From Rhizophlyctis rosea (taxonomy: Eukaryota; Chytridiomycota; Chytridiomycetes; Rhizophlyctidales; Rhizophlyctidaceae), in the NCBI GenBank assembly GCA_027596075.1, contig JADGJC010000012.1, positions 1-64,000 of the forward strand: a DNA stretch of 64,000 nt, read 5' to 3'. The first letter of the stretch is position 1. The number at the start of each line of letters is the position of its first letter. The position numbers and the translations under genes were made by a program. The notes under the pieces are model-generated. The model saw nothing but the letters and a program-made list of their open reading frames with translations. It searched no databases and had not been told where the DNA came from. Positions 1 to 64,000 of the stretch are shown in pieces.

Positions 1-235
1 GAACGTCCCCTAAGCGTTCTGGAGGCAAGGGCTATTATTTAGGAGTACTAAGTCGCTTCCCTACCTATAGTGTTACAAACATACAGGAAGTAGCACAGGT
101 GACAGCGTAGGAGTTGTGGCGGAGTGTCACAAGACGCGCTTTGAAACAACACGCGTCATTTGCAGACAGGAGACACGACAGAATGGGGACAAATTGCATC
201 CAGAACCTCATTTGGGACAATGTCAGGCATCACTT

Positions 236-744
236 AATTCCGTGATCTGCAACAGGCCGCAAGTGGTGAACGGGAATTTGAATCGGATACAACATTTTTG
301 GCCTCAAGAGAGCACTGCCATTATGATACAACAGACTTTGATTCCGTGATCAGAAACACGCCGCAGCGGCCGAGGTCTTGGACTCATTCATAGAGTATGT
401 GAGATGGCAGGGTCAGAAACGCGCGGCAGCAGTCAAGTTCTCAGACTGTCAAAGTCTCGAACGGACAACCATCGCCAGTGTATCGTTGATTGAAATGTAT
501 GATGTTGTGAAATGATGAGCGTGATTCTGATCATATACAACACTCGAGGTTGATTCCGTGATCAGCACGCCCATGGGGCATGTGAGATGACCAGAGGGGC
601 TTGTGAAATTGTCCGACCTTGTGTCACCATGCACTCGGGCGCGGCTGCTCTGGCGAAGGCCGGTGGGGCGCGTGAGAGACGCGGTATCCCCGAATCGTCA
701 ATATCCTATTGTAACAGACTGGTACCTTTGAATGATCACGGAAT
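236..744. repeat. Dispersed ATTCCGTGATCA repeat, three direct copies and one inverted
   Basis: The core ATTCCGTGATC occurs at 236-247, 340-353 and 552-565 in direct orientation and as its reverse complement at 733-744. The direct copies at 236 and 340 are followed by a similar A/C-rich stretch ending in a CCGC block, so homology extends past the core. Four copies within 510 bp is more than chance would give for a 11-12 bp word. The origin is unknown. Confidence 0.6.
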
Positions 745-1910
745 TGCTCCGCCTTGTGCTACTCATGTGACACTGCGTGCCAATGCCTTGTACGACTGGT
801 TTCAAGTCGTACAGACGCGCGTCTACGGGTGGTTGCCACCGAGATTGAGATCAAGGTTCACGCACAAAGAGGCAAGTGAACCAAATAGGGCGTGTGCTTC
901 TTGTGTCTGTATATCGCGCGGGCAAGGTCAAGGTACATTTGGCGGTCAGTGACGTACACTCTGATGATGTGAACTTAGGAAGAAACCCGGTGGAGGTGAG
1001 TACCAGCTTCGGGTTTGAGAGAACAACTTAAAACAGGGTGCATGACTTCCTGGAACTGAACTCTGTGGTGCTCTCACGTAACACTCAGGGGTTTTTGGCA
1101 CTAACCAGGAGACTAAAGAGAGTGTGGTGGGGAGGCTGTAGCTGACAGTTGGACAGATGTACTCAATGCCCTCGCATCTAGTGGGCTACTAGACACTAAT
1201 GCCCCAAATGAGGAAACATGATGATGACCCTATGAAAACTGTAGGCCTAGTGGAGTTGAATCAGCAGAGGGCTCCTACAGAGGGTGAAGAAAAGATGGTC
1301 TAAGTGGCTTGTAAACAATGCTTAGCAAGCCACGTGTAACCGGGATTGATTCTGTGTCAATCCTGTACCAGCCTGAGTGATCCGGAGATGCTCTGGGCTC
1401 TCAGGAGCTGAAATCTCACCTATGTCACACGGGGTGCCCGTGTGGCTATTCCTGTGCCACCCGGTCTCATCCGCCGGCCTGAACATGTCGGAAAAGCATG
1501 AGAGAGCATAGGAGCATGTCGGGGAAGCGAACCGGCGTGTCGGGTCACTTTGGGGTTGATTTGGACCTGCTTCACCAGATCGCCTCCGGGAGTCCTGATA
1601 TCACTCAGGTGGGTTATGTTGTGTGCCCAGCGTCGTCCGTCGGTCCCAGGAAGCCCTACGAGTTGAGCCCAGCGTTGGAGATGTCAAGGGGACTCCTAGG
1701 AGGTTTCTGGAGCATTCACTAAGTCTCTGGGACCAGTGCAGTCCGCCTGCCTCAACTTGTAGAAGTTGCTCCGGGTGGTCCATGGCTTACGTGTGGCTTA
1801 GCTATGTGTGATCGGCGTCCTCCGCCGGACTTAATTGAGGTCAAGCCACCCGCTAGCACTTGTAGGAAATTGTCTGCGGGAGATAGTCTGCAATGCTATG
1901 AGCCTTACAA

Positions 1911-1930
1911 TGTATGTATGTATGTATGTA
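1911..1930. repeat. TGTA tetranucleotide microsatellite
   Basis: Five perfect TGTA units in a row. Nothing else is visible around it. Confidence 0.8.
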
Positions 1931-2240
1931 TTTGCAGGTAGGTTGGACGGTGTAGGCCATTAGTCTATGTATGTAAATTTAGATATATCTTTAGTTGTAG
2001 CGATCCCCAGGTATGTAGTAATATGAATGCTATGATTCATTAGTAATATGCTGAAGAAATTGACGCAGGTGGGGCAGCTAGGAGGGCTGGTGGGGAGCTA
2101 GGGGCTGGCGGAGAAAAGGGGCTAGGAGGCGATGCTGGAGGTAATGAGATGATGCTTGAGGAAGCGATGGTACGGGAGCGAAAAAGGGGCTGAAGCAGGG
2201 CTTCAAAGGGCAATGCAGGAGGCGCTGTGCTGGGGAAGGA

Positions 2241-2363
2241 CGCTTCATGAAGCGCTTCAGGAAGGGCAGTCAAAGCGACCTGGTGGGCGCTTCACAACCC
2301 GCTGCCGGGTATTGTTTAAGGGAAGCGCCGTTAAAGCGCTTCAGCATCGCCGCAACGGCGCTT
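2241..2363. repeat. Palindromic and hairpin-forming GC-rich cluster
   Basis: CGCTTCATGAAGCG at 2241-2254 is a perfect 14-bp palindrome. AAGCGCCGTT at 2323-2332 pairs with AACGGCGCTT at 2354-2363 as a 10-bp stem with a 21-nt loop. The word GCGCTTC recurs between them. This may be a remnant of a foldback element or another cruciform-prone repeat. Confidence 0.6.
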
Positions 2364-2937
2364 TTCCGTGCTAGTAGGTGGTCTCCAGAGGCATTCAAGG
2401 ACGCGGTTTGCGGACCTGCGATCATTTCAGTCTGAGTGGCATAGTGGTAATGATTGGTCCGCTACCAGATGTACTGAGCAGCATAGCAGGGTGTGATACC
2501 CACCTGCGTCCCTACTTTTTCCGTCCCTTCTCGTGCTCAACGAGCGCCCCCGGAGCACTCAAATAGGACGGACGCAACGCACAACATCCAGGTGGGCACA
2601 AGCTGCAAACGGTGCAGAGCAGGTTACGAGCCCTCCATGGCGGCTGTTGCAGTTTTGGGATGTGGATGGTTACTTCAAAGGAGATACCTATATTGCCCCC
2701 ACAGTGAATGGAGGTAATCCACACTACAAGCAAAATGCCGTATTCATGAACTACGCTGATCATAGCTGCCAATGCATCCACTAAATTCTTTCATAAATGA
2801 GCCATACAACACAGATGGCAGAGAGGAATGGTTGAGACTCGTAGCATGTTTGAGCACCACCGTGGGCAGCAAGGTGAGTTTACTATGTACAAATTATCTA
2901 CGGTCCATCTTGCCTACTGTACTTATGGCGGGGGATT

Positions 2938-5900
2938 TCAAAGATCGGTTGTTGGGCGTATTTGACATCGCCTAATGCAACCATCCGATCCACAGGTATA
3001 TATCATGCCATCCAGGGCGGTGACCTGCAAAACCCCATAGTTCCCCAACGATCCGACATTAGGCGTCACCCCACCAGCTCCCGCCCCTATTCCTATCCCT
3101 GCTCCAATGCCAATGCCGATACCTGTCACGCCACCTGGGCCAGGAACCGTCGCAGCCGCCAAATTTGACCCCGAAGCTTTGCCTTTCAGAGTAGACCATG
3201 AGCGTAACTGTTGGAAGGTTTGCAGGTCCCACATCTTGAAGGCCAAATGAATGCCCATTCTCAAATCACGTTTTCGGCGCTGGAAGTGATGTCTTACCTT
3301 TACTCCTCCTCCTGTTGATCCGGAGAGAAGGGTATCAGTGTCTTCATCGATTGCCAGAGCCTTAACTATATGTTCATGTGCGCGGAATGTATCCATTACT
3401 GTTCGCTGTCGAGCATCAATGACCACTGCCAGCTGACATTAGAAAAAAAATCATGCTCAGCGTACCAAGGCCCGCGGCGGACTCACCGATTTCGCCATGT
3501 TTGCTGCCTGCCAACAATATTTGGTGTCGAATGGAGTACGTTAAAGAGTACGAACCACCGTCGGCCACCGAAAACGCCTTGATTCTGTTTTTGTGTTGGG
3601 GCAACAACGTGTCCCACAAGCAGACATTGCTGCGAAATGAATGTTAGAGTAACTTGCAACTGATGGAGACAAAATGCTCCTTACTGGTGATTGGCTGATA
3701 TGCCAGCTGTCGCCAGAAACGTCCCGGAGCCCAAGAAGGAAAAGTCATGGGCGGCATTTGAGTGACATTGTAGCACTTGAGATGGCGTTAAAGCGTGCTG
3801 CGCTGCTTCAAACCGCCACATGTATAGATCCCCACGACTGTCTGTGCTCCCAAATCGTCCTCCAAATGGATCGAATCGACTACGCGTGATGCGGGCGGAT
3901 GATCCTGATGTGTATGACACGAGCTCCCGCTCTTGGCCATATTGGAAGAGTTGCACGACGGAAGGTGTATTTGACCCCTCCGAAATTCCGGCAAGATCTG
4001 AAAGCGAGCTTCAGCAGCGGTCGACGTAAATCAATTCCTGGATGCGGGACATACAGTAATTCAACGTCGGATGGGATTCTAATGAAGACAAACCAGAAAG
4101 CGTTCGGCTTTGGCGCTATGGATGCTGGCATCAGCAATCAGTGAAATCCGCATGGCCCCAAAACATACCTCCCCAGGTTCCAAATTTTCCATCGTGGCTA
4201 AAAGTCAACTTTGAGAAATCTGACTCTTCCACTCTTGAAGATAAAAACTTACACTGTCGTCTAAGTCCCTGCATGGATTTCGCCAGGGCCTTTTGCATTG
4301 AATCGAAGCTCAAGGTTCGTTTGAGATCCTGTCGCTTGAGGAATCCAGCGGTGGGTGGAACTGCCTCCACAGCTACCGCTGCTTGGGTCGCTGCCGCAGC
4401 CGCCGCGACGGTGGCATTCTGCTTTGCGGTGCTAGATCTATTATACGATTCCTCGGTCGATGATTTTGCTCCCGAAAGCTCTTCTCGCTAGAAACAGAAA
4501 ATTGACGACCTGTTTTCCCAGTAGGATAGACTTTGACATACCTGATTGAACAGGTATGAAGCGTCCACATCGATTTCATGAATAGCCTTATGTGTGCCGA
4601 TAGCCAGATGGTTATGGTCCAGCTGAAGGAAAGTCAGCATGAGGTGCTGCAGGTCGACTGATATCGCAGCACATACAGGATTAAACGCAAAATTATTGAC
4701 AATCTCGTTGGTCTTCCAGACCACCTCGAAGGCTGCTCCTTCTAAATCAAGCTTGTGAGACGCCACTCGTTCTAGCTCCTCGGCGACCTGTGACTCATCA
4801 GCACCGGATGGTTCAGTGATCGATACAGAATGGAATTCTTCTGAAAACTAAAGGAGGAACTCGCTCCAGCAGCTGGAAGTATTTATGGCCTTCATGAGTG
4901 TCGTGTTACCTTAGAAGTTTCCGGTACTTCCAACCCTTTCCTGAGCAGTTCGGCAGTTGAGACTTGGTTGATCACTTCAGCAGCCCGCAAAATGAATTCC
5001 AGCATTTTGCTGGTGATCAACGTTTTGCGAATCAGGCTCCAAACTTCCTTCTGGTCTGCATCATCCAAGTACTTGTGGACTTTTTCTGTTCATAGCATGG
5101 TACTTAGCCTGGTCATGACCAATAGATCGGCGATGACGTCTCCCAATAGGTTACCTAGTCGCAGACCCTGCTTCTTCCACTCTTCTCCAACGGCCTTTTG
5201 CATTTCGAACAATACACCGCTCAGCCGTCGTAAAATGGCATCGTACAAAAAACTGTGTGTCTCGTCCAACGCCGCATTTGCGCCATCTCGCATTCTTTGC
5301 AAGTACGCATCGAAGGTGAGTCCAATATGTTGTAGAGATACGGTGGAGACGAGCTGTTGTGCTAGAGCTGCTGTTGTGTTGCGTGGAGGTCTTTGCTTCC
5401 CTTCGTCGGTTGTATCGAAGTCGGTGTCTTCCTCATCACTTTCATAGTCAACGGAGGATTGCTGAGCGTCATTTTCTGCGTCGGGCTGACGCTGATACGC
5501 ATCAAATGTCAGTGTCGATGCTCCTAGTACTCACCTATTTGTGGAAGTACCTACCGCAGTCACGTTAGGGCATAGTAAATCAAGTAATAAATCCTTCAGC
5601 TGAACAAAATCATTTGACAACAAGCTGTCAAAGAATTTATCGCTGAACCCCACAAGCCACCGAGTCGTGTAATAGTGTCGTTGCCTCATAGAACACACCG
5701 TCAAACATACGAATGCAGTGGCAGCGGCTTGGGTCATTACATTGCGTCGGACGTCGATTCCCACGTCAGTGGTTCGTTCTTGCCATCGTATCAACGCCCA
5801 CAACAAGCGTCTGGAGTACAATCATGATCAAAAAAAGAAAGTTCATATGGTGGTGCCATCATATGACGATACCTTGACATTGTGTCTAGATAAGCGGCGT

Positions 5901-8900
5901 GCCCCTCCATTGCCGATGCCTCAGAAAAGGTGAGCCGCGCGAGAGTATTTGATTGCTCTGCGAGGAAAGTGGACACTGCCTCAGCGTAGTCTTCCAGAAC
6001 GCCACGGAGGGGTAGCACTTCCTACATCCATATCAGCGTTGGTGCATTGAAATGAGGCTACCGTGGGTTCGTAACTTACTACAAATGGCAGAATCGCATC
6101 GGTCTCTTTGCAGCGCCATCGAAGCAGTCGATCCATAACCTCTTCGGGCATTTCCACCATAGTGCATAAGCTTCGTATACCCTCACGGCTTCGTAAGAAA
6201 TAATCTCTGAACACCGCATCTGAACTGAGCACATCCATGTTCTTCGACACATGGGAAGCGGACTTGATCACAGCCTGCCCTCACAGAAGCATCAACAGGA
6301 TTACGCAGTCGTTTCAGTGTATTTCTGTAACTTCGGGTATACCTGTACAATGCGCATGCTCAACATCCATTTGTACAAGCGCACATTCCGCGTTTCCAGT
6401 TCGAATCGGAACTGCGTATTCGCATCCATCGCAACGTCGCGGCTCACTGTGGCCTCGTCAATTTTATTTTCACCGGTGAGCCCACGATCTTCGTCCTCAG
6501 CTAATTCTTCCAGATCAAGATCCTCCAACGGTTGATCATCCCCACCGCCCCCCAAACTTTTTTTGAAAGCTTCATATTCATCATCAAAGCTTGAAGTTGG
6601 TGCTGCAGCGCTGCTAGCGCCCCAATCTAAGCCGCCACCGGAGTGCATTGAGGATGGAGCACCCCAGTCGAAACCGTCGACATCCGCTCCACCCACCATC
6701 GCCGTTGCAGGAGCTCCCCAATCCAATCCACTACTTTCCATGTGAGCAGTGGCTGCAGAGGAAGATGGCGCTCCCCAGTTTGAACCAAGATTCTGATCGG
6801 TTGTCATTTGTGATGCAGGGGAGCCCCAATCTAATGTTGCGGAAGTATTGACTATTTCCTTCAGGCCGCCTCCATCAACCGCTTCGGTCTCCGTCTCCGA
6901 TGGCTGAGAATCAATTGCATCGGCCTTTGCGCTAGCACCCAAAATTCCAATCCCTGGCCCACTAACTCCGGTTGCAACCGTTAATGGTGTGGTCCTGATA
7001 ATCTGCAATGCCAAGCCGGGGCAGCCAAGGCGCTCATAGGCACTGGCACACTGATAAATGAAGGCGCACTCAACATCCGGAGCAATGATTGGTTGTTCCA
7101 TTCGCATTGAACGGTATGACTTGCGGAGGAATGTGTAAAGAATGACCAGGGATGGATCAGCGAATGGAGACGCTGCCGGAGTTGCGTGTTGTAAAGGCGT
7201 AGGCAGGAGAGGAGGCAAGGGCATCTGCGCCGAGCAGATTATTAAGACATCTTACAAGTATATCTACTCACCTACTTACCAAAGTAGCGTAGAGCGCCCG
7301 ATCACGTTGCTTCAATAAGGTAAATACCATGCAAGTCAACCACCGATCGCCCTTCTCAATAGCGCTGGGCAGGATGCTCGAGGTTAAAATTTCTTTGAGC
7401 ACGGGGCTGTCATCGCCTGGATTGCCGTTGTTGAACAATTGGGTTGGGAATCATTGGGAAATATTGTAATTTCACCTTCATAAATTCTACAAATGATGAT
7501 TGCCAGTTGAATATCAGTGAGTTGTTTCAAACAGACATTCACCGCATCCTTCAGTTTGTCTCCCAGCAAAAAGAACGCTACCGCATATTCTGCATTTCAA
7601 AAACGGCGTGATCAGGGATCCAACAAGACTTTTCGCGCGAAATAACACATACCGTATCGTTGTTTTCCCAACAAGGCAAATGCATTCTTTAAGGCGGCGC
7701 TTTTCCATCTGTCAGTCTCAAAGTCATTACTTAAGAACTTGATCATTGCATTCTGTTCCGGATGACCGTTTGCCAACTTCCAAAGACCCAGCAGTACATT
7801 CTTCTTTTTGAGAGCGAGATAGAAAAGGGCACATTCAACCGGGTCTTTCATTGTGTTCTCCTCCTTGCCCATATACTGATTCCGGGCAAGAGTTTCAACC
7901 ATCCGACGAAGGGTTTCGGGGTTCCGTACCCATAGGCCCATCCCAAGAGCGCGTGCGTCCCGCCAGACCAGCTTGTTATTGAAGGCTAATGTGCATGCTT
8001 CCATCAGTATGTCCTAAAGGAAGAGTGCTTAATTATCGACACGCATCTCTATTGAATAGTATACGCTCTACTTCATACCTGGGACTCGCTGAAGAATGCC
8101 CAGGTTGTATCTCTGGAAGTCAACTTCTCCGGCCGTTGTTGGGATAGAAAGGATTTTTGGGAGAACAGAAACATTCTCAAAGGTATCATGTATCGGACGC
8201 CATTTTCGTCCAGGCACCGTTTTTGGTTTTCTACCTGACGAACGTTGCCGTCGACATCATTTATTCCCGTCCGCAATCAATTGCAATGCAACACAATCTT
8301 ACCAACCTGCAGCAGCATATCAATAAGCGCAACGAGTCGTAATTGCTCCGCATTGGATATCCTCGGCAGCGACACCCTCGTTAACTGCTCCGTCAAATAT
8401 GTAGCATGACTTGAATCAAAGTCGCCCACATGGCTTTCCTTGCTGGCAAGCATGGATGAGATTACACGAAAGTATGCGAACAGTCACCCAAAACACCCAC
8501 TTGGCTGAAAAGTCCGTGTCCGCTTCGAACAATGCGTCATACTGCTGTTTACCAGCTGCATCGCCCTACGAAGATGTTAAAACATTGTTGAGCCGCAATT
8601 GGAGGCACCTTGCCCACCTCCGACTCCTGGTCAGACACAAGTTTCCACAATGCTACTGGCGGATCCGCGATCGGTCTTTCAGCCTCTTGCAGCATTTTCA
8701 CAAAATGGAACAGGATGGATAATGAAAATCGGACATATTCAAACTTTCCTGGAAGGATAGTCATTGCCATGTCCTTGGTCATGATAGGAAGTGCAGCTCT
8801 TACCCCATAATAGATACTGAATCATAAGCTGTGGATGGTGATCAGGTAGGCGCCCATTCATATCATCTGCCATTGAGAAAACCGTATTCGAATCGGAGTC

Positions 8901-11900
8901 CATCCCATCTAGATGTCATCATGTGTTAGAGGCCAGCGTGTGCATCCTCCCTTCTGAAGGGCTTACGAACCATCACTTTTATCCAACCATTTCTCATACG
9001 TGATACCCTGGTGCTTTTTGCCTACCAAAATGGAACCGTTCAACAACCAAGCCACAGCCGTTACAGTATCAGTCCTGATGACGTGCCGTTGTTTAGTTCA
9101 AACGCACATGGTGTTGCAATGCCGCCATACACATACCATTCGTAAGTTGTATCTACAATGGAAGTCCAGACAGCCGGATCTTCAGCATTCATCAGTCGCT
9201 GTTGGCAGAGGATTTGGATACGGTTTGTCCAGGCCACCGCTAGCAGATGCTGCCCGTCGGAAGAGAAGAACCAGTCCAACCCCACAATCGCATCACTGTA
9301 CCCATAGGAATATCAATGGCCGTTCACAAAACGATCACCACATAGATGTGTCACTGCGAAACACATACCTAACTCGCGTCGACCACTCTTTCCACATTTC
9401 CAGACCGGTGGCTTCATTGCCCCATATGGCCAATTCCCATTCGGCTCCGATCTTGGAAACTGGAATCACGGAGGGGATGAATGCACAAGATCTTCAAGAA
9501 TAAGCAATTCAATAATGCACTAACCAACAGCCATTTTGCCGAATGCGTCCGTCTCTATCATTTTGACCTCACTGGCAGGTTCGGAGATTTGAAAATCCTC
9601 AATCGCTCTCCAGGGCCCTTCATTGTTACCTCCCACCTCCCCAAGGTCTGCAAGTCTTCCACCTTTCACATGCCATGTTTTGACCAGACCTGACGTTTCG
9701 ACTGTCAGAAAAAGATGAGCACCCAAAGGACCATAAGGGGCATGAATGGAATCCAGATCATTGGTTTGCGAAACGAATTGAACTGGATCGCTGATTGTCA
9801 GGCGGTTAGACGTGACTAATGTTGCCCTAACCAACTTGGAGCCTGTCATATTGCATGAGTACCGGTGTGTGGTGCTCTTCGTCCCGTGGTAGAAGACACA
9901 CCTGATAAAACCAACTCCCACAACATGGCCTCCGCTGCGCCGTCGGTAACCCCAATCACATGAACCAATACTTCTTCCTTAGTGCCAAGCTGCGCATTCG
10001 CTTCCAGGTCGTAATATGTATGCAAAAGCCTCAGGCCTCGACGGTATGCAGGCAAAGTACCGATGTGCTCAGTTCCGCTCCGCCGAACATGGTGCAGCGT
10101 TAGTTCATCGTCGGCGATAAGTAAAAATGGACCTTTTGGAAGCCACGCAATCACGCGGTCAGCGGTCAGATCGCTTAATAAAGTAGATGGTGGTGGGAAA
10201 CATTGTAAATAACTAAGGCCGTAATTGCTGCGAAGTCCAATCTAGGATATGCCAAATCAGCATCACTTTGCATCACATAGATGGATTAAGTGACGCAATG
10301 AACCTGCGGAATGCTCAATTTAAAAGCGATCACCTCCCCATCTGATGCAATAGACGCAGCCAGACTCATGTTTGGATGTCGGACCATTTTGCGGGTAGGT
10401 GATCGGTGTCCACACCATGAGTGAACTAAATTCAAATGCGGAGTCGTCCAAGACGTAGCAAAAAAATCATCAAGAGACATGGTATAGCAATTTAAAACGC
10501 CGCTTTCTGGATGATGCGCCAGGATGTGGAGCTCAGCAGGGAAGAATATTGCTATGGATGGGACAACGTAAGCGGTGAGCTGCAAAGATGTGTACAGTCT
10601 GTGAAAGCGTACATGAATGTTTCACGGTCCTTCCTCTATGATACACAATCACAGTTCCAGTGAAGAAAGCATTATCAGTTGATGCCACTGTGCCATCATT
10701 TTTCATGATTGCAAGAATTTTCGGCATTCGTCTCGGTTGTGCTGTCAAATGCTGTCCTAGAGTGTCAGCCAAAAAAAAAAGCTTCATTCAATTCGTTGCG
10801 AAATCCCACCTGCACACCCCACAATATCATTGCACCGTCACTCTGCACGTGAAAAAGAACATCGGTATATTCTTTCAGGGCCTCCCTCAATCTTTGGCTT
10901 TTCTCCTTCACACTCTTGCCCCGCAAGCTTTTTCGTAAAAACTTTTGCTCCGCCCATTCACGAGCTTGAATCGCTTTTTCAACCTCCTCCGCCGCCAGCC
11001 AGTGCGCAGACCTCACTCCCGAATTTGCGGAGGGCGCCAGCGGAAAGTCAGTCGGATCGATGGCTCCGCACAAGTGAAAGTGATAGGGAGCTGATGCCCG
11101 TGTGGGCGACCACAAGCGGCAAATGCTGTCCCGCGAAACGGTCAACAGCACGTTATCTTCCACAAACCTGCAAAAGTCATCATATTTTAAATATATCCAA
11201 TGAATACACACCACCATCCTGACTCTCTTACCGTCTTTTTGATGATGGCCGTCTCCATTCAAAGTTGACGATGGACCTTGGATGTGGCAGATATACGAAG
11301 TCATAACTTTGAATATCGTCGGACTTGTCAACTGCGGATTGCGCTCAATCATGCAGCCTTCACGTGACCAAGCATCAACCACTCATACCCGTTGAGTCCT
11401 CAAACCAGATTTTGACCGAGCGATCAAACTGATTGGGTATTTGAGTCAGACAAACAACATTATTGGAAGACCCGGCTCTACTTGAGAAGGGTACCCACCG
11501 CCCCAATCGTTGCAAAAAACCTGCCGTCAGGGGAGAACTCTGCTCTTGTGATTTCCGATCCGGCACTGCGGAGATCACGCAACTTCAGCCAACTCTACCT
11601 TCAAGCCAGCCGGGGATCGGGTGCCCTACCTCGATGACCAAGCATTTGACCAATGAATAACGTCGGCGTGTTCGCCATTTTGTTCGCCATTTGGTGTTTT
11701 TTCCCACAAGCGAATTTCACCGCCGGCCGTCAGCAGTCTAGCTGAAAGGCACAGTATGAACAAAAGGCCCACTCGCGCCCATGATGGTGCAGTCAGAAAT
11801 TACCTTCTGATTTAAAAGACAAACATCGCACCATGAAATCATGTGCAATGGTCGTTGATGATTTCCATCGAATGGTGTCGGATGTCCTGTCCAGAGCATA

Positions 11901-12318
11901 GATCGCCACCATTCGGCCAAATGACACCGCAAGCTGTGGCCAATATATGTGTTCATTTTTGATACCTAGTCACTATGTGTTCGCCTTACCGTTCCATCAG
12001 ACTGCGCTACAGCCACGGCAATCACATCCGCATCATCGCCAGCAGGGTTTTGCAGAGCTTGGATGTACTCAAAATTCGCCGTATAGATGATACATTGCGA
12101 CCCGCTCCCATATATCTGTAGGCGATACATCAATTAGTCTGCGAGTACTTCAATTCCTCCTCAAAGTGGTGAAAAGAGCGTCCATAGAAGAAGTCGTGCA
12201 ACGGTCACAAAAAAGCTCAAAAACATACCAAGTAACGAGTGCCGTAAACGAGGCCCGACGTCAGGCAAGCCGGAGAGAGGTTTGCCCGGCCAGCAACAAC
12301 CTGCTGCAACAGCTGCAT
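2938..12318 (-). CDS. RAV1: RAV1/DmX-like (rabconnectin-3 alpha) V-ATPase assembly protein
   Basis: Homologue of yeast Rav1 and animal DmX/DMXL, the large subunit of the RAVE/rabconnectin complex that reassembles V1 and V0 sectors of the vacuolar proton ATPase. The first exon (12229-12318) starts at an ATG preceded by an in-frame TGA and joins an exon reading IYGSGSQCIIYTANFEYIQ, the usual Rav1 N-terminus at the start of the WD40 propellers. The Rav1p_C core is clear at 7384-8004: DPVECALFYLALKKK, then SAALKNAFALLGKQRY, then KLKDAVNVCLKQL and the following RIYEGE. A low-complexity acidic segment near 6480-6840 carries repeated WGAP motifs. The last exons (2938-3620) encode a further WD40 module (MWDTLLP, GSKHGE, VKALAIDEDTDTLLSGS), as in animal DmX proteins and absent from yeast Rav1. 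It has many short introns; exon limits in the middle were not all resolved. Confidence 0.9.
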
Positions 12319-13587
12319 GAGGCTGTTTGCGTATCAGGACGTCAACAAAAGAGGAACCAGGGAGACGCGGGAGGACGCCAGTGGGAAGTCTGAGTAATAT
12401 ATCTATCCTATCCTTCAGTATTTCCCTGTTATTGCAAAGCTACAAAAGAAGGATACGATGCGGGGCTGTCAGTGCGGGTTTACTTATGGTATAGATGGGT
12501 GACCAGTTCCGACCCTGTACCCGTTGCATTCATAAAGTGTGCAATATGAGTATGATAGTTGGGCATACATACGCGGGCGACTAAAAGATGACCGGGGATT
12601 GCCCAAAGCACTGTCACTCACTGCAGTTGAGTGTGCGCGAGGACTCCAAGTGAACGAAGAAAGGGGCAACGAAGGTAAGTGAGGAGGGGTGTCGAATAGC
12701 GCGTTGTTGGCAAGAGTGCTATTGTGGAAGTATTTACTGTGAGGGGCCAGGAGGAAGTCAGACCAGCGAATATTGAGTAGTAGTGGTTGTGAACGGCAGA
12801 GAGGATGGGTATTTACAGTGGCAGAAGCAGACCACACTGAACCGTGGGAAGTTTCATTGCCTAAGTTAAAAGAGGTGTCAACCTGCAAGACCAGACGCGC
12901 AACCCCGCGACGCATCGCGATTCGCGTGCCATTTGCAGGGGGAAGTGGTGGGTGATGAGTGAGGATGACTAACCAGCATCCATCTATCTACTTATCTATC
13001 AGATCACAGAATCATGTTGATGGATTACGTCATGCGGACTGGCCGAGGTGGTGAAGTACTTGAAGTGGTCATTGCTTGCCATGCCACTATCAGACTAGCA
13101 GACTTAGCAGACTATCCCCACTCACTCTTCGATTACACTGTAAGTAGGTATATGCATAGATACTACTCATACTGATCTGATGGTGAAAGTTGGTATCGAA
13201 TACCGGAAGGGTATCAATTCGAACTTCTGCGACATGTTCGAAGATGGGTCAGCCACCTTTCAATGCGGTATTCTCTCCCATTTACATCATTGAAGTTACA
13301 TGTAAATGATACACTGGCACCACCAATTTCCACACGCAAGTCGCCCGAATCGCCCAAACCATTGAAAACGCATCTCGTACAAGTGATACCATACAAAGCG
13401 AAACTTGGTGGACCAGCACCATCATTGGATATATTCGCACCATCAGCTGAAGCACTTTGGCTTCAATTCTTCAACACTTTCCAGACGAGAATGAGAATAT
13501 CCTCAACTATTTCTGCGAGGGGAATCATCTGAACCCCATTGCTCTGTTCCAAAATGCAGACCTCCCCCACAACTTGCATCATGTTTG
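12319..13587. other. Intergenic, 5' flank of the RAV1/DmX-like gene
   Basis: No convincing gene. A 143-codon minus-strand frame at 12484-12915 and a 60-codon frame at 13214-13396 (reading GITCTRCVFNGLGDSGDL) are open but match no family I know; the second has protein-like composition and could be a missed exon. The region probably contains the RAV1 promoter and the 3' end of the CBM1 gene. Confidence 0.4.
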
Positions 13588-14654
13588 CTAACACAAACAA
13601 GGGAGATGCAATGTGATTGTGGTGCAGCTTTGACCTGACGGCTTATCGTTGTTTGTGGCGAGGTAAAGGACATTCTGGCTGCCGCAGACGAGGAAGTTCA
13701 ACTGGCGACCAAGAGGACTGCCATTGGTGGTGATGATGGTGTCGCCTTCCAATCCCCATCCAGTTGAGGTAGAAGTAGCATCAAAAGTGAGGGCCTGTTA
13801 GCAAGGAACAAAGGTAAGGAAGGAGTCTCGGATGCACTAGTTCGGAGAGGGACAAACCTTATATCCGTTCGTGGTGTTCTCGTAATTAAGATAGAGGCCG
13901 GACCCCACCGTTTGGATTTTGCCATTTGCGATGATGTAACGTCCACCAGTTGATTCCGAACCCAGTACTGCCTTGCCGCCTGTCATGCCATCATATACAT
14001 ACATCAGTTAGCATGTTGAAGACTGTAGCATGACGGGCAAGTACACTCAGATGCATACCGCTATTTTGCAGGTACAAATGGAACACAGGATCCTGGACCG
14101 CTCGAATTTGGACGCCAGTTCCAGAAGGAGCAGGAGCGGATACCTGTATGAATATATGTGGAAATCCAGATCAATGGGGTAAATTAACCGCACAAGGAAA
14201 GAGCAACCAAAAATTACGTACAGTGGACGTGGTTGTACGTGTCACCGTGGTAGAACTGCGGGTTGTCGTTGGGACAGTGGTCGTAGGAACCGCACGGGTG
14301 GTAGTAGTAGTACGCGTGGTGCTAACAGCGCGGATGGTCGTGGTAGGTTGGGAGCTTCCCGGGACACACTGAGAATACCCTATGTCATGTACGAAGAGTC
14401 AGCGTTGTATCCTGCCCACAAACACCATTGCCTGTGTAGTAATTACATTCATTGATGAAGGAGCAAGTGTATCCGGAAACGCATCTAAAAATTGACCATC
14501 AGTGGAGTGCTTTGCATCGCTAATGTTGAATGGAAAACACTTACGTCTTGCTGCCAGAAAAGTTGTTTCCACCGCACTGTTGCCAGGCACCTGACTGGGC
14601 AGCAACAGATGACACAAATGTGAGAGCGGCAACGGCGAGCGTAGCGAATTTCAT
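13588..14654 (-). CDS. Secreted CBM1 (fungal cellulose-binding) protein with Thr-rich linker
   Basis: Extracellular protein of about 235 residues. The start (14652-14654) opens a classic signal peptide MKFATLAVAALTFVSSVAAQ. Immediately after it comes a family 1 carbohydrate-binding module, with QCGGNNFSGSKTC split by an intron from VSGYTCSFINEC and closing in GCVPGSS; the aromatic and Cys spacing fits CBM1. A Thr/Arg/Val linker rich in TTT follows (14225-14370). The C-terminal module of about 120 residues (VFHLYLQNSG, GGRYIIANGKIQTVGSGLYL, LNFLVCGSQNVLYLATNN) recalls beta-rich fungal secreted cell-wall proteins but I cannot name its family. It ends in LPCLC and a TAG. Five or so exons join in frame by GT-AG introns. 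The likely role is attachment to cellulose or plant debris; no catalytic domain is seen. Confidence 0.8.
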
Positions 14655-15058
14655 GGTCGTGTTTTTTAACTTGATGTTCAGTATCTACGTTGGTGTGCGA
14701 CTGGAAACAGCAGAGGGGTTGCTTGGCATGCCAAACAAATTTATAGAGATCACAATGTTGTTGCGAATGGTGCTGCAACATGTGGGTCTTTGGAGAGCGC
14801 GTTCTCCACCTTGTCATTTGCAAATTCCCCACTCCGAATGGGGAGGGGAAACCGCGTGGGTGTGACTGGGTGAGCATGGTGCGGTAGTACAGAACAGGCC
14901 GCGCATTGTTCCTTTGGAATTGAGGCGCATAACCATTCCAATTACCTCAAACGTCACCGGAATGGGCGAGAAGCTGTGTGGTCACATTCAACTGCAACTT
15001 GAATGCGGAACCGTTGAATGGGAGGATACGGTATGCAGAAATGTATTATATTATCTAC
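14655..15058. other. Short intergenic region between CBM1 gene and dynactin gene
   Basis: About 400 bp that must hold the CBM1-gene promoter and the dynactin 3' end, since both genes are on the minus strand. No gene or distinct motif was identified. Confidence 0.5.
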
Positions 15059-18000
15059 TTATGTTACGAATATGTTATGGATGGTCTCGAATTCTTCCCG
15101 TCTTCGAACGATCAAACATCTACTTCCATTCCTATCTACGAAATTCCCTCTACTTTTCGTTCCCAACGGCGCCAATGCAGGAACTTTCACCCGTCCTAAC
15201 AACTCAATTCTCTCCTTATCGAAAGAAATCTCATCCTCCCCAAAACCTCCCATTCCGCCCCTGGTCATAACCCCCTTAATCCTCTTGACCCTCTCCCACA
15301 ACTCCTCGCCGCGTTTCCGCAACGTCTCGTCGCGTCCTTCACGCTCCCGAATCTGCCATATGGGATCCTCTCGCAAACTACTCCACCGCTTGCTCTTCTC
15401 TCCCTTGCCGCCTGCCCCACCAGCTCGAGTGATATCAACCACCCTTGGAGCTGCAGTAGCAGCCCTCACGTCCCGAAGGAGCAACCGCGCATCCATAGCG
15501 AGAGAACGGATAAGATCAGCTGGTTCATCAGTGTCCTGTGCTTCGTCGGCATCGGCAGGCGTAGGGGATGATGGCGCTGGGGTGGGAGCTATGGGCCTAT
15601 TTCTAGTGTTGGCTCTTCTCATCAAAGGATCAGATGGATCAAAAAGCGATGAAGCAGACACGTAGGCACGATGTGCTTTCAAACGCGAATTTTCGGCCCG
15701 AAGGAAGCGTAACGCTGCCTTGAGTGATTCAATCTGTGCAAAGAGGAGATGGTTCCCAACTATGAGCAGACCGTTGCCAGCTTTGTCAAGCACCAAAGCA
15801 ATTGTCACCTGTGCGGCAACGTTCCCATCCACCACCTCATCCGATCCATTGTCCAAGTCCTCCATCTCGGCATGGAATGAATCCTCAAATGACCCGACCG
15901 CAGGTCGTCTCATGGGGGACATCCCTTTTAAGCATGTTCGTCAGCAGCAAATCGTTGCAGAGCATCGTGATACGATCGCTTGCACTCACCACCGCCCTGT
16001 TTTTCCATCCGTCTCGCCACCTTCTTCAGTTGTGCATTCTCCTTTTCCATCTGTTCAAGATCGGCATGTAACGCCTCTATGGCCTCTTCATATAGCACAC
16101 TCTGTTGTTTACTCTTGCCAAGGTCCTCTTCTAGTTGTGCAATGGTGTCCACCTGCGCGAGGTTGGCGCGGTCAAACAAGATTGGAGCCGCACCTCACAG
16201 CTTTTCATTGCACAGGTTACCTGCTTCTTGACATTCTCCAATTTGCGCTCCAAGAACTCTATCTTTACCGCAGACTCTTGCACCAGTTCCTCCTGGGAAC
16301 GTTGATATGCCAAGCGTTAGACATCGAATTTGAAATTATTCGACAAGCTTGACCTCAGCCCAATGTCGTACCTTATTGTTCGCTTGCTTGACAAGAGCCA
16401 CGACTTCTGCCTCCAAAGCTTCTACCCTTTTCTGCAGCTCAACGTTGATCCTGTACCCAGTCTTGACCTCCTCCGCCCTGACAAGCCATGGCGCTTGCGT
16501 CTTCGTAACTGTTCCCAATTGTAAGTAAGAGGTTCTCATGATGAAAAGCAAAGAGAAAGAGCAAACCTTTCTCAACGCTCCTCCCATCTTCGCAAACCTC
16601 CACCAAGCCCACCACCCCATCTCCCAATTTCTTCAAGGCTTCCCCAATCCCGCCTCCGCTCTTACTCTCTGTAAGCAGCAGCACCTGTTCACTAACCAAC
16701 CGAGATATCCTCTCCAATGATTCAAGTGTGACCCTCTGCTTTCGGGTGAGTTGAGCGCGAACATGATCCGTTGTTTGCGTCGCCAGCTGTAAAATGGATT
16801 CAACGACAAGCTCTCAACAACAACCACACATACTGCTTTCGTTGCAAAAGACCACTCACAGATGCGCAACACTCGACAATCTTTCCGCTCGCGGCACTCA
16901 ATTCTCTCAATTGCCACAAAACTTCCTGACGTACGGTGGCCGAATTCTCCGCGAGGTCGGTCAATCTCCTCAACAGTTTTCTGCAGAATGGCAGGATATC
17001 AGTCATACATTCCCCTCGCAGGATGTTTCAGAGTTTGAACAGTCGGCCAACATCCCACTCACTTAGCAGCGGTCCTCACACTCCTGTTCATATCTCTCAT
17101 TTCATCCCAACTTTCCATGAATCCGGCTGCCGCTTCAAGTACACTTTCCGCCACTTCTTCATCTGTTGGATTCATGTAAGTAATGCTTCTCCATACAATC
17201 AAAAGGGAAACGAGACATGACACATACCGATATCGTCCTCGGGACCAATAAAGGCCGCCAATGCTCTGGCCAGCTCAGCATCAACCCTGTTCGCATCCGC
17301 CTCAAGTCCCTTTGCCAACTCCAGCGCAATCTGCTGAATCACAGCCGGGTGAAGCTGGGGTGCATTTGCCGGGCTGCTGGAAGCGCGCCCGAGGTACTGG
17401 TCCGACAGATGTTCAAGACGAGATGTTGCTCTGTGAAAGGTATGGAATCGCTTTTAGCGTGCATGAAAGAAAACAACCAGGTCTCACGCGAACGGTGAAT
17501 AAGTCACCTTTGTACTTCCAAAACCATGCCTTCCCCTCGCAAGTCCTCCTTCTTCAAAATCTCCATCATGGAATCGAGTCGTTTCTCCATCGCGACCACC
17601 TCATGGTAAGTCCGGGCCATCGAGACGTAGCTCTCAACTGGGCAGGTCTCCATGTACGCAATCAACCGTCGCGAGACTCCCGCGAGGTGAGTGAGCTTCT
17701 GTCGCATCTGCTCGAAAAAGCTTTATTGACGCGTGTCGCATTGACGGGAAGAATGAGCCAGCTACCCACCTCACAGCCAAATGCCTCCGCCTCCGCATCT
17801 CCACCCGCACCCCTCTCCGCGCCTTCATCCTGCCCAGCGGCCCCCGTTTTCTTCTCATCCTCGTCCTTCTCAACCCGCCCACTTTCCTCCAACCGCCCCA
17901 TAACAACGTCACACTTGAAAACAATACGCTTAAACAACAATATTGTCTCGATGCTGGCATCTTCTCCTCCCCAAAAGGTCTCCGGAAGGAATGGCTTGAT

Positions 18001-20832
18001 GAGCTCCAAATGATCCTTTGCTTGTGCAACATCTAGGCGCCTGAGTTCCAACTCCACCGCCTTTGCGCGCGCCTTGGTGACAGTGGTTTGGAGTTGGAGG
18101 TTGAGAGAGAGCATTGCTTGTGTTTGTGAGCTAAGAGTGTCGGTTGCAGCGGCAGTGGCAGGATCAGTGGAGTCGGGTCCAGCTTCGCGCAGGGTAACGA
18201 GGTCACTGGCAGGGGCATGTTGAGCCCGCTATTCTTGCATTGAGTCAACCTGCGGGAAGCCTCACCTCTGCAGATTTTTGACAAGCTCCCTGAATTGATG
18301 TATTGTTCTCTCATAATCCGCCAAAGCTTCTTCTTGAGAATTGATTCTTCTTGCAAGATCGCGAATCAGCCCATCCTTGTAATCTAACGGACACACTTAT
18401 GGTTAGACCACGAGCAATCCTCCGAATGCGCACGAGCAACCCACCAATCTCTGCTATGAGCACTTTTTCCGTTTCCATATGGTCCTCTTCCAATTCATCG
18501 CTGAGATCCTTCAATGCTTCCAAATCTTGAATGGCAACGGTCATTTCATCGATTTTCTGATAGTCCAGGATGAATTGAGCGGAAATCCTGTCTACGCAAC
18601 TTCCATAAGATTAATCACCTCCTTCAACTGCATATTTCTCTCAGTCAACTTCTCCACGAGTTCCTCAGCACCCAAACAATCGTCTAAACGGTTCTTCAAT
18701 TCCTCAATGGTAAACTCGGCCCGTTCTAGCTGATGTTTCAGTCCTTCCACGTGTTCTGTAGAAGCTCTGCGTTAAGAACTCATATGCAACCACATGTCAG
18801 ACGACCAAGATGTTACCCTTTTGTTCTGCTATTGTCGATATCTCCTCCTCCAGCGAATGAAGCTTAGCACTCATTTCAACTTCCTGTTCTGCAGTCATAT
18901 CTCGCAACCTAAAGGAAGAGTACGATTGGTTGAGCAGCTTTTCAAAGGCGAGCCGTCAGGACGGCATACCTGATGAGTGCTTCCTTCAATCTGTCGTTTT
19001 GTTTTTCAAGTTGAACTATCTCAACCGGTGGACGCGGCGCAGCCGGAGTTGCACCATCCTCGTCAGGATTGATTCCCTCTCGAAGCAATTCTATGCAGTG
19101 GCCCCAGCATCAGTCTTCGAAGAAGCTCTCCCGAAGTACGGGATGTTTCCGGTCAACCTCATCCAAGTCGAACCTCAACCCACCGTTTTCCCCTTTCAAG
19201 ACCTCCACATCCAATTCAAGCACCCCACACTTCTCTTCCAGTGCTGCCACCTCTCCCCGCAAAACCTCTGCTGTCTCCTCGGCCACGTCCTTGTCCAACA
19301 CCGCCATCTCCAATGCCTCTTGCAGCTCCTGTACAGCGACCTCAAGCGTCTCCTTTTCGGCCGTCATGTCCCTGACTAAGCGCTTGGCTTCATTGGCATC
19401 AGCAGTGACTTCAGCCAATTTTGCAGAGAGTTTGGTTCGGACGACATGTGAGGATTCGAGATCGGTGCGAAGACGTTCGAGATGAAGTAGACGCTCGCGA
19501 TCTTCGGCGCGCTTTTGTTCGAGGACCCGCAGCTTGGCTCGAACATCCTCTAAATCCCGCAGGGGTACCATCTGAAAACATTGGGCAGAATTACAATAAC
19601 TTGGTCAATGCGAGCACGAACAAGCTGTGAATACTGACGAACGGCTTCGCATACCTGCGATATTTTAGATGGCGTCATGGTTGGGGTAGCTGAAGTAGGA
19701 ATGGCTACACCGTCGACTTCTATATCATCCGACTTTGTCACCGAATACCTAGCTACCACAGATTCTTCCTCGACGTCGCCATCATCGGCCGGGGGTTGAG
19801 GTACCTCCAAGGACTCATCCGGCGGCAAAAAATCATTTGTATTTTTCTCAACGGGGATTTCTGGCTGATTTCCAGCATCATCTAGCGTGATGGGGGCTGC
19901 GCTTGAAGTGGATTGCTGACTCACGGGGGCCATCTCAGTATCCAGCTGCTGCGTAGACACATCCCCACCGCGGGAATTAGCCACCGAACTTCGACGCTCC
20001 CCAATTTCAGATGTTTCATCTCCATCCAATGGTTCGGGAACGGGAGAGTTTATCGGTGTGGCGGGTGCAACACGGGGTGATGAGGGGCTCGTGCTCGAAG
20101 GACTGATGGCTGAGGACCGTTTCGATGTACGTGCTGGAGACTCTGACCTGGGGGAAAGAACGCCAGTTCTGTTGCTTACGGAAGCAGTGCGAGCGCGTGT
20201 GCCAGGTCCGAGACTCATACGGTGTTGATCAATTGCCGTCGGAGGACGCGCCCCAGGTCCAAGACTCATGCGATTTGATGCTCTAGATGCGGCTGATGTT
20301 GCCGCTGAAAGAGGACGCGTTGATGGCGACTTTGTTGCCGTGGCAGTGGAAGATGATACAGTACGACTGGATGAATTGGATGCGTTCGATGCGGTTGACC
20401 CGCTGCGGCTGAGGGTTGGGAAGCGGTTGCCTGCTGGAGCCGGCGTATTCGGTGAGGCTGCTCTGGAGGCGAAGTCTTCGGGCTGTCATAATTATGATTG
20501 GAGACGCAGGTCATTTCTTACAGCAGATATCATGGCCACCGGCTCTGTCCGCCCACCTCTATCGGTTCATTATTTGGTCCGAGCAAAGTTTTGATCTGGG
20601 AAGCGCGTACAAACACGCCATAACCGAATTCGCATTCAAAATAGCGTTTCCCTTGGACCGAGCCATCGTTCTTTCCTGTAGGTTCGTCGAGGACAACACC
20701 GACCCACTTTCCAGCGGCGAATTGGGTCTGACCAACGAATTTGACCGTTCCCGGCGTTCCGTTGACCTCCACCCGCACGCCAAGGGCTAGTAGGGACATG
20801 ATTTTGGACGACGCAGGGGACTCGGTTGCCAT
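15059..20832 (-). CDS. Dynactin subunit 1 (p150-Glued)
   Basis: Microtubule-binding subunit of dynactin, the cofactor of cytoplasmic dynein. The first exon carries a CAP-Gly domain at residues ~12-85 with the signature [20 protein letters not shown]. It is followed by a long Ser/Pro/Thr/Arg-rich linker (19550-20500) containing two MSLGPG(A/T)R repeats, typical of the basic region that aids microtubule binding. Then come long coiled coils (19110-19571, rich in heptads such as [19 protein letters not shown]) and the dynein-associated segment near 18330-18544 ([20 protein letters not shown]). The C-terminal half contains further coiled coil and [12 protein letters not shown], a conserved p150 motif, and finishes [11 protein letters not shown] before TAA at 15059. 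The start is the ATG before the CAP-Gly domain. About a dozen short introns interrupt the gene. Fungal names include NIP100 and ro-3. Confidence 0.93.
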
Positions 20833-21635
20833 GACGTGCCAAATAAGATGTAAACAACCGTACCAGGCTAGAGCACGTCTTCAACCCCTCCGACAATCAC
20901 CCCCGTCGGTCCGTCACCCGCAGCTGATTGGCGCGAGAAGTTGAAATCAACAACGGGGTTCAAGCCGCTGTGTGGAACCCGGTACGTGTTGAGTTGGCGA
21001 TACGGGGGACTATGTGTGTGTTTCTATAAAATGGAAAGTTCTGTGATGTGTTTAACGAGCGCGTAGCTACTTATCAAGCCGTGCGGGCAGTTGCGCATAC
21101 TATGTATGTACTATGTAGCTGTGCAGGCCACCTGTGTGTGCCCTTGTAGGTAGTACGATTGTGGTACAAGTGTGATACCCAGTGCATCTTGTGGACTTGT
21201 GTAGTCTGCTGCATCTGTGCATCTGTGCATCTGCGTATGCACCATGAGTGACACTGACTCATTACCCCCCCCCGCCCGCCAGTATCACCAATTTAGTACA
21301 TACTGCTGTGAGACATGTGACCTGTCCGATGGGTGCAGACATGAAAATGTGAAGTGGACCACTTGGCACTGACTGGGGATCACTGACTATCACTGCACCC
21401 TTCCCCAGTTCCCCCTCAATCAACTTCACTGGAGAATCACCTCATCGGTGTCACAACGACTGACTGTGTATCATTCCCCACTGTCCCCGCTCTTCTCGCT
21501 CACAAACACACCCTGCAAGAACCCCCCGGACCAACACTGGAGACATATCCACGCTGTCTGCTTGCTTGTTGCTTAGTACTTACTCACTACCCACCCTCAC
21601 TACCCTCAACCAGCCCTGACTCCTGTGTGGAAGCA
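20833..21635. promoter_or_regulatory. Divergent promoter region between dynactin and HORMA-MYND genes
   Basis: An 803-bp gap between two head-to-head genes, so it should contain both promoters. It has short pyrimidine and C-rich tracts near 21266-21280 and a GCATCTGT triplet repeat near 21208-21235. No TATA box or named operator could be assigned. Confidence 0.5.
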
Positions 21636-23740
21636 ATGCTGAGCGCTGGGACGCACTCGAACCCTTTCCTTCCGGACGCTGTCGGTGGTCACACGGCACC
21701 AACCGCACAAGGAACCAAATACTTCACGCTGACTGGCAACTCTACTCTCATCACTGACTTCTTCCGTAAGTTGGGCCGGGCTTCTCGTAAAGACGTATCT
21801 CTTGCCTTTGAAACTTAAGCCCCCTAATAACAATTTCGCCTCCTTAAGAATACTGCGCGCAGAGGTTTGTACATTATACTAAGAACCGCCATATATGCTT
21901 CTGCTCACTTGTCCCTCTGTCATAAACAGCATTCTCTTCCTACGGGGGCTTTACCGTCCCAACAGTTAGTACTGCCTGAAACGTCTGCGGTCGCCCTGCA
22001 TCGTTTTCGTTGACATCACCGCACAGGTTTCGAAAAGCGCATCCGCCACAATACTCCCGTAAGAATATCTACCAATGAAGAATTACAGTCCTATTTTCAG
22101 CGAATCGTTGTCAACTTGCAGGGTATGCTCAGTGTGAACTTGACAGCGACTTTCAGAGAGCTGGACAACTTATCTTTGATTGGTGCCATAGGCAAAGTTC
22201 ATGCGGGAATTGTTGACAGAATCGAATTGATCATCACTGCAACAAGAACAAAGGCAGAGGGTAAGCAAATGTCAGCCGTGTCCTGCGTCCGTGGGAAGGG
22301 ACTGGAGAGGGGAAGAGGGGGACGGCGAGTGTGGAAAGAGGGTGGGAGGGTGGGAGGGTGGGCGGGTGGGTGGGTGGGTAAGAAGGCGAGGAGGAGCTGG
22401 GGAGGTGTGGGGAGGAAGGGAAATTTTGGGGGGTTGTGCGTGTGAAGGGTGGGGGGGAGGGAGGGGAGAAGGGAGAGGAGAAGGCGACGGGAAGGGGGGG
22501 TCCACACAACCCCTCTTGGCTAAACCACGTGTGATGTCTAGTTGAGCGTTGGGTGTTTGCAATCCATCACGACGCGTCAGAACTCCCCGAAAGCAAGATA
22601 CAAGAGGAACTCCTGAATACACTCAGAAAAATTGCTCAAAGTGCCGTTCAGTCGACAGGAATTCCTATTCTGGAGATCCCATGTAAGTACCTTTTTGGGA
22701 GACATATGTGTCGTTTTCCATTCGAGCAAAAGCTAAATGACGTGATGAAAGGCACTTTCAGCGTCTCAGCATACACAAAGCGAGGTAAACCGATTCTGGC
22801 AGATTGGGGATCGCCACCTCCTACCGAAAAACCTACTATTCCCCGTTCTCCCGCGTCGATGACGAGTGAACGTGTCTGCGCCCTTTGCACGAAACCCGCA
22901 CAATCATTATGCAGCCGTTGCAAGCAGCGCTACTATTGCTCGAAAGCGTGTCAGGTGACCGATTTCGAATCGCACCGCGAAATTTGTGGGGTTGCATCCA
23001 GTCCCGGCTTTTCTTCTACCCCGCGGCACAGGCCAGCAACAACGTCCCCATTCCGCGACGCGTCACCTACGTCCGGCGACACCGAAAACCCATTCACGTC
23101 TCCACGTCAAGACCGCATCACTGTATCCTCATTACAACGGATGTTGGCCCTTTCAGGAAAGCTCGGCCAACTGTCCATGAGTGAAAAGGACTCTGAGGCA
23201 GGTGGCGGTACGGAAATACCCAAGTCGCGTAAGCCCGTGCACCCACCACCGCCCGCGCAAGTCTGTCATGGTGCGAGACTTCCCAATCTCCTTGATTTTG
23301 CTCGTAGCGCTGGGTATGCTCCTGAAGCTGGCGCTTTGGAGAAGGAAGCTGCTATGGACTTGGCGAACGCCAACTCCATGATAGTAAGCAACGGCGGGAG
23401 TCATGGCTCCAAACGTAAGGAGGCTAGCGAAGATGTGAATGAAAGAAGTGATTCAGAATCCGAAGGGGGGACTGATGAAGATGAGGCAGAGGATATGGAA
23501 GAGCCGGGAGAGGTGACCGACGAGGACGTGGCAATCGATGCGCCCGGTAGGACGGCAGGGACGGGAACAATGGCTGCAAGAGGTATGATGTCCCATCCGG
23601 CGCATCACGGCTTTCCGGAGGATGTGGGGGATGCTGTTGCCGAAGGGAAACTCATCGGACATAAAGTAGGTGAGCAAGGAAACGCCGCTGGGACCAAATT
23701 GGATGACACCTTTGATGAGCGGATGGAAGGGTGGGAGTAA
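21636..23740 (+). CDS. HORMA-domain (Mad2/Rev7-like) protein fused to a MYND zinc finger
   Basis: Predicted 491 residues from seven exons that join in frame: 21636-21765, 21849-21864, 21930-21964, 22027-22122, 22192-22260, 22542-22682 and 22752-23740. Residues ~30-195 form a HORMA domain: FTLTGNSTLITDFF, SILFLRGLYRPNSF, FEKRIRHNTPVRIS (Rev7-like), VDRIELIIT, VERWVFAI (Mad2/Rev7 signature) and ILEIPCTFSVSAYTKRGKP. Next is a complete MYND finger (CALC, CSRC, YYCSKAC, then HREIC). The C-terminal ~240 residues are disordered, Ser/Pro-rich and then strongly acidic (SESEGGTDEDEAEDMEE). HORMA proteins act as topological adaptors in checkpoint, translesion synthesis and meiosis; MYND fingers bind proline-rich peptides. 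The Mad2 C-terminal safety-belt strands are not obvious after the HORMA core. The last codons abut a good donor (GTAAGTT), so an extra terminal exon adding a few residues is possible. Orthology to Mad2, Rev7 or Hop1 is undecided. Confidence 0.8.
22261..22541 (+). other. Long G-rich intron 5 of the HORMA-MYND gene
   Basis: 281-nt intron, about four times longer than the others in this gene. The donor GTAAGC follows GCAGAGG and the acceptor TCTAG precedes TTGAGCGTTGG, restoring AEVERWVF. It contains nearly uninterrupted purine-rich, G-dominated sequence, including the G-quadruplex motif at 22340-22378. Confidence 0.85.
22340..22378 (+). other. Ten-run G-quadruplex motif
   Basis: Ten consecutive GGG runs separated by single nucleotides (T, A or C). 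It lies on the coding strand, so the pre-mRNA carries it too. This is far above the four-run minimum for a stable quadruplex. Confidence 0.9.
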
Positions 23741-23894
23741 GTTAGCACATGGGCAAAATCAGTATCATATGTCGCAGATGGACCGTAGCATGCACAGCAA
23801 CTTGTAAATAGAAAAGCAGCATCAGCATACGCAGGCGTCGCTTTAGCACTGCCATACGACGGGATTGGAATTGACACAAGGAACTTGTACTACA

Positions 23895-24923
23895 TTACGG
23901 GTATTGGCCTGATCCGTATATAGTCCCTTGTTGCTCAACTGCACCGTTCGCCTCGAAGACTATGCGGTCCACCTCCTGCTGGAAAACGGGCTTCACCCTC
24001 CTTGCCATCAAGACAAAAACCGCAATCCCAAATGCCATGACTAGGACGATTCATATGTTGGAACATATAATCACGTCATCCAGAGACATGGAAGAGAGAA
24101 TCATCAACACCTTCTCGGAAAATTCGATCAAAAGCACCAGACCCATCCAGAAGGTAAGCACGCATGGTGCGTTGGACCAAAGGAGATTGGGTATACAGGA
24201 TGTCCCAAGTCAATGTGGGCTTTACTGCTACTAGGCCGGTGCTCTCTCCAGTGTCATCCCCGGGTTCAAAAGGTGCCACCGTATTCACATCTTCCCACTG
24301 GGCACCAGCAGCGTTACTTCCACTAGGCACCGGCAATCGCATGAATTGCTTGCACGACAGAAACACCAATGGCTGGAATGCGAATGTTCTTCCTCGAAAG
24401 GAGAAGTGCACATCAAAGAGTGTGATGAAGTGCACGATCCCCATCACTGCGCTAATGGCGCTCTTTTCGAGGAGAAGGATGCGTGGGTTGCCGGATATAG
24501 TGGAGAGGATGGCTGAAGCTGTGAATGCAATGAATGTCATGACACCGATGACATCGGTGGTCCGACGTTGTATTACGCCATAGAGGAATGAACATAAACC
24601 AGGAACCCCTGCAATTGAATGGAAAGTCAGTTGTTTATAGGTGTGTTATGTGTACTCGGGAAGGTACACCGACCTGCAAGCAGCATAGCCCAAACTGGCT
24701 CCATGAAGTTTTGGCATATAAAGTACAAGATCATCGGCAGTATGACATCAACGGCAAGCAGCCTACCGGCTTTGCTGATCCCCGGTGACGCCAAATTACT
24801 TTGAGGAAACTCCATAGCAGCAGGTTGCGAAGGGTCCTGCAGGCAATGAGTGACCTTTGATTGGAACACTGTTGTAGCTGAAGCTATGGAAAGTATCATG
24901 TATACCTGAAGGTCTGATGGCAT
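23895..24923 (-). pseudogene. VC0807-type multi-pass membrane protein, apparently disrupted
   Basis: Reads as the VC0807/septation-protein-A-like family of small integral membrane proteins: MPSDLQ (ATG at 24921-24923), an intron of 69 nt, then VDVILPMILYFICQNFMEPVW, GVPGLCSFLYGVIQRRTTD, VMTFIAFTASAILSTISGNP and RILLLEKSAISAVMGIVHFI, all typical helices and loops of that family. After QRTMRAY near 24154 the homologous reading shifts by one base (FWMGLVLLIEFSEKVLMIL) and then meets a TGA at 24051-24053 inside the last helix, with IVLVMAFGIAVFVLM continuing in the same frame to TAA at 23895. As written, the intact frame stops at about 24076 with an unrelated tail. No splice sites resolve this. 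Either the gene is decaying or the assembly has two errors. The substrate is unknown for the family. Confidence 0.6.
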
Positions 24924-25658
24924 GATGTTGGCAATTGCAGCAATTTTGTACCACCAAAATCCGTGCTGGCGTTGACGGGGTAGCACAATGTAGCTTCTGA
25001 CTTTTGCGGCTCTTTAGTAGCTGGCTCTGACCGCTATCTGTCCATATTTAGGAGTTATGGGTGAACCATAGTGTAGTGGTTCAATTGCGCTGTAGTTGTT
25101 GAGAGAAACGAAAATGATCTGGTGGTATTGCAAGTATCGCCGCTCAAGAAAAGACGTTAGGGCGCCGCTGAAATGTCTTGCTCAAATCTGATTGTTTGAT
25201 CGTTCAGAGGGTTCAGTTCGTTGCGGCCTTGAACTCGGTTTGGCCAATGGGCCATTGGACCCTGACACCCTGTATTTCCACCTGGCTTACATAAGGCCAC
25301 TCACCCAGCCATCCATGTGACTGCGGATGTGTCATTGATTGATGTTACTATATATGGGCATACTGAAACACACACCACCTCGGTTTACCTAGGCTAGAGT
25401 CTTTGGCTGGCGAGTTTGACAGGTGGGGTGCGTGGGCCTTGCCCCTGGCATGTTACATCTGTCTTTCCCACCTTATCTTCGAAAAGACTACATACACAGC
25501 TGACTATCACACCACCACTGAAAGTTGTCAACACCTTTGACTGCAACTATCTCTGGCTGGTGCTCGAGAACCCTCGTTATATGTATGTACCCTCCTCCTT
25601 CTTCCTTGTGTCTCTCGCTCGAGTTGACATCTTGCAAGTATCGTGACAGGTCGAAGTC
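24924..25658. promoter_or_regulatory. Divergent promoter region upstream of MRE11
   Basis: A 735-bp gap between the VC0807-type gene (-) and MRE11 (+). It must hold the MRE11 promoter. No gene is seen; a tRNA-like A-box word near 25066 lacks a matching B box. Confidence 0.5.
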
Positions 25659-28600
25659 ATGGCCACCAAAGACGACCCGGACACATTCAATATTCTACTG
25701 GCTACAGACAACCATGTTGGATACATGGAAAAGGACCCAATACGAGGGCAGGACTCTTTCAACGCTTTCGAAGAGATTCTGAAATTGGGACAAGAGCGCA
25801 ATGTAGGTGCCTTCGTCGAATGCTAAAAATAACTCATTGCGGCTTGTATCTCTTTGACTTCATCCGGGTCTAAATCGCCAATGTTTTGTTGACGAGCATA
25901 GGCAGACTTGATTCTCCTTGGTGGCGACCTTTTTCACGACAACAAACCGTCCAGAAAATGTCTGCACTCAACAATGGTATTGCTGCGAAAGTACTGCATG
26001 GGCGATCGTCCATGCCGTGTCGAGTTCCTTAGTGATCAGAGTGAGAACTTTCCCAACAGGTCGGTATGGTTGAAGGAGCCATCATTCTTTTGCCAAGTCT
26101 CCGCTAAAATTCATGTGCTGCAAATCCAGCTTTGCTACTGTCAACTATCAGGATCCAAACTATAATGTTTCTATGCCTGTATATTCCATTCACGGGAATC
26201 ATGACGATCCGTCCGGTGTAGGTTCTTCTGGTTAGCAATGACGTAGTTGCATGCTGAACAATACCATCGTTTATTCCAGGATGGCAGTCTTTGCGCGTTG
26301 GATATCCTAAGTGTTGCCGGGTTGGTCAACTATTTCGGTAAACAGGATGAAGTCGACGACATTGCGATCAAGCCGATTTTGTTGCAAAAGGGAACAACGC
26401 GATTGGCGTTGTTTGGATTGGGCAATGTTCGCGATGAGCGGTTGAATAGAACCTTCCAGAAGAAGAAAGTTCGGATGTTCCGGCCGAGGGATGACGGGAA
26501 CGGAAACTGGTTCAATCTCATGGTGTTGCATCAGAACAGGTTTGTTCATTGGAGCATGCTGGCTAGACCACCAGGCTCACTCAATTTCATGCTATCAGAG
26601 TCCCACATGGCCCCACGAATTATATACCGGAAAATTTTCTGGAGGATTTTCTTGACTTGATCGTGTGGGGACATGAGCACGAATGTTTGGTGGAACCCGA
26701 GTTGAATTCCGCCACGGGCTTTTACGTTACTCAGCCGGGTTCATCTGTGGCTACTTCTCTGTGTGAAGGCGAGGCAGTGCCCAAGTAAGCAATGCATCCG
26801 TCTCAGCCATTATTTCGTCTCAGCCATTATGCAGCAGTGTCTAAACTTAACGGCAGACATGTCGCGATGTTGAAGATCAAAGGCGACCAATTCCAGCTGG
26901 AAAAAGTCCGTTTGAAGACCGTGCGTCCTTTTATAATGGACGAGGTCATTCTGAAGGACGAGAGAAATCTACGACCAACAGACCAAAAAGCAGTCAATAC
27001 TTTTCTGCAAGAAAAGGTTCGACTACACCGTCCCTCCTGCGCTTGATGATTGCATTGATTCAGTTTGGACAGGTTGAAAATTTGTTGGAACGAGCTCTCA
27101 ATGATTGGAGCGAGCTGAACCCGAACATCCCAGATGATCAGTGGCCTAAACCCCTTATCCGACTCAAGGTGCCATCGCGTGCTCACAATTTGGGGTTATC
27201 GCGTTATTAAATCCCTCTTTTTAGGTGGAATACAGTGGCGGCTTCACGACCTTCAACCCACAGCGATTTGGTCAACTATTCGTCAATCGTGTAGCAAATC
27301 CCAAAGATATTCTTCATTTCTATCGAAAACGAGCAAACACAGTGCCTGCAGGTGTGGACCAGCACATATTTGGTGATTTGGTGATCAATTTCTGATGCAT
27401 GCGCAATGACAGCCAAAAAGAAGGGCGATGTAAAGATCAACGTGGAAGCATTCATGCCTGAAAAGTTGGAAGAATTCCGTGTAGAAGACCTTGTCGCGGA
27501 ATGTCTGAACGCGCAAAAATTGGATATTTTGCCGGAAAACGAGTTTGGAGATGCCGTCCGGCAATTTGTGGAGAAGGACGAAAAGGATGCCATCAGAGAG
27601 TACGTCTACGAATGTTCCGGTTGGAATCAAGGTCTGACTGGGGAGGTATCTGCAGATTTATTGAAGGAAGGTTAAACCGGACAAGAGATCATTTGGCTCA
27701 GTGGCCGATACTTGGGGATGACCAGTTCCGAAAAGAGGTGGGTGGGTTCGTTTTCCAGAATTTGAGTCATGTTGTTCAACTTCGTATTTGCAGGTGTTGA
27801 AGGAGAAGCAATCTCGGGTTGAGCAGTTTGAGGTTGACAAGACAAATGTATCCGTGGAAGACGCCTTCAATAGGCGCCGGCGACACACTGTATGTCGATC
27901 ATTGTTTCATTGTTTCTTCGTCGCACTTCATTATCCACCATGCATTAGGGAAGTAATGATGCCCAGGATGAGGAGGTTGTTCTGGGAGACGATGTGGATG
28001 GAGACGAGCCTGCCGTTACTCCAGCAAAGGGACGAGGACGTGGCCGCGGTGGGGCATCCGCGGCAACCGGCAGAGGCAGAGGACGAGGGCGTGGGGCCAA
28101 AGCGGAGCCTGCAGCCCGTTCGGGAGCTAAGGGCCGCGGAAAGGTATGCTGAGCTTTTGAATAGCGGAGACTTCGTTGGCGAAACCTTATACGTCGAACA
28201 TAGCAAACTGAGGCTGTGGACGATGAAGGAGACCAGGCGGGGCTCAGCCGACCCAGATCTGGAAGAGCAAAGGCCGCGCCGAAGGTAGACTCTTGATTGA
28301 CATGCACTGGCTCATTGAAACACGCTAATGGTGATATCAGAAACCCATTGTGATCGATGATGACGATCTGGGAGATAATGCTCTCACAGAGGAAGACGAT
28401 TACGAGCCCGCCGTTCCAAACTCTCGAAAGCGGAAAGCGCCAGCGTAAGTGGACGCATTTGGCCAGCATAAGTATACAATGCCAAATAACATTGTTCCCT
28501 TATAGCAGTGCTGCAGCAACACCAAACAAACGGCCTGCTGCGAGGAACACCTCTGCCAAGCAGACAACGTTGAATTTTGCTTCACAGGGAGGCAGCTCCG

Positions 28601-28701
28601 CTCAGGCCATAGACGTGGATGATGATGATCCCTTTTCTGATTTCACCAAACCGGCAACTGCCAGCAGATCAAAAGCCGCTAGAGGTAGATCTGGTAGATA
28701 G
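25659..28701 (+). CDS. MRE11: MRE11 double-strand break repair nuclease
   Basis: Nuclease subunit of the Mre11-Rad50-Nbs1 complex, acting in DNA-end resection, checkpoint signalling and meiosis. The start ATG at 25659 begins [22 protein letters not shown], holding phosphoesterase motif I (D-x-H). The next exon has motif II ([14 protein letters not shown]); motif III ([11 protein letters not shown]) spans 26190-26220; and the GHEHEC motif is near 26668-26685. The capping domain and Rad50-binding part follow ([39 protein letters not shown]). The C-terminal exons encode a glycine-arginine (GAR) segment with repeated GRGRGRG (about 28030-28110), known to be arginine-methylated in animals, then a tail with QTTLNFAS and an acidic [11 protein letters not shown] stretch. 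Stop at 28699-28701. All catalytic motifs are intact. About ten short introns. Confidence 0.95.
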
Positions 28702-29333
28702 GTTACGAATGTCAGTGGCTGCAGGCCACAGTGTACATAGGATAAATATGTTTGAGAGGTCTTGCTCGTATATAGCTTTGTAGTTAGTTTGACAATTCTG
28801 TAACAAAGTGCACAACCATGTAACAAAGTGCACAACCACACACCCCATCGTAAAGAATGAGTGAGTACGGTTTCTGATACGCAAGTTATAGGCGCCCCTT
28901 TTGAAACTTGACGTGGTGCTCTTTCTGATGTTCTCTGCAGCCCTTGCGGCTGCGTCGGAGTTCTTCGTCCCCATTCTGGTCAGTGGTGGACTATGATAGT
29001 TGCCCAGCACCAATTTGCATTGCAGATTGGCACCAAGAAGAGTCTTCTCAATTGTGAGCAACCTGTTAGCACGTAAGGGGTTATCTCCTGGCGTGAGCAC
29101 AACCATGTGTTGGTAGGTCAGGGGCACCGTTCTGTTCGGAAAAGGACTTGTATCAAAGCGCCTATCCCCCATATGACCACAAAAGCCTTTACAGAAAATT
29201 TACATATTAAGAATTTCGAAAAGAGACCCAAGGGGAAAACAGTGCCCTACAAATGCAATACTACTGAAAACGTATAAACATATGAAACTAAAGTACAGTG
29301 ATAGAACGAGCTAATACGAGAAAATAACAGATA
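28702..29333. other. Convergent intergenic region
   Basis: 632 bp between the 3' ends of MRE11 and the arrestin-SH3 gene. A minus-strand frame of 167 codons (28669-29172) overlaps the MRE11 stop and looks like chance. Two direct copies of AACAAAGTGCACAACCA lie at about 28801-28836. No gene is supported. Confidence 0.5.
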
Positions 29334-32300
29334 TTAAGCATAGCCATAACCTTGCGCATGGGAAGGAGGTGGCATATTCATTGCTGGTGGGCCCGCCGGA
29401 CCGGGGTAACGCTTTGAAGGCGAGGGTGATCGGGACTTCTTGGCCATGCCAGACGAAAGTGGATGCGCCAATGGTTCCACTGCCGGCAACGGGAACGCCC
29501 CCTCTACCGATGAAGAATGGTTCAATCCATAACCCCACCCATCCCCATGTTCATAACTGAGCGTCACAATATCTCCGACACGTAACTCCATTTCGTCGCC
29601 AAGTTGGGCTGCGTAATCAACCACAGCACGGTATTGAGCACCCCACCGTACAGAAAACTGTTGTGGTTGTTGATGGTATTGCTGACGTTGTTGCTGCTGA
29701 TGGCGTTGTGGAGGAGATCCGTATTGCTGTTCCCGACGAGAGTGGTTCGCTGCCATTGCAGACCCGCGTGTTGATGGTGGGCTGCGTGCTACGTCCTGCA
29801 TCCGAGGCATCTGCTTCTGAGGTGGCGGTACATAATGCGTTGATGCCGTATGTGAACCTTGCCCAGCACCCCTCGGTTCCATGCCATCCCGGTAGCTACC
29901 TCCACCCTCTCCCAAACTGAAACTAGGCCGTCTTCCCCTCCTTGGCGGCGGTGGATTGGAATTGGAGGTCGGGATTTGGATGGCGTTCACCAACGGCGAC
30001 ACAGCACGAAGTTGGGGCGAGTGTTTGGGGTATAGTGGATTTTGTGGCCCTCCACTCATCTTCCGTTGATTTCGATTGGCCGCCGCTTGGATTTGTGCCC
30101 ATTCCAATTCATACTCGTTCATATCTTCGTCCTTGGCATACTCAATCTCGTTGCCTCCGAATTGATCGACTGGCGGGGACAGTGGTGCTGGTTCCTGCGG
30201 AAGGTGGTGTTCGGGGTGGGTGGGATCTGTAAACCTGACTCCCATCGCTTTCGTGGAGGGCTTGCGCTGCATGTGATTTCCCAAGTGGTCACGCTCGATG
30301 CTGGGCTCGCGAACGCTGCGACGACTTGAGAAGTAGTCTACACTTTCAGCGTTACTGCTTGGCGACGTAGGAACGGGGGACGCATTCAGGTCATAGGTGC
30401 GAGGGGTTCTTTGAGACTGCGGTGAAAGTGGTTGACACTGCTGATGTTGTTGATACGGAATATGATATGCATGCGGCTGATGTGATTGACCAAGGGAAAA
30501 TACCGGAGGGCCGGGAGCTGTGGAAGGGGCTGGTAGGCGTAGAGGGGTGGGAGGAACATATGCGGAGGCAGTGGTCGGTAACTGGGTTCGTGAGTTGGTT
30601 CGAGCAAGACTAGGGAGGTTGGAATCTGAATTGGAGCGAGGAAGACTTGACAGGCTTGTGCCAGAGCTGGTCCTTTGCAGAAGAGGGGAGTTGTCCAGAT
30701 CAAGGATAGATGTCGGGAAGGCGCCAGTCAAAGTCGTGCGAAGGTTACGACCCACCGCATACCCATTATGCCAGGTCTCACTACATACAACAACAAGGAA
30801 ACAGATTCAGTATTGCATATCCAAAAGTCCAAAATACCATTTCGGACCTTGACTTACATGATTTCGACCATGTCACCCGCTTGTAAAGCAAGCTCATCTG
30901 GCAATCGTGGCGTGTAACCTTTCAGACAGCGTACAGGATACTGATGCCCAAACGCATTCTTGTTGATTGTCCCCTTTCGCCCTAAGCCTGGGCTGCCCGG
31001 TGACCCCAAAAGCGGGCTCGTCCTCGGTCCCATAGCAGGCGATGATGCCTTCAACGATGAACCGCCACCGATGCGACCAGATGCATTACTCCGCGCCGAA
31101 TGACTGCTCCCACTGCTAGCCTTCCTGGTTGCCGCACCCATACCATCCTTGATCAAATCTTCTGCCAATTGTCCAGCATTGGCCATGGGGTCGACAGATA
31201 ATTTTGCCAAATCGTGTCTGACTTCCTTCATGGCCGCCTCGACCACATCTGATCCACCCGTCACATCCGCAAAACCTTCTCTGTCCAGTTCCCCACTAGA
31301 TCGCTCCGCCAAGATTGGCATAGCTCCCGCTCCCATTCCTGAGGCAGGTCCACTCTTGCTTTTGAACAGACTAGGTCGACTTCTGTTCCCCAACTCTTTC
31401 CCCCTATTCCCAGCTCCAACCGTGTTCTTTCGTCCCAATGGTATAAACGTATCAGGTCCCAAGCCATGTGCACCGCCAGCACCCATTCCCGGAACTGGCG
31501 GCATGGTCGGCCCTGGTGGTGAAGATCCATATCCGTACCCATACGAATCGACACTCTTTGACGGCATTATTCCCATGCTGGACGGGGGATAAGGTGATCG
31601 ACTGCTTCCCATGAATGTGTTTCGCCGACCGTCTCCACTCAGGCTGAAGTCGCCCAAAGGAGTATTTGGGGATGCATAAGCACGCGCAGGCGGCGTTGTC
31701 GGATCATTGAACCGCGGTTCCCCTTCTCTACTTCGACCCCTCGGTTCTCTCCCCGGTCCATTCCACGGAAACAAAAGTCTAACCGGAACAACAATCTCCG
31801 TGCTCCGTACAATATTGCGCAAGGTGTCCCTGAACCGAATGAGGATTTGCGCTTCGTGACTGACTGTTGCTGTGAGCAAATCCATGGACGATTGGGCTTT
31901 TTGGATAGGGATTTGAAAGGATAGTATGAGTGCTTCTTGAGTGTGTGAAACCGGCGAAGACGAAGGAGAGGAGGGTGGAGTAGGGATATGGGAGGGTGTA
32001 GGTGCAGAAAGTGGTCGAGTTTGGGGGGGCGTGCTGGTGTCTCTGAAGTATCGGTAAGATTTCATCAGTGACATATCAGGTTATTGCACATGCAGCCCAA
32101 ATGACTGACTTGAACGTGATCCTCTCCATCCATGAACACTCGACCATTTCAATTCGCATGCTTTCCAAACGCGGAAAGAGCTGCAAAGTCATCTCCTTCG
32201 GTTCTGACTCAATGAAAACGGGCTGAGGAAAGGTAGCCACATATGATAAGGAACCTAGATTCGTCCCTGGGCGTGAGTTGCGTGATTTGGTCAGAAAGGT

Positions 32301-33188
32301 CAGATAAACCCCTCACCATCCGCACTGTCGCCAGTCCGTGTCCTCTCCTCAACAACACTTCTCGGTGTGCATCTCCTGACTTCCAGAGTGATTCTCTCCA
32401 CCAAGTTTGTCTCGCCGACATCGGCACCCACCAGTGCTCCCAAAACTCCAACCCCGCCCGTCGAAATCCTTCGTGCGCATATGAACAATTCATGTGTGAT
32501 TTCCTTCCCTGGTGTAAGATCTGCACGGAGTGAGGGCGACAATTGCTTGGAAAAAGGGAGCGTAAAGTGGTATGCATGACTGTGAATGGGAGGGATACCG
32601 ATGGCATCAGGTTCTTCCCCGATCCAATGATGGTCTACTGGCTGCTACAGATGATATGCGCGCCTCCACCTACCTTCCGGGTGGAATCTCTTCAGGTGGT
32701 TCATTTACTCCCCACAATACCGCACTTGCTCGTGCCAATGGTCGCTTATGCAAATCAACAGCGCTACTGCTCTCCGGATCATCCACACTAACATTCGTCA
32801 GTCCTTGACCGGATAACAGCACCAAGCAGCATCGCGTCATTGTTATCGGCGATAGAGTGTTGTTATGGACGTGGAGCGTCCCGGTGATACGGGACGAGAA
32901 TGGGGAAAGGTTGAGAATGGGCACATTGGAGGTAGGAGAGAAAGGCGACGCTGAGGGTAATGCGCGTGGTGATGTTGTGATTGGAGTTGCTGATATTGGC
33001 GATTGAGCTTTTGGTGATGAAGAGAGTGAAGCCGCTGCCGGTGTGGCTGATGTAGATGGTGTATGTGTTGGGAATGAGACCGTGAAGGCTAGTTTCTTTG
33101 GCGTTGGGGGTGGGGATAGTGGTGCTGAATTGGACAGGTTTGACGCATCCTGCGTTTTGATTGTGTGCCGCCGTTTGAGCCAATCCAT
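29334..33188 (-). CDS. Arrestin-like protein with two C-terminal SH3 domains
   Basis: Likely cytosolic adaptor. The ATG at 33186-33188 (MDWLKRRHTIK) is chosen because the upstream frame has only TTG. After a Pro/Ser/Thr-rich leader, the sequence LSPFSSRITGTLHVHNNT, then EEIPPGSHAYHFTLPFS and later EITHELFICARRIS, IEMVECSWMERITF and SHEAQILIRFRDTLR, reads as an arrestin N and C sandwich; the join across the 32541-32672 intron restores the typical PPG-S-H-x-Y-x-F-x-L-P. A long disordered Gly/Ser/Pro region follows. The first SH3 domain spans 30854-30970 and into the next exon (YPVRCLKGYTPRLPDELALQ, GAFPTSIL). The second is near 29530-29650 (YRAVVDYAAQLGDEMELRVG, DGWGYGLN, GAFPLPAVEP). No PPxY motif, the usual Rsp5 docking site of fungal arrestins, was seen. 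The arrestin call is moderate; both SH3 calls are strong. Confidence 0.75.
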
Positions 33189-35875
33189 TATGAAAGGAGC
33201 AGTCTGATGGTTGTTCAAATGGTGGGTGTGCTGAAGATACGGCAGGGGAACGAGCTTTCAAGAATGAGTCGTGGTCGCCTGCTCATAGGGATAAGCAACG
33301 TCTGAAGAAGCCGATTGAGTGGACTTCGAAGTTCTGACTGGTAAGCTAATTGGGCAAGTTTGATTTGTTTACAAACTCCTCCCTCTTTCGATGCACAGCC
33401 ACTCTGACGCCCAAATGGCCGCACGGGAAGACTGGAAGGGTGCACGCAGATTGAACGCAGTAGATGGACTTGTCCACTACTGTTATCCACCAGCTTAGAC
33501 CGTTAGGGCACAAGGTAGCGAAGTGTCGAACAAAGAGCGGAAGGTGCTGCTAACCACTTATGAACGAGGTTTCGATAGAGGTTTGTCCGGTGTTTGAAAC
33601 GGCAGGGGAACGAAGGCGGAAGAGGGGAGCTGGGGATAGCGAGGCCGCCTCTTGCCTCTCTTTCTTGTCTCACAGCTGCCTTCGGAAGGAGAAACAAACT
33701 CGATTGCTTCACAACGTTACGATACCCAGTTGCGGAGGTCCAGGTCCTTCCGAGTGAGCACGCGCTGAGAATCATGTGAAGTTTTTTGGGAATATTCTGC
33801 CAGCCTGCGACTATGTTACTATGTATATGTAAGCAGAAAACGTCACACACGATGGGTCTTTTTTGAATACAGGTCACCACCACAGACTACCAATACAACC
33901 TACAAACGATTCTATCGACACACCACACCCGTGGTCAGCAAAGTCCAGTAAATGAAAAAATCGTTCAAAAGCAAGTGGATGAGTAAAGTTGTGCCACTTA
34001 TTCCCGACCGGTCGGACCAGCAGCGGAGGATCCAAGTGGTACAGCACCAACTGGAATGGAGCTTGTGACCTGTGAGCATTAGGCTTTTGGCGGGGCCGAT
34101 TGTGCGACTGGAATGGTGGGACTGAATTGTGCATCCGACGGTGCATTCTTCACTTCCACATTGCACTACCATCGTGCGACCCTCGCCGGATTTCTCCTCC
34201 GCCAAACGATCAGCCGGGCAGCTTCAAAAGTCTGGTCCCAACCGAGCCAAACCGCCAGCGCCGATGTACCCACTACGGGAGGCTTGAGTGTGCCGTTCGA
34301 GCTCCGAACTCTACCTCCGGCGATCTATTTTCATGGGCGTCAACATAATTTATCAATACCCAACCAATATGCGGCAGCGTGCTTGTGAAATTAGTGAAGC
34401 GCTTTCATTGGAATGATACCGCATCGCGCATTCACTCCTTCATTTTGAATACCTATGGATTGGGATGTGGATCTGTGGATTCCTCGTAATCGCCCATCCG
34501 TTTGACCATTTGACGACTCAAACGCTAATGGCACGCGTATGGGGCAGCCGGCCGAGATCAACAAACAATGCAGTGTATTTCGCCATGGTATTTGAACAAT
34601 ACTCATTTTGCTCATGATGCCCTTACTGTGCAGTGTGGATATTACCCTAGTACTAGGTAGGAATGTTTTCCCACCCAGATGATTCATTGATGACCATATG
34701 ATGAGGAGCGAAATCGCCAGACATTGAAAAAATGACTGTGTGGGGCGTCACTGTGCCACACTAAAATGAAGTGGGACAGTGACCCAATGATGAGGGGTCT
34801 ACCGGTAGTCTCACCATCAGCGGCGCCATCATTCCGATCACAGCGGCATGCGGCGTAGCGAAACCAACTGATGGCAAAGTGGCGTGGCCCCTCCTCCCTT
34901 TTCTGAGAAGGTAGCCGGTTGTCGCGTCTCTTCGATGCCACTATACCCATAATCGCTAAGTGACTTGCTCAACTAGAGAAGTATATCAGCGAAAGCGTGA
35001 AGCGGATTTGGACCTGACCCGATACACTTATAGCACTTACATACTTTACAGGGACTTGGGAGAGTTTTGTGCCCCCAATAAAGTTGGAAGACATAGCTCA
35101 ATGTCCATACTACTGGACTGCATCGGTGAAAGGCCACACCCAATCCGACACCAACCGACCCTTTTTGTGTGGGTCAAAACCCAGGGTCAGCATTCAACTG
35201 CATTAGGTGCAGGCACTGTTGTACAGTGTAACATGAACCGGAGGCAACACATCCTTCCCTATTGGCGTTGGAACGGGGCGCGTCTCACTCTTCGAAGAAT
35301 CCCCCATCCAGTCAGCGCCGTTAAGGAAGTGTGTAACACAATTACCCCTCAGTCGCCACCCCCCCCCACCTCCGCGTGCAGCTGTGTGCAACAGCCATAT
35401 TACAGACATTTGTATGTGTACCCAATTGCTGGTATTTGTGGTTTCGATAGGGCCGATCCTGGTCGAGGCTTCGTGCTGGGTCCACACAAACTCCAAAAAC
35501 GATATGGGGTTTGTTGAATTGCGAATCTGCAATGGATTTGCACAACCCCAATTCCCACCTTCCAACCTTTTGTTCTCCAAGTTCCAACCGTTCTCTAGCA
35601 GGAAACCGGCTCTTTAAGCTTTTGACGTCTGGAAGGGATCAATATAGGATTTGAAGGACTCTAACCTGGACGCTATCGGTTTGGTTGGTGAACGTGATTG
35701 GGTAGGCTTCATTGTCATTCCATTGCATTGTGTTATGCGGGCGGCTCACCTGCTGGATCTTGCATGTGCAAATCACCTGCTCAGTGACTCGAAAGAAAGA
35801 TATGCACGTCACAAAGTATTGATGAAAATATACGCCATCCTCAAACGCACCTACATCCATCTCGCAAAAGGCACC
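33189..35875. other. Long gene-poor gap (2.7 kb)
   Basis: Unusually long gap for this window, between head-to-head genes, so it includes both promoters. Frames of up to 185 codons occur (34960-35517 on plus; 33503-33883 and 35203-35580 on minus) but their compositions look random and none links to a neighbour by plausible splicing. A C homopolymer (about 9 bases) lies near 35359. I see no tRNA or repeat family here. Confidence 0.45.
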
Positions 35876-38800
35876 ATGTATGCCACCAACTTCCGTCCCG
35901 TCTACCTCGCCGTTTGTCTTCACCTCCTCGTTACCATTCTCTTCTCTCCCTCCACTTGGGCACAAACACCAAAAAGCGAATACCGCAATGTCACGGGACA
36001 AGGCAATAATCTTATGAATGGCAATTGGGGTGCTGCCATGCAGCCATATACCTTCGGTTCGTTACCCTTCGTAAATTGGTATACACCACAACAACCACAG
36101 GGCACCATGAACGCCCGAAATGTCAGTACTTTGCTCCAAGCCATCCCGACCGAACCCAGTCCGAGAAACCTGACCGATTTTGTGACCTATTGGGCCGAAT
36201 TCATCACGATGGGTATGTTTGGGTAGGACTTTATCTCGGTGCCATATGGCGGAATTTAATGAATGGGTCAACAGATATTACACGTACCTTCCGGTCGCCC
36301 GCAAACGTCTCTGTCCCAATACCCGTCCCTCCTGGAGATAAATCGTTTAGTGCCATTGGGGCCGCCAATGCGTCCATACCGATGTACCGTGTGTCCACCC
36401 CCAACGATACTACTGCATCAGGTCCACTCAAGATCAACCAGGCAACAGCTTGGTTGGACGCCAGTATGATCTACGGAGCGGATTCCACTCACAGGGATGC
36501 GATCCGAGCTCCGGGAGGGCTCTTGAAATTGGGAGGTAATGGGTTACCCGTCACGCAAGGCGAAGATGTCAACTTCCGAAACTTGACGGTGTGGGTGAAC
36601 TCAGGTAAATCCCTAATCAGTTTGCAGCCGGAGGCGGCCTAACTTATTCGTACATGACACACAGGCACCCCCGGTCCTAGCTTGTTCACATTCGGGACTG
36701 TCAACGGCAATACACATCCAATCCTTCAATCACTCTTTATCCTCTTCATGCGGGAACACAATCGCAGAGTCGCACAACTCAAAAAATCGAACTCTGCACT
36801 CACAGATGACCAACTCTACGAACTCGCCCGCGTCCACGTTATCGCACTCATCCAGCAAATCACCTACTACGAATATCTCCCGATCGTATTTGGTATCAAC
36901 CCTCTCTCAATCTACAAAGGATACAACCAGTCCGCTGACCCGACCGTCGATACATTCTTTGAGACCGTCAGTTTTCGGTATGGCCATAGCGAAGTCAACC
37001 CCTATCAATTGTTCGTGAATCTTGAAGGCCAACGAAGCACATACGCTCTCCACGACATTTTCTTCAACAACGACCTGGTCAGAAAGCTCGGAATAGAAGG
37101 TTTTCTTACTGGTGCCGCAACAGCCATTCAACAAAAGCCCGCTTGCTCCGTTGTGGACGATCTGCGGAACGTGTTGTTTGGGAATAAAGTCATGGATTTG
37201 TTCGCGTTGGATATTGAGCGGAGTCGGGATTTCGGGGTGCCGACTTACAACGATGTCAGGGAGAAGTTTGGAAGACCTAGGGCGAAGACGTGGGATGACG
37301 TGACGACCAACCCAAAGTACAAAGCGCAGTTGCAACTGACGTACGGGAATGTGGACGCCCTCGATGCCATAGTCGGTGGTCAATTGGAAGATCGGAGTGA
37401 CGGAACGAACTTGGGACCTCTGTTCCGAGATAACATTGCAGACATGTTTAGGAGGCTTAGAGATGGGGATCGTTTCTGGTTCGAAAACGTTGGTGGACCT
37501 GGTTCGCCGGACAATCTGGATGAGATCAAGAACACCACTTTGAGGGATGTAATCGTTCGGAATGCGATGGACAATATGTTGGGCCCCTTGCCGAGCAATC
37601 TCTGGGCCAGTATCCCTCCGCTAAGTTCACTCCCTGCGCCATCGACCTCCATCAAATACCACGTTGAACTAGTTCCCGACATTCTCCGACTATCCTTCCA
37701 AATTGAGGACCCCGACCACGTTAGGCTCCTGATTGAATGTACGGCTCTGCAATGGTGCGGAATCGGTTTCGGTACCGGAATGCAAAACGGAGACTTTATT
37801 GTGATTCGTGCCGATGATTCAGGGAAGATGAGTGTGAACGAGTATTCATCGCAAGGGAGGGGTGTTCAACCGAGTCCCAGGTCTGCGGGGGAGAGCTTGT
37901 TGAATGTCGTCAGCGCAAATAAAGCGGGGGGTGTGATGTCGGTGGAGGTGATTAGGAAGAACAGCGCGACGGGCGCCGCTAACAATGGCCGGAATTACGT
38001 CGCGACAAACGGATATACGGGGATGTTTTATGCTTTCCATCCGGGGCCCAGAGTGAGCGATCCTACTGGTGGACTGGGGTGGTTCTTGTTCCATGGGTTG
38101 TCGAATTGGTGAGTAGTCCTTTGATGGATGGTTTTTTATGAGATCACCCATTTACCGATCCCATTTTCTTTAGTGGAACAAACGAAATCAATTTCTCCAC
38201 TGGAGCATCCAACGTACTTAGCACTGGTTCAAACAGCTCACGCAGGGACTCTCACGGGTTGGGCATGGGTATCGTGTGGGGAGTCATCTTCCCCTTCGCA
38301 GTGTTTTACTCTCGGTTCTTGCGGCACACGAAAGGCTGGTTGTGGGTCCACATCACACTCCAAATCATCGGTTCTCTTATTGTCCTCTTCATGGCCGGCT
38401 GGATCCTTTCTGACCCCGCCTCCGACATGAACGCCCCCAACGTCCCTCAGCACGCTTACTTGGGTTTCGTCCTCGTAGCCTGTGTAATCGTCCAGCTCCT
38501 TCTTGGTATGCTGAACCAGCAGCGCATGCAAAACGAACGATTGGCTACTGTGGCGTCAAGAATCCGATGGTTGCATGATTGGATAGGGCGATTTATGATC
38601 GTGGCCGGGTTTGTCCAGATTGGGTTGGGTGTCAATGTGATATATCCTATGTTGACGGGCGCGGGAGGGCCTGGAGTCGGACCTTCGCATCCCATATGGA
38701 TTGGATACTTGCTGGGGGTTGTTGGATGGGTCATCATCTTCGTGGCAGCCGAGGTGGGTATCTTGACTTCGACTTCACATGATTATTCGCGCCTTCTGAC

Positions 38801-40941
38801 CCACCCCTTGACAGTGCTTCTTTGTCTACCGCGTTCGCGCCGGACTCAAACAAACCGAATCACCGTCCATCCCTCGTTCCCGCTCCACTATCTCCGTTAA
38901 GCGCGCCAGTCGCCGCAATGACTCCCAGTCTTCTCGCACCGAAATGCTTGCCATCACACGAAACGATTCTGAGAAGGACGCGAGCAGGAATGGTAGCCTT
39001 AATTCCATAAGGCATTCATTGACTGCTAAACGAACTAGCACAAAGAGTGTGAAGGGGATCATGTCTTTGAAGTTTGATTTGGAGGAGGGAGCCAGGAAGC
39101 CGTTGATGACTTGGAGGGAGGTTGGAGAGCGGATTTTGGCGGGGTAAGATCTGTCCCTTGTTTGATGAGATGGGAATCAAATTGTAAATCTCAACGTTCT
39201 GTCCTGCTGCAGGGAGATGCTTGTAGTCGGAAATGGCCGCTACGTCTACGACATTGCACCATGGGCACCACACCATCCCGGTGGAAGACTGGTACTCAAC
39301 GCCGTCATCGGAACTGACATCACCGTCGACTTCTTCAACGAAGCAGACTTCGATGGGACCGCATACACACCCGGCAAAGTAATCAAAAAGAAGAACACAG
39401 AAGTACCTCGATCGCAGGCGCAGGCCGCCGCAGCCGCCCGGATGTTACACCGGCAGAACGGGGATATAGCAAGACGGGGGAGCGGGGGCTCGAACAGGGA
39501 AGCACCACCATATGGGATGTTCGACAAACGGCCCGGGTCAAGCCTTTCGAACGGAGAGGAAGAAGATGTGACGGCTGGTACGCCACAACTCAACCTCTCA
39601 GAAGCAGAGTGGAACGCGGTCCGAAAGTCGAGAATGACACATAGGCACGGGAGGTTCGCGGTGCAAAAACTAGTCACGTTCATGATCGGAGAATTGGAGG
39701 ATGAGAGTGGGATACCAATTGCGTTGTCGGACATGGCGGGGGTGGTCAACCCAGGCGGGCCCAATGGGATGAACATTCACGGCGGTGCTGGCAATTCAAA
39801 CTTGCGGGCGTTCAATCGATACGAATTTAGGCGGTACGCTTTGGTCCACAAGGTGCAGGCAAACTCGAAGGACGCGTTGGTGCCCGTATTCCGGATGCGG
39901 TTCGCTTTGGTCTATCCGTTCCACGCTCTTCGACGGAACGAACCGACACGTTTCCTGCCTGGTCAGTGTATCGAGATCGTAGATAGGTTGGTGGGACATG
40001 GACTGGTACCCAGATACTACACTCCCATATCCGGCAGTCCAGCATGTTTCGATGTATTGGTGAAGTGCTACCCGGACGGGTTGATGGGCACAAACTTGAT
40101 GAAGCGGAAGCCGGGAGATCGCCAGTTCAAGATTCGGGGACCTTTCGGTACGCCGCTGTTGGTGCCTGAAAAGCCCATCTCGATGAAGATCTCGGATTCT
40201 TTAGTGTATGGGTTGGGAGGATACTATCAGACGTTGGTGTTGGTCGGAGCGGGAGCGGGTATTAGTCCTTGCCTGCAATTCATTCGGGAGTATTTCTTGC
40301 CGATTGGACGTACTGTGGTGGCAAACGAGGAGTACCTGCCTGAGCAAGCAGACGAATTGCCGTTGGTTCCTGGTGACAAGATATCTGTCTTGCACGAAAG
40401 CGGAGATGGATGGGCTTATGGAATTGTGAGTATCAATGCGATGTGCAACTCTTGCAACATGCACAATAACTAACACATTGGTTATTTTCAGAACCGAGCA
40501 ACTCACGATGAAGGCTCCTTCCCCCTTTCCCTTGTCACCCCACCACCAGGTTTACACGTCCGCGTCCTTCTCATCAACTGCGTTCGTAGCCAAGGCGACA
40601 TCACTGGCACCGACATCCTCTCACCAGCTCTTCGCGCCTACCCCTCCCTTCTCCAAATCCATCACTTTGTTTCCCGCCGTCCTTCCCACCCAGTCGCCAA
40701 CCCGCCACCAGGTGAAATCAGTTATGGCCGACTTACACCCCATATCCTGGAGGACATGGTGGCGCCCTTGTGGCGCGATACTGCCCACGTTCCTGCGCGC
40801 CGAGTAGTTGTGTGTGGGCCTAGTGTGTTGGAAAGCATGGTATTTGATACGCTCATCGATACTTGCGGGGTGGATGCTGAAGACATCTTCGTACTGCCGC
40901 CCAACTCTTACTATTCCACGGAGAAGGGACGGTCAGGTTAA
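35876..40941 (+). CDS. Haem peroxidase-DOMON-cytochrome b561-cytochrome b5-FAD/NAD(P)H reductase fusion with inserted SH3
   Basis: About 1,560 residues from seven exons (35876-36212, 36275-36604, 36665-38108, 38174-38753, 38815-39143, 39213-40425, 40492-40941), all in phase. Order: signal peptide (1-~30); animal-type haem peroxidase (~40-535; WLDASMIYGAD, FMREHNRRVAQL, proximal His330 in FRYGHSEVNP); DOMON (~555-715; WCGIGFGTGMQNGDF); cytochrome b561 (~725-897) with all four expected His (DSHGLG, WVHITLQ, PQHAYLG, LHDWIGR); basic Ser-rich linker; cytochrome b5 (~995-1160; HHPGG, then a ~90-residue insert before HRHGRFAVQKL); FAD domain with RYYTPIS; NAD(P) motif LVGAGAGISPCLQFIREYF; SH3 (~1372-1425; DELPLVPGD, GDGWAYG, GSFPLSLV); and the rest of the reductase with VVVCGPSVLE. 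Electrons should flow from cytosolic NAD(P)H through FAD, b5 and b561 to the outside. The peroxidase distal His, Arg and haem-linking acids are replaced. The product could reduce oxygen, metal or quinones; this is inference. Confidence 0.9.
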
Positions 40942-41327
40942 TGTACTTCGCAGTATAATAGCACATACTTGCATCCAAGTTAGTAGTTTTTAGTTTATGT
41001 TACCGTTTAGCTGGTTGGATATGTAGATAGGGGTGCAACCCAAGATTGTTAATGAATACCCGCGCGTTGATTATTTTTTTGTTGATCAATTCCATAGCTC
41101 GCACAATGCACTATCATAGGATGGGAGGGACTGATGTGGGATTCTGCTGCGCAATGACTTCAATGTTACATGTGGATGCAGCTTCCATGGCAAGTAGACA
41201 TTTGGCAGGGGCAGTGTCCTCCGCGCTTTGCGGCAGTGGGACAACTGTTCATAACAAAAAGTATCTGACGTGCTTCGATCGCGTGGACATTGTGGATTGT
41301 TCTATTCGCTTTTGTTATATTCAGTGA
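40942..41327. other. Convergent intergenic region
   Basis: 386 bp between the 3' ends of the redox fusion gene and the nucleotidyltransferase gene. No gene or repeat was recognised; a 93-codon plus-strand frame here looks like chance. Confidence 0.5.
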
Positions 41328-41912
41328 TCAGCGGTTACAAACCAAGGGCTCATTCCCTCTTTCTTCCAACAAACGCCTCAGTCGATCCACCCACTCATCG
41401 AATCGACCATCCACATCTCCCACTTCAGGAATGATGCATACCCCATGTTCAACCAAATTCGCCGCAACCCTACACATCCTTTCCGCATGTCGTAAAATCT
41501 TACGACCCTCATCCTCGCGCCCTTTAGCAATGAACTTTTCCGCTTTCAGCCTATCTAATTCTACACGATTCAGGACCCACGAAAGGAAAACAGCAACTTT
41601 AGGAAGCGTAGGATGTGGTGGTGGTAGGGAACGAAGGATATGTGATGGTGGCAGGTACTCCAGTAGTACATGTAAGAAACTGCCTTCGGCGACGAGATTT
41701 TGGAAGGTGGAGAGTGATAGGATGGAGATATCGGTTTGTCGGGTGTGGAGAGACGCGGGAGAAGAGGAGGGGTATGGCTTGGCGATTAAGATCAGGTCAT
41801 AGTCGGAAGCTTCTGTATGCGTGTTCCACAGTCTGCTGCCGACCAAGTATGCACCTATGATGTTAGAATCTTCAAGTTTCAATGTCTTGAGTATATTAGG
41901 TAGGGAAAGCAT
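41328..41912 (-). CDS. Minimal nucleotidyltransferase-fold protein
   Basis: Single-exon gene of 194 residues, started at the first ATG (41910-41912); the frame runs slightly further upstream only through TTG. Residues ~20-45 read GAYLVGSRLWNTHTEASDYD, the GS...DxD motif of the DNA polymerase beta-like nucleotidyltransferase superfamily (MNT type), placing the metal-binding acids at S-D-Y-D. A third acid could be the D in QTDISIL, which sits on the expected strand. The C-terminal half is helical (VELDRLKAEKFIAKGREDEG, KILRHAERMCRVAANLVEHG) and resembles HEPN-like or substrate-binding helices. The substrate is unknown; such proteins add AMP or nucleotides to proteins, RNA or small molecules. 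The absence of introns in an intron-rich neighbourhood and the MNT-like form hint at bacterial ancestry, which is inference. Confidence 0.65.
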   Translation of the reverse strand: MLSLPNILKTLKLEDSNIIGAYLVGSRLWNTHTEASDYDLILIAKPYPSSSPASLHTRQTDISILSLSTFQNLVAEGSFLHVLLEYLPPSHILRSLPPPHPTLPKVAVFLSWVLNRVELDRLKAEKFIAKGREDEGRKILRHAERMCRVAANLVEHGVCIIPEVGDVDGRFDEWVDRLRRLLEERGNEPLVCNR

Positions 41913-42388
41913 TTCTGCCAATTTCAAGATGCGCAAAATGTATCGGTCAAAGAGTATGCGGAGGAGCTGGGGGAGTGGAGGTGGAGGTGGCAGGGGAGGT
42001 GGGGGCTTTTATGTTTTTTGGTGTGTGACTGTGCCTTATTTGCGGGTGGGCCTGGGAAATTTGTTCATCTAACTCTGCCCATTTAGAAGCCATCTAATGA
42101 CGAGCGGCACCAATTGATTTTCCACTTGAATGGAACCCAGGAAGGTACTCGCAGAATGAGTAAGTGGGCAGTCAAGGGGATTGCGCATCCTCGAAATTGC
42201 ATCAAACGAAAGGAAAGGAGAAGAGAGCTGGGAGCTTGCCACTTTGAGAATGTATACATAATCAGTGTTTACCCGAAGCAAATACATGGTAAACAATCAC
42301 AAAAGCTCTATTGTGTGGTATATTCCAGTGTGCTATGACAAACATCTCGTCATATACACAATTATCTGGTGGAAAACATGGGAACAAT
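41913..42388. other. Intergenic, promoter of nucleotidyltransferase gene
   Basis: Holds the nucleotidyltransferase promoter and the 3' flank of the SPRY gene. A purine-rich GGAGGTGG-type run lies at 41975-42005 just upstream of the start. Nothing else was recognised. Confidence 0.45.
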
Positions 42389-43736
42389 CTACTCCCAACA
42401 GCCCCGCCCACTTGCAGGCCCATACAAGAACGGTTTCTGCCCTGCATTGACCAGCACCCGACATGGCCCGTACGCCGAAACTGCAGCATGATACAGATGT
42501 TGCTCTGGGAATGGTGCGCTGTATTGCAAAAGTGTACCATTCCGTGTGAAGAAGACTACAGGCATCGTGCCAATGAACGTGAGCAAGGTCAATCGTCAAT
42601 ACGAGGCGCAAGCAGAAATCGCTTACCTTGTCCAGTTGTTGGATTGTAACCGCAACCAACCGTGTCAGCGATAGAGTATGAAGATAGCCACGACACGTTT
42701 GAGCGGTCGTTCTGTGAGACTCTTCCGCTGCTATCGTATCCGACTGAGTAAGGTTTGAGGCCAACGAGGACGGATCTTTGGTAGGGTATCGTGGCGAAGC
42801 CAATGGATATGCCAGTTGGGTTACCGTCTAAGCGCATATCGAGGACAGTGACCTGCAGACGATTTTAGATAATCAGCTACAGTGAGATCATTTCGCGCAA
42901 CAGTTCATTACCTCGAAGTATGAGTAGTCTCGGTCCAATAATTTTGCGTCAAGAGATAGTGGATGGTTGGCGAAACAAGCTCTAAAGAGCATTTCGGGGG
43001 CGATGATTGGGGTTGCTGGCTCTTCATGGAACGTCACAGTGAAGCCAAGCCGATCCACAGATACGCCTGAACCAGCGGGGTCCACGCGCATGTGCCATGC
43101 TGGCTGAATGGCACGGTGAAAAGGCGATACGACGATTGTTGAGGCCAAGGATGAGTCGGATGGATGTGCTGAATGTGAGGGGCTACGAGCGGTCGGACGA
43201 GGAGGTGGCGGGTAATGGCGGGAGGAATTGGCATACCGTGGAGAATGATTGTGCGGGTCGAGTGATGCGTCTGCAGCGGCCGTGCTGCCCGATGATACGT
43301 AGGAGGTGTATGATGAAGAAACGCCGCTGCCGGAGCTAGACGATATAGGCGATGTGTTGCGAGCTAGATGACTACGTTTTGCTCGTTCATCGGAGTTGGC
43401 TGACGGTGTGGGGATATTCGAATTGAGTCCTATCGATCTGTCTAGATCTATCCGCATCTGACGCTCCTTGATCCGTCGTTTTTCACTCCTGTACAATCCG
43501 AAGCAAGCAGTCCCACAGGCACAAGCGACTAATATAACCAGAACTATGATGATCGTTGGGCTCAATCTCGCGACCGTAGCGCTTTGATTGCCAGTTGCGC
43601 CAGGATTTGAAAGGGTATCATTGCTACCCTGAATAGCAGCTTGCGGGCCCGGTTGTGCTAGTGTCAAGTGGTGTGTGCAGGCGATTGCCAGCAAGGAAGG
43701 AAGGAAGGATGCGCCAGCGCGACCTTTTCCCTTCAT
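42389..43736 (-). CDS. Single-pass membrane protein with cytosolic SPRY domain (Ssh4/Ear1-like)
   Basis: Predicted 405 residues from three exons (42912-43736, 42627-42852, 42389-42555). The start MKGKGRAGASFLPSLLAIA opens a signal sequence. A short lumenal segment has N-glycosylation sequons (NDT, NQS) and is followed by a transmembrane helix (TIIIVLVILVACACGTACFG) and a basic stop-transfer KRRIKERQ. After a Ser/Pro-rich linker comes a SPRY domain: YFEV at the exon junction, TGISIGFATIPYQRSVLVGL, SVGYDSSGR, DTVGCGYNPTTGQ, VFFTRNGTLL and a VNAG-QKPF end. This layout matches yeast Ssh4 and Ear1, vacuolar/endosomal adaptors that present cargo to the Rsp5 ubiquitin ligase. Those carry PPxY motifs; none is visible here, only a PPPPRP tract, so the ligase link is uncertain. 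Confidence 0.85.
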
Positions 43737-45011
43737 TATGATCGATGCAAGAATGCACCGCTTGTCACCTATTGCGATGGGAAGAGCACGCAGCGAGCAA
43801 CAGCCATTTGAACGGTCGGAGTCAGCGAGAAGTTTTTTGACCAAAGAATCTGGAGCTTGCAGAACGCTATTGACTTTGTTGGAAGTATCAGCCTCCCTTG
43901 ACGCAGTTGCCCAACACCAGCAGCCCCAGTCTCGCCCAGTACGCCAGTAATCGTGGATGCAACTGTGCACTGACTTGGAGCCCTCCGTGAAAAGTGTGAG
44001 AGGTCGCCGGCTATTCCCAACTTGCAAAAACAGTGGGGGAACCAACAAAGTTCCACATAGGATACGTTTTGTCAACTCAAGTTGCACAGTCCAAACGCCC
44101 GCCTGGGTTTGTGTCCTTCAGCCCTTCCTTGCAGTCCTGCGAACGCGGCGGCGACTGTTTGCCACAGTGTGCAGACTCCAACTTCCAAGTTGTCAAGCGG
44201 CCTCCGACTCCGAAAGAGAACCAGCCGTTGTGGCGCAGTGTCTCAACGGATTCTGATTTGTTTACGTTTGTTTACACTTCTTGTTTACTCAATTGGGACG
44301 ATATACAACTGTAATTACAACTCTCGGACCCACCGGGCCGTCCGTCAGAGTCTCGCAGACAGACAAGGGCTCACACACCCAACCCACGGTAGCAACATCG
44401 AGCTGACGAAGCCAGGGAAGCCCCTCATGTCAAATCATCCATTGATCAACAAACAAATGGGTCCCCAAGAATTTCAGGCTTCTTTATGTTGAATCCGATT
44501 TTCTAATACCCAGCCCAAGGTTGCCAAGTGCCAAGCTGCCATGAGGTTCTGAGAATACCTGACCCGCCAGTTCTGCACTTTTTAACACTCTTTCCTTCCA
44601 ATGAATGAGTTCTGGCTGCTTCAATGCTCCAGGCCCTCTGAGTTCCACTTTCCACTTTGCAGAGTGGAACTCAAAGACTCTCAAGAGGACCGTCAACCAG
44701 TCAACAGTCACCAGCGATTGAATACTTTGAAATTTGAATTGACCAGGGAGCCTACCAGAAGGAGCAGGTCCGAAGGAACCGAAAGATTGGAGTCGTTGAT
44801 GACCTGTTCCTTACATAAGCCCATTCATTCCCTTCTGCTGCACGGAGTCACGGAGTGACACGGACTGTCTGCACTCAGTCTGCATATCAACACGTGATTG
44901 ACTGTCCGTTCATTCCGGACACATGACATTTTGGTCACTGGGTGCCCTCCCCCCGCTGTTCATTCCACATTGCAGTCATTGCTCAAGCAGAGTCAACTTG
45001 CTGGGCCTTCT

Positions 45012-45038
45012 GCACTCACTGCACTCACTGCACTCACT
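45012..45038. repeat. GCACTCACT tandem repeat, three units
   Basis: Three perfect 9-bp units, sharing the GCACTCACT word with the larger array that begins 25 bp downstream. Confidence 0.85.
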
Positions 45039-45062
45039 GACTGCCCACATAGTGTGTATGTA

Positions 45063-45198
45063 CTCACTTGTATGCACTCTGGCTGCACTCACTTGTATGC
45101 ACTCTGGCTGCACTCACTTGTATGCACTCTGGCTGCACTCACTTGTATGCACTCTGACTGCACTTACTTGTATGCACTCTGACTGCACTCTGACTGCA
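45063..45198. repeat. 25-bp minisatellite, five units plus a partial one
   Basis: The unit is CTCACTTGTATGCACTCTGG plus CTGCA. Three copies are identical; the fourth and fifth carry GGCTGCA to GACTGCA, the fifth also CTCACTT to CTTACTT, and a truncated CTCTGACTGCA unit follows. The gradient of variants towards one end suggests recent expansion from the left. Confidence 0.9.
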
Positions 45199-45510
45199 CT
45201 CCACTGTACAAGTGTACAACACACCCAAGCTGCTCATTCCCACGTTGCACTTCGTCTGCCCACCCCCAAACACAACCCCCACATACGGTCCGTCACTGCT
45301 GGCCCATTCTGCCATACACAACTACCCCATACCTCTCCATCACAGTCATCATACTCGCCCACATGCAGTAAAGGCCAAATATTGACCTGCGACATTCTCT
45401 AAATACCGCCTGCTGATTCACCCCACTCCTCCGACTTTCGCCACACAAACAACAGCCGACAGAAACGCCGACGCGACGAACGTCCCTTACGATCTCACGC
45501 CATCTGAACA

Positions 45511-48500
45511 ATGCATATTGAAGAGATCATATTAGAAGGGTTCAAGTCATATGCCACCAGAACCGTAATCAGTGGCTGGGACCCCGAGTTCAATGCAATC
45601 ACCGGCCTGAATGGCTCCGGGAAGTCGAATATCCTCGATTCAATATGTTTTGTATTGGGAATATCAACTCTCTCCCATGTATGTACACTGCTCTCCCGCA
45701 ACCTGTTCGCTTGATCCCCACTGACATATAGTTGCGCCTGATTGCAATAGGTTCGCGCCAACAATCTGCAAGATCTTGTTTACAAACGAGGCCAAGCGGG
45801 TGTAAACAAAGCATCGGTAACGATAGTATTCAACAATGCCGACAGAGAACGGTCACCACCGGGATATGAAAATGACCGCCAAATCTCAGTCACTCGTCAG
45901 GTGGGAGAACTCGTGCAATCCATTGGAGCAAACTTGGTGAGCGACGATCGCTCACCATGGTAATCAGGTTATTGTAAATGGAAGGAACAAGTACATTGTA
46001 AACGGGCGGAATCGCAATCAACAAGATGTCGCGAACCTGTTCCAATCCGTACAGTTGAACGTCAACAATCCACATTTCTTGATCATGCAGGGAAAGATCA
46101 CAAAAGTGCTGAATATGAAACCACCTGAAATTTTGGCGATGATCGAAGAGGCAGCGGGGACGCGCATGTTTGAGGATAGGAAGGACAAGGCACTGAAAAC
46201 TATGGACAAGAAAGAGAGTAAATTGAACGAGATCAAATCGGTGAGTACAGAGGCCATTCTTTCAGTCACCATTATCACATCCATATTGAGAAGGGTTTCC
46301 AGCTTCTCGAAAATGAGATTGGTCCAAAATTGGAGAAATTACGAGACTCAAAACGCGCCTTCCTTGAATACCAAAAGATCGACTCTGAACTCGGTCTCCT
46401 TAGCCGTCTAATTGTCGCCCATGAATTCATCCGAAATGAGGTATTTACATGTCAGCCATCCATTTCGATACGTAAATTGACCACTTGTCGTTCAGGACAA
46501 GTTGAAAGACGCCGGCCAAGAGTTGCAAGCCAAGAAGGATCGGATCACTGCATTGGAGCAATTGCAGACGGCGCTTGAAGATGAGATTGCACAGATTGCG
46601 GATCAGTTAGACGAAATTGCTTCTGAGCGGGAAAGGGTCAGTTCATTACACCACGAACAAGTCAATTGGCGTGTCTAACGGAATGAATTCAGAACGGCGG
46701 ACAGTTTCAGGCGCTGGAACATAGCTTCAAAGAAGCATCAAAGGAGCTGGTGAAAATAAAAACGCAATGTGATCTTCAAGCTGCAACGATTGCGGAAGAA
46801 GAGAAGAACAAAGTTGCCTTGGTTGAGTCGCAAGCTGAGGTATGCAGCACGTCAGTTTCTGCGGGTGGATATCAATCTGATATTCGTACATCGCAGACAG
46901 AGCAATCGCTGCGAGAGAGTCAAAGCAAACGTGACAAACTGACAGCAGCTTTCCAAACCACGCGTCAAGCCCATGATGAGAAGATGGAAAAGGTCAAGCA
47001 ACTTGAAGAACTGCTCCAGACTTTGACCACGGGAATGTCTTCAACAGAGGGCAAGGAGAATGGCTACATGGATCAATTGCAGAGTAAGTAGGAAACGCGG
47101 TCGCCCCAATAAGCGTGGGATGCTGATCATTGCGTCTGGTCAGATGCACGACAGGCCGTTATCACTGCGCAATCAGAGGGCGAGCAGGCGAAGGTGAAGA
47201 TCAACCACCTCAAGAAGGAGTTGCAAGCCAAAATGCCGAAAGCCAAAGCTGCTGAGAAGGAAAACTCTGCATTGATTGCCCAACTTCAAGAAAACAAGAA
47301 GAAAGTGCAGGCCATGAAAGTGCGTACAAAGGAATTGATCGGCAACTGTGAACAGAGCTAATCGCGTTCTGATGATGACAGCACGAGCTCGAGAACCTAC
47401 CGCAAAATCCCCAGCGCGAGATGGAACTGCTGCGACAGAAGCAGATCGAGCAAGATGCTGTCATGGACCTTCGCCAAGTATGGCCGCACTTAACCCACTA
47501 ATCCCATATGAGATGCTGATTTTTCTTGTCAGCGTGTGGACAACACTGAGCGGGACCTCGGGAATATGAGATTCAACTACAGTGACCCTGCCCCCAACTT
47601 TGATCGCCGAAAAGTGAAAGGGCTCGTTGCGGAATTGATCAATATTCCGAAGGAAAATGTCGACGCCGCTACGGCTTTGGAAGTATGCGCCGGTGGGAAA
47701 CTTTACCAGGTAAGGGGATTGAGATGCGATATGGGATGTTTTCGCCATTCATAGGCTGCATCTCACACTCTCCGCAGGTGGTCGTTGAATCTGAAGTGGT
47801 TGCTACGCAACTACTTGAACGCGGCAAACTGAAGAAACGTGTCACGATCATTCCTTTGAATAAGATTGCGGCTTTCCAGATCGCTGCAGAGGTACCATCC
47901 CATGCCAGCGTTTTGTTTACATTCCGGAATGAATTACTAAACATGTTTATGCATTTCAATCAGCGCATCACAACGGCCAAGAGATTAGCACCAGGCAGTT
48001 GCGACCTTGCTCTGAACATGATCGGATACGACGACGAAATTGCAGCGGCCATGAACTATGTCTTTGGCAGCACCATCATTTGCAAAGGTATCATGGTCTC
48101 TGACAACACGCGCTCGATCCATGTGATACTTAATGTCTAATTTAGATGCCGCGACTGCGAAATTGGTCACCTTCGACCGCAACGTCCGCATGCGATCCGT
48201 CACTTTGGATGGCGACACGTATGATCCATCTGGACAACTGTCTGGCGGATCCAAGCCCAACTCCGCAGGCATCTTGCTGAAAGTGGGAGCATTGAAAACC
48301 ATGAGGGCGGAATTGGCTGTCCATGAGAAGAGGCTTGCGGCTATTGTTGAGGAGCTGGAGGAGTGTCAACGGGTTGTTGGTTTGCATAATGGAATCAAAC
48401 AGAGGCTGGAATTGAAGGAACATGAAGGGAAGCTGATGGAGGAGAGAATGTCGAAGAATGCTAGTACGCAGGTGACTACGGATTGCAAACTCCTTTGCGC

Positions 48501-50473
48501 GGAACAAAACTAACACGATCTTTTCCATTGCAGGTTATTGCGCAGGTGGAGGCCCTCAAGACGCAGCTGGAAGAACAGCAGATCGCCATTCAGGATTGTG
48601 CTCGACGTAAAGCAGAGGGTCAGGAACGATGTAAGCAGATCGAACAAGAAATGCATGAGCTTACGAATCATCGTGAAGAGAAGTTGAAGTCATTGGAGGT
48701 TTGGATCGGAACACATAGAGATCGCATTCGGATGATTTACTCAAGGGATGTTTTACAGAAAGAGCTTGCGAAAGGGAAGAAAGACTTGGCTGCAAGTGCG
48801 CCGACCATCACGAAAGTACAGCAGGAGATCGATGTGGCAAATGAAGAGGCTGGTAAGAGCCGGACATTTTGATCGGCTTACCCTGAAGAAATGCTGACCC
48901 ATGCAATTTCAGCTCAATTTGAGGAGGAGATCAAGCGTATAGGAGAACAGATTAAGGCTGCCGATGCGCTGATCGAGGGACACAGACGTGCCGAAGAGGA
49001 ACTGAAGCAGCAGCTCGTCAAAGTCAAGGTACCGGTTTTGACTGCCGTTCTTGCTTCAAGCAGAAGATTAAGCAAATATCAACTTCCCCAGCACGTCTTC
49101 GATGCAGCAGAATCCGAATTGGCTCGCGAGAGAGAATCGCTCGCGCAATTCGACGTGGAAGCCAAACAACTGGAGGCGCAGCGGAAGGTCAAAAAGCAGG
49201 AAATCGAGAATGGGAAATTGGAAGTTCAGCAGCTCAAATTGGATCTGGACCGGTTCCATAGCGAGAGAGAGCATGCTGCCAAGACCGTGAAGGGGATGCT
49301 GAAGGATTACCCGTGGATTCCGGATCAGAAACAGTAAGTATTGACGTTGACGGGCCCTCGGATAAGGAATTGGCTTGAGGCTGATGGGCAGCATTCAGAT
49401 TTTTCGGAAAGCCGAATACGGATTTTGATTTCGGAAAGCATGACGTCAATGAATGCAAAAAACGGAAGAAGCACCTGGAAGAGCGGCATAAGACTTTGGA
49501 AAGATCCATTGACCGACATGTGATGGATAAGTTTGATCGGTCGGTATTTTGGAATGCAGATACATCCGCATAGCCGCACTGACATTCGGTAATCAAAAGG
49601 GTGGAGAAGAACGAAGTGGAACTGAAGAAGAAGCTGGCCACCGTTGTCAAGGATAAAACGAAGATCCAAGAAACGATAGGCGAGCTTGATAAGTACAAGA
49701 AAGAGGCGCTGCTGAAAACATGGGGGAAAGTCAATGGGTGAGTGATTTTGGCGTCTCATGAGAGCATCTAACAACATCGAATTGGAAACATTGATATGGC
49801 GCATATAATACAGAGATTTCGGAGCCATCTTTGGCGATCTCTTGCCCGGAAATACTTCCAAACTTGAACCTCCTGAAGGACAAGATATCACCGAGGGTCT
49901 GGAGGTGAAGGTGGCGCTTGGAGGGGTGTGGAAGCAAACTTTGACGGAATTGAGTGGAGGTCAAAGGTCAGCGTCTTCCTCTATACGCATTCTGATTGGA
50001 TTTGCTCACTCTTCAATCTGTCCATTAACTTAACACCAATCAAACGACTTCAGATCATTGATCGCCCTAGCACTCATCCTCTCCCTCCTCCAATTCAAAC
50101 CTGCCCCGATGTACATTCTGGACGAAGTCGACGCTGCACTGGACCCGAGCCACACGCAAAACATTGGGTTGTTGTTGCGGAATCGGTTCAAGGGGAGTCA
50201 GTTCATCATCGTCAGTTTGAAGGATGGGATGTTTACGAATGCGAATGTGTTGTTCAAGACGAAGTTCCGGGATGGAGTGTCTACTGTTGAGGTGAGTTTG
50301 TTCGGGGTGATTGGAGTTGTATGAAACAATGATGGAGAGATGAAGACTGATGAAAATGGTATATGCAGCGGGTAGCACAGGCAGCGAAGGAGAATGCGAG
50401 TGCGATGAGGAAGGGGAAGCATCCTGGGTTGGCGCGAGTAGGTAGTGGGATGCCACTGACGCCAAGGCATTGA
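45511..50473 (+). CDS. SMC2: SMC2, condensin ATPase subunit
   Basis: Structural maintenance of chromosomes protein 2, partner of SMC4 in condensin. ATG at 45511 begins [18 protein letters not shown]; Walker A is [12 protein letters not shown]. The SMC2-typical [20 protein letters not shown] and [20 protein letters not shown] follow. Coiled-coil arms flank a hinge at about 47640-48290 ([62 protein letters not shown]). The C-terminal head has the ABC signature [10 protein letters not shown], Walker [20 protein letters not shown] and the D/H-loop region [20 protein letters not shown]. The protein ends GMPLTPRH, stop 50471-50473. About 18 short introns; all ATPase motifs are intact. Confidence 0.96.
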
Positions 50474-50537
50474 GTATGGATGATTTCGAATTTGGAGTGT
50501 GTTACATATTGGGAAGTTACTTTTACATTTAATGTAC

Positions 50538-50543
50538 AATAAA
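50538..50543 (+). terminator. AATAAA polyadenylation signal of SMC2
   Basis: A perfect AATAAA 65 nt past the SMC2 stop, inside the 138-bp gap before the convergent MerT-HMA gene. Transcripts of the two genes probably overlap at their 3' ends. Confidence 0.6.
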
Positions 50544-50611
50544 TGTCTATTCGTGCAAACCGTTGATGCTTCGGGATCGGCGTGTACCAAGGGCTTCTAA
50601 TGGCGGATGCA

Positions 50612-51417
50612 TCAAATCTCACAAGGAACCTCGTTTGCTATTTTCACCAAGTTGGTACGGTATTCAAAATCCACTGCTGCGATCTTCGATTTGATGATTT
50701 TCGTTGCAGTGTTATCGTCTACACCGGCCTCGACCGGAACTTTGACCATGACCGTCTTTTCTGAGAAGTAAACTTCGGATGAATCGACCTCTGGTATGCC
50801 GTCCAATGCCCCTTTCACGCGACTAGCACACCCTTCGCACTTCATGCCCAGAACTGTAAACTCGTACATGGTACACAGTCTCCCCGATTGAGTCGCCTCC
50901 TCAGCTAAGTCTTTGCTCTGCGGCGGTGTGAGGAGCCAGTTGGAAGGGTAGATCGGCAACGTCCCCAACTTGCCAACCAAAGAGGAGAAGGTGCGCGACA
51001 AGGTGTTGGTGTTATGCGAGGCGACAATCTCCGGACTGGTCATCAACAAAACAGATACGAGAGATGCGGTGGCTGTTTTGCGGTTCCATCCATAGGTGTA
51101 GAGGTTGTAGGTTAGGAGGGTTACGGTGAGAGTTGTGAGGATTGGTCGGTATGGTGTTAGGATTGCGAAGCTGGTGAATATTCAAATGGTGTTGGTAAGT
51201 AAAGAGTAATGTTTGCAGAGTGACGCTCCCGTACTTACCCTGCACATCCCAGCGAAAGGTAGTTGAGTAGGAGTTGGATAACGCAACAGGAGGAGGAGAG
51301 AAGCGCGAGGAGGATTGAGGAGTAGCGAGGGATAGCTTGGGATTGTGGGACCATTTGTGATCGGTGGAAGGAAGCTGGTGGGGAAGGTTCGCGGCGTGAA
51401 GTTTCTTTCGTTGACAT
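50612..51417 (-). CDS. MerT-like membrane protein fused to a heavy-metal-associated (HMA) domain
   Basis: Predicted 245 residues from two exons (51239-51417 and 50612-51170); an in-frame TAA lies just upstream of the ATG at 51415-51417. After a polar N-terminus, helix 1 reads LLALLSSSCCVIQLLLNYLS with a vicinal Cys pair, followed by LGCAGFAILTPYRPILTTLT and helix 2. This repeats the layout of bacterial mercuric transporter MerT: Cys-Cys in helix 1, a Gly-Ala turn, then L-T-x-YRPI. Two further hydrophobic stretches follow. Residues ~175-245 are an HMA domain (EFTVLGMKCEGCASRVKGAL) with the metal-binding GMxCxxC, as in MerP and copper chaperones. A MerT plus MerP-like fusion is known in bacteria (MerTP). 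The gene has a spliceosomal intron, so it is truly eukaryotic. Mercury, copper or another soft metal is possible. Confidence 0.75.
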
Positions 51418-51900
51418 TTTGATTGGTGTGTGTTATTTTGGCAATGGAGGGAGACGAGTGAAAGCAGAACCTGTTGCTAATAATGGGCACTTACCGCCCC
51501 GCCAATCAGTATCGATTACATAATAGCCTCGCGCCGCCAGCTCGCAGGGTTCTGGCGTCACGACCACGAAACACCAAAAACGCATAGACTTAGCCTCTGG
51601 CCAATGGTCATTTAGGAAGTCGGGTATGGGATCTTGAAACTGCTTCCATGCATCTTCAGTGCGAGATCCATGTTTTGGCCTTGGATTTGCTTTCAAGCAT
51701 GATTGTGACATTGCTTCAAATCAGCACATCGATCCCATTCAGTATCACTTGATTCACCTTCTCTCATTGATTCACATGAATGCCCCGCAAACAGCATGAT
51801 GATTGACTCTGCTACACGACCCGATGTACTGAGTATATATGCAAACCACAATGCTTGTGCAACTCCCCTCATCAAACCCCTCCCCATGATCATGTTACTT
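51418..51900. other. Intergenic with one unexplained minus-strand frame
   Basis: Promoter side of the MerT-HMA gene and 3' flank of the PHF14-like gene. A minus-strand frame from about 51711 to 51490 (starting MSQSCLKANPRPKHG, including FWCFVVVTPEPCELAARGYY) has protein-like composition and is followed by a good donor (GTAAGTG). It could be a small gene or exon; I do not recognise a family, and the TAA ahead of the MerT-HMA start shows it is not part of that protein. Confidence 0.35.
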
Positions 51901-54537
51901 CTACTTTGGAGATGTCGGACTATATCTAGCCGGCGGACCAGTTTTCACTCGTCGTGCCCTCCCTTGCGCCAACGGGACATCCCCACCAGACGCCTCGTCC
52001 CCGTCCTCCTTCTTTACACCCCCCACATCCCCAATCCCATCCTGCTCCACTTCTTCGTCATCTGTGCTCGAATCACACGCCTCACACCTATGATGGACAA
52101 GAGCATTGGATACTGACCCCCCAGCCGAGAACTTAAAAAAAAAAAAAAACATACCTCCAAGCAAACCCCCTAGGAACCGGCTTTTCCAACGGCGGATCCA
52201 CACACCCGAAATGAAACAACTTATGACAACGTTCACACTCCACCAACCGATGCGCCTTCGGCGTATTCGTACCGACGGACGATTCAAACGTTTTGCATAC
52301 GGAACAGAGGCCAACGGGGTCACGCCTGACGGACGGTGGTGTAAGATCTCCTCCCGCTGATGACGACGGCGCAGATGTAGGTTCTGCTTTGACTGCACCG
52401 TGACGTCGCCTCTTATGATGGCTGCCGTAGCTGAGTGCTGGTGAGTTTCTGTTGGAGCTTATCCCGCGAGGAGGCGGCGGCTTCGGTGCATGTTCCAACG
52501 TCTCATGATACGCATCCAGGAACATCGTCGCATACGCAGGATCAAGAGCTAAGGTGTCTCCAGACTGTACAAAAGCTTCAATGATGCTGAAGTCGCTGGT
52601 GTCATGCGAAGCCGGTGGACTTTCGCCGAATGTTACCAATGTGCTCAGAATGTTGTGTTTGAGGGCATCCGTGGCGTCTTTCCTGATCTGGACGTCTTCT
52701 CGCGCTTGTGCCAAGATGCCTTCCAATTTGTTTAGTTCCTCCGTTGCGGTTGGGGTGTCGTAATCTACATTCCATTTCGCGGCCTCAAGTCGACATTGCT
52801 CATGCAACAAATGGCGGATTTCTCCCTCCTGCCGGCGCTTCATGTCGGCATATGCAGATTCGAGGAAGGGACGAGGATCGTTGACTTGTTGAGAAGTGAT
52901 TCCATTTTGCGCCACAGGGTCGGTGAATTGGTCGACTACTTTCTCTTTCTGTCGAACCCAGCGAGCCCATCGATTCAACTGCGCACAGGTGAAGGCCGAC
53001 TAATCAGACTCCGGCCAGAATGTGTATCAGGACGAAAACCTGATTTACCTGAGGCTCATCCGCGGATCCGTGCTGCTTGCAATATTGGAACCATGGATCC
53101 GCCATGTCCTCGTCAGTGACCTCCTCCAGCAAACCGAGGTCAGCAGCGCATGTGGCATGGAACTATAAATGATTGATAAGCCGCCAAAGTGAATGTTGTT
53201 ACAGCTCCTACTCGACCTACCGACTTCTTGCATCCGTGTGCTTGGCAAGGTATCTTGCAACCGAACTTGGCATTGTCCTCATTTGTACAAAGGGAACATA
53301 CCTATGTGGTTCGAGAGTTAGCAATGATATTGATCTAGTGAATCGCATTCTTCTCTTACCATATCCCAGCATTTTGGGTAGATTGCCTCCAGATCAATAT
53401 TCGCAATTCTGTCATTGTGGCGTTAGCACTCCATATTCTCACGTCATTCAAAACCTTTGCCATAGCTTACGTATTTTCATCGAATTCCTGAAACAATGGT
53501 GCAGTGGTTAGTACATTGTATCTCAAGAGATACAAAAGCGAGTCAACGCTTACCACATCTTCATTCCACCAGACACACAATACGTGCACCCACATGTCTG
53601 AATCGCCCACCCGTTTCACTGCACCCTCCTTCTTCGGGCAAAGTACGCACGTCTAGCAGTAAGGAGCAATGGTCTATCAAAACTGCAACACTCTTTGGGA
53701 TCTTCCCCATTCATGCTTACCGCTATAAAAGGATCAACAGCATTGCACCTGTCGCACAGCCACCCGACGGGCGATACGTTGCCCACGCCGTAACAATTTC
53801 GGTGGACTGTCACAGGACATGCTGGACTGGTGCATTTTATCAACTCGTCCCCTGCGCTTCCGCTTTTGTGACAACAGCAACAAATATTTGGATTTTTCGC
53901 TTTCTGTAAATCCCAATCATTTTCAATAGGTCGCTCTATCCCACATAAGTGCAAGAGTAAACCACCATCAACCTACCCATTCAGCAAGGACGCGATCCCT
54001 TTCCATTTGATGTGTATTCTGGATGATGTACCGACTCAAAAAAGGTTGCAAAGGCTGCGCCTTCTCCTCGATTTCGACCGCCTTCCCCTTTCCCTTCACA
54101 TCGCCAGCTTTTGTCTTTGCCGACTTTCTTCCCTTCGAAGGGGCAGCCGTCCTGGCTTTCCGCCGTTTGGGACTTTCAGCAGCAGCGTCTCCGGCATTGT
54201 GTTTGCGTTTGTGACTTGTTTTGGCTGACGCTGCAGGAACAAAAGAAGAGTCAGTCCTGTTGTATATTCCGGTGTGCCAACTCGCGGTGAGCGTGGGAAC
54301 GTAAACAAAAACTGACGCATAGTATTGACTGAACGACCAAGTTGGTGCCTGAGAATGAGCGAGAAGGTGTCTGATGTTCAAAAGAAGTATGAAAGCCACG
54401 ACAGCTGCGGTAGGATGTACGAAACGCTATCCTTGATAGTTTTCGGGTATGGCTGATAGTTGCGACCACAATTGTAGATCTGAAGCTGCGGGGGAAGGAA
54501 GACCACGGCCGGTTTCAGGCCTGGCCTTTCTTCCCAT
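51901..54537 (-). CDS. PHF14-like multi-PHD-finger chromatin protein
   Basis: Nuclear histone-reader candidate. A Lys/Arg-rich nuclear-localisation segment (54010-54230; KTSHKRKHNAGDAAAESPKRR) precedes PHD1 (NICCCCHKSGSAGDELIKC, VTVHRNCYGVG, GWLCDRC). It continues directly into an extended PHD: CVLCPKKEGAVKRVG, WVHVLCVWWNEDV, then zinc ligands near 53300 and FHATC, and ADPWFQYCKQHG. The DPxFxYCKQH ending is characteristic of PHF14 rather than JADE or BRPF. A coiled middle follows (52400-52978), then a second classical PHD at 52133-52335 (LCSVCKTFESSV, LVECERCHKLFHFGCVDPPL, WRCEAC), its last Cys pair coming from the final exon after an intron with a poly-T run. Stop TAG at 51901. The 5' end is uncertain: the nearest good ATG (54535-54537, MGRKARPETGRGLPSP) needs an intron I could not place. 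Confidence 0.75.
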
Positions 54538-55310
54538 ATGTTGACGTAATCAATGGGGGTGTGGCGCTTATCTCCGCAGCAGCAGGGGTTCAGAACGATA
54601 GCATACTTTCATGAGAAGCTAACAATCAGAGCAGTTCACCATCTTCAAGCAACGGGTAATCGCCTAGCTTCGCTTATGTCGTGGCGGGCAACACATAAAG
54701 CTCATCATCGTGCTCAAAAATGAGATCGTTATCTTGAGCTCAGCATCCAAGGCATGCAGTGACACTACACTCATTCATTGGTGGCGGCCTTTCATTGAAC
54801 ATCATCCATGCCCTCAAATCCGCCACGGCGGTGCAGTCGGAATGCACTACTTGTTGGCAGCCATCAGAAGTCTTTGGCGAGTGTTTCTTGTTTCAAAATT
54901 GGATATTAGAGCGAACGAGAAGCGAGAAGTGTCGGAGACCTTCCATGGCAAAGTAGAATGATTGGAAGTATTGGACAGACTCTCACAAACACATGGCACA
55001 ATTGAACAACGCATCATTTGCGGACCCTAAGAGTTCAAACGCATCGGAAACAGAATCAAGCATTGGTACAAACCGAACTGATCCTGAACAAGCTACACGA
55101 TATTTACTTATCATGTTTACACTATTGAAACAAGCTATCTACATACTTGGGGGTGATATGATACAATTAATACATGAGTCTAGACCACTAAGCATCAGGA
55201 ACCCTGAAGAAGCATTTATGCCTATCGGTTCCCTGAGTCAGACCGTGTCTCTTCTTCTAAACATGGCATTGATGCTGATAGATAGTTGAAAACTACGCCC
55301 AGGAAGCCGC
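54538..55310. other. Intergenic between PHF14-like and aquaporin genes
   Basis: 773 bp between two minus-strand genes: promoter of the PHF14-like gene and 3' flank of the aquaporin gene. Two plus-strand frames (54710-54961 and 54993-55289) are short and unrecognised. Confidence 0.45.
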
Positions 55311-56562
55311 CTAAGAATGAAAGATCCAGTTGAGAATGGCTTCGTGATACATATTGGTGTACAGCACGCGGAAACAGGTTCCAAGATATATACCTATCAG
55401 CGGTGCCACCACATAAATCCATGTGGTGGGGAGATCATTGTCTTGAGATAGTAGAGCCGCTGCCAAGGATCGGAATGGGTTCATTGCTCCCCCTCCAAAG
55501 GGCCTGCGCGAGAAAGATGCCCATCAGCCATCGCAGTTTGAAATGGAGACATTGTTGCCACAACTTACGCAGCCATGAATGCTCCCACTGCAGCAACACA
55601 TCCCACCGCTGCTGCAGCATTGACCCCAACAATCTTTCCCCGCCTTGCTACAGCCAGTACAACCGAGATGAACATGAAGGACACAAACAGTTCTAGTGAG
55701 AAGGCTTGGGCACGGGTGAAGTTTCCCTTGACACGGGTTCCACCAAGGTGATGGACGTCCCCAAAGAGGGATTCAAGAGCCAGAGCAGCAAAGATTGCGC
55801 CGAGGAATTGGGAGGCAATGTAAAAGGGAACTCGCCAGAGAGGGAAGGAGCGGAGGAGGGTGAAGGATAGTGTTATTACAGGGTTGAAGTGTGCTGAAGG
55901 AGCGCAAGGTTTAGGGTTGCGGATAACCAATGTGCAGCGGGAGCGCCTACCTCCACTGACATGTCCAAAAGAGGAGTTCAAGTAGACGATGGCGAGGCCA
56001 ATGGCTAATGCTTGGCCATCCATTGTGATGTTGCGAGTGGGGAGGGTAATGTCCGCGATCAATGTTATTCTGTTCGGATTATGATGGTAAATCACCACGG
56101 AGTACTTCCCCTTGAGACTGAGTGCAACTTACCCAGAATCAACAAAAACGAGCATGAAGGTTCCTGAGGGGGGCACAATGGTTTAGACACCTTCCACATT
56201 CATGAGAGATAGCAACCGCACATACCAATAAACTCTACCAACCACCTCCGCAATTCATGTTTTCTTCCCTCCATTTCCCCAATACACCACCGCAAATCAT
56301 CCTCCTTCAGTGCTCTTCGCTCATTGTCATTTCTCCACTTCCCTTCCCGGTCGTCGACAACACTCGGAACTTCCTCTGCATGAATATTGAATCCTACTAC
56401 ATGGCGTCTTGTTGAGCCGTGAGCAATTCGTGATATGGGTGGCGCTAATGTTCCCTCTTCTGGATCCTTTGACAATATTGGGAGCGAACTTTGGTTAGCT
56501 GTGGCAGGTTGCCGAGTTATCCGAGGAGTGTGAAGGATGGGAGCTTCTTTTGCTTCTGTCAT
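55311..56562 (-). CDS. Aquaporin (MIP family) with altered NPA motifs
   Basis: Membrane channel for water or small neutral solutes. The ATG at 56560-56562 starts a ~115-residue charged cytosolic N-terminus, then helix 1 begins at RRWLVEFIG and continues after an intron as TFMLVFVDSG. Loop B reads SGAHFNPVITLSF and loop E GPFGGGAMNPFRSLAAALLS, so the two half-helices carry NPV and NPF where most aquaporins have NPA; the selectivity-filter Arg after the second box is kept. The remaining helices are clear (WRVPFYIASQFLGAIFAALA, FSLELFVSFMFISVVLAVA, GVNAAAAVGCVAAVGAFMAA, WIYVVAPLIGIYLG). Stop TAG at 55311-55313. About five introns. No long Phe-Gly/Pro glycerol-facilitator loop was seen; transport specificity cannot be read. 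Confidence 0.88.
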
Positions 56563-57896
56563 AGGTATGGGCGGTGCTGTTGTTGGGGGGAATGAGGAGG
56601 TGCTAGAAAGTGACGGGAGTCTGATAGACTTGGTAACTTATAATATTTTGTCAGGTAGACTCTGTCGCTGACGCCGGGTTTCTTATGAGGAAGAGTGCGT
56701 TGTGAAGAGGACTATTTGCAAAATACTTGGCTCACTCACTGTCTCTCTCTGTCTGCCCTTTTTCCCACAATCAAAGTTTGCTCACAAAGTTTAGGTTTCA
56801 TGCTCACAAGTGGTGCCAGTGCAGTGCTGTGGGCCTATGCCGACCCTTCCCTTCATGACCCTTCAGTGTCACAGTCCCACTCAAGTGACACCCACCCACT
56901 GTGCACACTGCACAAGTTACAACTGCACACTGTGCACCGATTTGTTTACATTGGGGCCCCAGCCTGCCGCAATGCGATTTGAGGGGGGCGTGGGGCCGCA
57001 TGATGATGGGCCCCAGGATGAGCCCACATGGGTGCGGCACGGCCCCAGAAGCTTGAAACTTTGAGTGTTGCTATTGCTGCCAAGAATCCACCATGTCGGA
57101 CCCAATGTGCCGAGAGTGCCGATCCCACCGTTACATCCAAGCCCCCGGTCCCACAAAACAAAAGATTCGGTGTGGCACTCAACGGGAGCCACCCATTTCA
57201 GCCGATTGGAGTGTCATTAACCAGCCGCTTTGCCGGCAATGCAGCCGCACAATTCGCCGTCGCTGTGCCACCCAATTCATCACATGGGTAAAGCTCAAGC
57301 CACACCGCGCCTCAACATCACTGTGCCCTCATTCAGGTCCTTCCCTCATGGGCTTGTGCCACCCGTGCCAATCTCCTCACATGTCCCATCACCATTCTCG
57401 TGCTTTCACACGCTGCTTGCTGGCTGCTTCCACTGCTTGTCGGTCCCAGCTCTGGGCACTTCACACCCAACCGTCCCTTTCTTGGTCTCAACATACGCTA
57501 CCTGTATCTGCTCTGAGAAGCTGGAGCAGTTACACCTCCGGATTGCAAAGTTGCTGACCGGTCGGACCACCATCGCCTCACGAAAAGTTACGGTAAGATG
57601 CTTTCGCCGCCGTGGGAAGAGTCTTCTGAGTTTACCACGTGAGAAACTGACAAAGGCTATTATTAGCGTCAACATTCATAAGCATTCATACACCCTCAGC
57701 TAATACGACGTGCCATGAAGTGCTGACATCGTCGTCACAGTGTATTACCAAAAGGGACTATTTGCCGATTGACGGCTCCTGGTATGATACCACATCAGTA
57801 AACAAAACCAAAGTCCGTTGGTATTGAGTCATATTCCAGCTAGGAAAGGATAAGAACTCTCCGGAACCCCGAGTTATTGCCCCAGTCTTGCGCAGC
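56563..57896. other. Divergent intergenic region before ATG2
   Basis: 1.33 kb between head-to-head genes. It contains short direct words (CTGTGCAC, TGCACACTG near 56895-56940) and GC-rich patches with GGGGCCCC-type palindromes (56950-57055). A 154-codon plus frame (57093-57557) is Cys/Ser/His-rich but unlinked to any family. I see no gene. Confidence 0.45.
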
Positions 57897-60800
57897 ATGT
57901 CGTCCTCCTTGTGGCCTTTCTCTACTCGCCTGATACCCCAGTCCCTCCAGAAAAGGCTGCTGAAGTTCTTATTGAAGCGTGCCATTGGGCAATTCCTGGC
58001 TACAGAACTCAACCTTGCGAATTTGGATGTGGAGCTAAGCGAGGGGAGAGTTGTACTGAAGGATTTGGACCTGAATGTCGACGTGAGTTTTGACCAGCTG
58101 ATCCCCACCCATGTTGTACAGCTTGTAACTGAAATGATACTTTGATTGCGTTCCCTAGCTTCTGAACGATCTCGCAGTTGACCTACCATTTGTTGTTACC
58201 GATGGCCGGATCTCGCAAATCACAGCGGTTGTGCCGTGGATGGATATTTGGACTGGGAACTGCTCATTGGAATTAGATGAACTATACATTGAGATAACCC
58301 CCATACCGGAAGATCCAAATCATGGTGAATTATAAAATGTTGAACATCCCGTTGTTATGTTGGATCATGACTGACCTCTCTGTTGCGATCCAGGCCTGTC
58401 CAAATCCATGGCAGACTCTGAAGCGCATCTTATGTCCTCATCGGTTCATTTCGCTGAGGATTTCCTGAAACAAGAAGTGTCGGGCGACGAAGATTCCGAA
58501 AACTTGTTTCGTCAGATGCGACAACCGCGAAAACCGCCCGGTTCCTCGCCACGAACCGGCTCCAGCGGACGATCAGCGCCTTCCACCCCGTGGTCGAATC
58601 CCGATCCAGGGCTCGACGGGCTGCAGGCACTGACGCGCCTCATCGACAAGATCATGGCCAAAGTCAATGTAGCTATTCGAAACATCAATCTTCGGGTAGT
58701 CCATACGGCATTCGGAGGGCGGGGGCAAATGGATGCTGGCGTTTATCACCTGGATCTTGCAATACCGCTGGTGACATATTCGGATGAAACGCCTGGCCTG
58801 GACGATGATGCACAGGATGCGGGGTTTCCGTCAGAGATTATCAAGAAGATCAGGTTTGACGAGGTGAAAGTCAAGCTTGGGAAAGTAGAACCACCTATGC
58901 CGCAGGAAGATATCGCCAATGAGATGGAAGGGGAAACTGGGGACGCGTCGAATGGCTTTGCGGCCTGGTCGCAACGGACACGCTACCTTTGGTTGGTGTC
59001 GTTGGCGGAAGCGAGAGAAGAAAATTGGGTCCGCTTGGTGATTGATCGGAAGAAGGCTCCGGCAGGCAGAGCAGATCCTGCATCTTCTAATACGGCCCAG
59101 TCGGAACTATCGGTCCCAGCCAGTTGGGACATTCAGGTTTTTGTGAAAGCTTTGTGTGGATTGATCACGCCGGATAAGTATGCGATATTGTTGGGGCTGG
59201 CTGAAGCGTTTGGACCCGCGGCGAGGGAACGAGTTCTTCGAGCCCGTATGCATGACATGACGCATGATGCTTACGGGACGGACTCGGAGGCGAGTATGTC
59301 GGACGCTGTTCCACGGGATTTCGGGGAGGCTGGCGCATACAGAAGGGCGGCGGGTCTAGCTTTTGGTAAGATGGAGGATCCTGTTCCGTTTCGACGAGAT
59401 TTGTGAAGTTTAACGGACATATGTTTGAAATAGATTCTGATGACGAACCCGAACACTTCCAGCCCGAAATGGCCGGGGGCTGGCCAGGAGCCCCAACTAC
59501 ACCCATACGTCCGATCACAAACAGCTACTCTCAACCGACACCACAAGAAAATGCTCAACCCGCTTCCATCCGATTCTCATTCGAAATTGCAACATCGAAG
59601 CTGTACATCGCTTTAGAAGATCCCTCTTCCGTCCCACGCTTCGACGTTGCAAGTTTCTTCCACATGTTCTTTAACGGCGGGTCGTCATCGGCCGTGCCCG
59701 CATCGGCTTTTCCAGCAGATTTATCGGACAGCTTTGTACGGGAGGCCAACACGGCCTTCAATGCAGGCACGGGAGGCACGGTGGAGGATTTAATGGGCGA
59801 TTTGTTGAGTGTTAGTCATTTCAAACTTGGCGTGGAGGCGTTCGTGGTTCGGTATGGGATGCAAAGGAAGGCGGGTGAGAAACTGCCGGTTGTTGATTTT
59901 GAAGCCGGCGGAGTTGATATTTCAGAATGGAATGACGGGAAGAGAGGGAAACGAAAGTATGAATCCGTGGTGTGGCTTGGGCAGGATGTAGATGTCGGGT
60001 CCGTTAAGGGGCTGTACGAGCAGCTGGCGAAGAAGGAGCCACCCCAAGCAAAGCGGTTTGCACCACCGAAAGGAAAGAAGGGCGAGAGAGGTCGCAATAA
60101 GCCTGTGCTGACGGGAAAGTATTCGCTGGAGGACGATGGGGAGACGTTCCAGTCGAGAGTGGGTGGGAGGAGTGACTTGGTGCAAAATCTTTCTGTGGAG
60201 CTAGCTCCCGTTCAAATTTTTGGTGATCCAACGATCGTTGAAAGGGTGCAGACGTATATGGGATTGGGAAGTGATGCAGGAAGAGCAGATGGAAGAGCCG
60301 GGCTTGGATCTGCGAGGTAAATGAATCAGTACATGACGTATGGGACCATCTGCGTGCTGAATATTATGGCACTTCTAGGAACGCGCCAGGTCGCATTATT
60401 GATGATTTGGATGACGCACGGAGCTCAAAGGTATATCAGAAGAATTGCTTCCACTCCTTCCTGACATATGGCGAATTGGAGTTGATGAGATCATCAATTC
60501 AGGAGACGAGAGTCCGCAAGAACATCAACATTCGCGGCCCTCTCTTCCGACTTTGGGTAAGAGTACCAGATATGCGGGATGCAGAATTTGTCAATGAAGT
60601 TCCGGTCTTCCAAAAGTAAGCGCATCATAAGGCCAATCTCTTTTTTGAAGTTTTCACTGAGTATGAACAGACCCTGCCGACCGCGGCCAGAAATGCTTGT
60701 CGTCGATCTTGTCAATCCGGTTTTGACCACCTCAATGGGCGACAGTTCAACTCGCACGAGCATATCTTTGGGGTATGATCCGGAGGTCGGAGTCAGCAGA

Positions 60801-63800
60801 TGGAATCTGCAATGCTCGGATATTGGCATCGCGATTTCGAGAAATCAACAAGGGAGGGATGGTAGAGGCACGGGTATGTTTGTTGACATTGTTCCTGCGG
60901 TTGGAATCTCAGCACTTTGCGGAAATATCTCATCAAATGAAGCAGGCGATGTACTCTTGAAACCCCTTGTGAGGATCTGCGCCAGTCATCACGCTTCAAC
61001 CACTCCCACCTCCAAACATCCCAATACCTCTGACTCATTGCCAAATATTGAGCTGACCCTCCGCCCAAAAGTCGCCTTGCCTGCGGACCGGTCCGGATTC
61101 ACCATACACACGACACCGTCGGGGCTGAAATTGAACCGTGCGAATAGTGAAGAGGAAGAGTCTGCGAATGGAAATGCCAACACTTTCGGATTGAAGAGCT
61201 GGTATGACGTCGGCACGAGCGGAAAGGAGAAGGAAAGGGGTGGTGGGGAAAGGCAACGCGGTGATGCCGATGGAGATGACGACTTGATTTGGTTTAAGCA
61301 AAGAACCATTGCCCAGTCGGTTCTCTTTCTGAACTGCATATTCCCTGCTTGCGACATGGTCGTCAGTAAACGCGACTTTGATCTCCTGCAAGTGTTGCTG
61401 AACGATCTTGCCATTTGGCAGCCGGCTGCGACGGTTTCAGCGCTTGCGGCTGATTCGGTTTTGGGTGGAGGGGCGCCGGACGCGAGCTTTACCAGTACGA
61501 ATTTCCATATGGCGAGGTCGCATGTCACGGCGATTGGCGAGGGAAGTGTGCATCATGGGCTGAGTGATAGCAGAGAATTTAGGGGAACGGAGTTCGGAGG
61601 ATATCAGCTGGGTCGTGGACCGATGGCGGGCTCCGAGAGGGACACGGTCGAAATGACAGCTCTCAGTGCGGCAGTGTCCGTTGGATCTGTTCAAGGCACG
61701 ATCCTTTGCGCCGTTGAACAGGATGTTGGTTTGTACGGTACCGAATACCGCACATATAACGTCAAGCTCGAGGACGTGCGCGTGTTCGATGCCACTGGCT
61801 ACACTGGTAAACCCATCTCATATCTCTGGATCGACAGCGAAAACGTCAGAGTCAGCGGCGACGTCCTACCCCACACATCAGTAGACTTCATCTACCGCAC
61901 CCTACCCTTAGCAGCCAAATCCCGCCCCATGCTCTCTTCTTCCATTATGCTTAGCTTTGATAAAGAGTTGAACATGAAGGAAACGACGGCGTCGTTGACG
62001 TTCAATGGAATGACGGTGCGAGTTGCGGAGGGCGGGGAATGGGTGGGGAAGGATTTGGCGGCGTTTGGGAAGGAGGCGGAGGGGATTACGTATGTTGACG
62101 TTGCTAGTCGGTTTACGAAGTTGTACGTCAATTTGGGAGATTTCTGTGTCGAGCTTCGGCCTAGTGGGTTGGATATCCGGGCGGTGGTTGCATTGGACAG
62201 TTTGACGGTATGTAGCGACCTGCTTTGGTTCCAAACCGACTTCGTTTGATATGTCAGTTCCGCTTTATTCATTGATACATTTGCCACATAGGTGTCGACT
62301 AATCTCATCCCGGACTCGCCGACATTGGGATTGAAAGTCATCTTGTACAACGCGACAGTGTTCATGTTGGAAGACAGAGACCGGATCAGAGTGTTGGATG
62401 AGGAAGGGACGGTTGGGGGTCGTATGGTGGGGTATGCGGTTGAGAAGGCGGATTTGGGAGGATATGCGGATGTGAGGAAGTTTTGGAATGTGAGTAGTTG
62501 AGGCGAACGTGACTGGAATGATGTGAATGCTCATTCTCCAACATATCAATAGGCCCTTGGCTTTGCCAGTGTGGCGAGTGTGGACGCGTTGGAGTTGAGT
62601 TTGAGGACCAACAGTGGAGATGTTTTGCCGAATTTTGAGGTAGGTCCTGGGTGTGGGTAATGATGTTGGCGAAGCGTGTCTTTCCGTTTTGATCAACCAT
62701 CGTCGTTTGCATTTGATAGTTGGAGGCGCAAAACAACCAAATGTACATTGATACTTGTGCGGATTCCTTTGGCTCATTGCAAAAGCTCTTGGCGTACTTC
62801 ACGACTGGTGGGGCAGGGGGTGGCGTTGAGAGGTAAGGGCCTTTACAGTCTCTCTGTAAAATCTTTTGGGCTACTTACAAAAGTGTCGCTTCTATCCACA
62901 GGGAGGCCGAAAGTCCGGCGGATATTCCTGACGAACTGGGCTCGCCAATGACTTCGCCTGTGACTCATGATCTTTTGGGTTCGTACTGAGATGCGCATCG
63001 CTGATGACTTTGGGCGGCTGCTTATTGACTACGACCAATCAGGGAGCTTGGATGAAAATGCCTTCAGACGCCGCTCAGAAGATTTTATGCCGTCCACCAA
63101 ATTCGGCTCGACAGCGGATTCGAATCTGATATTCGAAGACGACTTCTATGGTGGTGGTGGCACAGGAAATTTAGGGAAAAGTGTTTTCATCGACCCGGAG
63201 GTGCGCTCGCCGGAGAAAACCCAGAATGCACATGGAAATGCAGGCTTTGGGACGAGATTGCCCGTTCAGGATGATGTCGTGAGAGTCTTCCACGACACGG
63301 AGTCCTTTTCGATTATTGAAGACCATTTTGCGGGTTCGCATGGTGGGAAAGTGCCGAAGGCAAGGGTGTCGGAAGATGCTGTTCCTAAGGAGTAAGTGAC
63401 GCGGCAGCTTTGAGTGATGATGTAGGTATTGACCGCAAAAGAACAGACAACATAAAAGCGTGACCCACATCAAACTACGTGATTTTGACATCACATGGCG
63501 AATCTTCGACGGTTACGATTGGGAACACACGCGCAAGCATGTTTTTGAGCAGAAGGCAAAGGCGAAGCGAACCCGACGAGCAGGCAAACAACCAGCGACG
63601 GAACCTCAAGGCCAAGCTTACGCTCAACCCAGTAAGCTCAGTTCGCGACGAAGTAGTTTGGGCAGCGTCACTGGTGGGATGACGGGTACCTCACCTTCCT
63701 CGAACCCGTTCGATAATGGCATCTCCGGGATGGGCTATATTGGGCGAGATTTTGAGGACGTAGGGGTGGACGGGGATCATCATGCGACCCATACATCTTT

Positions 63801-64000
63801 ATCTCAATCGCCTCATCACGGTGTGGACGACTGGGATCGGGACGACGACTTCGATACCGCCAGCAACTACAGCGGTACCAGTGGGGTCAGCGGCCGATCC
63901 CGCCAAACAGTGCCAAGATCGCCGTCCGCTATTGGCCGCATAACGCCACAGACGGCAGACGATCTCACGAGATCTAGTGAGAGTCGCGTTGAGTTCCGCG
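57897..64000 (+). CDS. ATG2: ATG2 autophagy lipid-transfer protein (5' part, runs off the window)
   Basis: Bridge-like lipid-transfer protein that feeds phospholipid from the endoplasmic reticulum to the growing autophagosome, working with Atg18 and Atg9. ATG at 57897 starts MSSSLWPFSTRLIPQSLQKR, then LLKRAIGQFLATELNLANLD and the chorein domain (VELSEGRVVLKDLDLNVD, LPFVVTDGRISQITAVVPW). Later matching blocks include LIDKIMAKVNVAIRNINLRV, KVILYNATVFMLEDRDRIRV and MYIDTCADSFGSLQKLLAYF, the last being the conserved ATG2 segment before its Atg18-binding region. Ser/Gly-rich, acidic insertions occur at 63050-63390 and 63640-63990. The frame is open at 64000, so the C-terminal part lies outside. 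At least ten introns. Confidence 0.93.

What the first reader, a model, noticed from the sequence alone, without database searches (positions are those of the whole stretch)
35876..40941. One-protein transmembrane redox chain ending in a peroxidase domain: a DUOX-like architecture built from b561 parts
Seen: seven exons join in phase into signal peptide, animal-type haem peroxidase, DOMON, cytochrome b561 with four His ligands, cytochrome b5 and FAD/NAD(P)H reductase. Known: animal DUOX joins a peroxidase-like ectodomain to an NADPH oxidase membrane core; FRRS1/CYBDOM proteins join DOMON and b561; CDH uses a DOMON haem domain. Inference: this fungus evolved a separate NAD(P)H-to-outside electron pump with a tethered peroxidase fold, possibly to make extracellular reactive oxygen, reduce metals or modify walls or plant polymers. 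I know of no described protein with all these modules in this order.
Basis: partly seen in the sequence, partly recalled or inferred. Interest (0 to 1): 0.93.

Follow-up and report, generated by a model that had tools for sequence, protein, structure and literature searches.

The report
Chytrid peroxidase–b561 transmembrane electron chain
A soil chytrid gene encodes one very large membrane protein that seems to carry electrons from inside the cell to an outside domain with a peroxidase fold whose reaction pocket has been rebuilt, a design that resembles the animal dual oxidase but uses a different membrane engine and recurs in related fungi with swimming spores.

Summary
Seven exons (35876-40941, +) join in phase into 1,560 aa, matching a deposited Rhizophlyctis rosea protein except for 27 residues. 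Order: signal peptide, An_peroxidase, DOMON, four-His b561, cytochrome b5, b5-reductase-type FAD/NAD(P)H module. Nine further fused proteins occur in eight other genera, Blastocladiella among them; 20 entries carry all or part of the chassis without a peroxidase domain. Across 10 fused proteins the proximal His and two nearby Arg are kept, but the distal Arg is lost in 10 of 10 and the distal His in 9 of 10, with fixed replacements. Best reading: an NAD(P)H-to-outside electron chain ending in a peroxidase-fold haem domain that is no ordinary peroxidase. It works like a dual oxidase but is not one: no NOX core or EF hand was found. No description turned up in the listings of our paper searches. 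Transcript, haem content and chemistry are untested.

The parts
35876..40941 (+). whole seven-exon gene, 1,560-aa fused protein
   Evidence: splice model; P0001 98% identical by BLASTP (identical but for 27 missing residues), nine further fused relatives
35876..35962 (+). signal peptide (about residues 1-29)
   Evidence: hydrophobic stretch 4-29; inference from sequence, no signal-peptide predictor run
35981..37569 (+). An_peroxidase domain, residues 36-524 (introns 1 and 2 inside)
   Evidence: PF03098 E 4e-109
36197..36285 (+). remodelled distal motif E108-F-I-T-M-D113-I-T-R116, interrupted by intron 1
   Evidence: alignment against 23 other peroxidases
36985..36987 (+). proximal haem His330 codon (FRYGH)
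   Evidence: 10 of 10 fused, 23 of 23 comparison rows
37630..38207 (+). DOMON domain, about residues 545-715; putative haem ligands Met595 (37780-37782) and His699 (38092-38094); intron 3 inside
   Evidence: 10 of 10 fused keep Met and His; PF03351 in relatives, below cut-off
38235..38838 (+). cytochrome b561, five transmembrane stretches, His731/763/797/838; intron 4 inside
38506..38586 (+). 81 nt that the public model P0001 removes as an intron; it encodes the fourth b561 His (838)
   Evidence: P0001 equals this model minus residues 816-842; an equivalent segment with its His is present in 9 of 9 other fused proteins
39109..39342 (+). cytochrome b5, first part, residues 996-1050 (HPGG, His1028); intron 5 inside
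   Evidence: PF00173 positions 1-52 of 74
39343..39600 (+). variable insert that splits the b5
   Evidence: 67-129 residues between the flanks in the 31 of 32 rows measured
39601..39696 (+). cytochrome b5, second part (HxHG..A...L..F.IGEL, His1152)
39805..40938 (+). b5-reductase-type FAD/NAD(P)H module, about residues 1205-1560; intron 6 inside
   Evidence: PF00970; fold match to NADH-cytochrome b5 reductase on the relative P0016
40318..40542 (+). SH3 domain inserted in the NAD(P)H subdomain, about residues 1376-1428; intron 6 inside
   Evidence: PF00018 E 3e-7; an SH3 family matched in 6 of 6 relatives scanned, over a cut-off in 4 of 6 (P0002, P0004, P0016, P0021)

Best explanation
The gene encodes a self-contained electron chain of the plasma membrane (or secretory pathway). 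Shown by sequence: the modules, their order, their ligands and their conservation. Inferred: cytosolic NAD(P)H reduces FAD in a cytochrome-b5-reductase fold; electrons pass to the split b5 haem (His1028/His1152), to the inner b561 haem (His763/His838), the outer b561 haem (His731/His797) and the DOMON haem (Met595/His699) outside. They are then delivered to a tethered animal-peroxidase fold that probably still holds a haem on its proximal His330 but has exchanged its peroxide-cleaving residues for a new conserved set (Glu108, Thr239, and His or Arg116). I think this domain is most likely a reductive haem site, reducing O2 or peroxide with electrons from inside, rather than a peroxidase that uses H2O2 to oxidise substrates. 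The SH3 domain is likely a regulatory docking site. The layout works like a dual oxidase, with a b561/DOMON engine in place of the NOX core.
Against: No expression, spectra or activity data. The ectodomain model is poor (mean pLDDT 47), so no DOMON-to-peroxidase haem distance is known. Residue 116 is Arg, not His, in this very species, and Blastocladiella keeps a His at the distal position. DUOX1 shows that such a domain can persist without haem (PMC7794343, passages). DOMON is below Pfam's cut-off in each protein we scanned. Of the NAD(P)H-motif positions, the first Gly is kept in 3 of 10 fused proteins and the Pro in 7 of 10.
Confidence: 0.55

Rival explanations
1. The peroxidase-like domain is haem-free and acts as a lid, scaffold or adhesion module; the chain ends at the DOMON haem, which reduces Fe3+, Cu2+ or O2. 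The protein is then an NAD(P)H-fed metalloreductase or superoxide maker with a structural cap.
For: Human DUOX1 lacks the haem-ligand His and shows no haem density in its ectodomain (PMC7794343, passages). Distal His and Arg are missing here. 20 entries have the chassis, whole or in part, without a peroxidase domain, so the chassis can presumably work alone. CYBDOM HYP1 is a metalloreductase (abstract).
Against: The proximal His, two nearby Arg and the new Glu and Thr are fixed in 10 of 10 proteins, which a mere scaffold would not need; DUOX1 by contrast has lost the proximal His.
Confidence: 0.3
2. One reading: the membrane part makes H2O2 or superoxide outside and the tethered domain uses it as a true peroxidase to modify walls or plant polymers.
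For: Full-length fold with E 4e-109, proximal His and Ca2+-site residues kept, secreted topology.
Against: Distal His absent in 9 of 10 and distal Arg in 10 of 10, against 23 of 23 comparison rows that keep both.
Confidence: 0.1
3. Two or three neighbouring genes read as one by automatic gene finding.
For: No RNA evidence was available; the public R. rosea model contains at least one doubtful 81-nt intron.
Against: Uninterrupted in-phase exons with short introns and the same join in eight other genera, one of them in another phylum.
Confidence: 0.02

Closest known systems
Dual oxidase (DUOX1/2)
   Same: Signal peptide, N-terminal peroxidase-homology ectodomain with altered active site, transmembrane haem core, cytosolic FAD/NAD(P)H module, all in one chain; ectodomain alignable over its length.
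   Different: b561 plus DOMON plus b5 in place of the NOX core; no EF hand at E<=1; SH3 inside the reductase; here the proximal His is kept and the distal Arg lost, the reverse in DUOX1. Both lack the distal His.
CYBDOM proteins (FRRS1/SDR2, CG8399, Arabidopsis HYP1/CRR)
   Same: DOMON with Met/His ligands followed by four-His b561 (family features from passages of PMC10691727).
   Different: HYP1 is described as ascorbate-dependent (abstract), and to my knowledge these carry no b5, reductase or peroxidase (recalled); here the donor module is built in.
NADH-cytochrome b5 reductase and b5-fused reductases (nitrate reductase, CYB5R4)
   Different: b5 split by a 67-129-residue stretch, SH3 inserted in the NAD subdomain, fused to a transmembrane chain.
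Bacterial-type single-domain peroxidases and Dictyostelium peroxinectin A
   Same: Nearest relatives of the domain outside the fused proteins in our searches, 31-38% identity (120 of 200 hits listed); 6erc, peroxinectin A, is the best PDB match of the family profile.
   Different: The 20 bacterial or metagenomic rows examined keep distal His and Arg.
Naegleria NOX with SH3 in the NADPH-binding domain
   Same: SH3 inserted in the NAD(P)H-binding subdomain (PMC3591440, passages).
   Different: That is a NOX-core protein; not compared by sequence here.

Membership tests
DUOX / NOX | N-terminal peroxidase-homology ectodomain | tested here: met
   PF03098 E 4e-109; family profile matches DUOX1 7d3e at E 1.2e-76
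DUOX / NOX | NOX / ferric-reductase transmembrane core (PF01794) | tested here: not met
   no PF01794 match at E<=1 in the protein (a ferric-reductase NAD-binding model, PF08030, scores only E 0.17), and the window is not among the 15 PF01794 places in this genome; four-His b561 pattern instead
DUOX / NOX | EF hands in the cytosolic loop | tested here: not met
   no EF-hand family at E<=1
CYBDOM | four-His b561 core with five or six TM helices | tested here: met
   His 731/763/797/838 in 10 of 10; five stretches; Pfam below cut-off in the window, above in 4 of 6 relatives
CYBDOM | extracellular DOMON with Met/His haem ligands | tested here: met
   Met595 and His699 in 10 of 10 fused; Pfam PF03351 only below cut-off in 6 of 6 relatives; its side of the membrane is inferred
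CYBDOM | ascorbate-driven electron transfer | not testable with these tools
   biochemical
functional animal-type peroxidase | distal catalytic His | tested here: not met
   Met in the window; His in 1 of 10 fused proteins
functional animal-type peroxidase | distal catalytic Arg and ester Glu | tested here: not met
   Arg in 0 of 10, Glu in 0 of 10 fused proteins
functional animal-type peroxidase | proximal His and Ca2+-site residues | tested here: met
   His330, Asp113, Asp174, Ser176 in 10 of 10; Thr170 in 8 of 10, Ser in 2
cytochrome b5 | two axial His, in HPGG and in the second motif | tested here: met
   both in 31 of 32 rows, in two pieces; joined form covers PF00173 1-73 of 74 in 3 of 3, but so does 1 of 3 shuffled controls

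The most novel reading that the evidence does not exclude
Zoosporic fungi hold a second dual-oxidase-like design: a cytosolic NAD(P)H chain through b5, b561 and DOMON haems that powers, from inside the cell, a peroxidase fold converted into a reductive haem enzyme (O2 or peroxide reduction) with a new conserved distal pocket.
Probability: 0.4. Interest if true: 0.88.

Novelty: new variant of a known kind. Interest (0 to 1): 0.74.

Why it matters
If true, it is a multi-haem transmembrane wire in one polypeptide, from NAD(P)H to a haem enzyme outside the cell, and a second route to the dual-oxidase layout. The distal pocket is rebuilt in much the same way in proteins from two phyla, so it offers a natural test of what a peroxidase fold can do when fed electrons instead of peroxide. 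A puzzle, what the modified peroxidase domain of DUOX is for (called obscure in PMC4420034, passage), could be approached with a protein that kept the proximal ligand and lost the distal ones. A peroxidase survey of 331 genomes, 216 of them fungi and oomycetes, reported Duox only in Metazoa and one choanoflagellate (PMC4029949, passages).

Tried and rejected
DUOX kinship of the ectodomain: fusion plus DUOX group at 91 in the quick tree, 98/89 in the careful one and 100/99 without peroxinectin A and P0064. DUOX with peroxidasin and MPO, and DUOX with peroxinectin A, are rejected weakly (p-AU 0.043 and 0.028), but fusion with P0064 to the exclusion of DUOX is not (p-AU 0.16), and the DUOX grouping drops out of the best tree, by 0.23 log units, when active-site stretches are removed. 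Only two near-identical DUOX sequences on a long branch were available. I leave it unresolved.

Single origin of the fusion: on the chassis tree the fused rows are one side of a branch at only 75/78; in the ectodomain tree at 100/98. Whether the peroxidase was gained or lost is not settled.

Other R. rosea peroxidase loci (C277, C127, C387, C442) as donor of the domain: the window peroxidase has tblastn matches at E<=1e-3 only to the C277 loci (L002, L003), at 27-31% identity, and none to L004-L007.

Structures: the ectodomain model is too poor to use (mean pLDDT 47), and no fold search was made with it. The chassis model (P0016, mean pLDDT 68) was searched, but its DOMON, b561 and b5 parts were barely tested.

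b5 controls: shuffling the second half once lowers the Pfam score by only 3.0, 3.1 and 6.7 bits, and one of the three shuffled forms still covers positions 1-73. The b5 tail's best ungapped match falls on the HxH site in 30 of 30 proteins and beats all 300 shuffles in 13, but that tail (1es1) has an extra His that favours the site; with a tail that lacks it the figures are 28 of 30 at the site, 8 of 30 beating all 200 shuffles and 23 of 30 beaten by at most 10.

Papers: eight searches on the subject and two on side questions showed no description of the fusion in the titles and abstract starts listed; several had far more hits than were listed, and most subscription journals are not held. Searches found no paper at all.
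Full report
What is there. The sequence at 35876-40941 on the + strand reads as seven exons with six GT-AG introns of 60-69 nt and one frame of 1,560 codons. The start codon is preceded by ACC. The protein begins with a hydrophobic segment (4-29) and has five hydrophobic stretches between 730 and 908. Pfam finds An_peroxidase at 36-524 (E 4e-109), Cyt-b5 at 996-1048, FAD_binding_6 at 1246-1320, SH3 at 1380-1422 and b561 at 755-857, the last under its cut-off. DOMON is not found in this protein by Pfam but is matched, below cut-off, in 6 of 6 relatives scanned.

Whose it is. A database protein of Rhizophlyctis rosea (HDV00_001094, P0001) is identical except that 27 residues are missing. The missing piece corresponds to 38506-38586, taken as an intron by the public model. 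It holds His838, the fourth b561 ligand, and an equivalent segment with its His is present in 9 of 9 other fused proteins, so the public model is probably wrong there. The organism is a chytrid of the order Rhizophlyctidales.

It is a family. The full-length search returned 15 proteins at E<=0.001, of which 10 align along the joined architecture: R. rosea, Borealophlyctis, Spizellomyces punctatus (SPPG_06812), two Geranomyces entries, Thoreauomyces, Quaeritorhiza, Nowakowskiella, Cladochytrium, and Blastocladiella from another phylum. Only the 7,990 candidates sharing most words were scored, so absence elsewhere is not shown. A search with the part from DOMON onward returned 23 proteins: 3 fused (P0001-P0003) and 20 for which no peroxidase domain is listed. 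Of these, some bear names (chytrids, as far as I recall their taxonomy) and four are unnamed ENA or JGI entries; P0019 is labelled partial, and P0032, P0034 and P0035 are short and match only 37-67% of the query. With P0011 that makes 21 plain proteins. This genome holds at least three chassis loci: the window (C24), C85 and C1. Ferric-reductase/NOX-type domains also occur in the genome (15 places), so this chain is additional to them.

The split b5. Pfam covers only the first 52 of 74 positions of b5 in the window protein, and the second ligand seems missing. It is found 124 residues after the first, in an HxH[S/T/G]..A motif. Both His are present in 31 of 32 rows examined (the miss is P0035, for which no b5 domain is listed). 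With the insert cut out, the two parts match positions 1-73 of 74 in 3 of 3 proteins, but one of three controls with a shuffled second half does so too, and the score gain is only 3.0, 3.1 and 6.7 bits. A PDB search with the joined form aligns the second His with that of cytochrome b5. The tail of a solved b5 has its best ungapped match on this motif in 30 of 30 proteins, and in 28 of 30 with a tail that lacks a favourable extra His; 13 of 30 and 8 of 30 respectively beat all shuffles. The case rests mainly on conservation and position.

The membrane half. His731, 763, 797 and 838 are in 10 of 10 fused proteins; among 21 plain proteins His763 is Lys in 4 and a gap in one. DOMON Met595 and His699 are in 10 of 10 fused proteins; of 21 plain ones, 18 keep the Met and 20 the His. 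With the N-terminus outside, His731 and His797 fall at the outer ends and His763 and His838 at the inner ends of the helices, as in b561 proteins, where H1/H3 are described as non-cytoplasmic and H2/H4 as cytoplasmic (PMC10691727, passages). A strongly basic stretch follows TM5, as expected for the cytosolic side (read from the sequence).

The ectodomain. Outside the fused proteins it is closest, in a search that could not see proteins over 896 aa, to metagenomic and bacterial peroxidases (31-38% identity among the 120 of 200 hits listed), and among solved structures to 8s6c, peroxinectin A, DUOX1 and myeloperoxidase. Against 23 comparison peroxidases (20 bacterial or metagenomic, 3 peroxidasin-type), the 10 fused ones show (MPO numbering recalled): Gln91 becomes Glu in 10 of 10; distal His95 is lost in 9 of 10; Arg239 is lost in 10 of 10; Glu242 becomes Thr in 10 of 10; position 99 is His in 9 of 10 and Arg in the window; the Asn next to the proximal His is Asp in 10 of 10, which also holds for 4 of the 23. 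Kept in 10 of 10: proximal His336, the Arg of the RYGH motif, Arg424, and Asp96, Asp172 and Ser174 of the Ca2+ site. The comparison rows keep distal His and Arg in 23 of 23. Such uniform replacement suggests a pocket with a new job rather than decay. Human DUOX1 lacks the haem-ligand His and showed no haem density there (PMC7794343, passages), and a review states that the proximal His is absent in dual oxidases (PMC4420034, passages). In our alignment both DUOX1 rows lack the distal and proximal His but keep an Arg at the distal Arg position. So the two designs differ in which side of the pocket they kept.

Relation to DUOX. Trees put the fused ectodomains together (100/98) and next to DUOX1 (98/89), but a rival placement is not rejected, and removing the active-site stretches removes the grouping from the best tree. 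With two near-identical DUOX rows on a long branch this is not a result I would build on. By domain tests the protein is not a NOX/DUOX: no PF01794 and no EF hand at E<=1.

How it most likely works. NAD(P)H, FAD, b5, inner b561, outer b561, DOMON, then the peroxidase fold. The ligand residues at each step are shown; haem occupancy, flow, direction and final acceptor are inferred. The CYBDOM protein HYP1 is known to move electrons out and to reduce ferric and cupric substrates (PMC10784544, abstract). I give about 0.85 to an outward NAD(P)H-driven chain and about 0.55 to the whole statement including a haem-bearing, reductive, non-classical peroxidase domain. The main rival is a haem-free cap (0.3).

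Novelty. The modules are known; the combination, the split b5, the SH3 placement in a b561 protein and the rebuilt peroxidase pocket were not seen described in the listings of eight searches of open papers. The sequences are in public databases under names such as hypothetical protein, heme peroxidase and DOMON domain-containing protein frrs1L.

Noticed in passing
38506-38586: The public R. rosea model (P0001) removes these 81 nt as an intron and so loses the fourth b561 His; an equivalent segment is in 9 of 9 other fused proteins.
   Followed up: yes
29337-30803 (-): An open frame of 489 codons carries an SH3 domain (PF14604 E 6.9e-10), about 5 kb upstream of the gene.
   Followed up: no
41331-42005 (-): The next frame downstream looks like a nucleotidyltransferase (PF18765 E 1.3e-4, below cut-off).
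   Followed up: no
P0064 (metagenome protein): A 607-aa peroxidase with intact distal and proximal residues that groups nearest to the fused and DUOX domains; its hydrophobic tail suggests a eukaryotic secreted protein.
   Followed up: partly
plain proteins P0029, P0031, P0032, P0034: Four of 21 plain chassis proteins have Lys in place of the second b561 His, as if one inner haem ligand were lost.
   Followed up: no
G000:C277:18140-19772, C127, C387, C442: Other An_peroxidase loci in this genome; of those tested only C277 shows tblastn similarity to the window domain, 27-31% identity.
   Followed up: partly
6304-7248 (-), 22535-23737 (+), 52136-52996 (-): Frames with Rav1p_C, MYND-finger and PHD-finger matches; no redox family was matched in the ten long frames scanned elsewhere in the window (E<=0.01).
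   Followed up: no
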